Assembly: GCF_014486675.1 (NCBI RefSeq) | Contig: NZ_JACTAC010000003.1 | Coordinates: 1-64,000, forward strand | Reading direction: 5' to 3' | Source of the DNA: Flavobacterium macrobrachii | Lineage (GTDB): Bacteria; Bacteroidota; Bacteroidia; Flavobacteriales; Flavobacteriaceae | DNA: 64,000 nucleotides | Part shown: one piece after another, positions 1 through 64,000 of the stretch | Layout of the letters: every line of letters begins with the position of its first letter | Numbering within the stretch: the stretch's first letter is position 1 | Notes under the pieces: model-generated | Databases searched by the model: none | The model's input: the letters and a program-made list of their open reading frames with translations, nothing else | Told to the model about the DNA's origin: nothing | Position numbers and translations under genes: made by a program

Positions 1-666
1 GGATTTGCAATCCGTGCCCACAAACAAAGTCAATAACTCAAATAACTTTACCCTCAAAACCAAACCAAACCACCTTCCAGCGGTTTTTTTATACTTTAAA
101 AACACCTTCAATTATAACGTTAAACAATACATTAATACATTGTCAAATAACCATCAGCCAATGTATTACGTGGCTAATCCTCGCAGAGTTTTAAAACCTG
201 CGAGGATTTCGCTTTTAAAAACCAAAACCATTTCATTTTTAGCCATTTCATCTAAAATCCTGTAGTAACTCCATCCAGTAAAAGAAGAGTAAAAAAGGTT
301 TAAAACACATAGTTTTTTATAAGAGTAACAATCTAGTTTTATTAGTTAAAATATATTCAGTATTTATTCATTTTTAGAAAGTTAGAGAAAAAAATAAATT
401 TTTTATAAGAAAAGTAATTAAAAAGGTAAGAAAAAATAAAAAATAGCAATTCAGTATTTTAATAAAATAAATAAAAAATCCTCAATTAAAGTGTTTAATA
501 AAATTAATTTGTTAAAAAATAATTAATAAAATTACTATTTAACATTAATTTTAATAAAAATGCATTTGAAGTTTGTTTCGTATTAAAAAACTCGTTTAGC
601 TTTTTAACATGCTGAAAGTCAGACGTAGTACCCAAACTACTATTTACTAATTTAAAAACTATTATT
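1..666. other. AT-rich non-coding region
   Basis: No convincing gene lies in this stretch. A frame open from position 5 to 265 has low-complexity composition and no recognisable domain. The first bases read GGATTTGCAATCCGTGCCC, a word I associate with repeated intergenic DNA in flavobacteria, so the window may begin inside or beside such a repeat. A palindrome lies at 176-208. From about 300 to 560 the DNA is almost entirely A and T. Confidence 0.6.
176..208. repeat. palindromic intergenic repeat
   Basis: Perfect 11-bp inverted repeat: arm AATCCTCGCAG at 176-186 and its complement at 198-208, with an 11-nt loop that is itself nearly self-complementary (GTTTTAAAAC). Arms of the form CCTGCGAGG recur between genes in many flavobacterial genomes (recollection, not checked). 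There is no following U-run, so it is not an obvious terminator. Confidence 0.7.
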
Positions 667-1587
667 ATGGACGCTAGAAAAGAAAACACTTTCTCTATGC
701 AAAGAAGTGTGGTATCGTTCAACTTAACGGTACCAGAAACAATCAAAGCCTTAATGCCTGATTACGTAACCCTATTAGACGAACTGGAGAACAAAAACGC
801 TCAAATCGGTACGCTAAACGGTTTACAAAGCTCAAGCAACAAAGGATTTCATGCCGACAAGATCGACACAAAAGTAGAGTTAATTGAGCTAACCCTCGAT
901 GTAGTTGCGGCATGTAGAGCGCTGGCGCTCAAACAAAAAAACAACGTCCTTTTAGCCAAAATGGACCAAATGCAAAAATCCAAACTCGAAAGAGCAAGAG
1001 ATTCAACCACCGCCGATTATTGTGAAGAAGTCCACAATATCGCTTTCAACATCCAGCCAGACATCCAGCCTTATGGTGTAACCGTTACAACATTAGCGGA
1101 ACTGTCTGCTAAACTCACTCTTTTCAGAGAAGAGTTGTCAAAACCTCGTAACAAAATCGTTTCTCGCAAACAAATCAATAGAGAAATCGGTGAGTTATTC
1201 ATAGAATGTGCAGAAATTTTAGAAAACCTTGATGCACTTGTAAATACAGTCGCTAGAAGACAACCAGCCTTCAAAAACGAATACTACGATAATAGAAAAA
1301 TTATCGATTACCACGGCAAAAAACTTTCCCTTCGTGGTTTCGTTTACGATGTAAATGGTTTACCTATCGAAAATGTAGAAGTAACAGCACTAAATGCAAA
1401 ACTCTCTACACTTACAACTGCCAAAGAGTATTTTGAATTCAAAAGCCTTCCTGCCGGTTTAGATTCCTTTACGTTCAATAAAGTACTATTCCAAACGGTC
1501 AACCAAGCCATCGGAATAGTGAAAAACGAAAGAATAGATATTAACATCACCATGGCAAACGCTTCTTCTCAACAAGAATCTGCTTAA
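667..1587 (+). CDS. unrecognised protein with carboxypeptidase-regulatory-like C-terminal domain
   Basis: 306 residues with no signal peptide or membrane segment, so probably cytoplasmic. Residues about 1-210 look mostly helical and match no family I recognise. Residues about 215-297 (starting near LRGFVYDVNGLPIENVEV) resemble a small beta-sandwich of the carboxypeptidase-regulatory/DUF4480 kind, which is normally found in exported Bacteroidetes proteins. The gene stands alone and is followed by a clear terminator at 1607-1634. Start chosen at ATG 667; no upstream alternative. It is richer in G and C than its surroundings. Confidence 0.75.
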   Translation: MDARKENTFSMQRSVVSFNLTVPETIKALMPDYVTLLDELENKNAQIGTLNGLQSSSNKGFHADKIDTKVELIELTLDVVAACRALALKQKNNVLLAKMDQMQKSKLERARDSTTADYCEEVHNIAFNIQPDIQPYGVTVTTLAELSAKLTLFREELSKPRNKIVSRKQINREIGELFIECAEILENLDALVNTVARRQPAFKNEYYDNRKIIDYHGKKLSLRGFVYDVNGLPIENVEVTALNAKLSTLTTAKEYFEFKSLPAGLDSFTFNKVLFQTVNQAIGIVKNERIDINITMANASSQQESA

Positions 1588-1606
1588 TAATTTGTAAAAC
1601 CAAAAG

Positions 1607-1634
1607 AAAAAATCCGCCAACCAGCGGATTTTTT
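1607..1634 (+). terminator. rho-independent terminator
   Basis: Stem AAAAAATCCGC at 1607-1617, 6-nt loop, complementary arm at 1624-1634 ending in a T-run. It ends the transcript of the 667-1587 gene. Confidence 0.85.
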
Positions 1635-1978
1635 CATTTCACAACAAACCATTTATATAATCTAATATTGTTTTCTAATTTAATATTCAAAATCTTGACA
1701 AGCTTTTTAAAGCTTTTCAATAGGGTTTAAAAACTTTTCAATTTCAACAATTGACAGGTAGAAATCAATACAAATAAACCTTAAAAAAACGTAATACCGA
1801 AAAACTAGATGTTTTTCAGAAAAGTATAATCAAGTAATAAAATAAAAGAATTGTAAAAAGGATAGCTATTCTATGAATAAAAACAATTTTAAATGGATTT
1901 ATTAAATAGAAACTCCCATCAATAAACTTCAAAAAACAAAAACTCTTTCATACTTTTGCGAAGCTAAAAAAACAAACA
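1635..1978. other. AT-rich intergenic region with promoter
   Basis: About 340 bases with no gene. The only element I can support is a TACTTTTG box at 1951-1958, matching the Bacteroidetes -7 consensus TAnnTTTG, 20 bases before the ATG of the E1 dehydrogenase. The -33 element is not obvious. Confidence 0.5.
1951..1958 (+). promoter_or_regulatory. Bacteroidetes -7 promoter element for E1 gene
   Basis: TACTTTTG fits TAnnTTTG exactly. It lies 20 bases before ATG 1979, implying a short leader. No clear TTG lies at the expected -33 distance. Confidence 0.5.
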
Positions 1979-3955
1979 ATGAACTTTGATAGAAAAGACC
2001 TTTCCAATTTAAGATTACTTGATTTATACAAACGATTATTGATGCCGAGAATGATTGAAGAAAAAATGCTAATTCTTCTTCGTCAAGGCAAAGTATCCAA
2101 ATGGTTTTCAGGAATTGGACAAGAGGCAATTTCGGTAGGAATAACCAATGCTTTAGACAAAGACGAATACATTTTACCAATGCACAGAAATCTTGGTGTT
2201 TTTACCTCAAGAGACATTCCTTTGCACCGATTGTTTTCGCAATGGCAAGGAAAGAAATCTGGTTTTACAAAAGGTCGCGACAGAAGTTTTCATTTTGGAA
2301 CTCAGGAATTCAACATTATAGGAATGATTTCCCATCTTGGTCCACAAATGGGTGTAGCCGATGGTATTGCATTAGCCAATAAATTGAAAAAAAATGGAAA
2401 AGTAACGGCTGTTTTCACTGGAGAAGGTGCAACATCTGAAGGTGATTTTCACGAAGCGTTAAACATTGCTGCGGTTTGGGATTTGCCTGTTCTATTTGTG
2501 ATAGAAAATAACGGTTATGGACTCTCCACACCAACAAACGAGCAATATCGTTGTGAAAATCTAGCCGATAAAGGAATTGGCTACGGAATGGAAAGTCATA
2601 TCATTGACGGAAATAATATTCTAGAAGTTTATAATAAAATAGCGGAATTAAAAGCATCGCTTGCTGAAAATCCAAGACCAGTTTTATTGGAATTTAAAAC
2701 CTTCAGAATGCGTGGTCATGAGGAAGCCAGCGGAACAAAATATGTTCCTCAAGAACTGATGGACGAATGGGCAAAAAAAGATCCCGTTTCAAATTATAAA
2801 GAGTATCTAATTAATGTTGGAGTGCTTTCGGAAGAATTAGATGCTGAATTAAAATCAGTTATCAAGAAAGAAATCGACAAACATTGGGCAATCACGCAAG
2901 CCGAACCCGATTTTGAAGCTGATTTATTCGAAGAATTAAATGATGTTTACAAGCCATATCAATTTGATGAAGTTAATCCATCTTCAGAAGTAGAAAATAT
3001 TCGTGTAATCGATGCTATTTCATCATCGCTTAGACAATCAATGGAACGCCATGAAAATTTAGTAATCATGGGACAAGACATTGCCGAATATGGCGGAGCA
3101 TTTAAAATTACCGAAGGTTTTGTAGAGCAATTTGGCAAAGAACGTGTTCGCAATACGCCAATTTGTGAGAGTGCTGTTGTTTCTGCCGCAAACGGTTTGT
3201 CTATCAATGGATACAAAGCAATTGTCGAAATGCAATTTGCCGATTTTGTTTCCTCTGGATTTAATCCGATAGTGAATTTATTGGCAAAACAACATTATCG
3301 TTGGGGAGAAAAAGCCGATGTTGTCGTTCGAATGCCTTGCGGTGGCGGAACTCAAGCTGGACCATTTCACTCACAAACCAATGAAGCTTGGTTTACTAAA
3401 ACGCCAGGTTTAAAAGTGGTTTATCCAGCATTTCCATATGATGCAAAAGGATTGTTAAATACCGCAATTAATGATCCAAATCCGGTGCTTTATTTTGAGC
3501 ACAAGCAGTTGTATCGTTCTGTTTATCAAGATGTGCCTAAAAATTATTATACTATTCCTTTTGGTAAAGCTTCGTTTATTAAAGAAGGTTCAGATGTAAC
3601 GATTATTTCCTTTGGTGCTGGCGTTCATTGGGTTTTAGATACTTTGTCAAAAAACACAGAAATTAAAGCAGATGTAATCGATTTAAGAACATTGCAACCG
3701 CTAGATACTGAAACAATTTTTGCTTCTGTAAAGAAAACTTCAAAATGTATTATTCTTCAGGAAGATACTTTGTTTGGAGGAATTTCAAGTGATATTTCAG
3801 CATTAATTATGGAGCAGTGTTTTGAATATCTCGATGCGCCAGTTCGTAGAGTTGGAAGTTTAGAAAGTCCAATTCCATTTGTAAAATCTTTGGAAGATCA
3901 ATATTTACCTAAAGTAAGATTTGAGAAAGAGTTGTTGGAATTGTTGAAGTATTAG
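1979..3955 (+). CDS. 2-oxoacid (branched-chain) dehydrogenase E1, fused alpha and beta subunits
   Basis: 658 residues combining both E1 subunits of a thiamine-diphosphate-dependent 2-oxoacid dehydrogenase, which decarboxylates the oxoacid and passes the acyl group to lipoyl-E2. Residues about 1-330 are the alpha part, with the TPP-binding stretch GEGATSEGDFHE followed by ENNGYGLST. Residues about 345-658 are the beta part (GQDIAEYGG, ICESAVVSAANGLS, RMPCGGGTQAGPFHSQ). The sequence resembles branched-chain (2-oxoisovalerate) E1 more than pyruvate E1, but substrate cannot be fixed by reading. The fusion is common in Bacteroidetes. No E2 or E3 gene is adjacent; the gene ends at a terminator (3964-3989). 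Confidence 0.93.
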   Translation: MNFDRKDLSNLRLLDLYKRLLMPRMIEEKMLILLRQGKVSKWFSGIGQEAISVGITNALDKDEYILPMHRNLGVFTSRDIPLHRLFSQWQGKKSGFTKGRDRSFHFGTQEFNIIGMISHLGPQMGVADGIALANKLKKNGKVTAVFTGEGATSEGDFHEALNIAAVWDLPVLFVIENNGYGLSTPTNEQYRCENLADKGIGYGMESHIIDGNNILEVYNKIAELKASLAENPRPVLLEFKTFRMRGHEEASGTKYVPQELMDEWAKKDPVSNYKEYLINVGVLSEELDAELKSVIKKEIDKHWAITQAEPDFEADLFEELNDVYKPYQFDEVNPSSEVENIRVIDAISSSLRQSMERHENLVIMGQDIAEYGGAFKITEGFVEQFGKERVRNTPICESAVVSAANGLSINGYKAIVEMQFADFVSSGFNPIVNLLAKQHYRWGEKADVVVRMPCGGGTQAGPFHSQTNEAWFTKTPGLKVVYPAFPYDAKGLLNTAINDPNPVLYFEHKQLYRSVYQDVPKNYYTIPFGKASFIKEGSDVTIISFGAGVHWVLDTLSKNTEIKADVIDLRTLQPLDTETIFASVKKTSKCIILQEDTLFGGISSDISALIMEQCFEYLDAPVRRVGSLESPIPFVKSLEDQYLPKVRFEKELLELLKY

Positions 3956-3963
3956 AAATAAAT

Positions 3964-3989
3964 AAGGAGTTCATTTGAACTCCTTTTTT
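3964..3989 (+). terminator. rho-independent terminator of E1 gene
   Basis: Arms around GGAGTTCA/TGAACTCC (3966-3983) followed by T-run 3984-3989. The T-run overlaps the stop codon of the opposing small ORF 3988-4134. Confidence 0.85.
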
Positions 3990-4134
3990 ATTTCAAGAAT
4001 TTGATTACCAGAATATAAATAATTATCAGTATTGGAACACACATAACAAAATACAATCCAAAAAGATTCAGCATATAAAGTCCGCCAAAAGCAAATAGAC
4101 CAAAAGCAATCCTATTTTGAATTCTTTTATTCAC
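3988..4134 (-). CDS. small hydrophobic membrane peptide, GTG start (hypothetical)
   Basis: 48 codons from GTG 4134 to TAA 3988-3990. The GTG shares its first base with the TAG stop of the maleate isomerase gene (TAGTG), the arrangement expected of translational coupling. After a basic start (NKRIQNR) the peptide is almost wholly hydrophobic: two short membrane spans, about residues 9-31 and 33-46, then a lysine near the end. I recognise no family. If translated it is the last gene of the aromatic-degradation operon. A chance ORF is possible because the region is short. Confidence 0.5.
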   Translation of the reverse strand: MNKRIQNRIAFGLFAFGGLYMLNLFGLYFVMCVPILIIIYILVIKFLK

Positions 4135-4880
4135 TAATATTTTCCACTCAATAATTCGCCACCAATAGCTGATTTTGCTTCAATTCCTAACTTTTTCATC
4201 ATTTCAAAGGTAGTACAAACTGCGGCAGAGGTAACAGGAATTCCACATTCCGCCTGAATTAAATCAACAGCTTCCAAAGACGGCATTTGAACGCAGGCAG
4301 AAACTACTAAAACATCAACATCAGTCAAATCCAATTGCTTGTAAATTTCCAATAAATTCAACGGATTTTGAGCAGCAACTTCCAAATTATCTGGAATTTC
4401 CAAAGCAATACTTTCTTTTACTTTGATGCCTTGATGTTCGATGTAATCTACAACCATATCGGTTAAAGGTCGCATGTAAGGTGTAATTATCGAAATTTGT
4501 TTCGCTCCCAAAACTTTCAATCCATTAATTAAAGCTCCAGCAGAAGTAACAATTGGAGTAGGAAAGTCGTTGGCCACAGTTTCCTGGTGCAAATTCACTT
4601 CCGATACGCAATGATAACCTCTTCCCATGCTCATAATGGCAACCAAACACGCATAACCCATTACGTCAACATGTGCATCAGAAAGTTCTTGAGCGCATTT
4701 CAAACTCATGGCATCCATAGCTTCAAGTTCTTCTTTGGTTACTTTTTTCATTCGCATTCTGCTCGAATGGAAGGTAAAACGTTCTGGCAAAATGGTTTCA
4801 CGAGAACGAAAGATTGCTGGTATTTCGGTTTCCATCGTAACGTTACTTGATGGAACTATTTGTCCTATTCTATATTTCAT
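4134..4880 (-). CDS. maleate cis-trans isomerase (Asp/Glu racemase superfamily)
   Basis: 248 residues. Maleate isomerase converts maleate to fumarate without a cofactor, using two active-site cysteines. Both are visible, Cys78 in GYACLVAIMSMG and Cys196 in VVSACVQMPS, at nearly the same positions as in characterised maleate isomerases. The start motif RIGQIVPSSNVTMETE is also typical. In this operon it would take the maleate released when the neighbouring FAH-family enzyme hydrolyses maleylpyruvate and return it to the TCA cycle as fumarate. An arylmalonate decarboxylase-like activity is less likely because both cysteines are present. Confidence 0.88.
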   Translation of the reverse strand: MKYRIGQIVPSSNVTMETEIPAIFRSRETILPERFTFHSSRMRMKKVTKEELEAMDAMSLKCAQELSDAHVDVMGYACLVAIMSMGRGYHCVSEVNLHQETVANDFPTPIVTSAGALINGLKVLGAKQISIITPYMRPLTDMVVDYIEHQGIKVKESIALEIPDNLEVAAQNPLNLLEIYKQLDLTDVDVLVVSACVQMPSLEAVDLIQAECGIPVTSAAVCTTFEMMKKLGIEAKSAIGGELLSGKY

Positions 4881-4900
4881 CTATATTTTAGTTTGCTGAC

Positions 4901-4942
4901 TCAGTCACAGTAAGCAGTCTGAAAACTGAAAACTGTGACTGA
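4901..4942. repeat. inverted repeat between FAH and maleate isomerase genes
   Basis: Perfect 11-bp arms TCAGTCACAGT (4901-4911) and its complement (4932-4942), loop 20 nt. On the operon mRNA the hairpin sits about 20 bases ahead of the maleate isomerase ATG and has no U-run, so it may affect translation or mRNA stability more than termination. Confidence 0.7.
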
Positions 4943-4951
4943 ATACTAATT

Positions 4952-5860
4952 TTATATTTCTTTAACCGTATTCACAATCGTTCCAATTCCTTCAACAGTA
5001 GCTTCCACAACATCGCCATCGTACATCCATTCTTGTGGATTTCTTCCTGCGCCAACGCCTGATGGAGTTCCGGTTGCAATGATATCGCCTGGTTCTAAAG
5101 TGAAAACGATACTCAAATCTTCAATTAAATCATTAATGTTGAAAAGTAAGAATTTTGTATTTGAGTTTTGTTTCTCAACGCCGTTCACTTTTAATGATAA
5201 ATTCAGGTTGTGTGGATTTTCGATTTCGTCTTTGGTGACTAAAATTGGTCCCATTGGCGCAAAGGTATCTTGACCTTTTGATACAATCCATTGTCCTTCA
5301 CGACGACAATCACGAGCCGAAATATCGTTGATTACAGTATATCCAAAAACATAATCCATTGCATCTTCTTTAGCAACATATTTTCCTTTTTTACCAATTA
5401 CCACTGCTAATTCCACTTCCCAATCCAATTGTTCGGTTAGTTTTGTGTTTTTGATGATTTCGGTATTTGTGGATGTAACGGTTGTTGGTGGTTTTGAGAA
5501 AATGATTGGTTTTTGAGGAAGTTTTCCAGTTGTGTCTAATGTTCGAGCACTTTCTGCAACGTGTTCCGTGTAATTTAAACCTATTCCGATGATATTTTTT
5601 CGAGGTTTTTCGATAGGAGCGAGGATGGTTACTTCGTCCATTTCATAACAGATTTCTTCGAAGAAATTTTCTGGAGTTTCTGAAATCATTTCGGTGATTT
5701 CGGCAATTATTTCATATCCCATGTCGATTAAATCCAACATATCATTTGGCAATGGGAAATTGGATATTTCGCCAAAATCCTCCATGTCAATTACTTGATT
5801 GTTATGGATGAAGCCTAATCTTGGTTCGGTGTCTTGTGTTTTGTAGGTAAGTAGTTTCAT
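4952..5860 (-). CDS. fumarylacetoacetate hydrolase family protein, probable maleylpyruvate/fumarylpyruvate hydrolase
   Basis: 302 residues. FAH-fold enzymes hydrolyse C-C bonds of 3-acylpyruvates with a metal ion. Visible family marks: N-terminal lead MKLLTYKTQD, GIGLNYTEHVAES, FSKPPTTVTS, metal-binding region DWEVELAVVIGKKG, and GDIIATGTPSGVG near the C-terminus. Between gentisate dioxygenase and maleate isomerase, with no maleylpyruvate isomerase visible, the best assignment is hydrolysis of maleylpyruvate to maleate plus pyruvate. Its ATG overlaps the stop of the upstream protease gene by one base (TAATG). Its first seven codons are duplicated at the start of that upstream gene (see findings). 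Confidence 0.88.
   Translation of the reverse strand: MKLLTYKTQDTEPRLGFIHNNQVIDMEDFGEISNFPLPNDMLDLIDMGYEIIAEITEMISETPENFFEEICYEMDEVTILAPIEKPRKNIIGIGLNYTEHVAESARTLDTTGKLPQKPIIFSKPPTTVTSTNTEIIKNTKLTEQLDWEVELAVVIGKKGKYVAKEDAMDYVFGYTVINDISARDCRREGQWIVSKGQDTFAPMGPILVTKDEIENPHNLNLSLKVNGVEKQNSNTKFLLFNINDLIEDLSIVFTLEPGDIIATGTPSGVGAGRNPQEWMYDGDVVEATVEGIGTIVNTVKEI
5840..5860 (-). repeat. start-region direct repeat, copy at FAH gene
   Basis: These 21 bases encode MKLLTYK, the start of the FAH-family gene, and are identical to 7045-7065 at the start of the upstream protease gene. The two copies bracket the protease body in direct orientation, 1205 bp apart. Confidence 0.85.
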
Positions 5861-7065
5861 TATTTTTCAATTTTTATTGTAAAGGTAGTGTTGTCTTCTC
5901 TTAAAATTTCCATTTCATAGCTTGATTTTTCTTTAATTAATTGTCTGGTCATTAAAATATCACAAGTGTTCATTTCTCTAAAATTGTAGCTATCCAAACG
6001 TATCACTTCATCACCAAATTGAATTTTATCCAAATAATCGTTATTCCATACATGTCCTATAATTATCTTATGATTTTCATTGAATGACAATGACACTGGT
6101 GGCTGTTTATCGTTTAAATTGATTTTTTCTTCGGCTTCAAAATAGAATTTTTTGTTTTTAAAATCAATAATAACATCTCCGTATTTCAGTAAATCAAGTC
6201 CTATTCGGGAGTTATCGTCATCTGTAGTTGTCGTTATGATATTTTCAAAACTGGTCTGATTAATTTTTAGTGCATTGATTTTTACAAGATGTTGTTCTTT
6301 TGAGTCATTAACTCCAAAAAGGCCAATATCGGCGGCTCCAATATTGGAGGCTAATTTTTCAACGATATTTTCTTTTTGAAACAGTGTGTTGATGCGATTT
6401 GAAATGTCATATAATCCGTCCATTCCCGTATCTAAAAGTGCATATTCGGTTCCTATATCGCAGTTTTTTCCAGAAATTGTTAAGGCAACAAAAGGCGATT
6501 TTTGTGCGCCAACTAGTTTTAATTTTGTGGGTTTGGCGGTAGGTTTAAGTTTTTTAACATCATTAGTAATTACTATTTTTTTATCTTTTAAACTTATTTT
6601 AAGCACTGAGTTTTGTAATAAATTACTACCAATAAAACCGTCAATTCCATAACATTTTAAAAGGAAATGATTGTTTAAATCAGATACGATAGCTGCTGAG
6701 TTTCGAAAATCTAAATCATTTATTTTAATAGACTTTACAAGTACAAGATTCATCTCTTGCTGCTTATTATTAGCATCTGAAACTGAAATATTTTTTTGAT
6801 TTTCAATTTCTAACTCTTTTAAAACGGTATTAGAAATTATATTTGGCGCACCAGTATCCAATAAGAATTTATAGGTTTTATTATTTATCGTTACGGGAAT
6901 TATAATTTTCTTTAAAACTAGTTCAAAATCCAACTCTTGATAATAATCCTTTTGATTTATTGTAATGCTAGTAAAATCAACCTTTTGTGCTTGGTTTACA
7001 CTTGAAATTAATAGTAAAATAAAAAACAAAAATGTTTTAAATGCTTTGTAGGTAAGTAGTTTCAT
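5860..7065 (-). CDS. secreted retropepsin-like aspartyl protease with C-terminal PDZ-like domain
   Basis: 401 residues. A hydrophobic signal segment follows the start (FKTFLFFILLLISSVNQAQ), so it is probably periplasmic. Two half-sites typical of retropepsin-like proteases are seen: FLLDTGAPNIIS (about residues 68-79) and YALLDTGMDGLYDIS (about 208-222). The last ~80 residues look like a PDZ-like domain. It is out of place in an aromatic-degradation operon. Its first seven residues MKLLTYK and 21 nt of DNA are identical to the start of the downstream FAH gene, suggesting insertion. Substrate unknown. Confidence 0.85.
   Translation of the reverse strand: MKLLTYKAFKTFLFFILLLISSVNQAQKVDFTSITINQKDYYQELDFELVLKKIIIPVTINNKTYKFLLDTGAPNIISNTVLKELEIENQKNISVSDANNKQQEMNLVLVKSIKINDLDFRNSAAIVSDLNNHFLLKCYGIDGFIGSNLLQNSVLKISLKDKKIVITNDVKKLKPTAKPTKLKLVGAQKSPFVALTISGKNCDIGTEYALLDTGMDGLYDISNRINTLFQKENIVEKLASNIGAADIGLFGVNDSKEQHLVKINALKINQTSFENIITTTTDDDNSRIGLDLLKYGDVIIDFKNKKFYFEAEEKINLNDKQPPVSLSFNENHKIIIGHVWNNDYLDKIQFGDEVIRLDSYNFREMNTCDILMTRQLIKEKSSYEMEILREDNTTFTIKIEK
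7045..7065 (-). repeat. start-region direct repeat, copy at protease gene
   Basis: Second copy of the 21-bp word at 5840-5860, placed exactly at the start codon of the aspartyl protease. Beyond the start codon the two upstream flanks differ. Confidence 0.85.
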
Positions 7066-7147
7066 ATTTTTTTTTTAACTGCAAAGAACGCTAAGTTTGA
7101 CGCGAAGTTCGCAAAGTTTTTTTTAGTGATTATGCAATGTCTATTTT

Positions 7148-7189
7148 CTTTATTCTTTTCTCTTTATTCTTTTCTCTTTATTCTATTTT
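7148..7189. repeat. short tandem repeat at the 3' end of gentisate dioxygenase
   Basis: About three copies of a 14-bp pyrimidine-rich unit (CTTTATTCTTTTCT) at 7148-7161, 7162-7175 and 7176-7189, the last imperfect. The array overlaps the stop codon of the dioxygenase gene. The period is not a multiple of three, so copy changes would alter the C-terminus only slightly. Confidence 0.7.
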
Positions 7190-8287
7190 CTGATTTCCAT
7201 TATTTTCTTCTAATTCTCGTGACTGATATAATCCTAATTTTTCAATAACTGGTAAGTCGTTGAACGAGAACAAACATGCATCTTCCGTTTTGGATAAATT
7301 ATGATGTTCGTGCCATGCCCAACTTGGAACGCAGAAAATATCCCGTTCTTTCCAGTCAAATCGTTTTCCGTTGATGATGGAATAGCCGATTCCTTTGGCA
7401 CATTGGTACACAAACGAACCTGTATGTTTATGCGCTTTTCCTTTGAAACCAGCTGGTAATAATTGCATCGAAGCACTCATGGTTTGCATGACATGACCAC
7501 CAGTTAATGGATTGGAATACTGCATTAAAATTCCATCAAACGGATTGATTTCATTGACTTTTACAGCTTCTAATAATGCTGGATAAACAGTTTTCCAAGA
7601 ATATTTGAATAATGGTGAATAGGGTTTGTCCCAAGCTTTATCCGCAGGAATAAATCCCGAAGTTCCATAAGTTAAAGGTGAATAATTTACTGGAAAATCT
7701 AATGGTTGTTTGCCATCATAAACTGCATAATCATTGGCCTCTAAAGCATTTACCAACGGAATATCCAATCCGTCTTGCCAGATGCAGGTTTTTCCGTTTG
7801 CATCAACGCCGTGTTCGTGCCAAGTGGAATTTGGAGTAATCACAAAATCGTTGACTTCAAATGTGATTTTGTTTCCGTCAACCACAGTATATCCGCCTTC
7901 GCCTTCCATAATGAAGCGCAATGCCGATGCTTTGTGTTTGTGTGCTGATGTACTTTCGCCTGGACGTGTAACTTGAATTCCAGTGTACAACCAACCAACA
8001 GCTGCGGAAACGTCTTTTCGTTTGTCGTTTACTAGATAAACAACGCGTCTTCCTGCTTGTTCTGGCGTAACTAATTCGGATGATTTTAGCACTAATTCGC
8101 GTAAATCATCGTATTTCCAAAGCATTGGAACTGATGAACTTCTTGGTTCCCAAGGCTCGATATCGTTAGCAACTGTCCATAATGCGCCAGCTCCAAGGGT
8201 TTCTAGTTCTTTGTAGTATGCCTCGAGTTCTGGTGTGTCGTGAACTCGCGCTCTTCCTATTTGATCGTCTGAATGATTTTCGTTCAT
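7178..8287 (-). CDS. gentisate 1,2-dioxygenase (bicupin)
   Basis: 369 residues. It opens the gentisate (2,5-dihydroxybenzoate) ring with O2 and Fe(II), giving maleylpyruvate. First cupin: metal histidines in SAHKHKASALRF (His116, His118) and STWHEHG (His157, His159). The second cupin is seen at KAHKHTGSFVYQ and PSWAWHEHHN. N-terminal phrase LWTVANDIEPWEPRS and length match the family. This is the key gene identifying the operon as a gentisate pathway. Start ATG 8287; a nested hairpin precedes it at 8304-8365. Confidence 0.93.
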   Translation of the reverse strand: MNENHSDDQIGRARVHDTPELEAYYKELETLGAGALWTVANDIEPWEPRSSSVPMLWKYDDLRELVLKSSELVTPEQAGRRVVYLVNDKRKDVSAAVGWLYTGIQVTRPGESTSAHKHKASALRFIMEGEGGYTVVDGNKITFEVNDFVITPNSTWHEHGVDANGKTCIWQDGLDIPLVNALEANDYAVYDGKQPLDFPVNYSPLTYGTSGFIPADKAWDKPYSPLFKYSWKTVYPALLEAVKVNEINPFDGILMQYSNPLTGGHVMQTMSASMQLLPAGFKGKAHKHTGSFVYQCAKGIGYSIINGKRFDWKERDIFCVPSWAWHEHHNLSKTEDACLFSFNDLPVIEKLGLYQSRELEENNGNQKIE

Positions 8288-8303
8288 AACTATTATTTTT
8301 TTT

Positions 8304-8365
8304 AACCATTAAGATAGTTAAGAAAATTAAGTTATCTCTTAATGAAACTTAATTCCTTAATGGTT
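8304..8365. repeat. nested inverted repeat between nitrilase and gentisate dioxygenase genes
   Basis: Outer arms AACCATTAAG (8304-8313) and complement (8356-8365); inner arms AATTAAGTT (8325-8333) and complement (8346-8354). Together they could fold into one long hairpin in either transcript strand. No U-run follows directly, so attenuation is uncertain. Confidence 0.65.
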
Positions 8366-8371
8366 TAATTG

Positions 8372-9352
8372 CTATCTTTTATTAAATTCTTCATGATTAT
8401 CAATAAACGTAATTTTCCGAGTAGGAGCAATGTTTACTCGTAAATCGAAAATATCAAATCTATTGTAATGTCCTAGAATGTCGTGCATTTGTTTGGGTTG
8501 TATGCATTTCTCCAAATCGATATCGGCGTACACAATTCCATCATCATCAATTAGCGGTGTTCCGATTACAGCACCATTGGGACCAATAAATCCTGAAAAG
8601 GCAGAATTTTTTCTAGTTAAAAGTTCATCAACATTTGGAACATCTTCTCGTAAAGCGTCTTTTATTTCTTGAGAAATTGTAGAACACGAAACTATTGTAA
8701 ATAACTTTCCTTCAAATGAATGAGCTGCTGCACGAATTTTAATTGCTTCAGCCATATTGTAATCTGGTGGCGCAACCGGAAGCGAAATGTAGTTGGCAAT
8801 ATGAATTAATTCACCTTGTGATAATAATGTAAATCTTGCTAATGTGTTTGTATTTTCACCACATGCCAACGTTCCAATTGGTCCAATTTCGGTATCATAT
8901 ACTTTTAAAGAAGAACCGTCGCCCGATGTCCAAGTGAGTTTTTCTGCCCAAGTTGGCACTAATTTTCTATGTTTTCCAATCAGATTTCCGTGATTGTCAA
9001 TAATAAGATTGGTGTTGTAAATTTCGCCATAACTGTCCCCACGTTCGTTGATTCCGATGACGATATGACAATTAAAATTTTTTGCCGCTTGAAATAACGG
9101 TTTCAATGAATTATCGGTAATTTTTACAGATGATTTATATAATTCTTCGTACCATTTGCTTCCTTGCACTGGTGTCATGATCCAATTCCAATAGGGATAA
9201 CCCGAAATGAAAACTTCGGGAAAAGCGATTAATTGTGCTCCGTTTTGACTGGCTTCTTTGATGAAAGAAATGGCTTTGTCAATCGTTTTTTCTACGTTTA
9301 GAAAAACGGGTGATGTTTGGACGGTTGCGGCTTTGAATTTTTTGAAGTCCAT
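8372..9352 (-). CDS. nitrilase (carbon-nitrogen hydrolase superfamily)
   Basis: 326 residues. Nitrilases hydrolyse nitriles to carboxylic acid and ammonia. The catalytic Glu-Lys-Cys triad is visible: Glu46 in IAFPEVFISGYP, Lys130 in KHRKLVPT, Cys164 in LACGENTNTLAR. The CGENTN signature and the GYPYWNW stretch are those of true nitrilases of the aliphatic/arylacetonitrile type, not of amidases. In the operon it could feed an aromatic acid from a nitrile, or have an unrelated substrate; the sequence does not decide. Downstream, 84 bp of hairpin-forming DNA separate it from gentisate dioxygenase. Confidence 0.88.
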   Translation of the reverse strand: MDFKKFKAATVQTSPVFLNVEKTIDKAISFIKEASQNGAQLIAFPEVFISGYPYWNWIMTPVQGSKWYEELYKSSVKITDNSLKPLFQAAKNFNCHIVIGINERGDSYGEIYNTNLIIDNHGNLIGKHRKLVPTWAEKLTWTSGDGSSLKVYDTEIGPIGTLACGENTNTLARFTLLSQGELIHIANYISLPVAPPDYNMAEAIKIRAAAHSFEGKLFTIVSCSTISQEIKDALREDVPNVDELLTRKNSAFSGFIGPNGAVIGTPLIDDDGIVYADIDLEKCIQPKQMHDILGHYNRFDIFDLRVNIAPTRKITFIDNHEEFNKR

Positions 9353-9365
9353 ATTTTATGTTGTT

Positions 9366-9407
9366 ACACAAAGTTTCACTAAGTTAACACAGAGTTTCAC
9401 TAAGTTT
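9366..9407. repeat. two tandem 21-bp units between thioesterase and nitrilase genes
   Basis: Units at 9366-9386 and 9387-9407 share 19 of 21 bases (ACACARAGTTTCACTAAGTTW). They belong to the AAGTTTCACTAAGTT style of intergenic words seen elsewhere in flavobacteria. The array ends two bases before the thioesterase stop codon at 9409. Confidence 0.75.
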
Positions 9408-9408
9408 T

Positions 9409-9828
9409 TTATGAATTTAAATATATATTAATTTTATCTTTCATTTCCTCATTAAAAGCTTCGGCTTTGATGCTTTGTCTGTCTTCTTGAATGGCTACGC
9501 TTACTAGTGTTACTTCGCCTTCGAGTACGGTTTTTTCTTGTTGGTTTATAAATTGAAATCCGCAGATGATGGAGGAGTTTTTTAGTTCTTTTACCCAAAG
9601 TGATTTGGTTAGAATTTCGCCAATTCTTGCTGCGTTTTTGAATTGCACTTTTAAATCAACGGTTGGAATTCCGTTGGTTTCGTGAATTTTGGAAAATGGT
9701 CTTTCCAATGCTTCTTCAAACCAGTCTTCGACTAAATCGTTGAGCATTTCTAAAAATCGTGGATAGAACACTATTCCGGCGTAGTCGATGTGTTTGAAAC
9801 GTATTTTTTCTTGTTTTATGAATTTCAT
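9409..9828 (-). CDS. hotdog-fold thioesterase, 4-hydroxybenzoyl-CoA thioesterase type
   Basis: 139 residues. The motif HIDYAGIVFYPRF (Asp15-Tyr16) is the active-site signature of 4-hydroxybenzoyl-CoA thioesterases. In context it would release gentisate from gentisyl-CoA after the ring hydroxylase, before ring opening. It has the usual single-domain length of the family. It lies downstream of the aryl-CoA ligase and the CoA-dependent hydroxylase, which supports an aryl-CoA substrate over the acyl-CoA housekeeping (YbgC-like) alternative. Confidence 0.85.
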   Translation of the reverse strand: MKFIKQEKIRFKHIDYAGIVFYPRFLEMLNDLVEDWFEEALERPFSKIHETNGIPTVDLKVQFKNAARIGEILTKSLWVKELKNSSIICGFQFINQQEKTVLEGEVTLVSVAIQEDRQSIKAEAFNEEMKDKINIYLNS

Positions 9829-10059
9829 TAGTTATTTTTTTACATGAATTGCACAAATTTGCACGAATTCAGATGATTGTGTTTATTTTACTTATTTTTT
9901 GCCACGGATTAAACTGATTTTACAGATTAACACGGATTTTAAATTTGTTACTAGTTATTCCTGATGTTTTAGCCCAGATAGTAGTGGAAATCCTTTTCTT
10001 TTTTTCTTTAAAAAAAGAAAAGATTGCAACGGATAGCTGGAAATAGCTCCAAAAAATAA
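9829..10059. other. repeat-rich intergenic segment inside the aromatic operon
   Basis: No ORF. It holds the words GAATTGCACAAATTTGCACG (near 9846-9865) and CACGGATTAAACTGATTTTA (near 9903-9922), typical of flavobacterial intergenic repeats, then a copy of the dispersed hairpin element at 9967-10050. Confidence 0.6.
9967..10050 (-). repeat. dispersed hairpin element, copy A
   Basis: Read on the minus strand it shows the arm CCGTTGCAATCTTT, a variable stem of A/T tracts, then AGGATTTCCACTA and GGGCTAAA. The same arms in the same order occur at 16978-17039 and 55475-55577. The variable centre is self-complementary. No coding capacity; resembles a small non-autonomous element. Confidence 0.8.
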
Positions 10060-11664
10060 CTAACTTTTCAATTTAAATCGTTGAATTTTACCAGTTTCTG
10101 TTTTGGGTAATGTTTCAACAAAATAAATTACTCTTGGATATTTGTATGGTGCAGCGACTTGTTTGAACCAATGTTGAATGTGATTTTTCATGTTTTCTGT
10201 AGCGTTTAATTTTTCTTTTAAAACAATATGCGCACAAACTAACATGCCACGTTCTTCGTCGGGCAAACCAACTACTGCACATTCTAAAATAGCTTCATGG
10301 GTTAGTAAAACACTTTCTACTTCAATCGCCGCAATGTTATAACCAGCGGAAATAATCATGTCGTCGCCACGAGCTACGAACCAAAAATAGCCGTCTTCGT
10401 CTTGACGAAATATATCGCCTGTGATGTTCCAACCGTTTTCGACATATTCCTTTTGTTTTTCTTCACGATTTAGATATTTGCAACCTGTAATGCCACGAAC
10501 GGCTAATCTTCCGGCTTGATTTCTTGGGACTTCATTTCCGTTTGTATCAATAATTTTTGCTTCGTAACCTGTTATTGGTGAGCCAGTTGCACCAGGTTTG
10601 ATGTTGGTTTCGTTGGACGATATAAAGATATGCAAAAGTTCGGTTGCGCCAATACCATCGATGATTCTCAAGCCAGTAGCTTCATACCAATCTTGCCAAA
10701 CTTTCAAAGGTAAAGTTTCTCCTGCTGAAACACATTTGCGTAAGCTGGAAATATCAAATTCATTTACTTTAGTTGTTATAATTCGCCAAGCTGTTGGTGC
10801 TGTGAAACATACGGTTATTTTGTAATCTTGAATGGCTTGTAGCAAAAGGTCTGGCGAAGGTTTTTCGATTAAAAATGTTGATGCTCCAAAATACATTGGG
10901 AACAAAACCAATCCACCTAGACCAAAGGTAAATCCAATTGGCGGACTTCCTGTAAATACATCGTTTTGTGTTGGTTGTAATGAATAATTTGGAAATGCTT
11001 CGCAAATATTTAAAATGTCTCTATGATAGTGAGCCGTCATTTTTGGCAAACCTGTTGTTCCCGAAGTAAATCCGATTAGCGCAACACTGTCAGCTTTGGA
11101 ATGAAAATTATCAAAAGTTTTGGGTTTGGTAGTCATTAATTGTTCCAAATTTCCATTTCTGTAGAAGCAGACTTCTTGTAGAAAATCTGATTTTACAAAA
11201 TTCATTTCTTCGGATAATTCGCTGTCGCAAAAGGCATGACTGATTTCGGCACAATTAATTATGGTTGTTAATTCTTTGGAGCGAAGAAGTGGCATGGTTG
11301 CGACTACAATTCCGCCGGCTTTTAAAATAGCAAACCAACAAGCGACCATCATTGGATTGTTGGCAGAACGAATTAAAACTCTATTTCCAGATTTTAATCC
11401 CAAATCATCCACTAAAACATGAGCAATTTGATTGGCTTTTTCGAATAAATCTTGATAGGTCCAAGTTTCTGTGAATGTACGAATGTAAATGTTGTTACCG
11501 TTTCCAATTTCAATTTGATAATCCAATAATCGATGAACACAATTTAGTCCCGAAATTTCGGGATCTGAATGACTGAATTGCGGTAAATCCAAGAAAGTAT
11601 AATCAGGTTGTAAATCCTGATTTGGAAGATTGTTGTGTGCAAAATTATCTTCGTAATGTTTCAT
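10060..11664 (-). CDS. aryl-CoA ligase (benzoate/salicylate/2-aminobenzoate-CoA ligase type)
   Basis: 534 residues. An adenylate-forming enzyme that activates an aromatic acid with ATP and CoA. Visible: AMP-binding P-loop GFTSGTTGLPKMTAHYHRD, aromatic-acid-ligase style GASTFLIEKPSPDLLL, hinge and core GDDMIISAGYNIAAIEVE, and catalytic lysine in PKTETGKIQRF at the C-terminus. I start at ATG 11664 (MKHYEDNF); an in-frame ATG 18 codons upstream would translate AT-rich repeat-like leader sequence. With the next gene upstream it makes aryl-CoA for ring hydroxylation. The exact acid (salicylate, anthranilate, benzoate) is not readable. Confidence 0.9.
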   Translation of the reverse strand: MKHYEDNFAHNNLPNQDLQPDYTFLDLPQFSHSDPEISGLNCVHRLLDYQIEIGNGNNIYIRTFTETWTYQDLFEKANQIAHVLVDDLGLKSGNRVLIRSANNPMMVACWFAILKAGGIVVATMPLLRSKELTTIINCAEISHAFCDSELSEEMNFVKSDFLQEVCFYRNGNLEQLMTTKPKTFDNFHSKADSVALIGFTSGTTGLPKMTAHYHRDILNICEAFPNYSLQPTQNDVFTGSPPIGFTFGLGGLVLFPMYFGASTFLIEKPSPDLLLQAIQDYKITVCFTAPTAWRIITTKVNEFDISSLRKCVSAGETLPLKVWQDWYEATGLRIIDGIGATELLHIFISSNETNIKPGATGSPITGYEAKIIDTNGNEVPRNQAGRLAVRGITGCKYLNREEKQKEYVENGWNITGDIFRQDEDGYFWFVARGDDMIISAGYNIAAIEVESVLLTHEAILECAVVGLPDEERGMLVCAHIVLKEKLNATENMKNHIQHWFKQVAAPYKYPRVIYFVETLPKTETGKIQRFKLKS

Positions 11665-11737
11665 TTGAAAAATTGTATATTGTATAACAGTATATTGGTA
11701 CAACTTTACAATATACAATCATACAATATTCAGCTTT

Positions 11738-14029
11738 TTACTTTTTATTACTCTTCGGTTTCAACGCTTTTTTCATACCTTCGGTTTGTCTTCGTTCTGA
11801 AGCTTTTAATGGATATAAATGTGAAATTCCCATTTTGTATTGATTTGGTATATCTTCAGGTTGAAATTGTTCATAGGCTTGTGCGTTGCGCACAAAATTA
11901 GCATCGAGCAACAACGGTTTTCCTAAAGCCACTAAATCAGCTTTACCATTTAAAATTATGGTGTTTATTTGATCAATATCGGTTATGTTTCCGACGGTAA
12001 TTGTTGAAATATGTACTGTATTTCGAATAGTATCTGAATACGGAACTTGCCACATTCTGCCTGTTTGGGGTTTTTGATTAGCTACAGTATTTCCTGTGGA
12101 AACATTAATAATATCTGCTCCAGCGTTTTTAAAAGCGGTTGCGATGGCAATTACATTTTTCTCTGAAATTCCTTTTTCTGCCCAATCGGTTGCTGAAATT
12201 CGTACAGACATTGGTTTTTCTTTTGGAAATACGTTTCGCATTTCGGTGAAAACGCGCAATGGAAATTTCAATCGGTTTTCGATGCTTCCGCCAAATTCAT
12301 CATTTCGAATATTGGTCAATGGCGATAGAAAGGAAGCTAATAAAAATCCATGATGCGCTTGCAGTTCAATCATGTCAAAATCGGCTTCGGCGGCATTTTT
12401 TGTAGCTTGAACGAATTGAGAACAAATCAAATCCATATCTGACAAAGTCATTTCTTTTGGTGTTGTAAACTTTTCATTAAATGGAATTGCTGATGCGGAA
12501 AGTAATTCCCATTTTTCATCCAAATCATTTTCTTCCCAAGGTTTTTTAGTAGCACCTTTTCGACCAGAATGACCTAATTGTATTCCGATTTTTGTTTGTG
12601 TATTTTGATGAATAAAATTAGTTATTCTTTTCCATTCAATAATTTGATTTTCATTATAAATACCTGCACAACCTAAAGTAATACGTCCAGTTTCTGAAAC
12701 AGCCGTCATTTCAGCCATTATTAATCCTAAACCACCAATTGCTCTCGATGTATAATGTTGAAAATGCCAATCGTTTACCAAACCATCTTTTGCTGAATAT
12801 TGTCCCATTGATGACATGACAATTCGGTTTTGCAATTGTAAATCTCGAAGTCTAAAGGTTGAAAAAGCAGCCGATTGATTTTTGTTATTGATATTGCAAT
12901 TGCCATTGAATTCTTCTATAACTTTATTTGTAAAACTTTCATCTCTTAATTTTAAATTTTCGAAAGTTACTTTTTTAGAACGTGTCATGCATCCGAATGC
13001 AAATTGGTAAAATGGATGTTGGTTATTTCTATCCATATTTTCAAACCAATCCAGCGATACCAAAGCTGCATGTTGTATCATCTCAACGGTATTTCTTCGG
13101 GATTTGTCATACTGTTTAAAAGCAGCTTGAACATCGTTTGGATTTGCTAAAACTGCATCAGACAGACCGATGGCGCTATCCATTGCTAATTTTGTTCCTG
13201 AACCGATGGAATAATGTGCCGTGGCTTTGGCATCGCCGAGAAGAACGATGTTTTTATGATACCATTTTTCGTTGGTAATATGAGGGAATTGACGCCAATT
13301 GGATTTATTAGTAATTAATGAATGACCATCTAATTCTTGAGCAAAAATAGTTTCGATTTTTGAAACAGTATCGGCTTCATTGGTGATTTCAAAACCATGT
13401 TTTTCCCAAGTGTCATTACTACATTCAAAAATCCATGTGCTCATTCCAGGTTCGTATTGATAAGAATGAGCTACAATCAATCCGTGTTCTGTATTTCTAA
13501 AAAAATAAGTAAACGCATCGAGCGGTTTTGTTGAACCACACCACACAAAACGATTTTGTTTCATTACTATTTTGGTTCCAAATTGCTCTTGAAACTGCGT
13601 TCTGACCTGACTTCCGATACCATCACAAGCGACAATGATATCTGAGTTTGAAAATTGCGATAAGTCGTCTACATTTTGTTCGAAGTGCAGCTTTACGCCT
13701 TCTTCAAGGCAACGTTGATGCAATAATTGTAACAATTTTTTTCTGGAACAGCCACAAAATCCATTTCCTGCAATATTTACACTTTGTCCATCGCGAGCAA
13801 TGATGATATCATCCCAATAAGCAAAATTCGAACGAATTAAATCGTAGGATTGCATGTCTCTTTTTAGAAATTCGCTTAAGGTTTCATCTGAAAAAACAAC
13901 TCCAAAACCGAAACTGTCATCAGGTTTATTGCGTTCATAAACGGTTATTTCCCAATCAGGACGTGCTTTTTTTGTTAATATCGAAAAGTACAATCCGCCT
14001 GGACCGCCACCAATTACTGTTATTTTCAT
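11738..14029 (-). CDS. bifunctional aryl-CoA 5-hydroxylase: FAD monooxygenase fused to old-yellow-enzyme domain
   Basis: 763 residues in two halves. Residues 1 to ~375 are a class A FAD monooxygenase: GGGPGGLYFSIL at the N-terminus, DG motif in IVACDGIGS, GD motif in LLGDAKATAHYSIGSG. Residues ~395-763 are an old-yellow-enzyme-like FMN domain (FRLRDLQLQNRIVMSSMGQY, IQLGHSGRKGATKKPW, VRISATDW). This fusion and length are those of salicylyl-CoA 5-hydroxylase and 2-aminobenzoyl-CoA monooxygenase/reductase. The adjacent CoA ligase, thioesterase and gentisate dioxygenase favour 5-hydroxylation of salicylyl-CoA to gentisyl-CoA; anthraniloyl-CoA is the main alternative. Confidence 0.9.
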   Translation of the reverse strand: MKITVIGGGPGGLYFSILTKKARPDWEITVYERNKPDDSFGFGVVFSDETLSEFLKRDMQSYDLIRSNFAYWDDIIIARDGQSVNIAGNGFCGCSRKKLLQLLHQRCLEEGVKLHFEQNVDDLSQFSNSDIIVACDGIGSQVRTQFQEQFGTKIVMKQNRFVWCGSTKPLDAFTYFFRNTEHGLIVAHSYQYEPGMSTWIFECSNDTWEKHGFEITNEADTVSKIETIFAQELDGHSLITNKSNWRQFPHITNEKWYHKNIVLLGDAKATAHYSIGSGTKLAMDSAIGLSDAVLANPNDVQAAFKQYDKSRRNTVEMIQHAALVSLDWFENMDRNNQHPFYQFAFGCMTRSKKVTFENLKLRDESFTNKVIEEFNGNCNINNKNQSAAFSTFRLRDLQLQNRIVMSSMGQYSAKDGLVNDWHFQHYTSRAIGGLGLIMAEMTAVSETGRITLGCAGIYNENQIIEWKRITNFIHQNTQTKIGIQLGHSGRKGATKKPWEENDLDEKWELLSASAIPFNEKFTTPKEMTLSDMDLICSQFVQATKNAAEADFDMIELQAHHGFLLASFLSPLTNIRNDEFGGSIENRLKFPLRVFTEMRNVFPKEKPMSVRISATDWAEKGISEKNVIAIATAFKNAGADIINVSTGNTVANQKPQTGRMWQVPYSDTIRNTVHISTITVGNITDIDQINTIILNGKADLVALGKPLLLDANFVRNAQAYEQFQPEDIPNQYKMGISHLYPLKASERRQTEGMKKALKPKSNKK

Positions 14030-14146
14030 GTTGTCATTGCGAGGAAAGAAGCAATCTTATCCTCATTTTATATTTTTATTAAACACAGTTTTTTCAAATT
14101 TTCACAAATTATTGAAGTTGAATTTTGAGTTTGACTTTTGATATTG

Positions 14147-14752
14147 TCAACTTCTTTTTATTGAAAAAATCTCACCTATTTTACTATAATTTGAACCGGC
14201 TAATCTCGATACAGGTTTGTATGTTTCTAAGTTGATTTTATAGTCTTCTAGCAATACTTGATCATCAAAATGCATCATGACGATACGTCCAATAACTACG
14301 CAAGCGCCACCTTGTTGATGTCCTTCAAGAAAATAATGATGCACTAATTCACATTCAAAATGAATTTTACTTTCTTTGACGCGCATTGGTTTTACTTTTA
14401 TAGATGGAATTGGTGTAAGATTAGCTAAATCAAATTCACTTTCATCAGCAGGAATACTTTGGGATGTGGTGTTCATTTGCTCAACAACATCTTCGGTAAC
14501 CATATTCACGACAAATTGTTTAGTTGCTAGAACATTGTTTAATGTGTCTTTGTTTTTGTTATTATCTCTTCGTGTTGAAAACATAACATGTGGCGGATCA
14601 TCACCAAGCATGTTGAAATAGGAAAAAGGAGCAAGGTTATTAATTCCGTCTTCGCTAATGGAAGAAATCCAACCAATTGGTCGAGGAATAATTGAACCTG
14701 TTAGTAATTTATATATAGCACTTGCTTCTAATTCGTTTGGATCGAATGTCAT
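14147..14752 (-). CDS. flavin reductase-like FMN-binding split-barrel protein
   Basis: 201 residues. Typical family phrases: SIIPRPIGWISSISEDG, NLAPFSYFNMLGDDPPHVMFS, DTLNNVLATKQFVVN. It is the first gene of the aromatic operon, so it may supply reduced flavin to the hydroxylase, although characterised hydroxylases of that type take NAD(P)H directly. A flavoprotein oxidoreductase acting on a pathway intermediate is also possible. It is transcribed divergently from cinA across a ~140-bp gap. Confidence 0.85.
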   Translation of the reverse strand: MTFDPNELEASAIYKLLTGSIIPRPIGWISSISEDGINNLAPFSYFNMLGDDPPHVMFSTRRDNNKNKDTLNNVLATKQFVVNMVTEDVVEQMNTTSQSIPADESEFDLANLTPIPSIKVKPMRVKESKIHFECELVHHYFLEGHQQGGACVVIGRIVMMHFDDQVLLEDYKINLETYKPVSRLAGSNYSKIGEIFSIKRS

Positions 14753-14894
14753 TTTGTGTGTTTGGTTTAGTTAGTTTTAAATAGGTCATAAAAATACTAA
14801 AATAAAAATGGTAAACAAATGGATTAAATTGTCATTTATTTTATTATATTCTAAAAAACTTTGTGACCTTTGTGCTAAATTCTCAAAAAAACAG

Positions 14895-16148
14895 ATGAAA
14901 GCAACGATAGTTACCATTGGCGACGAAATATTGATAGGTCAAATAATAGATACCAATTCTGGATATATTGCTAAAGCTTTAGATAAAATTGGAGTTCAAA
15001 CGCACGAGATGATTTCCATTTCGGATGATAAACAACACATTGTTGATACTTTTGAAAAACTTCAGAATAAAGTAGATTTGGTTATTATAACTGGCGGACT
15101 TGGACCAACCAAAGACGATATAACCAAAAAAACATTTTGCGATTATTTTGATGATGTTTTAATTGAAGATAAAGCTGTTTTAGCACATGTAACCGAATTG
15201 ATAGAAGGAATTTACAAACGACCAATTTCACAACTAAACAAAGAACAAGCGCTTGTTCCGTCCAAGTGTACTGTTTTATATAATAAAATGGGAACAGCAC
15301 CAGGAATGTGGATGAAGAAAGAAAACACCGTTTTTGTTTCGTTGCCCGGCGTTCCTTATGAAATGAAGTATTTGGTTGATAACGAAATTGTTCCAAAAAT
15401 CGTCCAAGAATACGAACGACCTTACATAATTCACAAAACCATTTTGACTTATGGTCAAGGCGAAAGTTTAGTAGCCGAACGAATTGAAAATTGGGAAAAT
15501 AATTTACCCGAATTCATAAAACTAGCCTATTTGCCAAGTCCAGGACGGGTTCGTTTACGATTAACAGCTCGAGGCAAAAATCAAGAAATTCTCGAAAAAG
15601 CTATTCAGGAAAACGTAGAAAGTTTAACCAAAATCATTAATGATATAATTGTGGGTTTTGACGAAAACGAAACCATTGAAGTTGTCGTTGGGAGATTGTT
15701 AGCTTCTCAAAATAAAACCATTGCCACTGCCGAAAGTTGCACCGGAGGAAAAATAGCCCAAATGTTAACATCGGTTTCTGGCGCATCTAATTATTTTAGA
15801 GGAAGCGTTGTAAGTTATGCAACCGATACTAAAATTTCTGTTTTAGATGTTTCGTCTGATATTATTAAGGAGAAAACAGTTGTCAGTCATGAAGTTGCTT
15901 CAGCTATGGCAATTGGCGTTCAAAAAGTAATGAAAACCGATTATGCCATTGCAACAACAGGAAATGCCGGACCAAACAAAGGCGATTCAAATGCCGAAGT
16001 TGGAACCGTTTTCATAGCATTAGCAACACCAAATGAAATTATTGTAGAAGAATTTAATTTTGGTCAACCACGTGAAAAAGTGATAGATAGAACTGTAAAT
16101 AAAGCTTTAGAAATGCTTCAAAAAGAAATTTTAAAAAATCTGCAATAA
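14895..16148 (+). CDS. cinA: CinA, nicotinamide-nucleotide amidase / damage-inducible protein
   Basis: 417 residues. N-terminal MoaB/MogA-like domain ([26 protein letters not shown]) and C-terminal PncC amidase domain ([31 protein letters not shown]). The C-terminal part deamidates NMN for NAD salvage. Start chosen at ATG 14895 ([11 protein letters not shown]), where the domain begins; an in-frame ATG at 14808 would add 29 residues unlike the family. Normal length for full CinA. Confidence 0.93.
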
Positions 16149-16153
16149 TTTTT

Positions 16154-16184
16154 TTGTTACAATGATTTATTTTGCGTAAGTTTG
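16154..16184 (+). promoter_or_regulatory. promoter of the rpmB-rpmG operon
   Basis: TTG at 16154-16156, spacer 20 nt, TAAGTTTG at 16177-16184. This is a full match to the Bacteroidetes housekeeping consensus and lies 37 bases before the rpmB start. Confidence 0.7.
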
Positions 16185-16220
16185 CACCCTGATTTTGAAT
16201 AACGATAAAAGAAAAGCATA

Positions 16221-16457
16221 ATGTCAAGAGTTTGTGACCTTACAGGTAAAAGAGCGATGGTAGGAAATAATGTTTCTCACGCTATGAACAAAACTAAGAG
16301 AAAATTTTCTGTAAACTTAGTTAAAAAACGTTTCTATCTTGCTGAAGAAGACAGATGGATTACGCTAAGAGTAGCTGCATCTACAATTAAAACTATTAAC
16401 AAAAAAGGTTTAGCTGCTGTATTGAAAGATGCAAAAGCTAACGGATTTATCGGATAA
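16221..16457 (+). CDS. rpmB: 50S ribosomal protein bL28
   Basis: 78 residues. [27 protein letters not shown] is the conserved start of bL28 (first half cited only in part: [17 protein letters not shown]). First gene of a ribosomal-protein run with rpmG and a DUF4295 gene. Confidence 0.97.
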
Positions 16458-16487
16458 TTCGATAACCTATTTAAAAAATAAAGTACG

Positions 16488-16670
16488 ATGGCAAAGAAAG
16501 GTAATAGAATCCAAGTAATTTTAGAGTGTACAGAACATAAAGCAACAGGACTTCCTGGAACTTCTCGTTATATCACTAAGAAAAACAAAAAAAATACTCC
16601 AGACAGATTAGAGATTAAAAAATTTAATCCAATCTTAAAGAGAATGACTGTTCATAAAGAAATTAAATAA
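16488..16670 (+). CDS. rpmG: 50S ribosomal protein bL33
   Basis: 60 residues. [18 protein letters not shown] and [18 protein letters not shown] are conserved L33 features. The family's zinc-binding cysteine pairs are absent, leaving a single Cys, as in zinc-independent L33. It lies 30 bp after rpmB, in the same operon. Confidence 0.96.
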
Positions 16671-16716
16671 TTTAGAAATTTTTTTAACCAAAAGTTTCCA
16701 ATAAAACATATAAGTC

Positions 16717-16869
16717 ATGGCAAAGAAAACCGTAGCAACGTTACAAACAGCATCAAAAAGATTAACCAAAGCAATCAAAATGGTTAAATCTCCAAAAACT
16801 GGTGCATACACTTTCCAGGAAGCAATCATGTCTCCAGAAGATGTAGATACATTCTTAACAAAGAAATAA
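16717..16869 (+). CDS. DUF4295 protein, probable Bacteroidetes ribosomal protein bL38
   Basis: 50 residues: MAKKTVATLQTASKRLTKAI then a lysine-rich stretch ending FLTKK. Small, very basic, Bacteroidetes-specific, always beside rpmB and rpmG in my recollection. I believe this is the family described as ribosomal protein bL38 in the Flavobacterium johnsoniae 70S structure, but that link is from memory. It is followed by a terminator at 16891-16920. Confidence 0.85.
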   Translation: MAKKTVATLQTASKRLTKAIKMVKSPKTGAYTFQEAIMSPEDVDTFLTKK

Positions 16870-16890
16870 TCAAACAAACTCAATATATCA

Positions 16891-16920
16891 AAGCTACTTT
16901 CGTTCGGAAGTAGCTTTTTT
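16891..16920 (+). terminator. rho-independent terminator of the rpmB operon
   Basis: Arms AAGCTACTT (16891-16899) and AAGTAGCTT (16908-16916), loop 8 nt, then T-run to 16920. ftsY therefore needs its own promoter. Confidence 0.88.
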
Positions 16921-16977
16921 ATTTTTATATTTGTCGAACAAATTTGAAGCCAAGCCAATAGCATTTTTTAAATGTAG

Positions 16978-17039
16978 TTCCTGCTTTCCGTTGCAATCTT
17001 TTTTATAAAAAAAAGGATTTCCACTAAATCAGGGCTAAA
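16978..17039 (+). repeat. dispersed hairpin element, copy B
   Basis: Shows CCTGCTTTCCGTTGCAATCT, a short T/A stem (TTTTTTATAAAAAAAA), then AGGATTTCCACTAAATCAGG and GCTAAA. The shortest of the three copies in the window; sits in the gap before ftsY. Confidence 0.8.
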
Positions 17040-17080
17040 CTAAAGCAAAAGGCTTCTATTTAAACCATGAACAAAAAAGT

Positions 17081-18034
17081 ATGAGTTTTTTTAAAAGAAT
17101 ATTTTCCTCCGAAAAAAAGGAAACTTTAGATAAAGGTTTAGAACAAACCAAGACATCATTTTTCTCCAAGCTAACCAAAGCCGTAGCTGGAAAATCCAAA
17201 GTAGATGACGAAGTTTTAGACAACCTAGAAGAAGTATTAGTTTCATCAGACGTTGGTGTAAACACAACCCTAAAAATCATTGAGCGAATAGAAGAACGCG
17301 TTTCTCGAGACAAATACCTTGGAACCGAAGAACTAAACCAAATCCTTCGCGAAGAAATCGCTGCATTACTTTCTGAAACCAAATCAGGTGAAGAAACCGA
17401 ATTCACTATTCCAGCCAACAAAAAACCATACGTAATTATGGTAGTTGGCGTAAACGGCGTTGGAAAAACCACAACCATTGGTAAACTAGCCTATCAATTC
17501 AAAAAAGCAGGATACAAAGTTGTACTTGGTGCAGCCGATACTTTCCGTGCCGCAGCAATCGACCAATTACAAATTTGGGCAGATAGAGTTGGCGTTCCAA
17601 TTGTAAAACAACAAATGGGAAGCGATCCAGCGTCAGTAGCATTTGATACTTTACAAAGTGCCGTTGCTCAAAATGCCGATGTGGTAATCATCGATACTGC
17701 AGGAAGATTGCACAACAAAATCGGGTTGATGAACGAACTTTCCAAAGTGAAAAAAGTAATGCAAAAAGTAGTAGAAGATACACCAAACGATGTACTTTTA
17801 GTACTTGACGGTTCAACCGGACAAAACGCATTCGAACAAGCAAAACAATTCACCGCAGCAACCGAAGTTTCCTGTCTAGCCGTTACAAAACTCGACGGAA
17901 CAGCAAAAGGTGGCGTTGTAATAGGCATTTCCGATCAATTTCAAATTCCTGTAAAATACATTGGAGTAGGCGAAGGCATTGAAGATTTACAGGTTTTTAA
18001 CAAACACGAATTTGTTGATTCTTTCTTTAAATAA
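17081..18034 (+). CDS. ftsY: FtsY, signal recognition particle receptor
   Basis: 317 residues. SRP-type GTPase that docks ribosome-SRP complexes at the membrane. Visible: N domain, G1 GVNGVGKTTTIGKLA, G2/G3 region ADTFRAAAIDQL and IIDTAGR, G4 TKLDGTAKGG, and GVGEGIEDLQVF at the C-terminus. The acidic A domain of E. coli FtsY is nearly absent, which is normal in this phylum. Confidence 0.96.
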   Translation: MSFFKRIFSSEKKETLDKGLEQTKTSFFSKLTKAVAGKSKVDDEVLDNLEEVLVSSDVGVNTTLKIIERIEERVSRDKYLGTEELNQILREEIAALLSETKSGEETEFTIPANKKPYVIMVVGVNGVGKTTTIGKLAYQFKKAGYKVVLGAADTFRAAAIDQLQIWADRVGVPIVKQQMGSDPASVAFDTLQSAVAQNADVVIIDTAGRLHNKIGLMNELSKVKKVMQKVVEDTPNDVLLVLDGSTGQNAFEQAKQFTAATEVSCLAVTKLDGTAKGGVVIGISDQFQIPVKYIGVGEGIEDLQVFNKHEFVDSFFK

Positions 18035-18043
18035 ATAGTAAAA

Positions 18044-18229
18044 ATGAATAAAGCGGTTTCAAATTTTAAAAATACTTCACCATTAAAGTTTATTCTAATT
18101 TCAATTGCACTTGGAATAATCGCTACTTTTTTGGAAGACTCATTCAAAAATATATTTCTATTTTTAAGAATAGTGAGTTTTGGATTATTTGTTTATGCTG
18201 TTATAAAATATTTTAATTCAAAGAATTAA
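18044..18229 (+). CDS. small membrane protein of unknown function
   Basis: 61 residues with two hydrophobic spans (about 16-31 and 38-56) and a basic C-terminus. It begins 10 bp after ftsY and so is probably co-transcribed. I do not recognise a family. The spacing and clean codon use suggest a real gene. Confidence 0.65.
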   Translation: MNKAVSNFKNTSPLKFILISIALGIIATFLEDSFKNIFLFLRIVSFGLFVYAVIKYFNSKN

Positions 18230-18236
18230 GCTGTTT

Positions 18237-19307
18237 TTATTGATAAAGCGCATTAATTTTTTGCCATAATTCATTATCAAATCCTGATAGTGCAAAAGTT
18301 GGATTGTCTGGATTGGCAACTTCACCCATTCTTATGATGACCATTTTTTTACTCGGAACAACATAAATTTTTTGATCATTTTTACCCAAAGCGGCAAACA
18401 TATCGCTTGGTGCATTTGGAATTAATGTTCCGTTGAATTCAAATTGTGTTTGCGGTAAATGATAACTCGATTTTCCATTCAACCACCAAAGAAAGCCATA
18501 CGCTTTATTAATTTCCTGTGAAGTTGACGTTGCGTGAGAAATGTAATTTTCATTAATAATTGTGTTGCCGTTCCATTTTCCTTGGTTTAAAATCAACAAC
18601 CCAAAACGTGCCATATTTCGTGAAGTACTTCGATAAACACTCAAGTTATTCAGGTTAACCCAATTTCCGCCAGTCATTCCAATTTTATCTCTCAACTTGG
18701 TGTTGAAGTAATTTGACCAGGTTTGTCCGCTAGTTTGCGCTACAACATCTTGCAGTTTTACATATACATTATGATATGCCCAACGCGTTCCTGCATCGGC
18801 AACATATTTAAGATTTGCTGGCGAAACATCATCACCTAAAGCATCGTTCAAACCCGAACTCATCGATAAAAGATGTTTAACCGTAATCAAATTTTCTTTG
18901 GTAATCGGTGCGCTTGTCCAGCCTGTTCCTAAATAATCTGAAACTTTATTGTTGATATTTAATAAACCTTCATCTTGAGCAATTCCGGTAACAGTTGCTG
19001 TTAATGTTTTTCCAGCACTTGCCCAATACCAGAGAGAATTAGCAGTATGACCATTGAAATAATTTTCTAAAACTATCTTTCCATCCACTAAAACAATAAA
19101 CGATTTGGTGTTTTTTTCTTCCAAATATTCCAAAAGTGGCAAAACAGCTTCTTGATTCCATCCCAATTCTGAAACGGATTTTGTTGCCCAAGTTGCATTT
19201 CCATCATTTGGCGGAAAATACATTTGTTCATCTGTAACTTCAGTAGTAGAATCTGAACTACAACTAAATAATGTTGCAAAAAGTAGAGGTAAAATAGTTT
19301 TCAACAT
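18237..19307 (-). CDS. serine hydrolase, beta-lactamase/penicillin-binding-protein-like lipoprotein
   Basis: 356 residues. The N-terminus is a lipoprotein signal peptide with lipobox near LFSCSS (Cys16). Class C-like SxxK motif is seen in WASAGKTLTATV, a Tyr-rich second motif near RWAYHNVYVKLQ, and WWLNGKSSYHLP later. Family members are esterases, peptidases or lactamase relatives; substrate unknown. It faces ftsY's small neighbour with a 7-bp gap. A second serine hydrolase of the same superfamily is at 25919-27073. Confidence 0.87.
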   Translation of the reverse strand: MLKTILPLLFATLFSCSSDSTTEVTDEQMYFPPNDGNATWATKSVSELGWNQEAVLPLLEYLEEKNTKSFIVLVDGKIVLENYFNGHTANSLWYWASAGKTLTATVTGIAQDEGLLNINNKVSDYLGTGWTSAPITKENLITVKHLLSMSSGLNDALGDDVSPANLKYVADAGTRWAYHNVYVKLQDVVAQTSGQTWSNYFNTKLRDKIGMTGGNWVNLNNLSVYRSTSRNMARFGLLILNQGKWNGNTIINENYISHATSTSQEINKAYGFLWWLNGKSSYHLPQTQFEFNGTLIPNAPSDMFAALGKNDQKIYVVPSKKMVIIRMGEVANPDNPTFALSGFDNELWQKINALYQ

Positions 19308-19428
19308 GACAATTGGTTTCGTTCTTTGACTTTAAAAGTATAAAAAGGTTTAATGTTGATAATATTAATTTCAATAAATAATTAGTTTATGAATATAAAA
19401 ATTAAATTTGTGACAATAAGTAACATTC

Positions 19429-20511
19429 ATGACAACATTAGGTTCATTAGCTATAAATTCTATTCATCAAGGCGATTGTGTTGCTTTGTTAAAACAAATT
19501 CCAGACAATTCGGTTGATTTAATTTTTGCCGATCCGCCATATAATTTGCAACTAAACGGTGAATTAATTCGTCCTAATCAAACTAAAGTTGACGCTGTAA
19601 ACGACGAATGGGATAAGTTTGAAAGCCTTAGTGTTTATGATACTTTTACAGAAAATTGGCTTAGAGAATGCAAGCGAGTTTTAAAAAAAACTGGAAGTGT
19701 TTGGGTTATTGGAACTTATCATAATATTTTCAGAGTTGGAGCAAAACTGCAAGATTTAGGATTTTGGATGTTAAACGATGTCGTTTGGATAAAGTCGAAT
19801 CCGATGCCAAATTTTAAAGGAACGCGTTTCAATAATGCACATGAAACCATGCTTTGGGCAACCAAATCGGAGAAATCAAAATTTACGTTTCATTATCATT
19901 CGATGAAAACAATGAATGAAGATTTACAAATGAGAAGCGATTGGTTAATTCCAATTTGTCAAGGAGATGAACGAATAAAAGTCAACGGTCAAAAAGCACA
20001 TTCCACTCAAAAACCTGAAGAATTGTTGTACCGAGTAATTTTGTCAACGTCTAATGTTGGCGATGTTGTGCTCGATCCATTTTCGGGAAGCGGAACAACA
20101 GCTGCGGTTGCCAAAAAGTTGGGTAGAAATTTTATTGCTTTCGAAAGAGAACAATTTTATATTGATGTTGCCAACGAACGATTGCAAAATATCAAACCAA
20201 TTGATTTGAATTTATTACAATATAAAGTTGAGGTCAAAAAACCAAGAATACCGTTTATCAATTTAATCGATAAAGGATTTATAAAAGTTGGCGAGCTTTT
20301 GTTTTCAAAAGACGAAAAACTTACTGCAAAAATTCAAGCCGATTCGTCTATTGAAAGCAATGAAATTGTGGGTTCGATACATAAAGTTAGTGCTAAATTG
20401 TCTAATAAAGAAAGCAGCAACGGATGGACTTTTTGGCATGTAAAACGAAAAGGAAAACTAGTTTTAATTGATGATTTAAGAGAAGAATTTGCCAAACAAT
20501 ATTTAAAATAA
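19429..20511 (+). CDS. CcrM/M.HinfI-like DNA adenine methyltransferase (predicted GANTC)
   Basis: 360 residues, beta-class amino-methyltransferase: catalytic motif ADPPYNLQLNGEL (DPPY 35-38) precedes the SAM-binding DPFSGSGTTAAV. The protein follows Caulobacter CcrM closely in several places I remember: WVIGTYHNIFRVG, LGFWMLNDVVW, SNPMPNFKGTRF, QKAHSTQKPEELLYRVILST. It also has the CcrM-type C-terminal extension (GSIHKVSA, NGWTFWHVKR). That full-length match predicts N6-adenine methylation in GANTC. No restriction endonuclease is adjacent, so it looks like an orphan enzyme. It is coupled to the next gene by TAATG. Confidence 0.9.
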   Translation: MTTLGSLAINSIHQGDCVALLKQIPDNSVDLIFADPPYNLQLNGELIRPNQTKVDAVNDEWDKFESLSVYDTFTENWLRECKRVLKKTGSVWVIGTYHNIFRVGAKLQDLGFWMLNDVVWIKSNPMPNFKGTRFNNAHETMLWATKSEKSKFTFHYHSMKTMNEDLQMRSDWLIPICQGDERIKVNGQKAHSTQKPEELLYRVILSTSNVGDVVLDPFSGSGTTAAVAKKLGRNFIAFEREQFYIDVANERLQNIKPIDLNLLQYKVEVKKPRIPFINLIDKGFIKVGELLFSKDEKLTAKIQADSSIESNEIVGSIHKVSAKLSNKESSNGWTFWHVKRKGKLVLIDDLREEFAKQYLK

Positions 20512-20927
20512 TGAAGAATATAATTTCAATTTTTACCCTTTTGCTTCTAGTTTCTTGTCAGTCGGAAATTAAGAAAGAAGATTTGTCAAAACTCAATGGT
20601 TATTGGGAAATTAAAGAAGTTTCAATGCCTTCGGGAGAAAAAAAAGACTATAAAGTTAACGAAACTATTGATTATTTTCAAGTGAAAAATGATGTTGGTT
20701 TTCGTCAAAAAGTAATGCCTCGATTTGATGGTAAATTTGGAACCAATGACATCAAAGAAGAAATAAAAATCATTGAAAAAGATGCTCATTTTTTTATTGA
20801 ATTCAAAACCAATTATAGCAAATGGCAAGAAGAAATCATCACGATTGAAGATTCTACTTTGGTATTAAAAAACAAAGAAGAATTGATTTATGAATACAAA
20901 CGTCACATTCCTTTTAGTTTAAAATAA
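20511..20927 (+). CDS. small lipoprotein, lipocalin-like
   Basis: 138 residues with lipoprotein signal MKNIISIFTLLLLVSCQS (lipobox Cys16). The remainder, with LNGYWEIKEVSMPSG and alternating beta-rich segments, resembles lipocalin-like small lipoproteins of Bacteroidetes. Start and stop both overlap neighbours by one base (TAATG), so it is translated with the methyltransferase and the DUF721 gene. Function unknown. Confidence 0.75.
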   Translation: MKNIISIFTLLLLVSCQSEIKKEDLSKLNGYWEIKEVSMPSGEKKDYKVNETIDYFQVKNDVGFRQKVMPRFDGKFGTNDIKEEIKIIEKDAHFFIEFKTNYSKWQEEIITIEDSTLVLKNKEELIYEYKRHIPFSLK

Positions 20928-21223
20928 TGGCAAAACGATTAAGCAACCAAAGTTCAATTAGCGATGTTTTAAAAGAGTTTATTGAAGTAAACAAACTCCA
21001 AAGTGGCATGGACAAAATCGATGTCGAAGCAGCTTGGAAATCGTTGATGGGAAATGGCGTGAATAGTTATACCAAAGAAGTAATTCTGAAAGGTTCAACG
21101 CTTTATGTATCGTTAACTTCGGCAGTTTTGCGTGAAGAATTAAGCTATGGCAAAGAAAAAATCATCAAAATGATTAACGAAGAACTCCGAAAAGAAGTTG
21201 TTACTGCAATAATTCTCCGTTAA
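20927..21223 (+). CDS. DUF721 family protein
   Basis: 98 residues. SISDVLKEFIEVNKLQSG, AAWKSLMGNGVNSYT and LREELSYGKEKI match the DUF721 (DciA-related) family, small nucleic-acid-associated proteins often encoded near recF or replication genes. In some bacteria DciA loads the replicative helicase; I cannot show that role here. It overlaps the opposing DUF4268 gene by 4 bp. Confidence 0.82.
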   Translation: MAKRLSNQSSISDVLKEFIEVNKLQSGMDKIDVEAAWKSLMGNGVNSYTKEVILKGSTLYVSLTSAVLREELSYGKEKIIKMINEELRKEVVTAIILR

Positions 21224-21663
21224 GTATTGATAGTTAAATCTTTGATATAATCTTCGTTTTCATAGAAAAAGTACTCAAACTGCGACATTGTTTCGTTGAA
21301 AAAGTCAAAAATCGCTTCCCAATTGTTTTTATTATTCAAACTAACGCCCGTTTTTTCAACCCAAATTCTACTGATAACTTTGCCACTTTCGAGGTAAAAA
21401 TTACGTTCAAAAATAGCTTCGGGTAAATAATCTTCGTGCAAAATTGTTTTTAGCGATTCGATTTTTTCGTAGTAAATTTTACGTTTTTCTTCATCTTTGG
21501 GTTCGATATCTAAAAGAACTTGCGCCTTTTTGTTATCTACAAAAAATTTAAAAGTAACGTCTTTAATCTTAGTATCATACAACAACCATTTTCTCGGATA
21601 AGCTTCGGCAAAAGCAATCCAAAAATCCTTTTTTATTCTAAGAGCTTCTTCTTTACTATACAT
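21220..21663 (-). CDS. DUF4268 family protein
   Basis: 147 residues, cytoplasmic. KEEALRIKKDFWIAFAEAY, FFVDNKKAQVLLDIEPKD and WEAIFDFFNETMSQFEYFF are typical of DUF4268, a fold related to restriction-like proteins but without known activity in this stand-alone form. Convergent with the DUF721 gene, overlapping it at the stop codons. Confidence 0.8.
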   Translation of the reverse strand: MYSKEEALRIKKDFWIAFAEAYPRKWLLYDTKIKDVTFKFFVDNKKAQVLLDIEPKDEEKRKIYYEKIESLKTILHEDYLPEAIFERNFYLESGKVISRIWVEKTGVSLNNKNNWEAIFDFFNETMSQFEYFFYENEDYIKDLTINT

Positions 21664-21729
21664 TTTATTGACTTAAAATTTTAGTGCGTTATTTTTTTGA
21701 GGTAACTTTATCTTTTTAATTTCAAAAAA

Positions 21730-22368
21730 ATGATATTCGACGAATTTCTGAAATATACGCCAAAAATAGCAAAAGAAGTTACTTTTGCCAGCATTGCTCA
21801 TGAAAAAATGTCGCCATCTAATCGGTTGGAATTATTAAAAAATCTTGATATTAACAAAGTTAACCCAAAAAAAGCTGCTGTTTTAATGCTTTTTTATCCA
21901 AAAAATGGCGCGACACATTTGGTTTTAATTCATAGAACTTCTTATTACGGTGTTCATTCTTCGCAAATAGCTTTTCCTGGTGGAAAGCCCGAAATTGTTG
22001 ATAAAAACCTCGAAGCAACTGCCTTGAGAGAAACGCATGAAGAAATTGGAATTCATCCTGATAAAGTTGAAATCATTCGCTCGTTTACCGAAGTATATAT
22101 TCCGCCGAGTAATTTTATGGTGTATCCTTTTATGGGAATTAGTAATCACGAATTAGAATTTCAGCGACAAGAAGACGAAGTTGCAGGAATTATTGAATTG
22201 CCGTTGATAGATTTTTTGGATGAAAAAATTATCGAAACCAAAACAATGGAAACGTCTTATGCTGGATCGATAGAAGTTCCAGGATTTGTGGTTGATAATC
22301 ACTTTGTTTGGGGTGCAACGGCTATGATGCTGAGCGAGTTGAAAGAAACGCTCAAAAGTGTACTTTAA
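21730..22368 (+). CDS. nudix hydrolase, probable CoA pyrophosphatase
   Basis: 212 residues. HSSQIAFPGGKPE followed by ATALRETHEEIGI forms the nudix box with the extra UPF0035 region of NudL/PCD1 coenzyme A pyrophosphatases. These cleave CoA to phosphopantetheine and 3',5'-ADP. An ordinary-length family member; start at ATG 21730. Confidence 0.88.
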   Translation: MIFDEFLKYTPKIAKEVTFASIAHEKMSPSNRLELLKNLDINKVNPKKAAVLMLFYPKNGATHLVLIHRTSYYGVHSSQIAFPGGKPEIVDKNLEATALRETHEEIGIHPDKVEIIRSFTEVYIPPSNFMVYPFMGISNHELEFQRQEDEVAGIIELPLIDFLDEKIIETKTMETSYAGSIEVPGFVVDNHFVWGATAMMLSELKETLKSVL

Positions 22369-22383
22369 ACATTTAGTTTTTTG

Positions 22384-22391
22384 TAGTTTTG
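22384..22391 (+). promoter_or_regulatory. possible -7 promoter element for acyltransferase
   Basis: TAGTTTTG matches TAnnTTTG, 24 bases before ATG 22415. Its presence between the nudix stop and the acyltransferase start supports the downstream start choice. The -33 element is unclear. Confidence 0.4.
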
Positions 22392-22414
22392 TTGACCTAA
22401 AATTTAAAATTAAC

Positions 22415-23242
22415 ATGGGTTTATTTAAACGAAATCCTTTTGGTCATATACTTTTTATAAAAAAATGGTTAATCCGAGTTTTTGGAGTTTTAACCCATAG
22501 ACGTTATCGTGGATTTAACGAATTGCATATTGAAGGTTCGGAAATTCTAAAAGCGTTACCCGATAAAAATGTGTTGTTTATTTCCAATCACCAAACCTAT
22601 TTTGCTGATGTTGTAGCGATGTTTCATGTATTTAACGCAAGTCTTTCGGGAAGAGTTGACAACATAAAAAACGTGGGTTATTTGTGGCAACCAAAAATGA
22701 ATATCTATTATGTTGCAGCAAGCGAAACAATGAAAGCTGGATTATTACCAAGAATTTTAGCTTATGTTGGTGCAATTACTGTAGAACGAACTTGGCGCGC
22801 TGGCGGAAAAGACGTTACCGAAAAAAGGGAAGTAAATCCTAACGATACCGAAAATATTAGAATTGCTTTAAACGATGGTTGGGTTATCACATTTCCGCAA
22901 GGAACGACAAAATCGTTTAAACCAGTTAGAAAAGGAACAGCACATATTATCAAACAACACAAACCAATTGTAGTTCCAATTGTAATTGATGGTTTTCGAC
23001 GTTCGTTTGATAAAAAAGGATTGCTAATTAAGAAGAAAAATATTTTGCAATCATTCATCATCAAAGAACCGCTGAAGATTGATTATGAAAATGAAACGAT
23101 TGAACAAATTGTAGAAAAAGTAGAATATGCTATCGAGCAACATCCATCGTTTTTAAAAGTAATTCCATCCGAAGAAATTGAAGAACAAGAACGTTTAAAC
23201 AAACTCCGTCAATGGAATATAGAAACAGAAAATCCCGAATAA
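22415..23242 (+). CDS. 1-acyl-sn-glycerol-3-phosphate acyltransferase family (PlsC-like)
   Basis: 275 residues. Glycerolipid acyltransferase with motif I NHQTYFAD (HxxxxxD form), motif III FPQGTTKSF, and VPIVIDGFRR. Probably acylates lysophosphatidate or a related lipid at the inner membrane. I start at ATG 22415 (MGLFKRNPFG); the longer frame from 22358 overlaps the nudix gene and adds 19 unlikely residues. The stop codon lies in the loop of the terminator at 23231-23257. Confidence 0.88.
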   Translation: MGLFKRNPFGHILFIKKWLIRVFGVLTHRRYRGFNELHIEGSEILKALPDKNVLFISNHQTYFADVVAMFHVFNASLSGRVDNIKNVGYLWQPKMNIYYVAASETMKAGLLPRILAYVGAITVERTWRAGGKDVTEKREVNPNDTENIRIALNDGWVITFPQGTTKSFKPVRKGTAHIIKQHKPIVVPIVIDGFRRSFDKKGLLIKKKNILQSFIIKEPLKIDYENETIEQIVEKVEYAIEQHPSFLKVIPSEEIEEQERLNKLRQWNIETENPE

Positions 23243-23257
23243 ATCGGGATTTTTTTT
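23231..23257 (+). terminator. rho-independent terminator of acyltransferase gene
   Basis: Arms AATCCCGA (23231-23238) and TCGGGATT (23244-23251), 5-nt loop that includes most of the TAA stop, then T-run. Confidence 0.85.
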
Positions 23258-23258
23258 G

Positions 23259-23897
23259 TTATAAATCTATCTTTTTCAGTTCTTTATAATTGTTGCTTAA
23301 TCGTCTCAATAAGAAACCGTAAAGTAATTTGTAAAACAACCAGAAGATTACTAAAAATACTATCATTACTACACTAAGGATACATACAATTTTGATTATT
23401 GTTCCATTGCCTTCGTCGTGAGCAATTTTGTCTTTTATCACACTTAGTTGTGGATTGTATAAAAACTCCATGATAAATCCTATTATCATGCTGACAAACA
23501 TCATTCCTAAATTATACCAAACATAGTTTTGAACTGTTTTTCTGGTTCTAAGAATATCTTGCATTAATTGTTTTGTAGAAGTTGTAGCAGATATTTTTAC
23601 ATAATTCGTATAGAAACAATACAAAAACCATAATATAACAGCATAGTTTACATAAGTCAATATCTTTAAATAAATCATCATTTCTTCCGCATGCATTTGT
23701 TTTATATATTCATCTGTATTGAAAAACACACTTATAAAAGTCCATAATACAAATTCAAGTATGCTAATAATCAAAATCCATTTCACACTTGATGATGAAT
23801 TTTTATGCAGCATTTTGTAAATTTCGTTTTCAGTAACTTGTTGGAAAGACTGAGTGTCTTTTTGCCAAGCTTTTTTTAATAAATCCAGCTCTTCCAT
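23259..23897 (-). CDS. membrane protein, probable anti-sigma or partner of the ECF sigma factor
   Basis: 212 residues. An N-terminal cytoplasmic stretch (~1-37, LDLLKKAWQKDTQSFQQVTE) is followed by about four membrane spans. It lies 5 bp after the ECF sigma gene, the usual place for a cognate anti-sigma factor. No zinc (HxxxCxxC) motif is visible and I do not recognise a named family, so the regulatory role is inferred from position and topology. Confidence 0.72.
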   Translation of the reverse strand: MEELDLLKKAWQKDTQSFQQVTENEIYKMLHKNSSSSVKWILIISILEFVLWTFISVFFNTDEYIKQMHAEEMMIYLKILTYVNYAVILWFLYCFYTNYVKISATTSTKQLMQDILRTRKTVQNYVWYNLGMMFVSMIIGFIMEFLYNPQLSVIKDKIAHDEGNGTIIKIVCILSVVMIVFLVIFWLFYKLLYGFLLRRLSNNYKELKKIDL

Positions 23898-23902
23898 AAT
23901 CC

Positions 23903-24397
23903 TTAAGGATTTAGTATTTTAATTAATTTTCCTTTAATTCTGTTCATTTTTACTCTTGCATTTACTTCAGATATACCTAAAGTTTCGGCAATTTCGGCGT
24001 AATCTTTGTCTTCGAGATACATATAAACCAGCGCTTTTTCAATGTCATTCAATTGTTGAACAGCTTGATACATTAGTTTTAAACGTTCTTCTTCTTCGTG
24101 GTTGTATTCGTCTTGAACAAAGAAATGTTGTTGTGCTTCATAGGTAACAGTGTTTACGGAACGCGTACTTTTTCGATACAAAGTAATTGCCGTGTTCAAC
24201 GCTACTCGATAAGCCCAAGTTGAAAATTTAGATTCACCTCTAAATTTTGGAAACGCTTTCCATAACTGTATGGTTATTTCTTGAAACAAATCATTATGTG
24301 CATCAGAGTCAGTAGTATATAGTCTACAAATCTTGTGAACTATATTCTGGTTTTCTTTGAGTTGTTTTACAAATGATTGTTCTAGCGTTTCGCTCAT
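23903..24397 (-). CDS. ECF-type RNA polymerase sigma factor
   Basis: 164 residues. Region 2 is seen in DLFQEITIQLWKAFPKFRGESKFSTWAYR (shown in part: FQEITIQLWKAF) and region 4 in VYMYLEDKDYAEIAETLG with EVNARVKMNRIKGKL. Transcribed with the membrane protein downstream. A TATTTTTG promoter box lies upstream on the minus strand at 24444-24437. Confidence 0.9.
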   Translation of the reverse strand: MSETLEQSFVKQLKENQNIVHKICRLYTTDSDAHNDLFQEITIQLWKAFPKFRGESKFSTWAYRVALNTAITLYRKSTRSVNTVTYEAQQHFFVQDEYNHEEEERLKLMYQAVQQLNDIEKALVYMYLEDKDYAEIAETLGISEVNARVKMNRIKGKLIKILNP

Positions 24398-24436
24398 ATT
24401 TCGTTAGTTGTACAAAGGATGATTTTGTTACAGTTT

Positions 24437-24463
24437 CAAAAATATAAAAAAAATAAATTCCAA
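24437..24463 (-). promoter_or_regulatory. promoter of the ECF sigma operon
   Basis: On the minus strand: TTG at 24463-24461, 16-nt spacer, TATTTTTG at 24444-24437. Fits the Bacteroidetes consensus with a spacer one base short; 40 bases before the sigma factor ATG. Confidence 0.5.
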
Positions 24464-24608
24464 AAATCAACTTCAACTTCAAAAAGCAAACAGCAAATTT
24501 CGAACAAACCTTGGTTTTTGAACTTGAATTTTACTTCCTGTCAGTACAAGTAAACTCAGTGTGACAATTTGAAATTGAAATTGAAATTGAAGTTGAAGTT
24601 GATTTTTG
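24461..24608. repeat. 22-bp inverted repeat with GAAATT/GAAGTT short tandem array
   Basis: Arms at 24461-24482 and 24587-24608 are perfect complements (TTGAAGTTGAAGTTGATTTT on the right). The right arm continues leftward into a GAAATT hexamer array (24571-24588). The repeat lies between the divergent sigma and S1-domain genes, overlapping both promoters. Confidence 0.75.
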
Positions 24609-24631
24609 AAGTTAAAATATCACTAACTTTG
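24599..24631 (+). promoter_or_regulatory. promoter of the S1-domain protein gene
   Basis: TTG 24599-24601, 22-nt spacer, TAACTTTG 24624-24631, 26 bases before ATG 24658. The -33 element lies within the right arm of the inverted repeat. Confidence 0.6.
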
Positions 24632-24657
24632 CAACTCAAAAAAATCAAATCAAGACT

Positions 24658-25488
24658 ATGAATATTGGACAATTTAACACGTTAACTATCGCTAGAGCAA
24701 CCAAAGTTGGACTTTTTTTAACCAATGGAAAAGACGATGTTTTATTGCCAATAAAATATGTGCCAAAAACATTTGAAATAGGCGATGAGCTTACTGTTTT
24801 TGTCTATCTTGACCACGAAGAACGTCCGGTTGCAACAACTTTGGAACCTTATGTAACTTTGAATGATTTTGCTTTTCTACGCGTAAATTACATCAATAAT
24901 TTTGGAGCATTTCTCGATTGGGGTTTGGAAAAAGATTTATTTGTTCCGTTTAAAGAGCAAGCGCGACCAATGGAAAAAGGAAAGCGTTATTTGGTTTACA
25001 CCTATTTGGACGAAAAAACCAACCGAATTGTAGCTTCCAGCCGAACCAATAAATTCTTGAGTAACGAAGAATTAACGGTTGAAAACGGTGAAGAAGTCGA
25101 TTTGATTATTTCTCATATTACTGAATTGGGAATTAACGTAATTATAAACAAACTACACAAAGGATTGTTGTATACCAACGAAGTTTATACCGATATCCGA
25201 ACTGGCGATAAACACGTTGGTTACATCAAAAACATCCGACCTGACAATAAAATTGATGTTTCGCTACAAAAATTAGGATATGAAAGTATCGAACCCAATG
25301 CCAAAATTATTTTAGACGAACTTCGAGCAAGTCGAGGATTTCTTCGCTTAAACGACGATAGTCATCCAGAAGATATCAAGACGGTTTTGAAAATGAGTAA
25401 AAAAACATTCAAAAAATCAATTGGCTCACTTTACAAAGAAAAGAAAATTGATATTCGTCCTGATGGGATTTATTTGTTGGAGAATTAG
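24658..25488 (+). CDS. S1-like RNA-binding protein, CvfB family
   Basis: 276 residues. Tandem S1-type beta-barrels: NFGAFLDWGLEKDLFVPF at ~82-99 is a clear S1 motif; a winged-helix-like C-terminus ends FKKSIGSLYKEKKIDI. This is the layout of CvfB/YitL proteins, cytoplasmic RNA-binding proteins of poorly known role. Start supported by the promoter at 24599-24631. Confidence 0.88.
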   Translation: MNIGQFNTLTIARATKVGLFLTNGKDDVLLPIKYVPKTFEIGDELTVFVYLDHEERPVATTLEPYVTLNDFAFLRVNYINNFGAFLDWGLEKDLFVPFKEQARPMEKGKRYLVYTYLDEKTNRIVASSRTNKFLSNEELTVENGEEVDLIISHITELGINVIINKLHKGLLYTNEVYTDIRTGDKHVGYIKNIRPDNKIDVSLQKLGYESIEPNAKIILDELRASRGFLRLNDDSHPEDIKTVLKMSKKTFKKSIGSLYKEKKIDIRPDGIYLLEN

Positions 25489-25522
25489 TGGAAAGTTGAG
25501 TAGATTTATAAGGTAGAAGATA

Positions 25523-25864
25523 ATGTTTAATTGTGAAATTAATAAAGATTACGATATTTTAGTTTCTGAACCTTGGGATTTTGTATCTCTCGACGGGAAG
25601 AATTTAATTAAAGGAGAAATTATCAATATTGTAAGTGAAAGTTGTGTAATTTACAGAGCAAATCACAAATTGCAATTTGAAAATATAGAAGGTAATATTT
25701 TGATTTTATCACCAAGGCATCGAGAAGACAATTTTGAAAATTTAATCGATGAAAAACTTACTTTTAATTGTGGTTTATTAAAGTCTAATATTGAATTGAC
25801 AGAAAACGAAAATGTACTTAAAACTAATTCTAAGTTTGTACTTATTGCAAGTTTTAAAAAGTAG
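25523..25864 (+). CDS. hypothetical protein
   Basis: 113 residues, beta-rich, no signal or membrane segment, no recognised family. It starts 34 bp after the S1-domain gene in the same direction. Sequence composition is ordinary for this genome, and it is longer than chance ORFs nearby. Confidence 0.6.
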   Translation: MFNCEINKDYDILVSEPWDFVSLDGKNLIKGEIINIVSESCVIYRANHKLQFENIEGNILILSPRHREDNFENLIDEKLTFNCGLLKSNIELTENENVLKTNSKFVLIASFKK

Positions 25865-25918
25865 AATGGGACTGTTTAGAAAACTTCCTTCAATGTTTTT
25901 AATGCCTTAAATGGTTAA

Positions 25919-27073
25919 CTAATAAATCTCAGCCAATTTCATTGTTTCATACGTTCGGGTTGTGTAAACATTTGAAAGGCAAATAATCGTTACGGTATCT
26001 TTTTTCATTGGGATAAATGACGAAGTATTTCCGTGCCACCAACCGTTGTGATACCAAAGATTTTCGCCGTTTGGCAATTGTTTCATTCGCATTCCTAAAC
26101 CATAATCTTTTTTGTGTTTCAGCAAATACGGACTATAACTGCTGTAAGCTTCCTTTAAAACTTCAGGATTTATAAAATCAGGCGAATAGGTTGCTAAATC
26201 AAATTTAACCAAATCTCTTGGAGTAGAATAAATATTTTTATCACCGTTTAAATTATCAAATTGATCCCAAGGATTCATTCCGCCTTTTCTGTATGACAAC
26301 GAAACGGTATCTTTATCTCTGAAATAATCAAAAACGAAGGTGTTTTTCATTCCCAAAGGTTTGAAAATTAATTCATTCATCGCTTTTTCATATTTCAAAC
26401 CTGTAGCTTTTTCGATAATTAAAGCCAAAATGATATAGTTGGTATTGCAATAATCAAAACGTGTATCGTGTGGCGTAAGTAACCTGAATTTATGCTTTGC
26501 CATCAAATCTAAAACATCTTGATTGGTTAAAATCTTCTTTTTGTTCCAACCTGTTTTTAGCAAAGCTGAAAAGCGCGAATAATGCTGCAAACCACTTCTA
26601 TGATTAAGCAACGTTCGAATAGTAGTACTTTTATAAGGAAAACTCGGCAACCAATCAGTTACTTTTTGGTCGAGCAAAACGTTGTCGTTTTCAACCAATT
26701 TTAAAATAGCAGTTGCCGTCAATACTTTACTAACCGAAGCCAAATGCAATGGTGTATTTGCCGTAATCAGTTCTTTAGTTCTTTGATTAGCAAAACCTTG
26801 GTATTTTTCGCTGATGATTTTTCCGTTTTTTGCCACAATAAAACTGCCGCTAAAACCTGCTGTTCCAATAAAAGCGTTGTAGAAAGAATCTACTTTGGTG
26901 CTTTTTTCCAAAAGATATTCGTCAGAAACTTTACCAAATTTTATTGGAAACGGAATAGAAATTAGAGTGCTATCGGTGTTTTTACGACTAAAATCAATAG
27001 TATTGTGTAATGATTTTGGCGAAGAAATAAAGAATAAAAAAAAGGATATAATAGAAATAAATAACGTTTTCAT
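25919..27073 (-). CDS. serine hydrolase, beta-lactamase superfamily, exported
   Basis: 384 residues from ATG 27073 (an in-frame ATG two codons earlier is equally possible). Signal segment MKTLFISIISFFLFFISS. Catalytic SxxK in LHLASVSKVLTATA, Tyr-x-Asn type motif in DYCNTNYIILA, and the HNGWWHGNTSS stretch that replaces KTG. Class C-like peptidase/esterase fold in the periplasm; substrate unknown. Distant relative of the lipoprotein at 18237-19307. Confidence 0.87.
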   Translation of the reverse strand: MKTLFISIISFFLFFISSPKSLHNTIDFSRKNTDSTLISIPFPIKFGKVSDEYLLEKSTKVDSFYNAFIGTAGFSGSFIVAKNGKIISEKYQGFANQRTKELITANTPLHLASVSKVLTATAILKLVENDNVLLDQKVTDWLPSFPYKSTTIRTLLNHRSGLQHYSRFSALLKTGWNKKKILTNQDVLDLMAKHKFRLLTPHDTRFDYCNTNYIILALIIEKATGLKYEKAMNELIFKPLGMKNTFVFDYFRDKDTVSLSYRKGGMNPWDQFDNLNGDKNIYSTPRDLVKFDLATYSPDFINPEVLKEAYSSYSPYLLKHKKDYGLGMRMKQLPNGENLWYHNGWWHGNTSSFIPMKKDTVTIICLSNVYTTRTYETMKLAEIY

Positions 27074-27189
27074 GTGCATTAATCAAGCGGAAATTCTGGG
27101 TGAAAATTTTGATTTTCAATCTTTGCAATACTACTACTTTTTGTTGTAAATTGAAATCTTTATGGTAAGTTTTAGTGAAATTTTAGCAT

Positions 27190-27219
27190 AAAAAAACCGT
27201 TTCATTTTTTGAAACGGTT
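27190..27219 (-). terminator. rho-independent terminator of tonB-like gene
   Basis: Arms AACCGTTTC (27195-27203) and GAAACGGTT (27211-27219). On the minus strand the U-run (27194 downward) follows the hairpin, so it ends the TonB-like transcript. Confidence 0.8.
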
Positions 27220-27251
27220 CTAAAATAATTTATTTAAACAATTTAGAATGC

Positions 27252-28070
27252 CTAATCAATTTTCACTTTAATCGGAAGAACATATTCCGTTCTCACATTT
27301 TTGCCATTTTTCATACCAGCTGACCATTTGGTTTTTAACGATTTTAAAACTCTAATGGCTTCATTTCCTAATCCATAACCCGGATTTCGTAGTACTTTAA
27401 TATCGGTCATGCTTCCGTCTTTTTCGATTACAAACGCTACAAGCACAGAAATTACAATTCCAGTTTCTAATTGCTCTGGTTTTTCAAAATTTTTACCTAC
27501 ATATTGATAAAATTTCTCAATTCCACCAGGAAATTCAGGAAGTTTGTCCAATTCTACCGAAGTATAAGAACCTTTTATCGTTTCACCACCAGAAGTTGCT
27601 CCAACAGTTGCGGTAGTACTTTGACCTGTTCCGTCTGGAGTTCCAGTTCCTGAACCAGTATCGGTTGTTGGTTGATGTGTCGTCATGTTTTCATTGGTTG
27701 GAACATCAACCGAAACATTTGTTTCTGAAACAACCATATTGGACAAATTCGTTGGTTCAACTTGTGTTTCTTGAGTTTTTTCAGTTGGTAATTGTCTTAT
27801 CGGTTCACTTTCAGTCTCTGGAATTTTAAAAGTTGTAACTCGGATAAGTTCATCAATTATTTCCGTTGGAGTTGTAACAGGAACATCTGATTTTAAGTTA
27901 AAAATCACAAACGAAGCTATAAATCCTCCAACAAGTAATGTTCCATAAAATAATGACAACAAAGTTGTTTTGGAATTTTCTTTGCGTAATTGGTAAGCAC
28001 CATATTCTTGGTTTTTACCTTCAAAAACTAGATCAATCCAGTTTTTTTCATAGATACTAACATTTGACAT
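27252..28070 (-). CDS. TonB-like energy transducer
   Basis: 272 residues. N-terminal part NQEYGAYQLRKENSKTT followed by one membrane span (~39-61) is the usual start of Bacteroidetes TonB proteins. A Thr/Gln-rich spacer (~70-175) spans the periplasm. The C-terminal ~85 residues form a TonB domain (LPEFPGGIEKFYQYVGKN, SVLVAFVIEKDGSMTD). It powers outer-membrane transporters together with ExbBD, which are not in this window. Confidence 0.9.
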   Translation of the reverse strand: MSNVSIYEKNWIDLVFEGKNQEYGAYQLRKENSKTTLLSLFYGTLLVGGFIASFVIFNLKSDVPVTTPTEIIDELIRVTTFKIPETESEPIRQLPTEKTQETQVEPTNLSNMVVSETNVSVDVPTNENMTTHQPTTDTGSGTGTPDGTGQSTTATVGATSGGETIKGSYTSVELDKLPEFPGGIEKFYQYVGKNFEKPEQLETGIVISVLVAFVIEKDGSMTDIKVLRNPGYGLGNEAIRVLKSLKTKWSAGMKNGKNVRTEYVLPIKVKID

Positions 28071-28178
28071 AAAAATAGTTTTTTAATGGTTAAGTATCAG
28101 TTTTACATAAGCGAAGTATTTTAACAGATAACGTAAAAACTTCTTAGAATATTGTGTGAAATGATAAAAAAAATGAAA

Positions 28179-28727
28179 TTATTTTTTCTCAATAATTTCT
28201 GCCAATAGTTTTTTGGCACGAAGCAATTTGATTTTTACGTTGCTCAACGGTTCATTGAGTTGTTCTGCAATTTCCTGATAACTCATTTCTTGAAAGTAAC
28301 GAAGTTGAATAACTTCTTGATAATGAGGTTTTAATTCTTTGATGAATTGTAACAGACGCGAAAGATTTTGTTCTGTAATCAATTCATCTTCTGCCGATGG
28401 CGAACTATCTGCAACGTTATATGCTTGTTGATCTTCTTCGTCGGTTATTTCTACAAAAAGTGTTGATTTTTTCTTGCGAAGCATATCAATATGCACGTTT
28501 TTTGCAATGGCAATCAACCAAGTATTGAATTGAAAATCAGGATTGTAGCTTGCTATTTTATCGAAAGCTTTTGAAAAAGTTTCTATGGTAATATCTTCGG
28601 AATCGGTTTCATTTTCTGTGCGTTTCAGCATAAAACCATATACTTCGTTCCAATAATGGTCAAGCAGCGAAGTGAAAGCAATTTGGTCACCTTTTTTGGC
28701 TTGTTCTATTGATTTTTTTATTTCCAA
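28179..28727 (-). CDS. RNA polymerase sigma-70 family factor (ECF)
   Basis: 182 residues. Region 2: SEDITIETFSKAFDKIASYN and NTWLIAIAKNVHIDMLRKK. Region 4: LRYFQEMSYQEIAEQLNE and SNVKIKLLRAKKLL. The start overlaps the glycosyltransferase stop by 10 bp, so the two are probably co-translated. No obvious anti-sigma gene follows; a tonB-like gene is next downstream. Confidence 0.9.
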   Translation of the reverse strand: MEIKKSIEQAKKGDQIAFTSLLDHYWNEVYGFMLKRTENETDSEDITIETFSKAFDKIASYNPDFQFNTWLIAIAKNVHIDMLRKKKSTLFVEITDEEDQQAYNVADSSPSAEDELITEQNLSRLLQFIKELKPHYQEVIQLRYFQEMSYQEIAEQLNEPLSNVKIKLLRAKKLLAEIIEKK

Positions 28728-29824
28728 TGTACGGGTTTTTTAAATGTGTTTGATATAAAAACATTCAATTGAATAAAAATCAAACAGATTTCAATAATTG
28801 GAAACCAATACATTACATCTTTTTCTTTTAATTTTCCTGCGGCAAAACCTAAGGTTACCCAACTGAATAGATACCTAAATCCAATCAAACTGCATACCAC
28901 AATCCATTGGTATTGAAAAAGTAACAAAATAATTGGTAAAACAAGAAATAAAAATTGAGAAATATAGAACAATCCCAATTGGATTTTGTCGAATGATTTA
29001 TAATGTGAAGCGGTTGAAACATGTCGTCTTTTTTGGGTAAACCATTCTTTGAAAGACGTTTTTGGTTTAGAATAAGTAAAACTTTCTGGTAAGTAGCAAA
29101 CCGTTGTATTACTTGAGTTTGCAGCTTGATTGATGAATAAATCGTCATCGCCAGAACGGATTTTCATGTGGTCAATAAAGCCATTGGTTTTGAAAAATTC
29201 TTCACGTTTGTATGCCATATTTCTACCAACTCCAGTGTATGGTTTTCCAATTTTTGCCCAAGAAAACATTTGTGTAGCTGACAATAAGGTTTCAAAACGA
29301 ATTAATTTATTTAAAAATGAACCTGCAATTCTGTCATAAGCACCATAACCCAAAACGATGGTTTTTTGTTGGGTAAACTGCGAACTCATTTTGGTAATCC
29401 AATCTTTTGAAGTTGGATAACAATCGGCATCAGTGAAAAGTAAATATTCGTATTTTGCGGCTTTGATACCAAGCGTTAACGCGAATTTTTTGTTTCCCCA
29501 AAAAGCTTCGTTGTTCTCAACTTTAACCAATTTTATATTGGAATATTGTTTTTCAAAAGCTTCAAAAAGTTCTAAAGTTTCATCACTCGACGCATCATCG
29601 ATTAAAACCAACTCAAACTGAGGATAATCTTGTTCTGCCAAAATAGGGATGAAGTTCTTTACGTTTTCTTCTTCGTTTTTGGCACAAACAATTACAGAAA
29701 TTGGAATTCTTTTTGGAGTAGCATTTTGAGGTTTAGCAAAAGAAAATTTGCCAAAAACCACGATATAATACAGAAATTGAATACAAACAACGGCAATAAA
29801 CAAACTGAAAATTGATACCAACAT
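28718..29824 (-). CDS. membrane-bound family 2 glycosyltransferase
   Basis: 368 residues. N-terminal membrane span, GT-A domain with VIVCAKNEEENV and DxD-type motif LLFTDADCYP, acceptor region SGDDDLFINQAA and QKRRHVSTASHY, then about three C-terminal spans. The acceptor is unknown; such enzymes make polysaccharide or glycolipid at the inner membrane. Confidence 0.9.
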   Translation of the reverse strand: MLVSIFSLFIAVVCIQFLYYIVVFGKFSFAKPQNATPKRIPISVIVCAKNEEENVKNFIPILAEQDYPQFELVLIDDASSDETLELFEAFEKQYSNIKLVKVENNEAFWGNKKFALTLGIKAAKYEYLLFTDADCYPTSKDWITKMSSQFTQQKTIVLGYGAYDRIAGSFLNKLIRFETLLSATQMFSWAKIGKPYTGVGRNMAYKREEFFKTNGFIDHMKIRSGDDDLFINQAANSSNTTVCYLPESFTYSKPKTSFKEWFTQKRRHVSTASHYKSFDKIQLGLFYISQFLFLVLPIILLLFQYQWIVVCSLIGFRYLFSWVTLGFAAGKLKEKDVMYWFPIIEICLIFIQLNVFISNTFKKPVHWK

Positions 29825-29901
29825 AAATGCTTTTTTTGTCTTTTAAAAAGGTTTGCAAATGTAGGCATTCTAAAACCAATAGTCAAGTTAATTTTAACAA
29901 A

Positions 29902-30516
29902 TTAAGAACGGTTTTTTTTCATGGCTTTTGCTATTTCAATCGCTTGATTTTCATTGGTTTTTTCAAGCTCAGAGATGATGTTTTGGTAGTTTTTGTCATC
30001 TCTATTTTGAGATAATTTCTTTTGGGCTTCGATACTTGAGATTTCTATTTCAAATGAGACAATTCCTCGAGCTTCGCGCATTGTTTTTTCAGATAAATCT
30101 TCAATTCGAATGGGTTTCTCCGATTTTGATTCGTATTTATTAATCAGTTTTTTCAAACTTTCGATGCTTTCTTCATAAGTATGCAAACGCACTTTTCCAT
30201 AAACATGCACGGCAAGATAATTCCATGTTGGAACATTTTCATGGTCATACCACGAAGACGAGATATAGGAATGTGAACCACTAAAAATTGCCAAAACTTC
30301 GTCGTTTTGATTGAAACTTTCCGCTTGAGGATTTAATTTAGAAATATGTCCGATTAAAATTTGTTCACCATTGGAATTTGTTCCCAAAATCAGCGGAATA
30401 TGTGTTGCCCAAAGTTTTCCATTAGTTTGATTAACCAAAATAGCAAAGCCGTTTTCGTGTAGAAATTGCTCAATTTCCGTTTGATTTTCGTTTTTATATA
30501 AGTTTGGGATATACAT
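29902..30516 (-). CDS. PaiB-like FMN-binding negative transcriptional regulator family protein
   Basis: 204 residues. MYIPNLYKNENQTEIEQF and FSGSHSYISSSWYDHENVPT, NYLAVHVYGKVR are typical of PaiB (FMN-binding split-barrel). In Bacillus the family represses sporulation genes; in Bacteroidetes the role is unknown. It begins 5 bp after the PhyH-like gene, and the first 11 codons of the two genes are near-identical (see findings). Confidence 0.88.
   Translation of the reverse strand: MYIPNLYKNENQTEIEQFLHENGFAILVNQTNGKLWATHIPLILGTNSNGEQILIGHISKLNPQAESFNQNDEVLAIFSGSHSYISSSWYDHENVPTWNYLAVHVYGKVRLHTYEESIESLKKLINKYESKSEKPIRIEDLSEKTMREARGIVSFEIEISSIEAQKKLSQNRDDKNYQNIISELEKTNENQAIEIAKAMKKNRS
30483..30516 (-). 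repeat. start-region repeat, copy at PaiB-like gene
   Basis: 34 bases encoding the first 11 residues MYIPNLYKNEN. They match 31232-31265, the start of the upstream PhyH-like gene, at 29 of 34 positions. Confidence 0.75.
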
Positions 30517-30521
30517 GGTTT

Positions 30522-31265
30522 TTATATAGTTGTGAATTCAGCCCAATTCAGATTTTCAGGCAATAGCTGATTTGAAAATTCAATATGTATAACTCTTCTT
30601 CGATTCTGATTTGTCGTTTTGCCCGAACTATGAAGTAATAAAGGTTTCATAAGCATTACGCCGCCACTTTTTACATTGCAAACAGTTTCTTTTTCAGTAT
30701 TCCAATCAATAGTTTCCGGACGATAAACAGCTTTTAAATGAGATTTTTCGATTACTTTTAGAGCGCCATTATTTTCATTGGTATCATCAAGATGTATTCG
30801 GATAGTGAAAATATTTTCCAAAAAATTTAATGGCGGTTGAACAGCAAATTGATTGTGTTTTTTTGTCCAATTATTAAAATCGGTTTGCTCTATTTTTTTG
30901 TCTACAGAAATTGTCAAATCTTGATGATAGGAAACAAACCAATTTGATTTTTCAGGTTTATCGAAATAGATTGATTTTACTACGAAATAATCATTTCCAC
31001 ATATCAAACTTATTAAATTAATCAAGTTTTGGTTAAAAATTAAATTCTTGATTTCTGGAACTTCTTTTAAAAATTGACGAATAGCAAAAAGATCTTCAGA
31101 TTTTCTGAAAATTGGATTTGAGGTGTCAAGTTCATTAATTAATTTTCCAATTGCTGTTATTTCATGAGTGTTATAAACGTTTTCAACTATACCAAAACCA
31201 TTTTCTTCGAAAAAAGATTTTGCTTCCAAAAGATTTTCGTTTTTGTATGAGTTTGCAATGTACAT
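30522..31265 (-). CDS. phytanoyl-CoA dioxygenase (PhyH) family protein
   Basis: 247 residues. Fe(II)/2-oxoglutarate oxygenase fold: metal motif in VSYHQDLTIS (HxD) and the distal His in LLLHSSGKTTNQNRRR, with IRIHLDDTNENNGALKV between. The substrate is unknown. Its start MYIANSYKNEN copies the start of the adjacent PaiB-like gene, which is not a PhyH family feature. Confidence 0.87.
   Translation of the reverse strand: MYIANSYKNENLLEAKSFFEENGFGIVENVYNTHEITAIGKLINELDTSNPIFRKSEDLFAIRQFLKEVPEIKNLIFNQNLINLISLICGNDYFVVKSIYFDKPEKSNWFVSYHQDLTISVDKKIEQTDFNNWTKKHNQFAVQPPLNFLENIFTIRIHLDDTNENNGALKVIEKSHLKAVYRPETIDWNTEKETVCNVKSGGVMLMKPLLLHSSGKTTNQNRRRVIHIEFSNQLLPENLNWAEFTTI
31232..31265 (-). repeat. start-region repeat, copy at PhyH-like gene
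   Basis: 34 bases encoding MYIANSYKNEN; 29/34 identical to 30483-30516 in direct orientation, 749 bp apart. Confidence 0.75.
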
Positions 31266-31335
31266 TTTAATTGAGAATTACGAATTGTAGATTATGAATT
31301 ACGATATTTAAAAATCTTAAATTTAAAATCTAATA

Positions 31336-32349
31336 TTAAATCACATTAACCTCTGCTTCAATTTCAATTCCATATTTATCAAAAATGGTTTTTTGGACAT
31401 ATTTTGATAAGTTTAAAATATCTTGACCAGTTGCATTTCCGTAGTTTACTAAAACCAATGCTTGATTTTTATGAACTCCAGCATCGCCGTTTCGGTAACC
31501 TTTTAAACCGGCATTTTCGATTAACCAACCAGCTGGAACTTTTACTTCTGTTGGCGAAACTTCAAAATGTTTTACCTCAGGAAATTTGGCTTGGACTTTT
31601 TCGAATAGTTCTTTTGAAATCACTGGGTTTTTAAAGAAACTTCCGCTGTTTCCAAGTTCTTTTGGATTGGGTAATTTTGTGTTTCTAATGGCAATCACAG
31701 CATTGGAAACGTCTTTTATCGTTGGATTAGTAACGTTATTCTTGGCTAATTCGGCTTTGATGTCGCCATAATCGATATTGATAATGTGACTGTGTTTTTT
31801 TAGCTTAAAAACAACCGAAGTGATGATGTATTTATCTTTGACTTCTTGTTTGAAAATACTTTCTCGGTAACCAAATTTACATTCGTCTTTAGTAAACGTT
31901 TTTACTTCTTGCGTTTCAATGTTCATTGTATCACAACTCACAAAACTATCTTTGATTTCGGCTCCATAAGCACCAATATTTTGTACTGGAGTTGTGCCAA
32001 CATTTCCTGGAATTAGTGACATATTTTCTAATCCGCCGAAGTTTTGATCAATCGTCCAAAGCACAAACTCGTGCCAAACTTCGCCAGCTTGACTTTCAAC
32101 CCAAACAAAATCGTCGTTTTCTTTGATGATTTTTTTTCCTTTCAAATCAATATGAATAACCAAAGCATCAATGTCCTGTGTCAACAGCATGTTACTTCCG
32201 CCGCCAAGAATGAATTTTTTTTCTGAGGAATGATTTTTCAAAATAGCTTGTAATTCGGCTAAATTATGAACGGCAACAAATTGCTTTGCTTTGGTTTCAA
32301 TTCCAAAAGTGTTGTAGTTTTTTAAAGAGAAATTAGTTTGAATTTGCAT
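31336..32349 (-). CDS. murB: UDP-N-acetylenolpyruvoylglucosamine reductase
   Basis: 337 residues. FAD enzyme reducing UDP-GlcNAc-enolpyruvate to UDP-MurNAc in cell-wall synthesis. Visible: FSLKNYNTFGIE, FILGGGSNMLL, GLENMSLIPGNVGTTPVQNIGAYG (shown in part), YRESIFK, NSGSFFKNPV and GWLIENAGLKG. I start at ATG 32349 (MQIQTNF); the longer frame upstream runs through AAGTTCGCAAAG-type repeat DNA. Confidence 0.94.
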   Translation of the reverse strand: MQIQTNFSLKNYNTFGIETKAKQFVAVHNLAELQAILKNHSSEKKFILGGGSNMLLTQDIDALVIHIDLKGKKIIKENDDFVWVESQAGEVWHEFVLWTIDQNFGGLENMSLIPGNVGTTPVQNIGAYGAEIKDSFVSCDTMNIETQEVKTFTKDECKFGYRESIFKQEVKDKYIITSVVFKLKKHSHIINIDYGDIKAELAKNNVTNPTIKDVSNAVIAIRNTKLPNPKELGNSGSFFKNPVISKELFEKVQAKFPEVKHFEVSPTEVKVPAGWLIENAGLKGYRNGDAGVHKNQALVLVNYGNATGQDILNLSKYVQKTIFDKYGIEIEAEVNVI

Positions 32350-32351
32350 TT

Positions 32352-32402
32352 TTTTGAAATTTAACCGCAAAGTTCGCAAAGTTTTTCGCAAAGTTCACAA
32401 TG
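32352..32402. repeat. degenerate CGCAAAGTT repeats
   Basis: Three close repeats of CGCAAAGTT (or its variant) lie upstream of murB. Similar words (AAGTTCGCAAAG, AAGTTCACAAAG) occur at 7100-7116 and 42274-42290, so this is a dispersed intergenic word. Confidence 0.6.
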
Positions 32403-32459
32403 AAAAATTAGTTATTGAATTTGATTTTTGAGATTGAGATTGATTTTTGGAATTGTTTG

Positions 32460-33134
32460 TTATTCTTCTGTTTCGAGTGCTCGTCTCAAAAAATCATTCA
32501 TTGGTTTCATCAGAATTAATTTTTCAGAAATTATTTTACTAAAATCTTTATCGGTGAAAATTTTGTCGTCAATTTTTTGAGAAACAGTGTAGCTTTTCAG
32601 TTTTAAAAACTCAATTGCAGGATGATTTGGATCAAAATCTTTTGGTGCTTTTTTCAGAACATTATTTTCGTCTCTGTCCAAATCGCCAAAAGTTGATTTG
32701 AAATTTTTATCCGAAACAATAGCATCCAAATCGTCATGAAAAAACTCGATTTCTTTTCGGATTTGTTTCAACTGATTGGGTTCAGGACACCAAACTCCGC
32801 CGGCAATAAATGAATTTCCTTTTTCAAAATGAACGTAATAACCCGGACTATTTTTTTGGAATTTATTTTGAGTAAACCATGCACCCATATTGGTTTTGTA
32901 TGGCGATTTATCTTTGCTAAAACGAATGTCACGATTGATGCGAAACGTACAGTTTTTTACTTCTAATGGTTCTAATGTTGGATCCAATTTTTTCATTTCG
33001 TCCAATAACGAAGCGATAAAAGCATGATAATCTTTTTTGTAGTTTTCATACCTTTTTTTGTTGGCATGCATCCATTCGGTGTTGTTATTTGCAATTAAAT
33101 CGGCTAAAAACTGAAGCGCTTCTTTTGTAATCAT
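32460..33134 (-). CDS. DUF2461 domain-containing protein
   Basis: 224 residues. NNNTEWMHANKKRYENYK, FRINRDIRFSKDKSPYKTN and GYYVHFEKGNSFIAGG are diagnostic of the DUF2461/TIGR02453 family. Cytoplasmic; function unknown. Confidence 0.88.
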   Translation of the reverse strand: MITKEALQFLADLIANNNTEWMHANKKRYENYKKDYHAFIASLLDEMKKLDPTLEPLEVKNCTFRINRDIRFSKDKSPYKTNMGAWFTQNKFQKNSPGYYVHFEKGNSFIAGGVWCPEPNQLKQIRKEIEFFHDDLDAIVSDKNFKSTFGDLDRDENNVLKKAPKDFDPNHPAIEFLKLKSYTVSQKIDDKIFTDKDFSKIISEKLILMKPMNDFLRRALETEE

Positions 33135-33222
33135 TTTTTTAAGTTTATAAGTTTAGTAGTTTAAAACGTTATGAGTTTAGAGAATTACTTCAAACTTCCA
33201 TCTTCAAACTTCCAACTTTTTT

Positions 33223-33924
33223 TTACAGTTGTTTTCTCAAATCTTCTTCGGAAAGAAAACCAGTATTTCTCCAAGTTTCTTTTCCGTTTTCATAAATAAT
33301 AATGACTGGCAATCCGTCAATTTTCATGTGATTAATCAATGATTTGTTTTCATCAGCATCTAGCCGTACAATTTTTACTTTGTCTTTCAAATCTTCTTGT
33401 AAACGACTGATATAAGGTTTCATTTTTTTACACGGCGCACACCATTCGGCACCAAAATTAATCACGACTTTTTTGTCAGAATTAATTAGTTTTTGATATT
33501 CATCTGGCGACATTCCAACTAACTTGTCTGACGAAGGTTTTGCCATTCCAGAAGCATTCCATTTCATAATTCCACCATCGAGATTGTAGATTTCTTTGAA
33601 ACCCAATTCGGCCAATTTATCGGCAGCTTGAGCACTTCTTCCACCAACTTTGCAATACACAAAAACAGGTTTTGATTTGTCTAATTTTTCAACTTGAGCA
33701 ACAAAATCGGTTCCGTTCCAATTGATGTTTTTAGCATCGTTTATTTTTTCTGAAGCAAATTCTTGTGGCGTTCGAACGTCGATTAATTGCGGATTTTCGG
33801 TTTTGTCTAATCTTTCAGCATAGTTTTTTACATCCAAATTTTGAACAACAGCTTTCGAATTTTGACCTTGACAACTGGTTAAAAATGTTGTTACAAAGAA
33901 TAAAATTGTGATTTTTAGTTTCAT
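33223..33924 (-). CDS. rhodanese-thioredoxin fusion lipoprotein
   Basis: 233 residues. Lipoprotein signal with lipobox TSCQG (Cys18). Residues ~35-125 are a rhodanese domain (LIDVRTPQEFASEK, active-site loop VYCKVGGRS). Residues ~130-233 are a thioredoxin domain (FGAEWCAPCKKMKPYI, active site WCAPC). Likely a periplasm-facing sulfur/disulfide handling protein; the fusion implies transfer between the two active cysteines, which is inference. Confidence 0.9.
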   Translation of the reverse strand: MKLKITILFFVTTFLTSCQGQNSKAVVQNLDVKNYAERLDKTENPQLIDVRTPQEFASEKINDAKNINWNGTDFVAQVEKLDKSKPVFVYCKVGGRSAQAADKLAELGFKEIYNLDGGIMKWNASGMAKPSSDKLVGMSPDEYQKLINSDKKVVINFGAEWCAPCKKMKPYISRLQEDLKDKVKIVRLDADENKSLINHMKIDGLPVIIIYENGKETWRNTGFLSEEDLRKQL

Positions 33925-33983
33925 ATAATATAATGTTTTGAAGCAAAAATAAAATGATAAAAAAATGAGTTCTATAACAAATG

Positions 33984-35063
33984 TTACAAACTTACTATTT
34001 TATAAGATTGATGTGTCGATTTTACAATATTTTCTGTTCGTTCTGCATGCGTATCCGAAATAAAAAGTTGTCCAAATTCGTCGTTGTTAACCATCGAAAC
34101 GATTTTGGAAACCCGAAACTCGTCCAATTTGTCAAAAATATCATCAAAAAGAAGAATAGGTTTTTCGCCGCTTTGTTTTTTGACAAAATCAAATTGTGCC
34201 AATTTCAATGCAATAAGAAATGACTTTTGCTGACCTTGTGAACCAAATTTCTTAATCGGATGATTATCAATTTCAAATGATAAATCGTCTTTGTGAACAC
34301 CAACCGATGTGTATTGCAACGCTCGATCTTTGCTCAGATTTTCTTCCAAAAGTGCTAGCGTATTTTTTTCAGACAAATCACTTTGATATACCAATTGAAC
34401 CGTTTCGGAACCATTGCTAATTTCCTTATAATAGTTGTTGAAAATCGGAATGAATTTCTCTAAAAAATCTTTTCGTTTCTCAAAAATTGATTGTCCTAAC
34501 TCATTTAATTGTTCGTTATAAATGACCAAAGTATCTTTTTCAAAAACATGATTTAAAGCAAAATATTTCAGTAAAGCATTGCGTTGCGCCACCGTTTTTT
34601 GATACTGAATTAGTTGTTGTAAATACTGATTATCCAATTGCGAAATCACGCTATCGATAAACTTTCTGCGAGTTTCGCTTCCTTCAGTAATCAAATCTCT
34701 ATCGGCTGGCGAAATAATCACTAGCGGAATGAAACCAATATGATCAGAGAATTTTTCATAGAGTTTGCCGTTGCGTTTCAGGATTTTTTTTTGTCCTTTT
34801 TTTAAACTGCAAACAATTTGCTCGTTGCGGTCGTTTTTTTCAAATTCGCCATCAACCACAAAAAACTCTTCGTTATGCTTTATATTTTGAACAGCAAGCG
34901 GATTAAAATAGCTTTTTCCGTTTGCCAAATGATAAATTGCATCAAGAATATTGGTTTTTCCAATGCCGTTTTTGCCAACGAAACAGTTGATTTTGGTATC
35001 AAATTCAAAAGTGGCTTCCGAAAAATTTTTATAATTGAATAATGAAATCTTTTTTAAAAACAT
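33984..35063 (-). CDS. recF: DNA replication and repair protein RecF
   Basis: 359 residues. Walker [18 protein letters not shown], signature region [20 protein letters not shown], Walker [15 protein letters not shown]. RecF loads RecA at gaps. Divergent from the TPR-protein gene; normal length. Confidence 0.95.
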
Positions 35064-35188
35064 TGTAATGGCTTGCTATTGCTATAAAGAGACAAAAAAA
35101 AGCGTTTTTTTTGAAGTGCTTGTATTAAAGCAGTGCAAATTATTGAAAAATATCGACAAAAATCGCTTTTAAATATGAATAAAAATTT

Positions 35189-35196
35189 TATTTTTG
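35189..35196 (+). promoter_or_regulatory. possible -7 promoter element of the 35218 gene
   Basis: TATTTTTG fits TAnnTTTG and lies 21 bases before the ATG at 35218. No clear -33 TTG. Confidence 0.4.
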
Positions 35197-35217
35197 CGCA
35201 CACTAAATTAAAAATAG

Positions 35218-36003
35218 ATGGCAACTTTTAACAAAAGAGGTTACAAAGCACCGAAAGAAAAAGAAGAAAAATTAGACAATACTTTTATTGAAGACGTAAA
35301 CGTTGATGAAAAAGACAGTGCAACTGCAAAAGCATTTGACGCATTGGACGAAACGGCTTCAAAAACGGAAGATTTCGTTGCAAAAAATCAAAAATATATA
35401 TTAGGAGTTTTAGGTGGAATTGCACTTTTAACAGTTGGATACTTATTATACCAAAAATTTGTAGCAGAACCAAATCAAGTTGATGCAGCTGACGAACTTT
35501 TTGTGGCGCAACAAAATTTCCAAAAAGCTATTGATGGTGATGTAAAAGCAGATTCATTATTCAATTTAGTTTTAAACGGTTCAGAAGGGAAATTCGGTGT
35601 AATTAAAATCGCTGAAGAATATTCTGGAACTGATGCTGGAAAATTAGCGAACTATTATGCTGGTATTTCTTATTTGAATTTAGGAAAATACAACGAAGCA
35701 ATTTCAAGTTTGGAGAAATTCAAATCGGAAAATGAAACGTTGAGCACTTTAGCTATTGGTGCAATTGGTGATGCGTATTCTCAAAAAAATCAACCAAAAG
35801 AAGCATTAGATTTTTATGTAAAAGCTTCTCAGGCAGCTAAAAATGAATTTACAACGCCAAGATTTTTAATGAAAGCTGGAAAAACAGCGTTAGCATTAGG
35901 AAACAAAGCAGATGCATTAAAGTATTTCACAGAAATTAAAGACGTTTACGACAATACTCCAGAAGGACAAGCTGTAGATGCTTTTATTGGATTAGCTCAG
36001 TAA
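35218..36003 (+). CDS. single-span membrane protein with tetratricopeptide repeats
   Basis: 261 residues. Cytoplasmic N-terminus ~1-60, one membrane span (~62-81, YILGVLGGIALLTVGYLLY), then periplasmic TPR units (YYAGISYLNLGKYNEAISSL and later). The layout is similar to YfgM, a periplasmic chaperone-associated protein. Conserved beside recF and ribH in Bacteroidetes in my recollection. Confidence 0.85.
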   Translation: MATFNKRGYKAPKEKEEKLDNTFIEDVNVDEKDSATAKAFDALDETASKTEDFVAKNQKYILGVLGGIALLTVGYLLYQKFVAEPNQVDAADELFVAQQNFQKAIDGDVKADSLFNLVLNGSEGKFGVIKIAEEYSGTDAGKLANYYAGISYLNLGKYNEAISSLEKFKSENETLSTLAIGAIGDAYSQKNQPKEALDFYVKASQAAKNEFTTPRFLMKAGKTALALGNKADALKYFTEIKDVYDNTPEGQAVDAFIGLAQ

Positions 36004-36020
36004 TCTAATTACGAATTTAA

Positions 36021-36066
36021 AAAAGCGAATTAAGAATTGTTATCAATTTTTAATTCGCTTTTTTTT
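36021..36066 (+). terminator. rho-independent terminator after TPR protein gene
   Basis: Arms AAAGCGAATTA (36022-36032) and TAATTCGCTTT (36051-36061), with an extra inner GAATTG/CAATT pairing, followed by T-run. Confidence 0.8.
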
Positions 36067-36092
36067 GAATTAAAATGGAACAGTTAAATTTG
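36065..36092 (+). promoter_or_regulatory. promoter of ribH
   Basis: TTG 36065-36067, 17-nt spacer, TAAATTTG 36085-36092; 23 bases before ATG 36116. It starts directly behind the preceding terminator. Confidence 0.6.
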
Positions 36093-36115
36093 TAACCTGA
36101 AACCTGTAACAAAAA

Positions 36116-36631
36116 ATGGCTACCGAAAATAAAAATTTATCCGAATACGACAAAAACCAATTACCAAATGCAAAGGATTTCCGTTTTGGAATTGTAGTTT
36201 CTGAATGGAATGATAAAATAACCAACGGACTTTTCAAAGGAGCAGAAAGTGCTTTGCTGGATTGTGGTGTTTCGCCAGAAAACATTATTCGTTGGAATGT
36301 TCCTGGAAGTTTTGAACTAATTTATGGTGCCAAATTGATGCTTGAAAAAGTTGAAAAATTAGACGCTGTGATAACGATTGGTTCGGTTATAAAAGGCGAA
36401 ACGATGCATTTTGAGTTTGTGTGCGAAGGCGTAACGCAAGGAATAAAAGATTTGAATATACAATCAGATGTTCCGGTAATATTTTGTGTTTTGACAGATA
36501 ATAATGAGCAACAATCCATTGATAGAAGTGGAGGAAAGCACGGAAATAAAGGTGTAGAAGCTGCCATTGCCGCAATAAAAATGGCTGAATTAAGACGAAA
36601 AGCTTTTGCTAAAAATAAAATTGGATTTTAA
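36116..36631 (+). CDS. ribH: 6,7-dimethyl-8-ribityllumazine synthase
   Basis: 171 residues. Penultimate step of riboflavin synthesis. Family marks: GIVVSEWNDKITNGLFKGA, VPGSFELIYGAK, ITIGSVIKGETMHFEFVCE, PVIFCVLTDNNEQQSIDRSG (shown in part), NKGVEAAIAAIKM. The usual length is ~155, with a slightly longer N-terminus here. Confidence 0.95.
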   Translation: MATENKNLSEYDKNQLPNAKDFRFGIVVSEWNDKITNGLFKGAESALLDCGVSPENIIRWNVPGSFELIYGAKLMLEKVEKLDAVITIGSVIKGETMHFEFVCEGVTQGIKDLNIQSDVPVIFCVLTDNNEQQSIDRSGGKHGNKGVEAAIAAIKMAELRRKAFAKNKIGF

Positions 36632-36639
36632 TCAAATAA

Positions 36640-36671
36640 AAAAGGTGTTAGAAATTTTCTAACACCTTTTT
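36640..36671. terminator. bidirectional terminator between ribH and the 36675 gene
   Basis: Near-perfect palindrome with arms AAAGGTGTTAGAAA (36641-36654) and its complement (36655-36668), flanked by A and T runs. Serves both convergent transcripts. Confidence 0.85.
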
Positions 36672-36674
36672 GCT

Positions 36675-37073
36675 TTAGTCATCTTTGATAGTGATGACAA
36701 CATCTTCATTGAATTTGTATTCTCCTTTTTTATAAATTTCTTTATTTGGTAATACAACTTCATATGTGTAAATGCCTTTTGATAATTCAAATAAGCATTC
36801 TTTACCGTCTTTTTGGACAACGAGTTCTTTTTTAATCTCGTCGCCTTCCTCATTTTTTCCTATTATTCTAAAAGTGATTTTGTCAACCAATTTGTTTTTG
36901 ACACAAACGCTTTCAATTATTTTACTATCCGTTTTTGCACCTGATTTGGCTACTTTAAAAATGCTCAAACCAGAGAGCAAAAGTTCGCCACCTTTGATAG
37001 CGGTTTGAAGATCGGATTGGGAATAAGTTAATAAGGGAAATAATGATAGTAAAATAAAAGCTTTTACTTTCAT
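36675..37073 (-). CDS. secreted protein of unknown function
   Basis: 132 residues. Signal peptide MKVKAFILLSLFPLLTYSQ. The mature part is beta-rich and charged (KITFRIIGKNEEGDEIKKEL, GEYKFNEDVVITI). No recognised family. First of three small minus-strand genes leading away from ribH. Confidence 0.7.
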   Translation of the reverse strand: MKVKAFILLSLFPLLTYSQSDLQTAIKGGELLLSGLSIFKVAKSGAKTDSKIIESVCVKNKLVDKITFRIIGKNEEGDEIKKELVVQKDGKECLFELSKGIYTYEVVLPNKEIYKKGEYKFNEDVVITIKDD

Positions 37074-37114
37074 TTTGAAATGTTCTTTAATTTATTGAGT
37101 TAAATCAATAAAAA

Positions 37115-37528
37115 TTACTTAACTACATTTGTATTTAGTATTTTATCGTAAAAAACTTCATTCTTTACAAAAAAATAGATTAAAGTTATAGGTAAAAGAA
37201 TACTGAATAAAAAAAAGCATTTCAACAATGTCCTACACAATCTGTATTGTAAAATATAGTTACTTGATTTCTTTTCAATTTCTAAATTCATTATCTTCTT
37301 ACCTAATGAAATTCCCTTAGATAAAAAATCACATAAGAAAAAATACAAAATCATTACAATAAAATTGACATTATAATTCAGTGTCCATTTTCTACCAATG
37401 AACGAAGTATCAAAAATTTCAAAAAATTTAAATTCAAAGAAACTTAAAATAAAAATTGTTAAGATAGATATGAATAAAAAATCAATGGTCATTGCTAAAA
37501 ATCTTTCTTTTAATAATAATGATTTCAT
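37115..37528 (-). CDS. RDD family membrane protein
   Basis: 137 residues. KERFLAMTIDFLFISI carries the characteristic Arg and Asp; SKGISLGKKIMNLEI is the conserved central loop. About three membrane spans. RDD proteins are transporter-like with few known functions. Confidence 0.8.
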   Translation of the reverse strand: MKSLLLKERFLAMTIDFLFISILTIFILSFFEFKFFEIFDTSFIGRKWTLNYNVNFIVMILYFFLCDFLSKGISLGKKIMNLEIEKKSSNYILQYRLCRTLLKCFFLFSILLPITLIYFFVKNEVFYDKILNTNVVK

Positions 37529-37564
37529 ATTTTTTTATATGTTTAAATACTGGATTATGCAATA

Positions 37565-38011
37565 TTAGTTAATTTTTTCAAATTTCAACTTAATAAATCT
37601 CTCTTTTCTATCATTAAGTTCAATCGAGTAGATGTCTTTGACTAAATTGTAACTTCCATCTTCTGTCTCAATTAATTTTTCATTGGAAACTTCTATTTTA
37701 TCTGTTTCAATTTTTTTATTAATATTTTTTTCAATTTCGTCAATCATAACATATTGGTAAACAGAACTGTTGCTATTTGATGATTTTGAAGTCACTTCTG
37801 TGCATGAGATAGAAGGAATTCTCCAATTTGTAGGTACACAGCATAATGTAACTTCTGATGTAGCACTAAATACCCCAATATTGATGCCTATTGTCCAGAC
37901 TCTGCAACCGTAAGGCCATACGGCACGAGATCCTCTACTTTCAGTTGTTTGTGAATTAACTGTATTTGTTAATGCAATAAAGGCAATTAAGCCAAAAACT
38001 AATCTTTTCAT
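37565..38011 (-). CDS. secreted cysteine-containing protein of unknown function
   Basis: 148 residues. Signal peptide ending near NTVNSQ. The mature N-terminus holds four cysteines (YGCRVW, TLCCVPTN, ISCTEV) that could form two disulfides, followed by a charged C-terminus rich in Lys, Glu and Ile. No recognised family. Confidence 0.65.
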   Translation of the reverse strand: MKRLVFGLIAFIALTNTVNSQTTESRGSRAVWPYGCRVWTIGINIGVFSATSEVTLCCVPTNWRIPSISCTEVTSKSSNSNSSVYQYVMIDEIEKNINKKIETDKIEVSNEKLIETEDGSYNLVKDIYSIELNDRKERFIKLKFEKIN

Positions 38012-38128
38012 TTTTTTTGTGTTTTTTTAAATTATACATTTTTTCTTTATACAAAATTTTTTCGCGATATATATTTTGATGTTGTAAAATTGACACAAGA
38101 TTTTTGCATTACCAATGTGAATTTTTAT

Positions 38129-38166
38129 GCATATATGTAAGTTTTTAAGCATATATGTTAGCATAT
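38129..38166. promoter_or_regulatory. probable operator of the XRE regulator: repeated GCATATATGT
   Basis: GCATATATGT occurs at 38129-38138 and 38149-38158, exactly 20 bp apart (two helical turns), with a third partial GCATAT at 38161-38166. Each site has the palindromic core CATATATG. They lie 45-82 bases before the XRE ATG and overlap the region ahead of a TAACTTTA box (38179-38186), suggesting autoregulation. Confidence 0.5.
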
Positions 38167-38210
38167 TAAATATTTTTTTAACTTTAAAAAAAAAATTTAA
38201 TTTCATTGTT

Positions 38211-38573
38211 ATGGCTAAAATGACTTTTATACCAAAAGAACGATTAAAGAATGTAAGAATTCAAAGAGGATACAAGCAAAGTGAGTTTGCTGAACGAGTA
38301 GCTATGGATCAATCTCAATATAGCAGAAGAGAAACAGGTAAAGTTGCAATTACTGATGAAGAATGGGAACGTTTTGCTAGAGCGCTAGGTGTTGACAAAG
38401 AGGAAATAGTTGAAACAGAACCAAGAGTTATAAACATTGTTAATAATTCAAATAATAAAGGTAACTCTATAAATGCTTTTGAAATAACCATCAAAGCTCC
38501 TAACCATTTTTTTGATGATATTAATAAAAAAATGGATTTTATTATTGATAAATTCAATTCAGCCCAACAATAA
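38211..38573 (+). CDS. XRE-family helix-turn-helix regulator
   Basis: 120 residues from ATG 38211 (MAKMTFIPKER). HTH spans ~9-62: LKNVRIQRGYKQSEFAERV, MDQSQYSRRETGKVAITDEE. The C-terminal ~50 residues probably dimerise. A longer in-frame start at 38127 would run through the operator repeats and is unlikely. Alone between divergent small secreted genes; target unknown except probable self-control. Confidence 0.85.
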   Translation: MAKMTFIPKERLKNVRIQRGYKQSEFAERVAMDQSQYSRRETGKVAITDEEWERFARALGVDKEEIVETEPRVINIVNNSNNKGNSINAFEITIKAPNHFFDDINKKMDFIIDKFNSAQQ

Positions 38574-38580
38574 ATATAAA

Positions 38581-38620
38581 AAAAATAGACCGTTAACTTT
38601 TTAATTAACGGTCTATTTTT
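38581..38620. terminator. bidirectional terminator
   Basis: 16-bp arms AAAAATAGACCGTTAA (38581-38596) and complement (38605-38620), 8-nt loop, T-runs on both sides. Ends the XRE gene and the opposing 38644-39012 gene. Confidence 0.88.
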
Positions 38621-38643
38621 TTATAAAACAATTCAAATAATCA

Positions 38644-39012
38644 TCATGGCTTTTTGGTTCTCTTTGTGTCGTCTACAATAAAACCATAATCTCCCAAAAC
38701 TTTTGGATTTTTGGCATTAATACTTTTTAAAAGTGCTGCACTATTTTGAACAATCGCTTTTATAGCAGGTAAATCTTTATCGCGTTCACGATAATGCTGT
38801 TCCGCTTTTTTTGCTGCTTCTTCTGCTTTTTGATGATTAGTTTTACATGGTGCAATTTTTGGACCATCGTCTGCCCAATTAAAATCTTGCATTGCATTTA
38901 GTGGTGATGCTGCACCATCGGCTAGATGTTTGTCATACACTTTTTGAGCCAATACTAATAATTCTTCTGGATTGTTAGGAATAATAATGCGCCCTGATGT
39001 TCTTGCTGGCAT
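38644..39012 (-). CDS. hypothetical protein, conserved-looking, helical
   Basis: 122 residues, no signal, two cysteine-free helices rich in Ala and Lys (NHQKAEEAAKKAEQHYRERD) after a start MPARTSGRIIIPNNPEELL. I recall similar small proteins in Bacteroidetes beginning with the phrase IIIPNNPEE, with no known function. Alone on the minus strand. Confidence 0.7.
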   Translation of the reverse strand: MPARTSGRIIIPNNPEELLVLAQKVYDKHLADGAASPLNAMQDFNWADDGPKIAPCKTNHQKAEEAAKKAEQHYRERDKDLPAIKAIVQNSAALLKSINAKNPKVLGDYGFIVDDTKRTKKP

Positions 39013-39596
39013 AATGTTTAAATTTAGTTAATAAATATTGTAATAAATTAGTACTAATTTAGTAAAGATTGAGATTGTAAAAGTTTATTTTAACACTTTG
39101 TAAACAAATAATTAGCTTTTTGTGTTAAATAATTGTTTTCTATTAAGCATGAATGATTTTTTTTAAGTAAATCATTTAAATTTATAAATAAATAGTACAA
39201 ATTTGTATGCTAAGTTGTATAATTTTAATATGAGGTTTCTACATTGATAAATAATTATTTGCTATTATATTTTATAGATATATTATTAATGTATTAATGT
39301 TATGTATTGATAAATCAATCTTACAAATTTGTTTATCAGTATTACATATTTATTAATCAATATGTAATATTTAATTATAAATTTGTACTTGATAACTATA
39401 AAGTTTAGCTATTTATTAAATTAATGCTTTAATTAATTAACTAATGTTCTTCTCTTTAATAATTTTAAAATAACGAATAGGTTTTTTTATTTTTTAGCAT
39501 TGGATTAACTAAAAATCACGATACTTTTTGCTTAAATTTGCTCACTTTGGTTTTACAAAAACTTAACACTTATTTCTGAACACTGAAAACTAGAAA
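39013..39596. other. long AT-rich intergenic region with many palindromes
   Basis: 584 bases without a gene. Short palindromes are dense: TTAGTACTAA near 39046-39055, ACAAATTTGT at about 39197 and 39322, and an 11-bp inverted repeat TATTACATATT/AATATGTAATA at 39340-39350/39359-39369. A TAAATTTG box at 39533-39540 could serve mutL. Nothing coding is seen. Confidence 0.6.
39340..39369. repeat. 11-bp inverted repeat
   Basis: TATTACATATT at 39340-39350 and its complement at 39359-39369, loop 8 nt. No U-run follows; could be a protein-binding site. Confidence 0.6.
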
Positions 39597-41453
39597 ATGT
39601 CGAGCATAATTCAATTACTTCCTGATCATGTAGCCAATCAAATTGCCGCCGGAGAAGTGGTACAAAGACCAGCTTCGGTAGTAAAAGAATTACTCGAAAA
39701 TGCTGTTGATGCTAAAGCAACCGACATCAAATTGATACTAAAAGATGCTGGAAAATCGTTAATTCAGGTGATTGATAATGGCGTTGGAATGAGTGTTACC
39801 GATTCGCGTTTGTGTTTTGAGCGACATGCTACTTCCAAAATTCGTCAGGCAGAAGATTTATTTTCATTGCATACAAAAGGTTTTCGTGGCGAAGCATTGG
39901 CTTCCATTGCGGCGATTGCTCATGTAGAAATGAAAACCAAGCAAGATCAGGAAGAATTAGGAATTCATATCGTGGTTGAAGGAAGCAAATTTGTTTCGCA
40001 AGAACCAGCCGTTTTACCCAAAGGAACTTCGTTTGCGGTAAAAAATCTTTTTTTTAATATTCCGGCAAGGCGAAATTTTCTAAAATCGGAAACGGTAGAA
40101 CAACGCCATATCGTGGATGAATTTCAACGTGTTGCGATGGCACATCCCAATATTCATTTCACGATGTATCATAATGGAAGTGAAATGTTTAATTTACCAA
40201 TTTCGAATTATCGACAACGAATTGTAAATATATTTTCGGGAAAAACCAATGAAAAACTCGTTCCGGTTAAAGAAGAAACGGAAATTGTAAATCTTCATGG
40301 TTTTGTAGGTAAACCCGAATTTGCAAAGAAAAACAGAAGTGAACAATTCTTCTTTGTGAATGACCGTTTTATTAAAAGTGGTTATTTACATCATGCTATT
40401 ATGGCGGCTTATGAAGGTCTTTTGAAAGATGGAGCACAACCGAGTTATTTTTTGTATCTTGAAGTTCCACCACATACTATTGATATCAATATTCACCCAA
40501 CAAAAACTGAAATTAAGTTTGATGACGAACAAGCATTATATGCTATTTTACGTTCTGCTGTAAAACATGGTTTAGGTCAGTTTAATGTAGCACCTGTTTT
40601 GGATTTTGACAGAGATCCAAACTTAGATACGCCCTATCAATATCAAAATAGAGAGGCTGAATATCCAACTATTCAAGTTGATAGTAATTTTAATCCTTTT
40701 GCCAATGAAAAGTCTGTTAAAACAACAAGTTCTTCTTCAACTTCGAGTTATAGAAAAACAGAAGTACAACCCAGTTGGGAAAGTTTATATGTTGGTTTAA
40801 AACAAAGTACGCAAGAGATTTCAGAAATAACTTTTGAAGATGATGCTGTTACTTCATCGCTTTTTGAAGAAAATGAGGTAGAGCAAGAAGTGAAACGAAC
40901 GTATCAAATTCACAAAAAATACATTGTTTCTCCGATAAAGTCGGGAATGGTAATTATCAATCAAAAACGAGCACACGAACGAGTGTTGTATGAAGAGTTT
41001 TTGATTAACATGACAGTGCAGCAAGCATCGAGCCAACGATTATTGTTTCCGTTGGAGTTGTTTTTTTCACCGAACGAAATAGAATTGGTTCGAGAATTAC
41101 AGCTTTCTCTAGAAAATTTAGGATTTATTTTTGATGCTTTTGCCGAAAGTTCAATAGTGATTTCGGGTTTACCAATAACGATTACGGAAAGCAAAGCTTC
41201 GATAGTTTTAGACGATTTGCTAACCGATTTACAAAACGGAATTGTAACCGATAGTTTTTCGCAAAACGATACTATTGCCAAATCGATGGCAAAAAGTTTG
41301 GCCGTTAGAACCGGAACGTATTTAACCGAAAAAGAACAAGAAAATTTGGTTCACAATTTATTTGCATGCAAAGAACCGAATGTTTCTCCATTTCAAAAAC
41401 CTACTTTCATAACGATGAGTGTGGAAGATTTAGATAAAAAATTTAGTATATGA
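39597..41453 (+). CDS. mutL: DNA mismatch repair protein MutL
   Basis: 618 residues. GHKL ATPase: ELLENAVDAKATDIKL, IDNGVGM, HATSKI, TKGFRGEALASIAAIA. C-terminal dimerisation domain ~430-618. The endonuclease motif DQHA-x2-E-x4-E is altered here: Asn455, Gln456, Lys457, Arg458, then Glu461 and Glu466, so D and H are replaced while both Glu remain. The C-terminal CPHGRP-like motif also appears changed (ACKEPNVSPFQKPT). Overlaps the next gene by 4 bp (ATGA). Confidence 0.95.
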   Translation: MSSIIQLLPDHVANQIAAGEVVQRPASVVKELLENAVDAKATDIKLILKDAGKSLIQVIDNGVGMSVTDSRLCFERHATSKIRQAEDLFSLHTKGFRGEALASIAAIAHVEMKTKQDQEELGIHIVVEGSKFVSQEPAVLPKGTSFAVKNLFFNIPARRNFLKSETVEQRHIVDEFQRVAMAHPNIHFTMYHNGSEMFNLPISNYRQRIVNIFSGKTNEKLVPVKEETEIVNLHGFVGKPEFAKKNRSEQFFFVNDRFIKSGYLHHAIMAAYEGLLKDGAQPSYFLYLEVPPHTIDINIHPTKTEIKFDDEQALYAILRSAVKHGLGQFNVAPVLDFDRDPNLDTPYQYQNREAEYPTIQVDSNFNPFANEKSVKTTSSSSTSSYRKTEVQPSWESLYVGLKQSTQEISEITFEDDAVTSSLFEENEVEQEVKRTYQIHKKYIVSPIKSGMVIINQKRAHERVLYEEFLINMTVQQASSQRLLFPLELFFSPNEIELVRELQLSLENLGFIFDAFAESSIVISGLPITITESKASIVLDDLLTDLQNGIVTDSFSQNDTIAKSMAKSLAVRTGTYLTEKEQENLVHNLFACKEPNVSPFQKPTFITMSVEDLDKKFSI

Positions 41454-42262
41454 TGCGAATGACCGAAACTGTTAAGCAGTTACTGATAATTAATATTATA
41501 TTTTATATTGGATCATATTTTGTTGCAACAGCTTATCCGTTGTTTTCATTGTATTATCCAGAAAATGATAATTTCAGATTTTGGCAACCATTGACGAGTA
41601 TGTTTATGCATGCGCCAATGCCAAATTTGATGCATATTGCGTTCAATATGTTTGCTTTGGTTTCTTTTGGTTCAGCTTTGGAGCATTTTTGGGGAGCAAA
41701 AAAGTTTATCTTTTTTTACATTTCTTGTGGACTTGGCGCAGCTTTATTGCATCTTGGAGTAAGTTATTTTCAAATACATTCAATTTTAGATAGTCTTTCT
41801 GGATTAAATCTTTCAGACAGTGATTTAAAAATACTTTTGAATGCAGATTATAGAGCTATTTTTGGTTCAGATGGTCAAATGATGGCAGGAAATGTGAAAA
41901 CGATTTTGGAAAACGCAAAATGTTCGCAAGAGCAATTTGATTTATTAATTACAGCAGTACAAGAATTTCAAACACCTTCACTTGGTGCTTCTGGCGCAAT
42001 TTATGGATTATTGACAGCTTTTGCGTTTATGTTTCCAAATGCTGAATTGGCTTTATTGTTTATTCCAGTACCAATAAAAGCAAAATATTTTGTTCCCGGA
42101 ATTTTGGCTATTGATTTATTCTTAGGTTTCAAAGGAAGTTCTATTTTTGGAAGTGGCGGAACTGGGGTTGCCCATTTTGCTCATATTGGCGGTGCATTGA
42201 CTGGTTTTATAATGATGTGGTATTGGAAGAAAAATTCGTTTAATAAAAATAGATGGGATTAG
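41450..42262 (+). CDS. rhomboid family intramembrane serine protease (first of two)
   Basis: 270 residues, six or seven membrane spans. Catalytic Ser in LGASGAIYGLLTA and His in AHFAHIGGALTGF; early conserved His-Asn in NLMHIAFNMFAL. An extra loop of ~60 residues between spans (~105-165) is unusual. The start overlaps mutL (ATGA); ATG 41459 (MTETVK) is an alternative. Cleaves membrane proteins; substrate unknown. Confidence 0.9.
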   Translation: MMRMTETVKQLLIINIIFYIGSYFVATAYPLFSLYYPENDNFRFWQPLTSMFMHAPMPNLMHIAFNMFALVSFGSALEHFWGAKKFIFFYISCGLGAALLHLGVSYFQIHSILDSLSGLNLSDSDLKILLNADYRAIFGSDGQMMAGNVKTILENAKCSQEQFDLLITAVQEFQTPSLGASGAIYGLLTAFAFMFPNAELALLFIPVPIKAKYFVPGILAIDLFLGFKGSSIFGSGGTGVAHFAHIGGALTGFIMMWYWKKNSFNKNRWD

Positions 42263-42273
42263 ATATTATTAAA

Positions 42274-42359
42274 CCACAAAGTTCACAAAGAAGGAACAAA
42301 GCACACTATTTTTGTAAATACCTTAGTGAACTTGGTGTAAAACTTCGCGAACTTCGTGG
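42274..42359. repeat. imperfect inverted repeat of AAGTTCACAAAG type
   Basis: CCACAAAGTTCACAAAG at 42274-42290 pairs with 42343-42359 at 14 of 17 positions; the mismatches are wobble pairs on the minus strand. A GTG within the right arm could be mistaken for a start of the second rhomboid. Confidence 0.6.
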
Positions 42360-42373
42360 ATAAGAAAAAGAAT

Positions 42374-43237
42374 ATGAATATTATAGACGATATAAAATTA
42401 CAGTACAAAATTGGCGGCATTGCTAATAAAATGATTTATTGGAATGTTGGAATTTTTTTATTGTCAGTTCCTTTGTTTTTTCAATTCAAATTGGGATTTT
42501 TTGATTATCCTGATTGGTTGGCGGTTTCTTCAGAACCAATGGTTTTTTTATATAAACCTTGGACGTTGTTGACTTATGCTTTTTTTCATCAAGGATTTTG
42601 GCATTTGTTTTTTAATATGATGATTTTGCATTTTTCCAGCCGATTATTTCTTACTTTTTTTACTCAAAAGCAATATTTAGGATTGTATTTTCTCAGTGCC
42701 ATTTTTGCTGGAATAGCATTTGTTTTGAGTTTTTATTTGTTGGGAAATTCAACGTTATTGGTTGGTGCTTCTGGAGCAATTATGGCAATATTAGTCGCTA
42801 CAACTACTTATCAACCATTGATGAATATTAGACTTTTATTGATAGGAAATTTAAAACTTTGGCACATCACAGCGGTTATTTTGCTATTGGATTTATTGCA
42901 AATCCAAATGAGTAATACTGGCGGACATATTGCGCATTTAAGTGGTGCATTTTTTGGATTTATCTATATCAAGTTATTACAAAACGGTACCGATTTGAGT
43001 GAAATTGTGTCTAGAACAACTGATTTTTTTACCAATTTTTTCAAAAAAAAAGAAAAAATTCCATTTAAAAAAGTTCACGTAAACCCAAAAAAAATAGTTG
43101 AAAATAGGCCAAGTAAAATTGTTATAAAAGATAAAACACAACAACAAATTGACGAAATTTTGGATAAAATTAGTCAGTCGGGTTATGATAGTTTAACTGC
43201 CGAAGAAAAAGAATTTCTTTTTAAAGCCGGAAAGTAA
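42374..43237 (+). CDS. rhomboid family intramembrane serine protease (second of two)
   Basis: 287 residues. Ser in LVGASGAIMAILVA, His in GGHIAHLSGAFFGF, and early FHQGFWHLFFNMMIL. About six spans, then a charged cytosolic tail of ~85 residues ending FLFKAGK. I use ATG 42374 because the longer GTG frame starts inside a repeat. A paralogue of the preceding gene, without its inserted loop but with a C-terminal tail instead. Confidence 0.9.
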   Translation: MNIIDDIKLQYKIGGIANKMIYWNVGIFLLSVPLFFQFKLGFFDYPDWLAVSSEPMVFLYKPWTLLTYAFFHQGFWHLFFNMMILHFSSRLFLTFFTQKQYLGLYFLSAIFAGIAFVLSFYLLGNSTLLVGASGAIMAILVATTTYQPLMNIRLLLIGNLKLWHITAVILLLDLLQIQMSNTGGHIAHLSGAFFGFIYIKLLQNGTDLSEIVSRTTDFFTNFFKKKEKIPFKKVHVNPKKIVENRPSKIVIKDKTQQQIDEILDKISQSGYDSLTAEEKEFLFKAGK

Positions 43238-43312
43238 AAATATTACATACTTTTTTTTACTTTTAATCCTGAAAATAAGAAAGCATTTGCTAAAATTTAA
43301 AATAGAATTTTT

Positions 43313-44362
43313 TTGAAAAAATTATCTTGGTTCAACAAATTCGTTTATGGCTTCAATATTATCTTGATAGTATTGACCATTTTGGCATATGTTTTACCGT
43401 TTTTAGCACCAAAAGCTTTTCCGTTACTATCCGTTTTAACGCTGATTTTACCTTTGTTTTTAATTCTAAATGCGTTGTTTTTTATTTATTGGTTACTTCA
43501 ATTAAAACGACAACTAATACTTTCAGGAATAATTCTTCTCTTAGGAATTACATTTATCAATAAATTCTATAAATTTTCTTCCAATGAAGTAGCAAAAGAA
43601 GAAAAAGATTTCACTGTAATGAGTTACAATGTTCGTTTGTTTAATCTGTTTGAGTGGATAAACGATGATGCTATTGGGAACAATATTTTGACTTTTATCA
43701 ATGAAAATAATCCAGATATACTTTGTATTCAAGAATATTCAGAAAATGCACATGTAGATTTACGCGTTTATAAGCACAAAGCGGTTTTTATGGAAGGTAA
43801 AAAAATCAAAACAGGACAAGCAATTTTTTCTAAGTTTCCAATAATTAATCAGGGAAATCTTCAAATAAAAGATGTTGGAAACAACATTACTTTTGCTGAT
43901 ATAAAAAAAGGGAAAGATACTATTCGAGTTTATAATATTCATTTACAATCGATTAAGATTTCTCCCGATGTTAATGAAATTTCTGAAAATGTAGAAACGA
44001 TTAATCAAAAAAAATCACAGCAGGTTTTTGGACGAATTCGCGATGCTTTCAAAAAACAAGAACAACAAGCAGAACTATTGGTTAATCATAAAAAAGAATG
44101 TCATTATCCAATAATTATAGCTGGTGACATGAATAACAGCGCATTTTCATACGTTTATAGAAGTATAAAAGGAAATCTAAACGATAGTTTTGAAGAAGCT
44201 GGAAAAGGTTTTGGACAAACGTATAACTTCAAATATTATCCTGCTCGAATTGACTATATTTTTGCCGATAAACGAATGAAAGTAAAGAGTTTTAAATACT
44301 TTCCAGAATTTGAAAATTCAGATCATTTTCCAATAATGGCGCGACTTTCGTTTGTGGAATAA
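43313..44362 (+). CDS. endonuclease/exonuclease/phosphatase family protein, membrane-anchored, TTG start
   Basis: 349 residues. Two or three N-terminal spans (~10-80), then an EEP domain: MSYNVRLFN, IQEYSEN, AGDMNNSAFS, SDHFPIMARL. It may act on nucleic acid, lipid or phosphoester outside the membrane. The only start that keeps the membrane segment is TTG 43313 (KKLSWFNKFVYG); the first ATG is ~100 codons in, at the EEP domain. Confidence 0.87.
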   Translation: MKKLSWFNKFVYGFNIILIVLTILAYVLPFLAPKAFPLLSVLTLILPLFLILNALFFIYWLLQLKRQLILSGIILLLGITFINKFYKFSSNEVAKEEKDFTVMSYNVRLFNLFEWINDDAIGNNILTFINENNPDILCIQEYSENAHVDLRVYKHKAVFMEGKKIKTGQAIFSKFPIINQGNLQIKDVGNNITFADIKKGKDTIRVYNIHLQSIKISPDVNEISENVETINQKKSQQVFGRIRDAFKKQEQQAELLVNHKKECHYPIIIAGDMNNSAFSYVYRSIKGNLNDSFEEAGKGFGQTYNFKYYPARIDYIFADKRMKVKSFKYFPEFENSDHFPIMARLSFVE

Positions 44363-44363
44363 A

Positions 44364-44975
44364 TTAAATTAGATTTTTAGCAAGTCGGCTAATTTCAATT
44401 TTTATTTCATTCCAACTTATTTTTTCAAACATAATTGGCATTTCTTCACTGTCAGCATCTTCAAAGTAATTTAAACTTTTTATAACCATAAATTCTGAAC
44501 CGTCAATATATTTTTGTTTGTAAAAATCGAGCATTTCGTTTAAACTATATTTTTTTAAAAGGAAGTACAAATCAATAAAATCCTTTCGGCTTCCACGACC
44601 AGCAATTGCGTTTAGCTTCATCGCAGCAATATCTTTATCAGATACTAATCTTATGTTTTCTATAGTTTTAATATCTTCTAATAATGGATATTTATAGTTT
44701 ACAAAATCAACTTTTATTCCGTCAATTGATACTATAATGATATTTTTACTTTTCTTCAAAATTGTTGGTTTACCAAATTTCGAAAGTTCTTCAATAAACT
44801 CGTATTCATCAACTTCACAATTTCCAAACATATCAATGTCAATTGAAAATCGATGTCCAATTTGCAAAGCTAAAGATGTTCCTCCAACTAAATTAAAACC
44901 TCTGAAAACTTCAGAAGACATTATTTTGGTTAATAATTCCAGGAGTTTGGGTTGGATTGTTTGAGTTTGTAACAT
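44364..44975 (-). CDS. AbiEii/AbiGii-type nucleotidyltransferase, probable toxin
   Basis: 203 residues. Nucleotidyltransferase motif FNLVGGTSLALQIGHRFSIDIDMF (shown in part: GGTSLAL and SIDIDMF) and KLNAIAGRGSRKDFIDLYFL are characteristic of AbiEii (COG2253) toxins, which transfer nucleotides to tRNA in characterised members. Its first 46 bases overlap the upstream partner gene. Stops 1 bp from the end of the convergent EEP gene. Confidence 0.85.
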   Translation of the reverse strand: MLQTQTIQPKLLELLTKIMSSEVFRGFNLVGGTSLALQIGHRFSIDIDMFGNCEVDEYEFIEELSKFGKPTILKKSKNIIIVSIDGIKVDFVNYKYPLLEDIKTIENIRLVSDKDIAAMKLNAIAGRGSRKDFIDLYFLLKKYSLNEMLDFYKQKYIDGSEFMVIKSLNYFEDADSEEMPIMFEKISWNEIKIEISRLAKNLI

Positions 44976-45235
44976 CTGAAATTTGTTTTATCAATTTCAA
45001 AAAGATTGGATAAAAAGGCAAGAGTAACATCATCAATACTTCTAAGTTGAAGTGCAGTGTTTTTGATTGTTTCTAAACCATAAACTTGTTTAACAATATC
45101 CCAATCCTTTAGCATTCCAAGTTCAAGAACTTTAGAAATTATTTGTTCCTTCGAATTTTCAAAATCAATTGCATTCTTATCTACATCCCAAAATAGGTGT
45201 GACGATAAATCTTCTATGGTATATTGAGATTTCAT
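44930..45235 (-). CDS. DUF6922-like protein, probable antitoxin partner
   Basis: 101 residues. LSSHLFWDVDKNAIDFENSK, KVLELGMLKDWDIVKQVYG and LRSIDDVTLAFLSN follow the DUF6922 pattern found directly upstream of AbiEii-type genes. It replaces the classical AbiEi antitoxin. The 46-bp overlap with the toxin gene couples their expression. Confidence 0.75.
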   Translation of the reverse strand: MKSQYTIEDLSSHLFWDVDKNAIDFENSKEQIISKVLELGMLKDWDIVKQVYGLETIKNTALQLRSIDDVTLAFLSNLFEIDKTNFRCYKLKQSNPNSWNY

Positions 45236-45259
45236 TAAAACAAAGATATTGAATTAATG

Positions 45260-45880
45260 TTAAAGAATTATGTCTTGCTTTTTCAAATAATCCGAAGCAT
45301 ATCTACCTTCGTTAAAAAGTAAATCCAAAATGCTTAAATTGTTGAGATAACCATGCTTTTCTTCAAAAACTTGTGTGTAAGGTTCAAAAACAGCAGTATC
45401 TTTTTTACCGTTGATTAAAGGACGAAAATCGGTTTTGTCTTTTACTTCGTGGAAATATTCGGTAGTTTCATTGTAATCAAATTCCAGTCCTAAACATTTA
45501 GAAACAATAGCCATCGTTTCTAAGTTTAAATCCATCAAAAAGGTGTGTTTTTTTTGAAAAATGGAAGCAATATCATCTTCAAAATATTCAAAGAAAGGCG
45601 AACTTCTATAAGCAGCTTCAAGCGATTTGAAATGCTGTTTTTGCCAATCGAAATCATTTTCTATTTTGATTTCTTTGGTTTTTTGATGTGCTGTTTTCGA
45701 ATGTTTTACCGGAATATTTAATAACTGAATGCCATTTGGACTATAAATGTACATTCGGTTTCGATTGGTTTGTTTTTGGAAATTATCATCCATTTCAAAT
45801 GTAACCAAATCACATTGTGAAATGGCTACAAAATGACTAATCGATGGAAAATAACTCGGATGAATAAGAATGTTATTCAT
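45260..45880 (-). CDS. WbqC-like family protein
   Basis: 206 residues. ILIHPSYFPSISHFVAISQ, YSPNGIQLLNIPVKHS and AYRSSPFFEYFEDD are typical. The family is linked to polysaccharide or glycolipid loci, activity unclear. Its start overlaps lepB by 8 bp; last gene of the parA-to-wbqC run. Confidence 0.87.
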   Translation of the reverse strand: MNNILIHPSYFPSISHFVAISQCDLVTFEMDDNFQKQTNRNRMYIYSPNGIQLLNIPVKHSKTAHQKTKEIKIENDFDWQKQHFKSLEAAYRSSPFFEYFEDDIASIFQKKHTFLMDLNLETMAIVSKCLGLEFDYNETTEYFHEVKDKTDFRPLINGKKDTAVFEPYTQVFEEKHGYLNNLSILDLLFNEGRYASDYLKKQDIIL

Positions 45881-47615
45881 TGGCTTTAGCTTTTCTTTTT
45901 TTCCAGAAATATTCGCCTACAAAGTACAATCCTAGTAAAACTAAGAAATACTTGAAATAGGATTCAGGTTGACCTTCGCCATTAACGGTAGTAAACATTC
46001 TATCCCAACGGATTTTGTTCAAACCTTTACCATTACTATCCCAACTCAACCAAATGAAAACGGGTTTTCCAACGATGTGATTTTCTGGAGTATATCCAAA
46101 ATAACGCGCGTCCAATGAGTTATTTCGATTGTCTCCCATCATCCAATAATAATTTTGAGCAAAAGTATATTTTGTCGCAATTTTATCATTTACATAAATA
46201 TCATTACCAACAACTTTTAATTTGTTTCCTTCATATTCAGTAATGATAATTTTGTAATATGGAAGTGATTTTAGGTTTAAATCAACTGTTTGTCCTGCTT
46301 TTGGAATATATATTGGACCAAAATTATCACTATTCCAATTGTTGATTTTTGATGGAATTCCGTCTGTTAAATCAGGATAAATACCATCTTCAGTATTTGT
46401 TTTTATGTATTTAGAAACTTGTTCAATACGTGAGTCTTTCTTTAGCATTTCAGCTTTTTCAGCTGTTAAGTTTGCTTGTATAAAATTTTCAGATAAACGT
46501 AGTTTTAGTTTCTCATAAATTTCTTGATCGATAGCACCAATAATTGTAGCTGATGTTGAATCTTTTGATAATTCAACAACTTTAGCTTTTTCTTTTATTA
46601 AATAGTCTTTTACAAGATTATTTTCCCAAAGACTTCGGTCAATACTGAAAACTCTATTATATTCATTGATATCATATTGTTGCATTAACTCTGCATCAAT
46701 TGTTGATTTAAATTTTAAATCATAACAATACTGAGGTTTTGCTCTTTCTGGCAAAATCAATTGTTTTCCATTGATGTAAACATCACCGTTTTTAATTTGT
46801 AAACTATCGCCTGGAATTCCAACGCAACGTTTTACATAGTTTGTTTTTTTGTCAATTGGTTTGCTGTAACGTCTATCGGCTGGCAAATACATGTGAAATA
46901 ATGTATCTCTTGGCCAGTTGAAAACCACGATGTCATTATTTTTAATTTCTTGAAAACCTGGAAATCTAAAATAGGGAAGTTGTAGTTTGTTTTTCCACGA
47001 TTCTGGATTGTTATCATCATATAAATATGATTTTACTTTAACAAAAGGAATAGTGTCGTGGACCATTGGCGCTGCAACCGTTGTCATTGGTGTTCTTGGA
47101 CCATAATGAAATTTACTCACAAAAAGAAAATCGCCTATTAACAATGATTTTTCTAACGAAGATGATGGAATGGTAAACGGTTGCATTACATAAGTATGAA
47201 CCAAAGTAGCTACGATAATGGCAAATAATAAGGAACTAACGGTATCGCCAGTTTTAGTTGGTGCTACTAAACTTCTATCGGCAATGTGTGTTACATTTTG
47301 AGTATAGTTCACAAAGTAAATATAAAATCCAAGGGTAAAAATGCCTAAAAAAGTATCAAGTGTAGTGTTTTTGCCAAAACTTCTCAATGTTTCAACCCAA
47401 ACCACTGGAAACATGACTATGTTGATTACCGGAATAAACAATAAAAATGTCCACCAACTTGGTCGGTTAATGATTTTCATCAAAACGATTGAATTATAAA
47501 CTGGAACAAATGCTTCCCACGATTTTCTTCCGGCTTTTTGATATAATTTCCAAGTTCCCAATCCGTGAATTAGTTGGATAATTAGGATAAACACTAACCA
47601 TTGATATGTTGACAT
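45873..47615 (-). CDS. lepB: signal peptidase I, large Bacteroidetes type
   Basis: 580 residues, far longer than the ~325 of E. coli LepB. About four membrane spans come before the catalytic core, and a long insert separates the catalytic boxes. Catalytic Ser153 in TIPSSSLEKSLLIGD and Lys262 in NYVKRCVGIPGDSL. Box E appears near the end (MGDNRNNSLDARYFG). Removes signal peptides of exported proteins at the inner membrane. Confidence 0.93.
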   Translation of the reverse strand: MSTYQWLVFILIIQLIHGLGTWKLYQKAGRKSWEAFVPVYNSIVLMKIINRPSWWTFLLFIPVINIVMFPVVWVETLRSFGKNTTLDTFLGIFTLGFYIYFVNYTQNVTHIADRSLVAPTKTGDTVSSLLFAIIVATLVHTYVMQPFTIPSSSLEKSLLIGDFLFVSKFHYGPRTPMTTVAAPMVHDTIPFVKVKSYLYDDNNPESWKNKLQLPYFRFPGFQEIKNNDIVVFNWPRDTLFHMYLPADRRYSKPIDKKTNYVKRCVGIPGDSLQIKNGDVYINGKQLILPERAKPQYCYDLKFKSTIDAELMQQYDINEYNRVFSIDRSLWENNLVKDYLIKEKAKVVELSKDSTSATIIGAIDQEIYEKLKLRLSENFIQANLTAEKAEMLKKDSRIEQVSKYIKTNTEDGIYPDLTDGIPSKINNWNSDNFGPIYIPKAGQTVDLNLKSLPYYKIIITEYEGNKLKVVGNDIYVNDKIATKYTFAQNYYWMMGDNRNNSLDARYFGYTPENHIVGKPVFIWLSWDSNGKGLNKIRWDRMFTTVNGEGQPESYFKYFLVLLGLYFVGEYFWKKRKAKANE

Positions 47616-47713
47616 AGTATATTAGATTTTAAATATTAGATTTAAGATATAAACTTTAGATAAGTACTTTGTTTACAATCTTTGTTACAATTTATAAGTT
47701 TTGTCTATTCTTT

Positions 47714-48415
47714 TTATTTTAGTTCAAGGACATCTTTCATCGAAAAAATACCTTTTTTGCCAATAATCCATTCAGCAGCAACGACTGAACCCAATGCAAA
47801 ACCTTCACGATTGTGAGCAACGTGTTTTATTTCGATAAAATCAACTTCGGAAGTATATAAAACGCTGTGAGTTCCGGGAACATTTTCAACTCGTTGTACA
47901 TCAATAAAAACATCGTCAGCTTTTGGATTTTCAATTGCCCAATTGTTTTTGTCAGTATGATTAATGATTGCGTTTGCCAGTGAAATAGCTGTTCCGCTGG
48001 GTTTGTCAAGTTTTTGTGTATGATGAATTTCTTCCATCGAAACGTTGTATTCTTTGAATTTTGACATCATTTTTGCTAAATAATCATTCAATTCGAAAAA
48101 TAAATTTACGCCCAAACTAAAATTGGAAGCATAAAGAAAAGCGGCATTTTTTGCTTCACAAAGTTGTACCATTTCGTGGTAATTTTCAAGCCAACCTGTT
48201 GTACCAGATATTACAGGAATTCCGTTATTGATACAGGTTGAAATATTTTCTACAGCAACCGATGGAAGACTGAAATCTATAGCAACATCGGCATTTTCAA
48301 GTCCATCAAAAGTTGTTGTGCTGCTTTTTTTTAATACAATCTCGTGACCACGTTCTAAAGCAATTCTTTCGATTACTTTACCCATTTTTCCGTATCCAAG
48401 AAGTGCTATTTTCAT
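47714..48415 (-). CDS. dapB: 4-hydroxy-tetrahydrodipicolinate reductase
   Basis: 233 residues. NAD(P)-binding ALLGYGKMGKVIE, catalytic EEIHHTQKLDKPSGTA, GTHSVLYTSEVDFIEIKHVA. Lysine/diaminopimelate biosynthesis. Shorter than E. coli DapB (273), as usual in this phylum. Confidence 0.94.
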   Translation of the reverse strand: MKIALLGYGKMGKVIERIALERGHEIVLKKSSTTTFDGLENADVAIDFSLPSVAVENISTCINNGIPVISGTTGWLENYHEMVQLCEAKNAAFLYASNFSLGVNLFFELNDYLAKMMSKFKEYNVSMEEIHHTQKLDKPSGTAISLANAIINHTDKNNWAIENPKADDVFIDVQRVENVPGTHSVLYTSEVDFIEIKHVAHNREGFALGSVVAAEWIIGKKGIFSMKDVLELK

Positions 48416-48416
48416 T

Positions 48417-48983
48417 TTAGAATTTATAATTAAAAGTCAAACCAATATTAGGTTTAGCGTTAAAATCAGTTTGATAAACATCTGGCGCAAACGAAAGATT
48501 ATCGTTGACATTAAATTGCATCAAATGGGCATCAACATTTGCATCGACAATATTTAAAACATAAAAACCTATGGTTACAAGCAATGATAAATCTCGATTT
48601 CGTTGATAAAATCGTTGCGCTTGAATTAATCGGTCATTATCATAAATATTTTGGTATTCGTCATCATTAAATCCAGCTAATCGTCGTTTGTAGGCATCAC
48701 GAACGCTGTGGTATTTTTTATTATTGTCTAAATAGAAGTACATGCTGGTTCCAAGCGCACCATAAACAATTGGAATTTTCCAATATCTTTTGTTGTAAGC
48801 TTGACCTAAACCTGGCAAAATAGCCGAAGCAAAAGCTGCTTTTGTTGGTCGTAACGGATCAATTGGAGTAAGTTTTAATTGTGTAGTGTCTTTTGCAATT
48901 AATAAATCGCTAGTTTGTTGAGAATAGCAAATACTTGTTCCAAAAAGAAATCCTAATAAAAATATGTAACCAATGTGTTTCAC
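48417..48983 (-). CDS. DUF5683 domain-containing exported protein
   Basis: 188 residues. Signal peptide MKHIGYIFLLGFLFGTSICYSQ. DPLRPTKAAFASAILPGLGQ and YNKRYWKIPIVYGALGTSMY mark DUF5683. Sits between parB and dapB, which is its normal place in Bacteroidetes. Function unknown. Start overlaps parB stop by one base. Confidence 0.85.
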   Translation of the reverse strand: MKHIGYIFLLGFLFGTSICYSQQTSDLLIAKDTTQLKLTPIDPLRPTKAAFASAILPGLGQAYNKRYWKIPIVYGALGTSMYFYLDNNKKYHSVRDAYKRRLAGFNDDEYQNIYDNDRLIQAQRFYQRNRDLSLLVTIGFYVLNIVDANVDAHLMQFNVNDNLSFAPDVYQTDFNAKPNIGLTFNYKF

Positions 48984-49882
48984 TATTTGTTAATTAGCTT
49001 GATAATTCGGTTAAAATCTTCTTCAGAATGAAATGGAATAGTAATTTTTCCTTTGCCATTTCCAGCTACTTTAACTTCAATTTTGCTTCCAAAAAACTCA
49101 GTAAAAGCTTTTTTCTGTTCGTCAGCTATAGTAAAATTGGTTGTTTTTTTAGGCTTTGCTGGAGCAGGTTTTAAACCATCTTGATAAATTTTTACCAATG
49201 CTTCTGTTTCTCGAACCGAAAGATTTTCGCTTACAATTTTTTGATAAATATCGGTTTGAACGTCTTGATCTTCAATGTTGATAATCGCTCGTCCATGTCC
49301 CATTGAAATAAAACCATCGCGAATTCCAGTTTGAATAATTGGATCTAATTTTAATAATCTCAAATAGTTAGCAATAGTCGAGCGTTTTTTTCCAACACGT
49401 TCGCTCATTTGTTCTTGTGTCAATTGAATTTCATCAATCAAACGTTGGTATGACAAAGCAATCTCAATTGGATCTAAATCATGACGTTGAATGTTTTCCA
49501 CCAATGCCATAACCAGCGATTCGTTGTCGTTTGCAATTCGGATGTAAGCTGGAATGGTAGTCAAACCAACCACTTTGGAAGCACGCAAACGTCTTTCACC
49601 CGAAATCAATTGGTATTTGTTGAAATCCAATTTTCTAACCGTAATAGGTTGAATTAAACCAAGTTCTTTAATCGAACTCGCTAATTCTTGAATGGCTTCT
49701 TCGTTGAAATTGGTTCTAGGTTGAAACGGATTTATTTCAATAGAATCAATGTCAAGTTCGATGATATTTCCAACTACTTTATCTGCATTTTTATCATTAA
49801 CCGATTTAATATCGTTTTCTGGATCTTTTAATAATGCGGATAAACCTCTTCCTAATGCTTGTTTTTTGACAGCTTTTGCCAT
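48983..49882 (-). CDS. parB: ParB, chromosome-partitioning protein
   Basis: 299 residues. LGRGLSALL start, CTP-binding motifs INPFQPRTNF and LISGERRLRASK, HTH region SERVGKKRSTIANYLRLLKL, C-terminal dimer domain. Binds parS sites and spreads. No parS-like palindrome (GTTNCACGTGNAAC) was noticed in this window. Confidence 0.95.
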   Translation of the reverse strand: MAKAVKKQALGRGLSALLKDPENDIKSVNDKNADKVVGNIIELDIDSIEINPFQPRTNFNEEAIQELASSIKELGLIQPITVRKLDFNKYQLISGERRLRASKVVGLTTIPAYIRIANDNESLVMALVENIQRHDLDPIEIALSYQRLIDEIQLTQEQMSERVGKKRSTIANYLRLLKLDPIIQTGIRDGFISMGHGRAIINIEDQDVQTDIYQKIVSENLSVRETEALVKIYQDGLKPAPAKPKKTTNFTIADEQKKAFTEFFGSKIEVKVAGNGKGKITIPFHSEEDFNRIIKLINK

Positions 49883-49937
49883 ATAAATTTGTATCTGAAA
49901 AATCTAAGAAGCTAAAACAGTTTTTTTAGCTATAGAT

Positions 49938-50702
49938 TTAATTATTTTTTTTTATGATTTCTTGAGCCAAACTAAGGTAGTTGCTTGCACCTTTGCTTGT
50001 TGCGTCAAAGTTGATGATGCTTTCGCCAAATGATGGAGCTTCGCTTAGTTTTACATTTCGTTGAATTATCGTTTTGAAAACCATGTCGTTAAAGTGTTTT
50101 TGAACTTCTTCAACTACTTGATTTGATAAACGCAAACGTGAATCATACATCGTTAATAATAAACCTTCGATGTCTAATTCAGCATTGTGGATTTTTTGAA
50201 CACTTTTAATGGTATTCAGTAATTTTCCTAAACCTTCTAAGGCAAAATACTCACATTGGATTGGAATAATTACACTATCGGCAGCTGTCAATGCATTCAA
50301 AGTCAGTAATCCTAATGATGGTGCACAATCAATCAAGATGTAATCATACTCATCTTTTACTTTTTCCAAAGCTTGTTTAAGCATGTATTCTCGTTTGTCT
50401 TTATCAACCAATTCAATTTCGATAGCAACCAAATCAATATGTGCAGGAATAACCGAAACGTTTGGTGCTGAACTAGCGATAGTTGCTTCTTGTGGTGTAT
50501 TGCTATGTTCTAGAATTTGGTACGTTCCAATTTCAACACTTTCTACATCAATTCCTAATCCTGAACTGGCATTTGCCTGCGGATCAGCATCAATTAATAA
50601 CACTTTTTTTTCTAAAACACCTAGTGATGCAGCGAGATTGACCGTAGTAGTTGTCTTTCCAACACCACCTTTTTGATTAGCAATTGCAATGATTTTACCC
50701 AT
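49938..50702 (-). CDS. parA: ParA, chromosome-partitioning ATPase
   Basis: 254 residues. Deviant Walker A NQKGGVGKTTTTVNLAAS, switch LIDADPQANAS, LIDCAPSLGLLTLNAL. Start of the parA-parB-DUF5683-dapB-lepB-wbqC run; promoter region upstream on the minus strand contains TTG and a TATTTTTA box around 50727-50752. Confidence 0.96.
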   Translation of the reverse strand: MGKIIAIANQKGGVGKTTTTVNLAASLGVLEKKVLLIDADPQANASSGLGIDVESVEIGTYQILEHSNTPQEATIASSAPNVSVIPAHIDLVAIEIELVDKDKREYMLKQALEKVKDEYDYILIDCAPSLGLLTLNALTAADSVIIPIQCEYFALEGLGKLLNTIKSVQKIHNAELDIEGLLLTMYDSRLRLSNQVVEEVQKHFNDMVFKTIIQRNVKLSEAPSFGESIINFDATSKGASNYLSLAQEIIKKNN

Positions 50703-50860
50703 TTGTTCTTAGTAGATTTTGAGCGGTAAAAATACAATTATTTATGGGTTTGTCAACTGTATTTTGTTAACAATCTGGTAAAGTTTTGATTTATAAGGTT
50801 TCGGGTTGAAAGTTTCGAGATTAGTAACGTTCAACTCAAAACTTTCAACTCGAAAACTAT

Positions 50861-51742
50861 TTATTTACTTCCTTTATTTTTAATCATTGCTTCGAGCATG
50901 TCCCACATTTCTTGCGGAATTTTTTCCAAAATATTGAACTGTCCTGCACCTTGAAGCCATTCACCACCATCAATCGTAATTACTTCGCCGTTAACATAAG
51001 CAGAGAAATCAGAAACTAAATAAGCTGCTAAATTGGCTAATTCCTGATGATCTCCAACTCTTCGTAATGGAACTTTTTTTGCCATATCAAATTTTTCGGC
51101 CAAATCGCCAGGTAATAATCTATCCCATGCACCTTTTGTTGGAAATGGTCCAGGAGCAATGGCGTTCATTCGTATTCCGTATTTTGCCCATTCAACTGCT
51201 AGACTTCTTGTCATGGCTAAAACTCCAGCTTTTGCAGTGGCACTCGGAACGACATATCCAGAACCTGTCCAAGCATAAGTAGTAACAATATTCAAGACAT
51301 TACAATTGGTTTGTTTAGTTTCAATCCAATGTTTTCCAAAAGCTAGCGTACAGTTTTTTGAGCCTTTCAATACAATATCAATAATAGTATCAAAGGCATT
51401 TGCCGATAATCTTTCAGTAGGAGAAATGAAATTTCCTGCTGCATTGTTAAGTAAAACATCCACCTTTCCAAATATTTTCAAGACTTCGGCAAGCATAGCT
51501 TCAACTTGGTCATAATGGCGAACATCGCATTGTATTGGCAGACATTTTCCGCTAGTTTCTTTTTCTAATTCAGAAGCAGTGGTTTTTAGCTTTTCTAAAT
51601 CTCTTGAAGTTATTGCTACATTTGCACCCAATTCAAGAAAATATTTTGTCATTGCTTTACCCAAGCCGCTTCCGCCGCCAGTTACCACAATTGTTTTGCC
51701 TTTAAGCGCATCATCGCGAAGCATTTTTGCTGAAAAATCCAT
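50861..51742 (-). CDS. short-chain dehydrogenase, 2,4-dienoyl-CoA reductase-like
   Basis: 293 residues. Cofactor motif TGGGSGLGKAMTKY, NNAAGNFISPTE, and active-site region VPSATAKAGVLAMTRSL, where Ser replaces the usual SDR Tyr, as in mammalian-type dienoyl-CoA reductases. The C-terminal half (KYGIRMNAIAPGPFPTKGA, ELANLAAYLVSD) also follows that family. Likely reduces 2,4-dienoyl-CoA during unsaturated fatty acid oxidation. Confidence 0.88.
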   Translation of the reverse strand: MDFSAKMLRDDALKGKTIVVTGGGSGLGKAMTKYFLELGANVAITSRDLEKLKTTASELEKETSGKCLPIQCDVRHYDQVEAMLAEVLKIFGKVDVLLNNAAGNFISPTERLSANAFDTIIDIVLKGSKNCTLAFGKHWIETKQTNCNVLNIVTTYAWTGSGYVVPSATAKAGVLAMTRSLAVEWAKYGIRMNAIAPGPFPTKGAWDRLLPGDLAEKFDMAKKVPLRRVGDHQELANLAAYLVSDFSAYVNGEVITIDGGEWLQGAGQFNILEKIPQEMWDMLEAMIKNKGSK

Positions 51743-51808
51743 AGTTGTTTAATTTGTTTTTCAAATGTAATAAAAATAATTGTTATGCATGCATAGTATT
51801 TTTATATT

Positions 51809-52936
51809 TTACAATTGCAATAATCGTTCGACAGCCGTTTGTAATGTGTTTTCATCTTTTGCAAAACAAAATCGAATGCAGTTAGTTTGTTTTCCATCGG
51901 CATAAAAAGGTGAAAGTGGAATAGTAGCCACGCCAAATTCTTGTACCAATCGTTTTGTAAAATCTAAATCATTTTCTGATGAAATAGAAGCATACGATGC
52001 TATTTGAAAATAGGAACCTTCGCAAGGCAATAGTTCAAATTTTGTTTGTTGAAGTAAGTTGCGAAAAAAGTCTCTTTTTTGTTGGTAAAATTGCCCCAAT
52101 TCTTTAACCTGAACAACATCCATATAATCATTGATTGCATATTGAGCTATACTGTTGACGCTAAACACTAAAAATTGATGTACTTTTTTAATTTCTTTCA
52201 TCAAATGTTCGGGTCCAATCAAGTAGCCAATTTTCCAGCCAGTAATGTGAAATGATTTTCCAAAGGACGACACAATCACACTTTTATCTCTTAATTTTAT
52301 TCGTTGATTTATCGAAAGATGTTTGTTTTCGAATGTAATGTATTCATAAACTTCGTCGGAAAGAATAAGTAAATCGGGATGTAAATCTGCTATTTTTTCC
52401 AGCTGAATAAAATCATTTTCTGTCCAAGTTTTTCCAGTAGGATTGTTTGGGTTATTGATGATTATCATTCGAGTATTTGAATTGATAGCACGTTCTATAA
52501 CTTCCCAATTTGGTGTGAAATCATCATTTAAATTAATTCGAATTGGTTTTGCGTTGCATAACAAAACTGGAGTTTCATAACAATCATAACTTGGGTCTAA
52601 AATTAGAACTTCTTCACCTTTATTTACTAATGCTTGAATGGTTGCAAAAATACCTTCTGTGGCACCAGCTGTTACTAAAATATCAGTTGAAGCAGTAACT
52701 TTTCGGTTATAGGATTTTTGTGTAAGTAAAGCAATTTTATCTAACAAAGGTGGAAAACCAGCCATGGGCAAGTATTGATGTACTTCTTCTTTTGCCCATT
52801 TTGCAACAAAATTTTTAAGTCGTTCATCAACCGGGAAATTTGGAAATCCTTTTGATAAATTAATCGCTTTGTACTCATTTGCCATTTGCGACATTACTGT
52901 AAAAATGCTAGTTGTGATGTGTGGTAGTTTTGACAT
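51809..52936 (-). CDS. PLP-dependent aminotransferase, YbdL methionine-aminotransferase type
   Basis: 375 residues. Class I fold with INNPNNPTGKTW, LSDEVYEYITF and the PLP Lys227 in SSFGKSFHITGWKIGY. NLSKGFPNFPVDERL and the short length resemble YbdL/kynurenine aminotransferase-like enzymes acting on methionine and aromatic amino acids. Four bp upstream lies the methyltransferase gene; no further pathway clue. Confidence 0.9.
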   Translation of the reverse strand: MSKLPHITTSIFTVMSQMANEYKAINLSKGFPNFPVDERLKNFVAKWAKEEVHQYLPMAGFPPLLDKIALLTQKSYNRKVTASTDILVTAGATEGIFATIQALVNKGEEVLILDPSYDCYETPVLLCNAKPIRINLNDDFTPNWEVIERAINSNTRMIIINNPNNPTGKTWTENDFIQLEKIADLHPDLLILSDEVYEYITFENKHLSINQRIKLRDKSVIVSSFGKSFHITGWKIGYLIGPEHLMKEIKKVHQFLVFSVNSIAQYAINDYMDVVQVKELGQFYQQKRDFFRNLLQQTKFELLPCEGSYFQIASYASISSENDLDFTKRLVQEFGVATIPLSPFYADGKQTNCIRFCFAKDENTLQTAVERLLQL

Positions 52937-52939
52937 TTT

Positions 52940-53578
52940 TTAACTTTTTTTCTGAGCGATAATAACCAAATGAACATCGCTAGTGCTATTTGGTTTTGGA
53001 TAGTCAATATGAAAAACAGAAACAATATTGAATTGATTTTTTTCCAAAATTTGCATCAGCAAACTTCTGTCGTGGTAATTCACTTCCATTGTAATTTTCC
53101 CATCACTACTGGTTTGACTTTCAGAATACGATGTGTCTTTTTCAATACAACTGAAATACAAAATTCCATCGTCATTAAGCAATTGAATGCTATCGAAAAT
53201 GAAATTTTTAACTTCTTCAGTATTCAAATAAGGGACAACAAATCCGCCTATAATTGCATCAAAAGTTCGATGTAAGTTCTTCATATCACGAACATCCAGT
53301 AATTGAAATTGGGCGTTGGGCACGTTTATTTTTCCTAAAACAATCATGCTCGGTGCGGTATCTGTCGCTAAAATAGAGTAGTTGGGTTTTTTATCTAAAA
53401 TATATTTTGTGATATTCCCTGGACCGCAACCCAATTCCAAAACACTCGCATTGTCTTTTTTAATCGCATCACAAAATTGGTCATAACTATCGTTGTACAA
53501 ATCTATTTCCATAAATTTATTTTGGTAGGCTTGTGCGAGTTTATTCCAGTTTTCGAGTGTGATTTCGTTACGATTCAT
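52940..53578 (-). CDS. class I SAM-dependent methyltransferase
   Basis: 212 residues from ATG 53578 (MNRNEITLENW). SAM motif ASVLELGCGPGNITKYIL, then DTAPSMIVLGK and FDAIIGGFVVPYL. Substrate unknown. An in-frame ATG 14 codons earlier gives residues unlike the family. Just before the aminotransferase (3-bp gap), so probably co-transcribed. Confidence 0.85.
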   Translation of the reverse strand: MNRNEITLENWNKLAQAYQNKFMEIDLYNDSYDQFCDAIKKDNASVLELGCGPGNITKYILDKKPNYSILATDTAPSMIVLGKINVPNAQFQLLDVRDMKNLHRTFDAIIGGFVVPYLNTEEVKNFIFDSIQLLNDDGILYFSCIEKDTSYSESQTSSDGKITMEVNYHDRSLLMQILEKNQFNIVSVFHIDYPKPNSTSDVHLVIIAQKKS

Positions 53579-53773
53579 ACGGTAAATATAAAAAGAACCA
53601 TCAAATAGTTCTTCAATCATTAACTTTTTACTTTCTTACAATAAAATAGTTCATCTGTAAATAATTTAAATACAGATAGTTAATTTTAGTTTTATGTTTT
53701 TTTTAACAAAAAATTAGGAAATTCAAAAAATAAAATTAAATATTTGCACTCGAAAAAATTAATAACCTTTTAA

Positions 53774-53849
53774 ACGAAGAAAAATGTTTGTATTCAAATC
53801 ATTCTCACAAAGCTTCACACCGGTAGGAACTGGTGCAGCACTTCTTCGT
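53774..53849 (+). ncRNA. possible structured RNA or leader upstream of rtcB
   Basis: ACGAAGAA at 53774-53781 is complementary to 53842-53849, enclosing a local hairpin CACCGG/CTGGTG (53818-53823/53830-53835). The outer pairing would cover the bases just before the ATG of the small ORF at 53784. With the terminator at 53895-53925 the whole could be an RNA of about 150-160 nt. Structure is inferred by eye. Confidence 0.35.
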
Positions 53850-53867
53850 GGCTTATTTCAATCATAG
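53784..53867 (+). CDS. 27-residue ORF upstream of rtcB (hypothetical)
   Basis: ATG 53784 to TAG 53867, product begins MFVFKSFSQSFTPVG and ends LLRGLFQS. It is preceded by an A-rich AAACGAAGAAAA stretch typical of Bacteroidetes starts and followed 28 bp later by a terminator. It could be a micropeptide, a leader peptide, or simply part of a structured RNA. No family recognised. Confidence 0.4.
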   Translation: MFVFKSFSQSFTPVGTGAALLRGLFQS

Positions 53868-53894
53868 AAATTTACTTTTATTACAATATGAAAA

Positions 53895-53925
53895 AGCCCG
53901 AAGATATTTAGTTTCGGGTTTTTTT
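53895..53925 (+). terminator. rho-independent terminator ahead of rtcB
   Basis: Core arms CCCGAA (53897-53902) and TTCGGG (53913-53918) extended by a G-U and an A-U pair, then a run of seven T. Ends the short unit containing the 27-codon ORF, 139 bp before rtcB. Confidence 0.8.
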
Positions 53926-54063
53926 GTATTTATTCTAGACACTTCACAAAATTTTCCCGAACAAAGTTCATTTACTCTTTCCTTAATCGGAACGAGATGC
54001 CTTGCCGTTATTTTTTGCTTTCGCTGAAATAACAGCACTCACAAATAACAATGTTAAAAATTT

Positions 54064-55455
54064 ATGGGAAATAAATTAACCGGAAGAGACCTAATCAAAT
54101 TAGGCTTTCCAAAGAACAATAGTATCAATATTGCTTTAGGACAAATAAGCAGATACCGAAAAAGAGAAAAAAAAGACAGTATTATCAACGAAGCCAAAGA
54201 TGTGCTTTTACATCCCGAGAACTATAAAAACAACGGAACTTGGGGCAAAGTAGCCGAAGGATTGGTTAACCCAGTTCAAGTGCGAATGCATCAATTGCAA
54301 ACGACTCGTGCACCATTTTCAATATTTGGTGAAAACGAAATCGACGAACAAGCCAAGTTTCAATTGTATGATGCTTTAAAGTTACCGATTTCAGTTGCTG
54401 GAGCGTTGATGCCCGATGCACATTCAGGTTACGGATTACCAATTGGCGGAGTTTTAGCCACTGAAAATGCGGTCATTCCGTATGGTGTTGGTGTCGATAT
54501 TGGTTGCCGAATGAGTTTATCGATTTTCGATTTGCCTGCCTCTTTCATCAAAGGGAAAGACCATCAGTTGCAGGCCATTTTGAAAGAGCACACCAAATTC
54601 GGAATGAACGAAACACACGCCATTAAAGCAGATCACGAGATTTTCTCAAGGTCAGAATTTCAGGATATTCCGTTGCTAAAAAGTTTGCAAACTAAAGCCT
54701 ACAAGCAACTTGGAACATCTGGTGGCGGAAACCATTTTGTTGAATTCGGAATAGTTCAATTGGACGCACCATTACCCGAGTGGAAGTTAGAAGCAGGAAG
54801 TTATTTCTGCGTTTTATCACACAGTGGTTCACGCGGAATGGGCGCCAATGTTGCAAAACATTACACGTACCTGGCAACAAAACAATGTCCGTTGCCTAAA
54901 AATGTACAGCATTTGGCGTGGCTCGATTTGAACACGCACGACGGTCAGGAATATTGGTTGGCAATGAATTTAGCTGGCGATTATGCCAAAGCGTGTCACG
55001 ATAACATTCACAAACGCATCGCCAAAGCCATCGGAAAACGCATTGTGGTAACCATAGAAAACCACCACAATTTTGCGTGGAAAGAAATGGTAAACGGCAA
55101 AGAATGCATCGTTCACAGAAAAGGCGCAACACCAGCGCACGAAGGAACACTTGGAATCATTCCAGGTTCCATGACTGCACCAGGTTTCATTGTTATGGGA
55201 AAAGGAAATCCTGAATCACTAAATTCAGCATCACACGGCGCAGGAAGGTTGTTTTCGAGAGCGAAATGCAAAGCCAATTTCACGCCAAGTCAGATTAAAA
55301 AAGTCTTGGCAGACAACGATGTTCAACTCATCGGAGGCAATGTAGACGAAGCGCCAATGGCTTACAAAGAAATCCATAAAGTCATGGCTTTGCAAACCGA
55401 ATTGGTTACTGTTTTAGGAACATTTACACCAAAAATCGTGCGTATGGACAAATAA
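54064..55455 (+). CDS. rtcB: RNA ligase RtcB, PrfH-associated (RtcB2-like)
   Basis: 463 residues. Joins RNA 2',3'-cyclic phosphate or 3'-phosphate ends to 5'-OH with GTP and Mn2+. Visible: MPDAHSGYGLPIGGVLA, PYGVGVDIGCRMSLS, GTSGGGNHFVEFG, LSHSGSRGMGANVA, VHRKGATPAHEG, and SASHGAGRLFSRAK carrying the likely guanylylated His. The following prfH gene marks it as the ribosome-repair type. Confidence 0.94.
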   Translation: MGNKLTGRDLIKLGFPKNNSINIALGQISRYRKREKKDSIINEAKDVLLHPENYKNNGTWGKVAEGLVNPVQVRMHQLQTTRAPFSIFGENEIDEQAKFQLYDALKLPISVAGALMPDAHSGYGLPIGGVLATENAVIPYGVGVDIGCRMSLSIFDLPASFIKGKDHQLQAILKEHTKFGMNETHAIKADHEIFSRSEFQDIPLLKSLQTKAYKQLGTSGGGNHFVEFGIVQLDAPLPEWKLEAGSYFCVLSHSGSRGMGANVAKHYTYLATKQCPLPKNVQHLAWLDLNTHDGQEYWLAMNLAGDYAKACHDNIHKRIAKAIGKRIVVTIENHHNFAWKEMVNGKECIVHRKGATPAHEGTLGIIPGSMTAPGFIVMGKGNPESLNSASHGAGRLFSRAKCKANFTPSQIKKVLADNDVQLIGGNVDEAPMAYKEIHKVMALQTELVTVLGTFTPKIVRMDK

Positions 55456-55474
55456 AAGTTAAGTGGTTTTTTCT

Positions 55475-55577
55475 AGGAGCGAATGGCTCGGGCTTTATCA
55501 GCCATCCATTTTCCTGCTTTTCGTTGCAATCTCGCCAAGAAAAATGGCGAGGATTTCCACTACAATCAGGGCTAAAA
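55475..55577 (+). repeat. dispersed hairpin element, copy C
   Basis: The longest copy: GGAGCGAATGGCTCGGGCTT lead, then TCCTGCTTTTCGTTGCAATC, a GC-containing central stem (TCGCCA...TGGCGA), AGGATTTCCACTACAATCAG and GGCTAAA. Central stem compensates fully although its sequence differs from copies A and B. Located between rtcB and prfH. Confidence 0.85.
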
Positions 55578-55611
55578 GAAAAACCATTGTAACTTTTGAA
55601 ACGTAAAAAAA

Positions 55612-56312
55612 ATGGACAAAATAATTCAAATAACAGCGGGTCGCGGACCAGCAGAATGCACTTGGGTTGCGGCTCAAGTGCTTAAAAAAGTGTTGGAAGA
55701 AGCACACGAAAATCAATTGGAAGTCAAAGTGCTGCAAAGAGAATCCGGACAAGAAAACGGAACAGTTGCTTCGGCTTTATTAATGCTAAAAGGAAAATCA
55801 GTAGATGAGTTTATTGCATCTTGTACAGGAACCATTCAGTGGATTGGTCAAAGCAGTTTTAGAAAAATGCACAAACGCAAAAACTGGTTTATCGGTGTTT
55901 TTGAAATTGAGAGTTTACAAATAAAAACCATCTCCGAAAAAGACATTCAATACCAAGCCATGCGAAGTTCTGGCGCTGGCGGACAACACGTCAACAAAGT
56001 GAGTTCGGCAATTAGGCAACGCATCTTCCAACAGGAATAAGTGTAGTTGCAATGGATTCACGTTCGCAGCACCAAAATAAAAAATTGGCAACCGAGCGAT
56101 TGATTGAAAAATTCAAAATTTCCGAATTGGAACAAATAAAACAGCAAGTCAATAACCAATGGGAAAACCAATTGAATGTACAACGTGGCAATCCAACACG
56201 CACCTTTAAAGGTTCTGATTTTAAAAACGAAAAAGTAGTAAGAAACTACAAATCAGAACGACAGAGTGCCAAACAGGAATTAATAAAAAATATCAAACAG
56301 ATAAGCGACTAA
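55612..56312 (+). pseudogene. prfH: prfH, peptide chain release factor H, interrupted by a frameshift
   Basis: PrfH is a release-factor-like protein that frees stalled ribosomes with damaged decoding centres, after which RtcB repairs the rRNA. The first frame (55612-56040) encodes 142 residues with the GGQ motif intact (RSSGAGGQHVNKVSS, GGQ at 123-125). Directly after Arg135 (codon 56014-56016) the reading frame breaks: re-reading one G restores ATHLPTGISVVAMDSRSQHQN and the remaining ~85 residues up to 56312. The simplest explanation is loss of one G from a GGG run. Restored length ~233. Mutation, sequencing error or programmed frameshift cannot be told apart here. Confidence 0.88.
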
Positions 56313-56345
56313 TTACTCGTCACTAATCACTAATTATTAATAAAA

Positions 56346-56879
56346 ATGAGAACAATAGACAAATACCTTTTTCAAGCTATGGATAATTATCCGTATTGGC
56401 TTGAAGGAACCATTGAATCATTGGATTATGCTTTGTCTTATAACGATAAAAATCCAATGACTTTATGCTTATACGGACGAATTCAAACTGAACAATTGCA
56501 CGATTACGAAGAAGCTAAACGCTATTTTCAAGAAGCCTTAGCTATCGATATCCAAGCTGTTGCTGTTTATCCATTTTATATTGATACTTTGCTTTTAAAC
56601 GAAGATTACGAAGAAGCCGATAAGTTGATTGCATTTGCATTGACCATTAAAGGTATCAATAAAGTAGAAATCATGCTTAAAAAAGTTTTGTTGCTGGAAA
56701 AACAAGTAGCGTTCAAAAAAGCATTTAAAGATTTAAAAGAGATAAAACTTATCGTAACGAATAATGAGCATAACTATCAAATAGAAGAAATAGAAAAACG
56801 ATTGAAAGCTAAAAAGGAATTAGTTAATAGTAAAAAAAACAAGAAGACAACAGGTAAAAAGAACAAAGGGAAGGAATAA
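56346..56879 (+). CDS. tetratricopeptide-repeat protein of unknown function
   Basis: 177 residues. TPR-like helices (LCLYGRIQTEQLHDYEEAKR, YIDTLLLNEDYEEADKLI) and a very basic Lys/Asn-rich C-terminal tail (~155-177), which may bind nucleic acid. It starts 33 bp after prfH and may belong to that operon; partner unknown. Confidence 0.75.
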   Translation: MRTIDKYLFQAMDNYPYWLEGTIESLDYALSYNDKNPMTLCLYGRIQTEQLHDYEEAKRYFQEALAIDIQAVAVYPFYIDTLLLNEDYEEADKLIAFALTIKGINKVEIMLKKVLLLEKQVAFKKAFKDLKEIKLIVTNNEHNYQIEEIEKRLKAKKELVNSKKNKKTTGKKNKGKE

Positions 56880-56929
56880 ATAAGCATTCATAGGAAATAA
56901 TTATTTTCTTTTAAACAGAGTTTGATCAA

Positions 56930-56958
56930 AAAACCGTCTCAAATCTGTGACGGTTTTT
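56930..56958. terminator. bidirectional terminator
   Basis: Arms AAACCGTC (56931-56938) and GACGGTTT (56949-56956), loop 10 nt, A-run and T-run on the two sides. Lies between the convergent TPR and purL genes. Confidence 0.85.
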
Positions 56959-56962
56959 AAAT

Positions 56963-59900
56963 TTATTTTTGTTTTTCAATCCAAAGTCTTGCATTCACAA
57001 AAGCTTCAATCCAAGGCGAAACTTCATCTTTCTTATCAGTTGGATAATAAGCCCAATTCCAAGGAAATGTTGAACGCTCAATGTGTGGCATCATTACCAA
57101 ATGTCTTCCTGTTTTGTCGCACATCATTGCTGTGTTGAAATCAGAACCATTTGGATTGGCAGGATAACCTTCGTAAGCATATTTGGCTACAATGTTGTAT
57201 TTTTCCTCAGCGTAAGGCAATTTGAATTTTCCTTCACCATGCGAAATCCAAACACCAAGAGTTGTTCCAGCCAAAGTATTCAACATCACCGAATGATTTT
57301 CTTGAATCGTTACCGAAGTAAATCCGCTTTCGTGTTTGTGAGAATCGTTATGATGCATTTTTCCATGAACTTCATGCTCAGGATTGATTAATTCTAATTC
57401 CATAAACAACTGACAACCATTGCAAATTCCAACAGAAAGTGTGTCTTCACGTTCAAAGAATTTTTTCAGAGCAATGTTTGCTTTTTCGTTGTATTTGAAT
57501 GCTCCAGCCCAACCTTTTGCCGAACCCAAAACATCGGAATTAGAAAATCCACCAACAGCTCCAATAAACTGAATGTCTTCCAAAGTTTCTCTTCCCGAAA
57601 TTAAATCGGTCATGTGAACGTCTTTTACATCAAATCCTGCTAAGTACATTGCATTTGCCATTTCACGCTCAGAATTACTTCCTTTTTCACGAATAATAGC
57701 TGCTTTCGGACGAGGTTTTGTTGCGTCAATCTGAGGTTTCAATCCTGTAAAATGACTTGGAAATTTATAATGTAAAGGTTGATTTGGGATGTTTTCAAAA
57801 CGCTCTAACGATTTTCCATTTTTAGTTTGTTTTTGGTCGAGTAGGAAAGAGGTTTCAAACCACATTTCACGGTAAATTCCAATATTGAAATTCCAAATTC
57901 CAAAATCTAAAGATGGTGTGTTTTGTACAAAACCAATCTTGAAAATTTCCATTCCTTCAAATGCTTTTTCAAAAACAGCATCATCATTTGCTTGAAGCAC
58001 AATTCCGATATTTTCTGCAAATAGTATTTTTACTAAATCTTTTTCTGCGAAAGCATCAAAGGATATTTTTGCACCCAAATTCACATCTGCAAAACACATT
58101 TCTAACAAAGTTGTGATTAATCCACCACTTCCAATGTCATGTCCTGCAACTATTTGTCTATCTTTAATTAACTCTTGAATAGTATTAAATGCTTTCTTGA
58201 AAAACTGAGCATCTTTGATAGTTGGAGTTTCTGAACCAATTTTATTTAAGGTTTGTGCAAACGAACTTCCACCCAATTTAAACTCATCTTGCGATAAATT
58301 GATGTAGTAAATAGAACCTTTGTTTCTTTGTAAAACAGGTTCGACCACTTTAGTAATATTTGAACAATTTCCAGCAGCCGAAATAATCACTGTTCCTGGA
58401 GCAATCACTTCATCATTCGGATATTTTTGTTTCATAGAAAGCGAATCTTTTCCAGTCGGAATATTGATTCCCAATTCGATTGCAAAATCAGAACAAGCTT
58501 CAACAGCTTCGTATAATCGTGCGTCTTCACCTTCATTTTTACAAGCCCACATCCAGTTTGCAGACAGCGAAACTGATTTTAAATTATCTTTCAATGGAGC
58601 AAAAACAATATTCGATAACGCTTCTCCAATCGCATTTCTACTTCCTGCTTTTGGGTCAATTAATGCCGAAATAGGAGCGTGCCCAATTGAAGTTGCAATT
58701 CCTTCTTTACCATTGTAATCCAAAGCCATTACACCAACGTTATTCAATGGCAATTGCAATGGTCCAGCGCATTGTTGTTTGGCCACTTTTCCACCAACGC
58801 AACGGTCGACTTTATTGGTTAACCAATCTTTACATGCAACAGCTTCTAGTTTTAAAACTTCTTCTAAGTACGATGGAATATTTTCTTGTGAATAGTCTAA
58901 ATTACTATAATTTCTAACAATAGTTTTGTCAGTAATAATCGTTTTTGGCGAACTTCCGAAAAAGTCTTCAAGCGCATAATCCATTGGTTTTGCACCAGTA
59001 GTTTTCGACTCAAAAGTAAATCGATGGTCATTAGTAACATCACCAACTTGATACATTGGAGAAAGTTCTCTGTCGGCAATTTTTTGAAGGGTATCGATAT
59101 CTTTTTTACCAATAACCAATCCCATACGTTCTTGCGACTCGTTACCGATAATTTCTTTAGCAGAAAGCGTTGGATCTCCAACAGGCAATTTATCTAAATC
59201 TATTAATCCACCAGTTTCTTCTACTAATTCTGAAAGACAATTCAAATGCCCACCAGCACCATGATCGTGAATAGAAACAATTGGGTTGTTATCGCTTTCT
59301 ACCAATCCACGAATGGCATTGGCAGCACGTTTTTGCATTTCAGGATTCGAACGTTGGATAGCATTCAATTCAATTCCAGAACCAAAAGCTCCAGTATCTG
59401 CAGAGGAAACCGCAGCGCCACCCATTCCGATTCTATAATTTTCACCACCAAGAATTACAATTTTATCGCCTTCTTGTGGTTTCTTTTTGATGGCTTGATC
59501 TAATTTTCCGTAACCAATTCCACCAGCTTGCATGATTACTTTGTCGTAACCTAATTTTCTGTTTTCTTCTTCGTGTTCAAATGTTAAAATCGAACCAGTA
59601 ATTAAAGGTTGTCCAAATTTATTTCCAAAATCGGAAGCTCCATTGGATGCTTTTATCAAAATATCCATTGGAGTTTGATACAACCATTTTCTTTCAGGCA
59701 TACCATTATTTTCATACGAACGATTGTTGGTCAATCTTGAATACGATGTCATATAAACCGCAGTTCCAGCTAAAGGCAACGAACCTTGTCCGCCAGCTAA
59801 TCTATCTCTAATTTCTCCACCAGAACCAGTTGCAGCACCATTAAAAGGTTCAACAGTTGTTGGAAAATTATGCGTTTCTGCTTTTAAAGAAAGTACCGAA

Positions 59901-60628
59901 TCAAATTCTTTTTCCTGGTAAAAATCAGGTTTGTCAGCGCTTTTAGGAGCAAACTGAGTCACTTTTGGACCTTTTACAAAAGCCACATTATCTTTATATG
60001 CCGAAACAATGTCGTTCGGGTTTTCGGCTGAGGTTTTTTTAATCAGTTTGAATAAAGAAGTTTCTTTTTCTATGCCATCGATAATAAAAGTTCCATTGAA
60101 AATTTTATGACGACAATGTTCTGAATTGGCTTGTGAGAAAGCGAAAATTTCTGAATCAGTAAGTTTTCTGTTTAATTTTTTTGATAAATTTTCTAAATAA
60201 ATTACTTCTTCATCGTTTAGCGCCAAACCTTCTTGCTTGTTATAAGCAGCGATGTCTTCAATTTGTATGATAGCTTCGGGTTGAATGTTTATCGAGAAAA
60301 TATCTTGATTTAACTCAGTATATTTTTGCGAAAGCATTGGATCAAATCCCGAAGTTTCGGGAGATAAATCAGAAGAAATTTTCTCAAATTCTTCAATTCT
60401 GATAATGCCTTCAATTCCCATATTTTGGGTAATTTCAACAGCATTTGTACTCCAAGGTGTAATCATTGTGGCTCGTGGTCCAACAAAAAAATCCGTCAGG
60501 ACGGATTTTTCTATTTTATCTGCGTTGCCAAATAACCAATTTAATTTTGAGATAGTTTCTGCTGAAAGTTCGTTTTGCGTTTGAACGGCAAAAACGGTAG
60601 TACTTTCGTTTCCGAAGAAATGAATCAT
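56963..60628 (-). CDS. purL: phosphoribosylformylglycinamidine synthase, large single-chain type
   Basis: 1221 residues: FGAR amidotransferase domains plus C-terminal glutaminase. Visible: SQANSEHCRHKIFNGTF, AETHNFPTTVEPFNGAATG (in part), GAGGHLNCLSELVEETGG (in part), and glutaminase GICNGCQLFMEL with the catalytic Cys, and ISHGEGKF. Catalyses the fourth step of purine synthesis. Normal length for the single-chain form. Confidence 0.96.
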   Translation of the reverse strand: MIHFFGNESTTVFAVQTQNELSAETISKLNWLFGNADKIEKSVLTDFFVGPRATMITPWSTNAVEITQNMGIEGIIRIEEFEKISSDLSPETSGFDPMLSQKYTELNQDIFSINIQPEAIIQIEDIAAYNKQEGLALNDEEVIYLENLSKKLNRKLTDSEIFAFSQANSEHCRHKIFNGTFIIDGIEKETSLFKLIKKTSAENPNDIVSAYKDNVAFVKGPKVTQFAPKSADKPDFYQEKEFDSVLSLKAETHNFPTTVEPFNGAATGSGGEIRDRLAGGQGSLPLAGTAVYMTSYSRLTNNRSYENNGMPERKWLYQTPMDILIKASNGASDFGNKFGQPLITGSILTFEHEEENRKLGYDKVIMQAGGIGYGKLDQAIKKKPQEGDKIVILGGENYRIGMGGAAVSSADTGAFGSGIELNAIQRSNPEMQKRAANAIRGLVESDNNPIVSIHDHGAGGHLNCLSELVEETGGLIDLDKLPVGDPTLSAKEIIGNESQERMGLVIGKKDIDTLQKIADRELSPMYQVGDVTNDHRFTFESKTTGAKPMDYALEDFFGSSPKTIITDKTIVRNYSNLDYSQENIPSYLEEVLKLEAVACKDWLTNKVDRCVGGKVAKQQCAGPLQLPLNNVGVMALDYNGKEGIATSIGHAPISALIDPKAGSRNAIGEALSNIVFAPLKDNLKSVSLSANWMWACKNEGEDARLYEAVEACSDFAIELGINIPTGKDSLSMKQKYPNDEVIAPGTVIISAAGNCSNITKVVEPVLQRNKGSIYYINLSQDEFKLGGSSFAQTLNKIGSETPTIKDAQFFKKAFNTIQELIKDRQIVAGHDIGSGGLITTLLEMCFADVNLGAKISFDAFAEKDLVKILFAENIGIVLQANDDAVFEKAFEGMEIFKIGFVQNTPSLDFGIWNFNIGIYREMWFETSFLLDQKQTKNGKSLERFENIPNQPLHYKFPSHFTGLKPQIDATKPRPKAAIIREKGSNSEREMANAMYLAGFDVKDVHMTDLISGRETLEDIQFIGAVGGFSNSDVLGSAKGWAGAFKYNEKANIALKKFFEREDTLSVGICNGCQLFMELELINPEHEVHGKMHHNDSHKHESGFTSVTIQENHSVMLNTLAGTTLGVWISHGEGKFKLPYAEEKYNIVAKYAYEGYPANPNGSDFNTAMMCDKTGRHLVMMPHIERSTFPWNWAYYPTDKKDEVSPWIEAFVNARLWIEKQK

Positions 60629-60657
60629 TGTGTTGTTATTAGTTGTTGTTGTAGTTG

Positions 60658-60684
60658 CAAATTTAGTTTAAAAATGCGAAACAA
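60658..60684 (-). promoter_or_regulatory. promoter of purL
   Basis: Minus strand: TTG at 60684-60682, spacer 16 nt, TAAATTTG at 60665-60658. The leader between it and the ATG is rich in CAA/CAAC repeats. No purine riboswitch-like fold was noticed. Confidence 0.55.
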
Positions 60685-60703
60685 AAAAAAGGTTTATTAA
60701 CAA

Positions 60704-62197
60704 TTAATCTTCAAAAATAACAGAATTGTATGCGCCAGCATCAATGGTTGTTCTTGGATTTCCTAATATATCATTGGTAACTCCAATATTAACTCCAAAA
60801 CCTTTTGCTGAAGAATCATCACCAATAATCAATTTGTTTTTGGAAACATCAAGAAAATCTGGGTTTTCACTTCTTTTTATATTGTTTTCATCATATATAA
60901 AAGAATAAAGTTGGTTTGATGTTGTACCAAATTTGATAACACATTTTGAAAAAGAAGTGTTAAAAGCTGCACCTGAATCTGGATCTAAAAGCAATTCGTT
61001 GGTGTTACTTCCATAAATGATGCAATTTTTAAAATCGGCTTGGTCTAAAGCTTCGGTTTGAGTATTTCCATCAATGTCTTTGTAATAATTGTTTAACCAA
61101 ACGGCAACTTGTCTTGAACTTGCCCAATTGTTATTAAAAGTACAATGTTTGAACTCATAGCTTCCGCCAATTCCGCAGTATAAAGAAGTAATTCCAGCAT
61201 TGTTTATAACTAGATTTTCTCCTTGAATTTTCGCTGTTTTGGCATATAAACCAATCAGTGATGAGTTGTAGATTTCGGTGTTTTTTATAGGCATAAAATT
61301 ACCGTCGTTACTATCAATATTCAGTCCGACAACAGCATTTTTAATGATTACGTGTTCAATTTCATTATTGGTACTTCCAGCGGTAAGCCAAATGGTTTCC
61401 CATTGACCAGCAACATTTGAAAATCCAGGTTCTAATCGGTCGCCTTCAAAAATAATTTTATCTTCCAAAGTTCCTTTGGCTTTTAAAGTTGCGCCATTAC
61501 CTATAATCAAACCAGATTCGGCGTGAAAATGTATTCGTGATCCAGGTTCAATTTCGAGAATTTTATTATTGGGAACAGCTGCATATCCATAAATTACATA
61601 AGGTTTGTCGTTTTTCCAAAGGTATTCATTACCGTTTACTGGATCATTTTCATCCAAGAAAAATCCATAGATAGGTTCTTCAATTCCTTCTATAGTGAGT
61701 GTTTCCGTAGTTCCATCACTAAATCTTTTTGGATATAAAAAGTAAGCATCTTGTATTAAAGTTACCAATTCTACTTTTTGCTGATTAGTTCCTTCGTCAA
61801 AAAGAATTTGATCAGTATATAAAAAATCAGTTGGATTACTTGAAGCAACATCGGCAGTTACTTCAATGAAAATATACATACTGTCTTTTGCCAACAATTC
61901 TACATCTCTAAAAGTGTGATTATTTTGGTTTTCGCCTGTCATTCCGTCAACCGTAATTCTGTATTTAGAATCAGGTCTTGCTAATCGAATGGTTGGAATT
62001 TTGATGTCTTTGTTGCTTCTATTATATACTTTCAACGAATAGGTACTTGAACTAATATTGGTAAAAACCGTATCACAATAAACCGTGTCTTTTGAAAAAG
62101 TTAAATCGCCGGTACTTGGTTTAAATTCAAAGTCTTCGCGACATGAACTCATTGAAATGGCAAATCCTATAAAAAGTAAAAAAATAAAAGTACGCAT
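60704..62197 (-). CDS. large lipoprotein with right-handed beta-helix-like repeats
   Basis: 497 residues. Lipoprotein signal with lipobox MSSCRED (Cys19). N-terminal beta-domain (~30-170, DTVYCDTVFTNISSS), then repeats of the kind GATLKAKGTLEDKIIFEGD, NEIEHVIIKNAVVGLNID, GENLVINNAGITSLYCG, suggesting a right-handed parallel beta-helix (~220-450). No catalytic residues recognised. Probably surface or periplasmic. Confidence 0.82.
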   Translation of the reverse strand: MRTFIFLLFIGFAISMSSCREDFEFKPSTGDLTFSKDTVYCDTVFTNISSSTYSLKVYNRSNKDIKIPTIRLARPDSKYRITVDGMTGENQNNHTFRDVELLAKDSMYIFIEVTADVASSNPTDFLYTDQILFDEGTNQQKVELVTLIQDAYFLYPKRFSDGTTETLTIEGIEEPIYGFFLDENDPVNGNEYLWKNDKPYVIYGYAAVPNNKILEIEPGSRIHFHAESGLIIGNGATLKAKGTLEDKIIFEGDRLEPGFSNVAGQWETIWLTAGSTNNEIEHVIIKNAVVGLNIDSNDGNFMPIKNTEIYNSSLIGLYAKTAKIQGENLVINNAGITSLYCGIGGSYEFKHCTFNNNWASSRQVAVWLNNYYKDIDGNTQTEALDQADFKNCIIYGSNTNELLLDPDSGAAFNTSFSKCVIKFGTTSNQLYSFIYDENNIKRSENPDFLDVSKNKLIIGDDSSAKGFGVNIGVTNDILGNPRTTIDAGAYNSVIFED

Positions 62198-62448
62198 TGG
62201 TGTTATGAATTTTGGTAAATGTAAGTATTAATTTCAAAATTGAAAAGCTTAAAAAAGATAACGAAAAAAATAGTTTTTTAGTATTATTTGGTTAAGATTC
62301 TGAGATTTTTTAAACACATAGAAACATAGTTTTGTGTGAACTTTGAAAGTCATTTCACTAAATTTTAGAAAAGTATAGTTATTTGAACCGAATAATTAAT
62401 TTATTTTTTGACTTATAAATAAGTAGTATTTTTACAAAAAAAATAGCC

Positions 62449-62871
62449 ATGTCATTTGATAAAGAAAAAGTATTGAATTTGTGTAAAGAATGGAGTAAAA
62501 ACACTTTAATGGAAACGCTAGAAATTGAATATATTGATGCTGGCGAAGGATTTTTAACCGCAAAAATGCCAGTAAATAGTCGAGTGCATCAACCGATGGG
62601 ATTACTTCACGGTGGTGCAACGGTTGCGTTGGCAGAAAGTGTTGGAAGTGCAGCATCGATTATGTTTATTAATCCCGAAAAACAAGAAGTTCGCGGGATT
62701 GAAATCTCGGCTAATCATTTGAAAAGTAAACGAGAAGGAACTGTTTTTTGTACCGCAAAAATTATTCATCAAGGTAGAAGTATTCATCTATGGGAAATAA
62801 AAATCACGGATGAAAATGATAAATTGATTTCGCTTTGTAAGTTGACTAATATGATTTTACCAAGAAGATAA
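62449..62871 (+). CDS. menI: hotdog thioesterase, probable 1,4-dihydroxy-2-naphthoyl-CoA thioesterase
   Basis: 140 residues. Resembles E. coli YdiI/MenI across the whole chain: AKMPVNSRVHQPMGLLHGGA, VALAESVGSAAS, EISANHLKSKREG. The active-site Glu is in ALAESVGS. Immediately followed (1 bp gap) by an isochorismate synthase gene, which supports a role in menaquinone synthesis. General acyl-CoA thioesterase remains possible. Confidence 0.82.
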   Translation: MSFDKEKVLNLCKEWSKNTLMETLEIEYIDAGEGFLTAKMPVNSRVHQPMGLLHGGATVALAESVGSAASIMFINPEKQEVRGIEISANHLKSKREGTVFCTAKIIHQGRSIHLWEIKITDENDKLISLCKLTNMILPRR

Positions 62872-62872
62872 A

Positions 62873-63934
62873 ATGACTGATTTATTTCTTAAAATTAAAA
62901 CACAACAAGAGCAAAATCTACCTTACGTAATTTTTTGCAAGCCCAATTCCGATAAAATTGTTGGTTTGTTTCAAAGAAATGACCATTTGTATTTCTTAGA
63001 AAATTTTGAAGAAAAAGGATTCGTTTTTGCTCCGTTTGATGCCAATGATTTTCCGTTTATACCTTTGGAATATTCCGATGTTTTTGTGGAAAATGTAAAT
63101 AGTAAGGATTTTTTTGTTTCCAATGTTACTTCGGTTTCTGAAAATTTGGAAGCAAAAAACGATTTTGAAAACTTGGTAACCAAAGGCATTCATGCGATAA
63201 AAAACAATCAGTTTCAAAAAGTAGTTTTGTCTCGAAAAGAAGAAATTTTGGTTACTGATTTTGATGCGGAAATTACATTTAAGCGATTGCTGTCAAATTA
63301 TCCAACGGCTTTTAAATATTGCTTTTTTCATCCAAAAATTGGAACTTGGCTTGGTGCAACACCTGAACAATTGCTGCAAACTAAGGGAAATGCATTAAAG
63401 ACAGTTGCTTTGGCTGGAACACAACTTCATAATGAAAACAAGAAAGTTGTTTGGCAAGAAAAAGAAAAGAACGAACAACAATTAGTTACTGATTTTATTG
63501 TAAATGGTTTGGAAGATTTGGTCAAAGAAATCATCATTTCAAGCCCATATTCGGTAAAAGCAGGAAATATTTGGCATATAAAAACGGATATTTCAGCAAC
63601 GGCAAAAAATAAAAATGCTTTTCAAAAAATAATCAAAGCGTTGCATCCAACATCAGCTGTTTGTGGATTACCAAAAGATGTAGCTAAAGCATTTATTTTG
63701 GAAAACGAAAACTACGAAAGAGAATATTACGCTGGATTTTTAGGCGAAATGAATATAGATTTGATTACTTTTAAACTGCAAAAAACCGATTTGTTCGTTA
63801 ATTTGAGGTGTATGAAAATCGAAGAGAAAAAAGCAAATTTGTATATTGGTTGCGGCATTACCGAAGATAGTATTCCTGAAAACGAATACATTGAAACGAT
63901 AAATAAATCGATGACGATGAAAAAAGTAATTTAA
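62873..63934 (+). CDS. menF: isochorismate synthase (chorismate-binding enzyme)
   Basis: 353 residues. Chorismate-utilising fold: VVLSRKEEILV, FFHPKIGTWLGATPEQLL, VALAGTQLHNENKKVVW, IWHIKTDISATAK, HPTSAVCGLPKDVAKAFI, EREYYAGFLGEMN, NLYIGCGITEDSIPENEY. Converts chorismate to isochorismate for menaquinone; salicylate or siderophore synthesis is possible in principle, but the menI-like neighbour favours MenF. Confidence 0.9.
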   Translation: MTDLFLKIKTQQEQNLPYVIFCKPNSDKIVGLFQRNDHLYFLENFEEKGFVFAPFDANDFPFIPLEYSDVFVENVNSKDFFVSNVTSVSENLEAKNDFENLVTKGIHAIKNNQFQKVVLSRKEEILVTDFDAEITFKRLLSNYPTAFKYCFFHPKIGTWLGATPEQLLQTKGNALKTVALAGTQLHNENKKVVWQEKEKNEQQLVTDFIVNGLEDLVKEIIISSPYSVKAGNIWHIKTDISATAKNKNAFQKIIKALHPTSAVCGLPKDVAKAFILENENYEREYYAGFLGEMNIDLITFKLQKTDLFVNLRCMKIEEKKANLYIGCGITEDSIPENEYIETINKSMTMKKVI

Positions 63935-63978
63935 TCTGGAAGTTTGGAGTTGGAAGTAGAAAATAAAGTTTAGAAAAT

Positions 63979-64000
63979 ATGAAATTAAATATACTTGCCT
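63979..64000 (+). CDS. start of a gene cut by the window end
   Basis: ATG 63979 opens MKLNILA and runs off the window. It is 44 bp after the menF stop on the same strand. Too short to identify; a menaquinone gene (menD) would be expected in this position. Confidence 0.35.

Follow-up and report, generated by a model that had tools for sequence, protein, structure and literature searches.

Two adjacent genes in the window, the whole 64,000-nucleotide stretch of Flavobacterium macrobrachii DNA analyzed here, begin with the same 21 bases, and the question raised by this locus is how an aspartyl protease gene came to carry the start of the FAH gene that follows it. A preliminary description of the window had proposed that a gene body entered exactly at the FAH start codon while duplicating the leader, and it had pointed to a second pair with the same anatomy, a PhyH gene before a PaiB-like gene. 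We analyzed both pairs and found that, in each, imprecise recombination most likely joined the cargo gene just inside the start of the next gene. The features of the 2 loci are collected in Table 1. The names GDO, PaiB, and murB are working labels, "gentisate dioxygenase" being the name used in the preliminary description, and the gene at 31336..32349 is taken to be murB-like.

Table 1. Features of the protease-FAH locus (case 1) and the PhyH-PaiB locus (case 2), in positions of the window
Feature	Position	Strand	Evidence or remark
GDO, cupin gene, gentisate-dioxygenase-like; conserved left neighbor of the first slot	7178..8287	-	Open reading frame and PF07883
GDO-protease intergenic region, 112 bp	7066..7177	-	Equivalent of the GDO-FAH intergenic region in empty-slot relatives
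First leader copy, FAH codons 1-7 (MKLLTYK), now the protease start	7045..7065	-	21/21 to 5840-5860
Putative chimeric junction	7044/7045	-	
Aspartyl (retropepsin-like) protease gene, cargo of the first slot	5860..7065	-	PF13650/PF13975
TAATG shared by the protease stop and the FAH start codon; right-hand boundary of the cargo	5858..5862	-	Probably inherited from the filled form
Second leader copy, native FAH start	5840..5860	-	Single-copy near GDO in empty-slot relatives
FAH-family gene, conserved right neighbor of the first slot	4952..5860	-	PF01557
murB-like gene, conserved left neighbor of the second slot	31336..32349	-	Upstream of PaiB in 29/29 relatives' loci
PaiB-type leader, ~34 bases, at the PhyH start	31232..31265	-	29/34 to the window's PaiB start
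PhyH gene, cargo of the second slot	30522..31265	-	PF05721
FMN_bind_2 (PaiB-like) gene, conserved right neighbor of the second slot	29902..30516	-	PF04299; native start 30483-30516

The 21/21 identity between 5840-5860 and 7045-7065 and the TAATG overlap, both reported earlier, are present in the sequence, and the described layout of leader, cargo body, leader, and native gene was borne out. As had also been claimed, the protease (PF13650/PF13975) and FAH (PF01557) belong to different families, with no similarity beyond the start (best blastp E 0.13). Across the whole genome of 3,453,601 bases, the 21-mer occurs at up to 2 mismatches only at these 2 sites, and within the window they are still the only sites at up to 3 mismatches, with 0.00 expected in shuffles. 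A slightly degenerate leader (at most 1 mismatch) was identified in 87 of 398 genomes of the genus, and 2 adjacent leader copies were found in the window's genome only (1/398); G388 and G380 have a second leader site, with 1 mismatch, on a different contig. The shared start might be a chance likeness, given how frequent ATGAAA is at gene starts, or an assembly artifact at a 21-base word, a length in use among assemblers. We consider this extremely improbable, as the genome contains no other instance of the 21-mer pair, a word-based misjoin would require the leader to stand before the protease already, and the 2 copies of case 2 have diverged (29/34).

The GDO-FAH interval is a gene-gain slot that is present in Flavobacterium in an empty or a protease-filled form. 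Searches of the 398 genomes of the genus gave matches to the protease in 56 (E 1e-20) and to GDO in 153 (E 1e-100), and the protease was located directly before FAH in 22 fetched loci besides that of the window. GDO precedes the protease in 21 of these 22 filled loci, which are all those whose contig reaches far enough, L043 being without GDO. FAH in the filled loci begins with MKL[LVA]TY, and the preliminary description had regarded MKLLTYK starts with the same DNA on relatives' protease genes far from any FAH gene as the observation that would refute its reading. None of the 22 slot proteases begins like FAH: their starts (MIKTLNY, MIRLN, MKKW, and others) share 4 to 13 of the 21 bases with that of FAH. 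The empty form was assessed from GDO-FAH distances in 80 of the 87 leader-matching genomes, those with GDO and the leader on 1 contig, a count in which more divergent FAH starts do not appear. The protease was absent in 67 of these 80, the label being assigned by manual comparison of the protease and GDO search results. In the protease-free genomes, the distance from GDO to the FAH start was at most 150 bp in 53 of 67, 150-500 bp in 8, and 1-2.6 kb in 6. FAH thus lies close behind the dioxygenase with 1 leader in most genomes without the protease, as the preliminary description had anticipated, and its view of FAH as the native owner of the leader agrees with the single-copy leader near GDO in empty-slot relatives.

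The closest relatives of the window's GDO, G388 (98%) and G013 (97%), are both without the protease in the slot, with G013 having a 59-aa open reading frame there, and the best nucleotide matches of FAH were G388 (90.0%) and G200 (89.1%). We built a GDO tree of 49 rows from the fetched GDO loci, empty and filled, minus 7 duplicates (L043 has no GDO). The window grouped with the empty-form G388 and G013 with support 99/94, and with G388 at 88/81. The filled state needs 9 changes on this tree, a number that gives no rate because the rows were chosen. GDO itself may be mosaic, since it is ~97% identical to G388 at the 5' end but 86% at the 3' end, whereas the identity between G388 and G013 holds near 89% (84% in the last interval). 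Three imperfect 14-bp tandem units were also observed behind and across the GDO end (window 7140-7195), with a shorter related stretch in G388.

We determined the origin of each flank of the case 1 junction by scoring the 100 bases before a gene against the equivalent stretch of other loci, with 200 dinucleotide-preserving shuffles as the control, in 26 empty loci (of 29 relatives' loci, the other 3 being filled) and 21 of the 22 filled loci (all except L043). The stretch upstream of the window's protease matched FAH upstreams of empty loci with z >5 in 8 of 26 (15.8, 13.4, 13.1, 13.0, 8.2, 7.5, 6.3, and 5.2) and with z below 5 in the remaining 18; in the filled loci (n = 21), the maximum z was 2.8 against protease upstreams and 3.2 against FAH upstreams. 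The matching intergenic element is dispersed yet rare, with a score of at least 39 in 2 of 1,706 gene upstreams, 1 of them an FAH site, and of at least 27.5 in 7 of 1,706, including 2 FAH sites. On the other side, the bases that precede FAH in the window and form the 3' end of the protease matched the filled G164 with z 18. The G164 protease has 66% identity to that of the window, and its start, MIKTLNYI, aligns by eye with codon 8 of the window's protease (AFKTFLFF), which leaves the latter with a 7-codon N-terminal extension as judged by eye. Because the G164 start stands opposite codon 8, the protease body appears by eye to begin, past the join, near its own codon 1 or 2. With a left flank of FAH type from empty loci and a right boundary matching filled G164, the locus reads as 1 chimeric junction, in which empty-form DNA extends through FAH codon 7 and filled-form DNA follows thereafter.

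Our first reading, in which the 21 bases of FAH were copied onto a resident protease, was overturned for case 1 by the empty-slot relatives and the upstream test. Template switching or gene conversion of this kind would agree with the protease being a common slot occupant, and the upstream evidence in case 2 is too weak to speak against it. In case 1, however, the protease is preceded by DNA of FAH type rather than of protease type, and its nearest relatives have an empty slot, which makes copying of the leader alone a very unlikely origin.

The proposal that a gene body came in precisely at the start codon and duplicated the leader on entry was not supported. The junction falls within FAH, 21 bases from its start, the protease recurs as an occupant of this slot in other species, and the TAATG boundary pre-exists, leaving only the left junction new; the overlap was also identified in L027, L002, and L045, all without a leader copy on the protease. 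The same 3 loci bear on transposition or site-specific insertion, in which the 21-bp repeats would be a target-site duplication or an attachment core. Direct repeats do flank the cargo, and dusA-type islands are described, in the available text, as entering the 5' end of a gene with 21-bp attachment sequences flanking them (PMC4482086). We nevertheless regard such insertion as highly improbable, as a right boundary that pre-exists without a leader copy does not agree with a target-site duplication, the insert between the leaders is the protease gene alone with no integrase, and leaders and cargo differ between the cases, with no conserved attachment sequence in a comparison that comprises 2 cases only. 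A dispersed intergenic repeat with the core CGCAAAGTTCGCAAAG was observed just before start codons at window 7070-7120 and 32355-32400, including that of the murB-like gene, and its 16-base core has 5 genome sites at up to 1 mismatch. This repeat was dropped as a candidate insertion agent, with 5 core sites in the genome and the junctions lying inside coding sequence.

The chimera in the window probably arose from a crossover of the empty and filled slot forms by homology-facilitated illegitimate recombination (HFIR), with PhyH/PaiB arising likewise and earlier. Incoming DNA would pair by homology on one side, which FAH offers by being common to both slot forms, and would be linked on the other with little or no homology between the partners; these, FAH codon 7 and the protease body, come from genes without mutual similarity. 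The left part of the window's locus, consisting of the intergenic region and the first 21 FAH bases, would then be empty-form DNA, and the right part, from near protease codon 1-2 through the protease-FAH boundary, would be filled-form DNA. Because the filled form would bring its own FAH start, the FAH leader would be present twice, and the protease would lose its own start and gain the FAH start codon plus 6 further codons. These codons are in frame with the protease body, and selection would keep a junction that leaves both genes translatable, for which an in-frame left junction is needed. Since a crossover of the 2 forms yields both leader copies, neither a special insertion mechanism nor an insertion enzyme would be needed.

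A donor-like tract or a donor-recipient breakpoint in FAH was sought by comparison with relatives and was not found, which counts against this route; FAH resembles the empty-form relatives from its first bases and is identical to G013 over 59 bases (by eye). An FAH that looks native from its first bases also agrees with another route, in which a circularized fragment, consisting of the protease body and the first FAH bases, would have integrated through one crossover within the FAH leader and used the 21 bases as homology. Such a circle gives the order leader, body, leader, and native gene exactly, and incoming linear DNA in E. coli can circularize and integrate by single crossover, according to the portion of the source at hand (PMC3240628). 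However, 21 bases are short for a RecA crossover, for which the accessible part of another text cites an E. coli threshold of ~30 bp (PMC2884548), and case 2 needs a different leader as homology, so that we consider circle integration unlikely. Under the preferred crossover of empty and filled forms, either form may have been the recipient: the window's lineage is otherwise empty-form in the tree, which favors gain of the protease, but an identical product would result if G388 and G013 had lost the protease and the left flank had been exchanged later. Taking over the neighbor's start region could matter for expression, because F. johnsoniae mRNAs naturally have no Shine-Dalgarno sequence and initiation depends on the nucleotides before the start and on mRNA structure, as stated in the available text (PMC6847099).

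In case 2, the PhyH and PaiB starts agree at 29 of 34 bases, confirming the second pair of the preliminary description. The first 34 PhyH bases agreed with 30 PaiB starts, the window's included, at 23-30 positions, and with 28 relatives' PhyH starts at 9-18 (L075, 1 of 29 PhyH loci, was left out with no PhyH start listed). None of the 28 relatives' PhyH proteins begins with MYI, and the PaiB start type in relatives is MY(I/T)P..YKNE(N/D). By these comparisons, the leader belongs to PaiB and not to PhyH. At the protein level, PhyH and FMN_bind_2 are 56% identical over residues 1-32 (E 1e-7), and removal of the first 30 residues left no similarity; since the similarity extends to residue 32, the PhyH leader may be longer than 34 bases.

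PhyH was located in the murB-PaiB gap in 1 of 29 relatives' loci, L171, and the order murB, PhyH, PaiB was also identified in the PhyH-derived loci L057, L058 (from the genome of L171), and L072. G200 and G388, which have the closest PaiB, harbor other genes in the gap, with a 222-aa gene without a Pfam hit in G200 (L231) and a 395-aa gene with an Imm26 domain in G388 (L232). The PhyH upstream matched PaiB upstreams of empty loci with z 5.8, 5.0, and 4.7 (3/29) and showed no likeness to the 2 PhyH upstreams tested. Its raw score is also reached by 13 of 1,706 background upstreams through a dispersed element, and this match is therefore supporting evidence only. The stretch before PaiB matched the filled L057 with z 19.6. 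Case 2 thus looks like case 1 and most likely has the same kind of origin, but it is older and less well supported. A second dispersed intergenic motif, of the GTAATTCATAATTCGTAATTC type, is present before PhyH (window 31266-31310) and before other genes. In L072 (G218), PhyH and PaiB form a single 450-aa open frame at 1471-2823, another type of joining in this slot, and the PhyH match in L088 (G164, ~9525-9848) is a C-terminal piece only, covering residues 139-246 of 247.

We searched for additional cases in 150 adjacent same-strand pairs from 244 kb of the window's own genome, the window included, and in other Flavobacterium sequence, where 89 stretches totaling 1.73 Mb, 13 of them chosen around the 2 slots and not blindly, gave 1,036 pairs. 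The search for adjacent unrelated genes with identical starts, suggested in the preliminary description, returned the 2 cases in the window but no third among 1,184 further adjacent pairs once paralogues and repeats are set aside. Ten other pairs scored at least 15, comprising 6 pairs of L118 repeat open reading frames and L131, L146, L248, and L255, and blastp of one L118 pair and the latter 4 identified paralogues or repeats. Near misses among unrelated pairs were L140, with an exact 14-base MKN-type start, and L132, with a score of 13.5. In an all-against-all comparison of the own-genome sample (24,090 gene pairs), 6 scored at least 15: a near-identical small-peptide pair, both cases, the L146 paralogues, and 2 MKK-type starts. 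About 1 pair per shuffle scored at least 16 in a shuffled control, which we tentatively attribute to L118 repeat open reading frames being dealt among themselves, and we therefore relied on the genome-wide 21-mer count, the all-against-all scores, and blastp instead. Two small genes with near-identical signal-peptide-like starts (MKKLFFSAVALV) were also observed close together in L087 (12038-13638). Both cases were pointed out in a single window beforehand, and their number here estimates no frequency.

The 2 natural junctions illustrate how a gene that enters a row can acquire a working start while bringing none and sparing the gene behind it. Leader capture as a recurrent route by which Flavobacterium slots take in genes is a tentative and rather doubtful generalization: an incoming gene would be kept if it falls in frame inside the next start, where it would use a proven start region, and the resident would keep a second copy. 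In a phylum whose mRNAs are naturally without Shine-Dalgarno sequences, such a gene may owe its expression to the start region and first codons. The signature, namely adjacent unrelated genes that share their first 20-35 bases together with empty-slot relatives, is searchable in any genome set, and such a search offers a way to test how newly gained genes come to be expressed. Chimeric starts may also account for some odd N-terminal extensions in annotated proteins. We see in the 2 loci an informative variation on a familiar mode of gene gain, and a literature search, with most subscription papers outside its coverage, returned no account of the shared-start signature.

Several known systems resemble these loci in part, as far as the available portions of the cited texts describe them. 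The dusA-targeting genomic islands have 21-bp repeats at the 5' end of a gene that is whole after insertion, as here, but they involve an integrase, a conserved target, and many genes, whereas the present insert is 1 gene with no integrase and the leader differs per case (PMC4482086). Among dimorphic loci and small variable segments, 10-18% of segments are flanked by direct repeats, mostly <30 bp; unlike here, the repeats are treated as deletion sites, and the portion of the text available has no mention of "start codon" (PMC2884548). The T6SS effector-immunity arrays of V. cholerae likewise gain genes into a fixed slot and keep the resident gene, but the anchor is upstream, and a start-codon leader is absent from the description in the accessible text (PMC5361080). 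HFIR is known in 3 competent species and occurs at low frequency in E. coli conjugation (PMC3240628), and it has been proposed for the V. cholerae immunity arrays (PMC5361080) and for dimorphic loci (PMC2884548), again within the parts of these texts at hand. In HFIR, as in the origin proposed here, foreign DNA is anchored by homology at one end and joined non-homologously at the other; unlike in the available HFIR texts, we infer the process for these loci, and the join lies in frame inside the first codons of the next gene, giving the cargo a new start.
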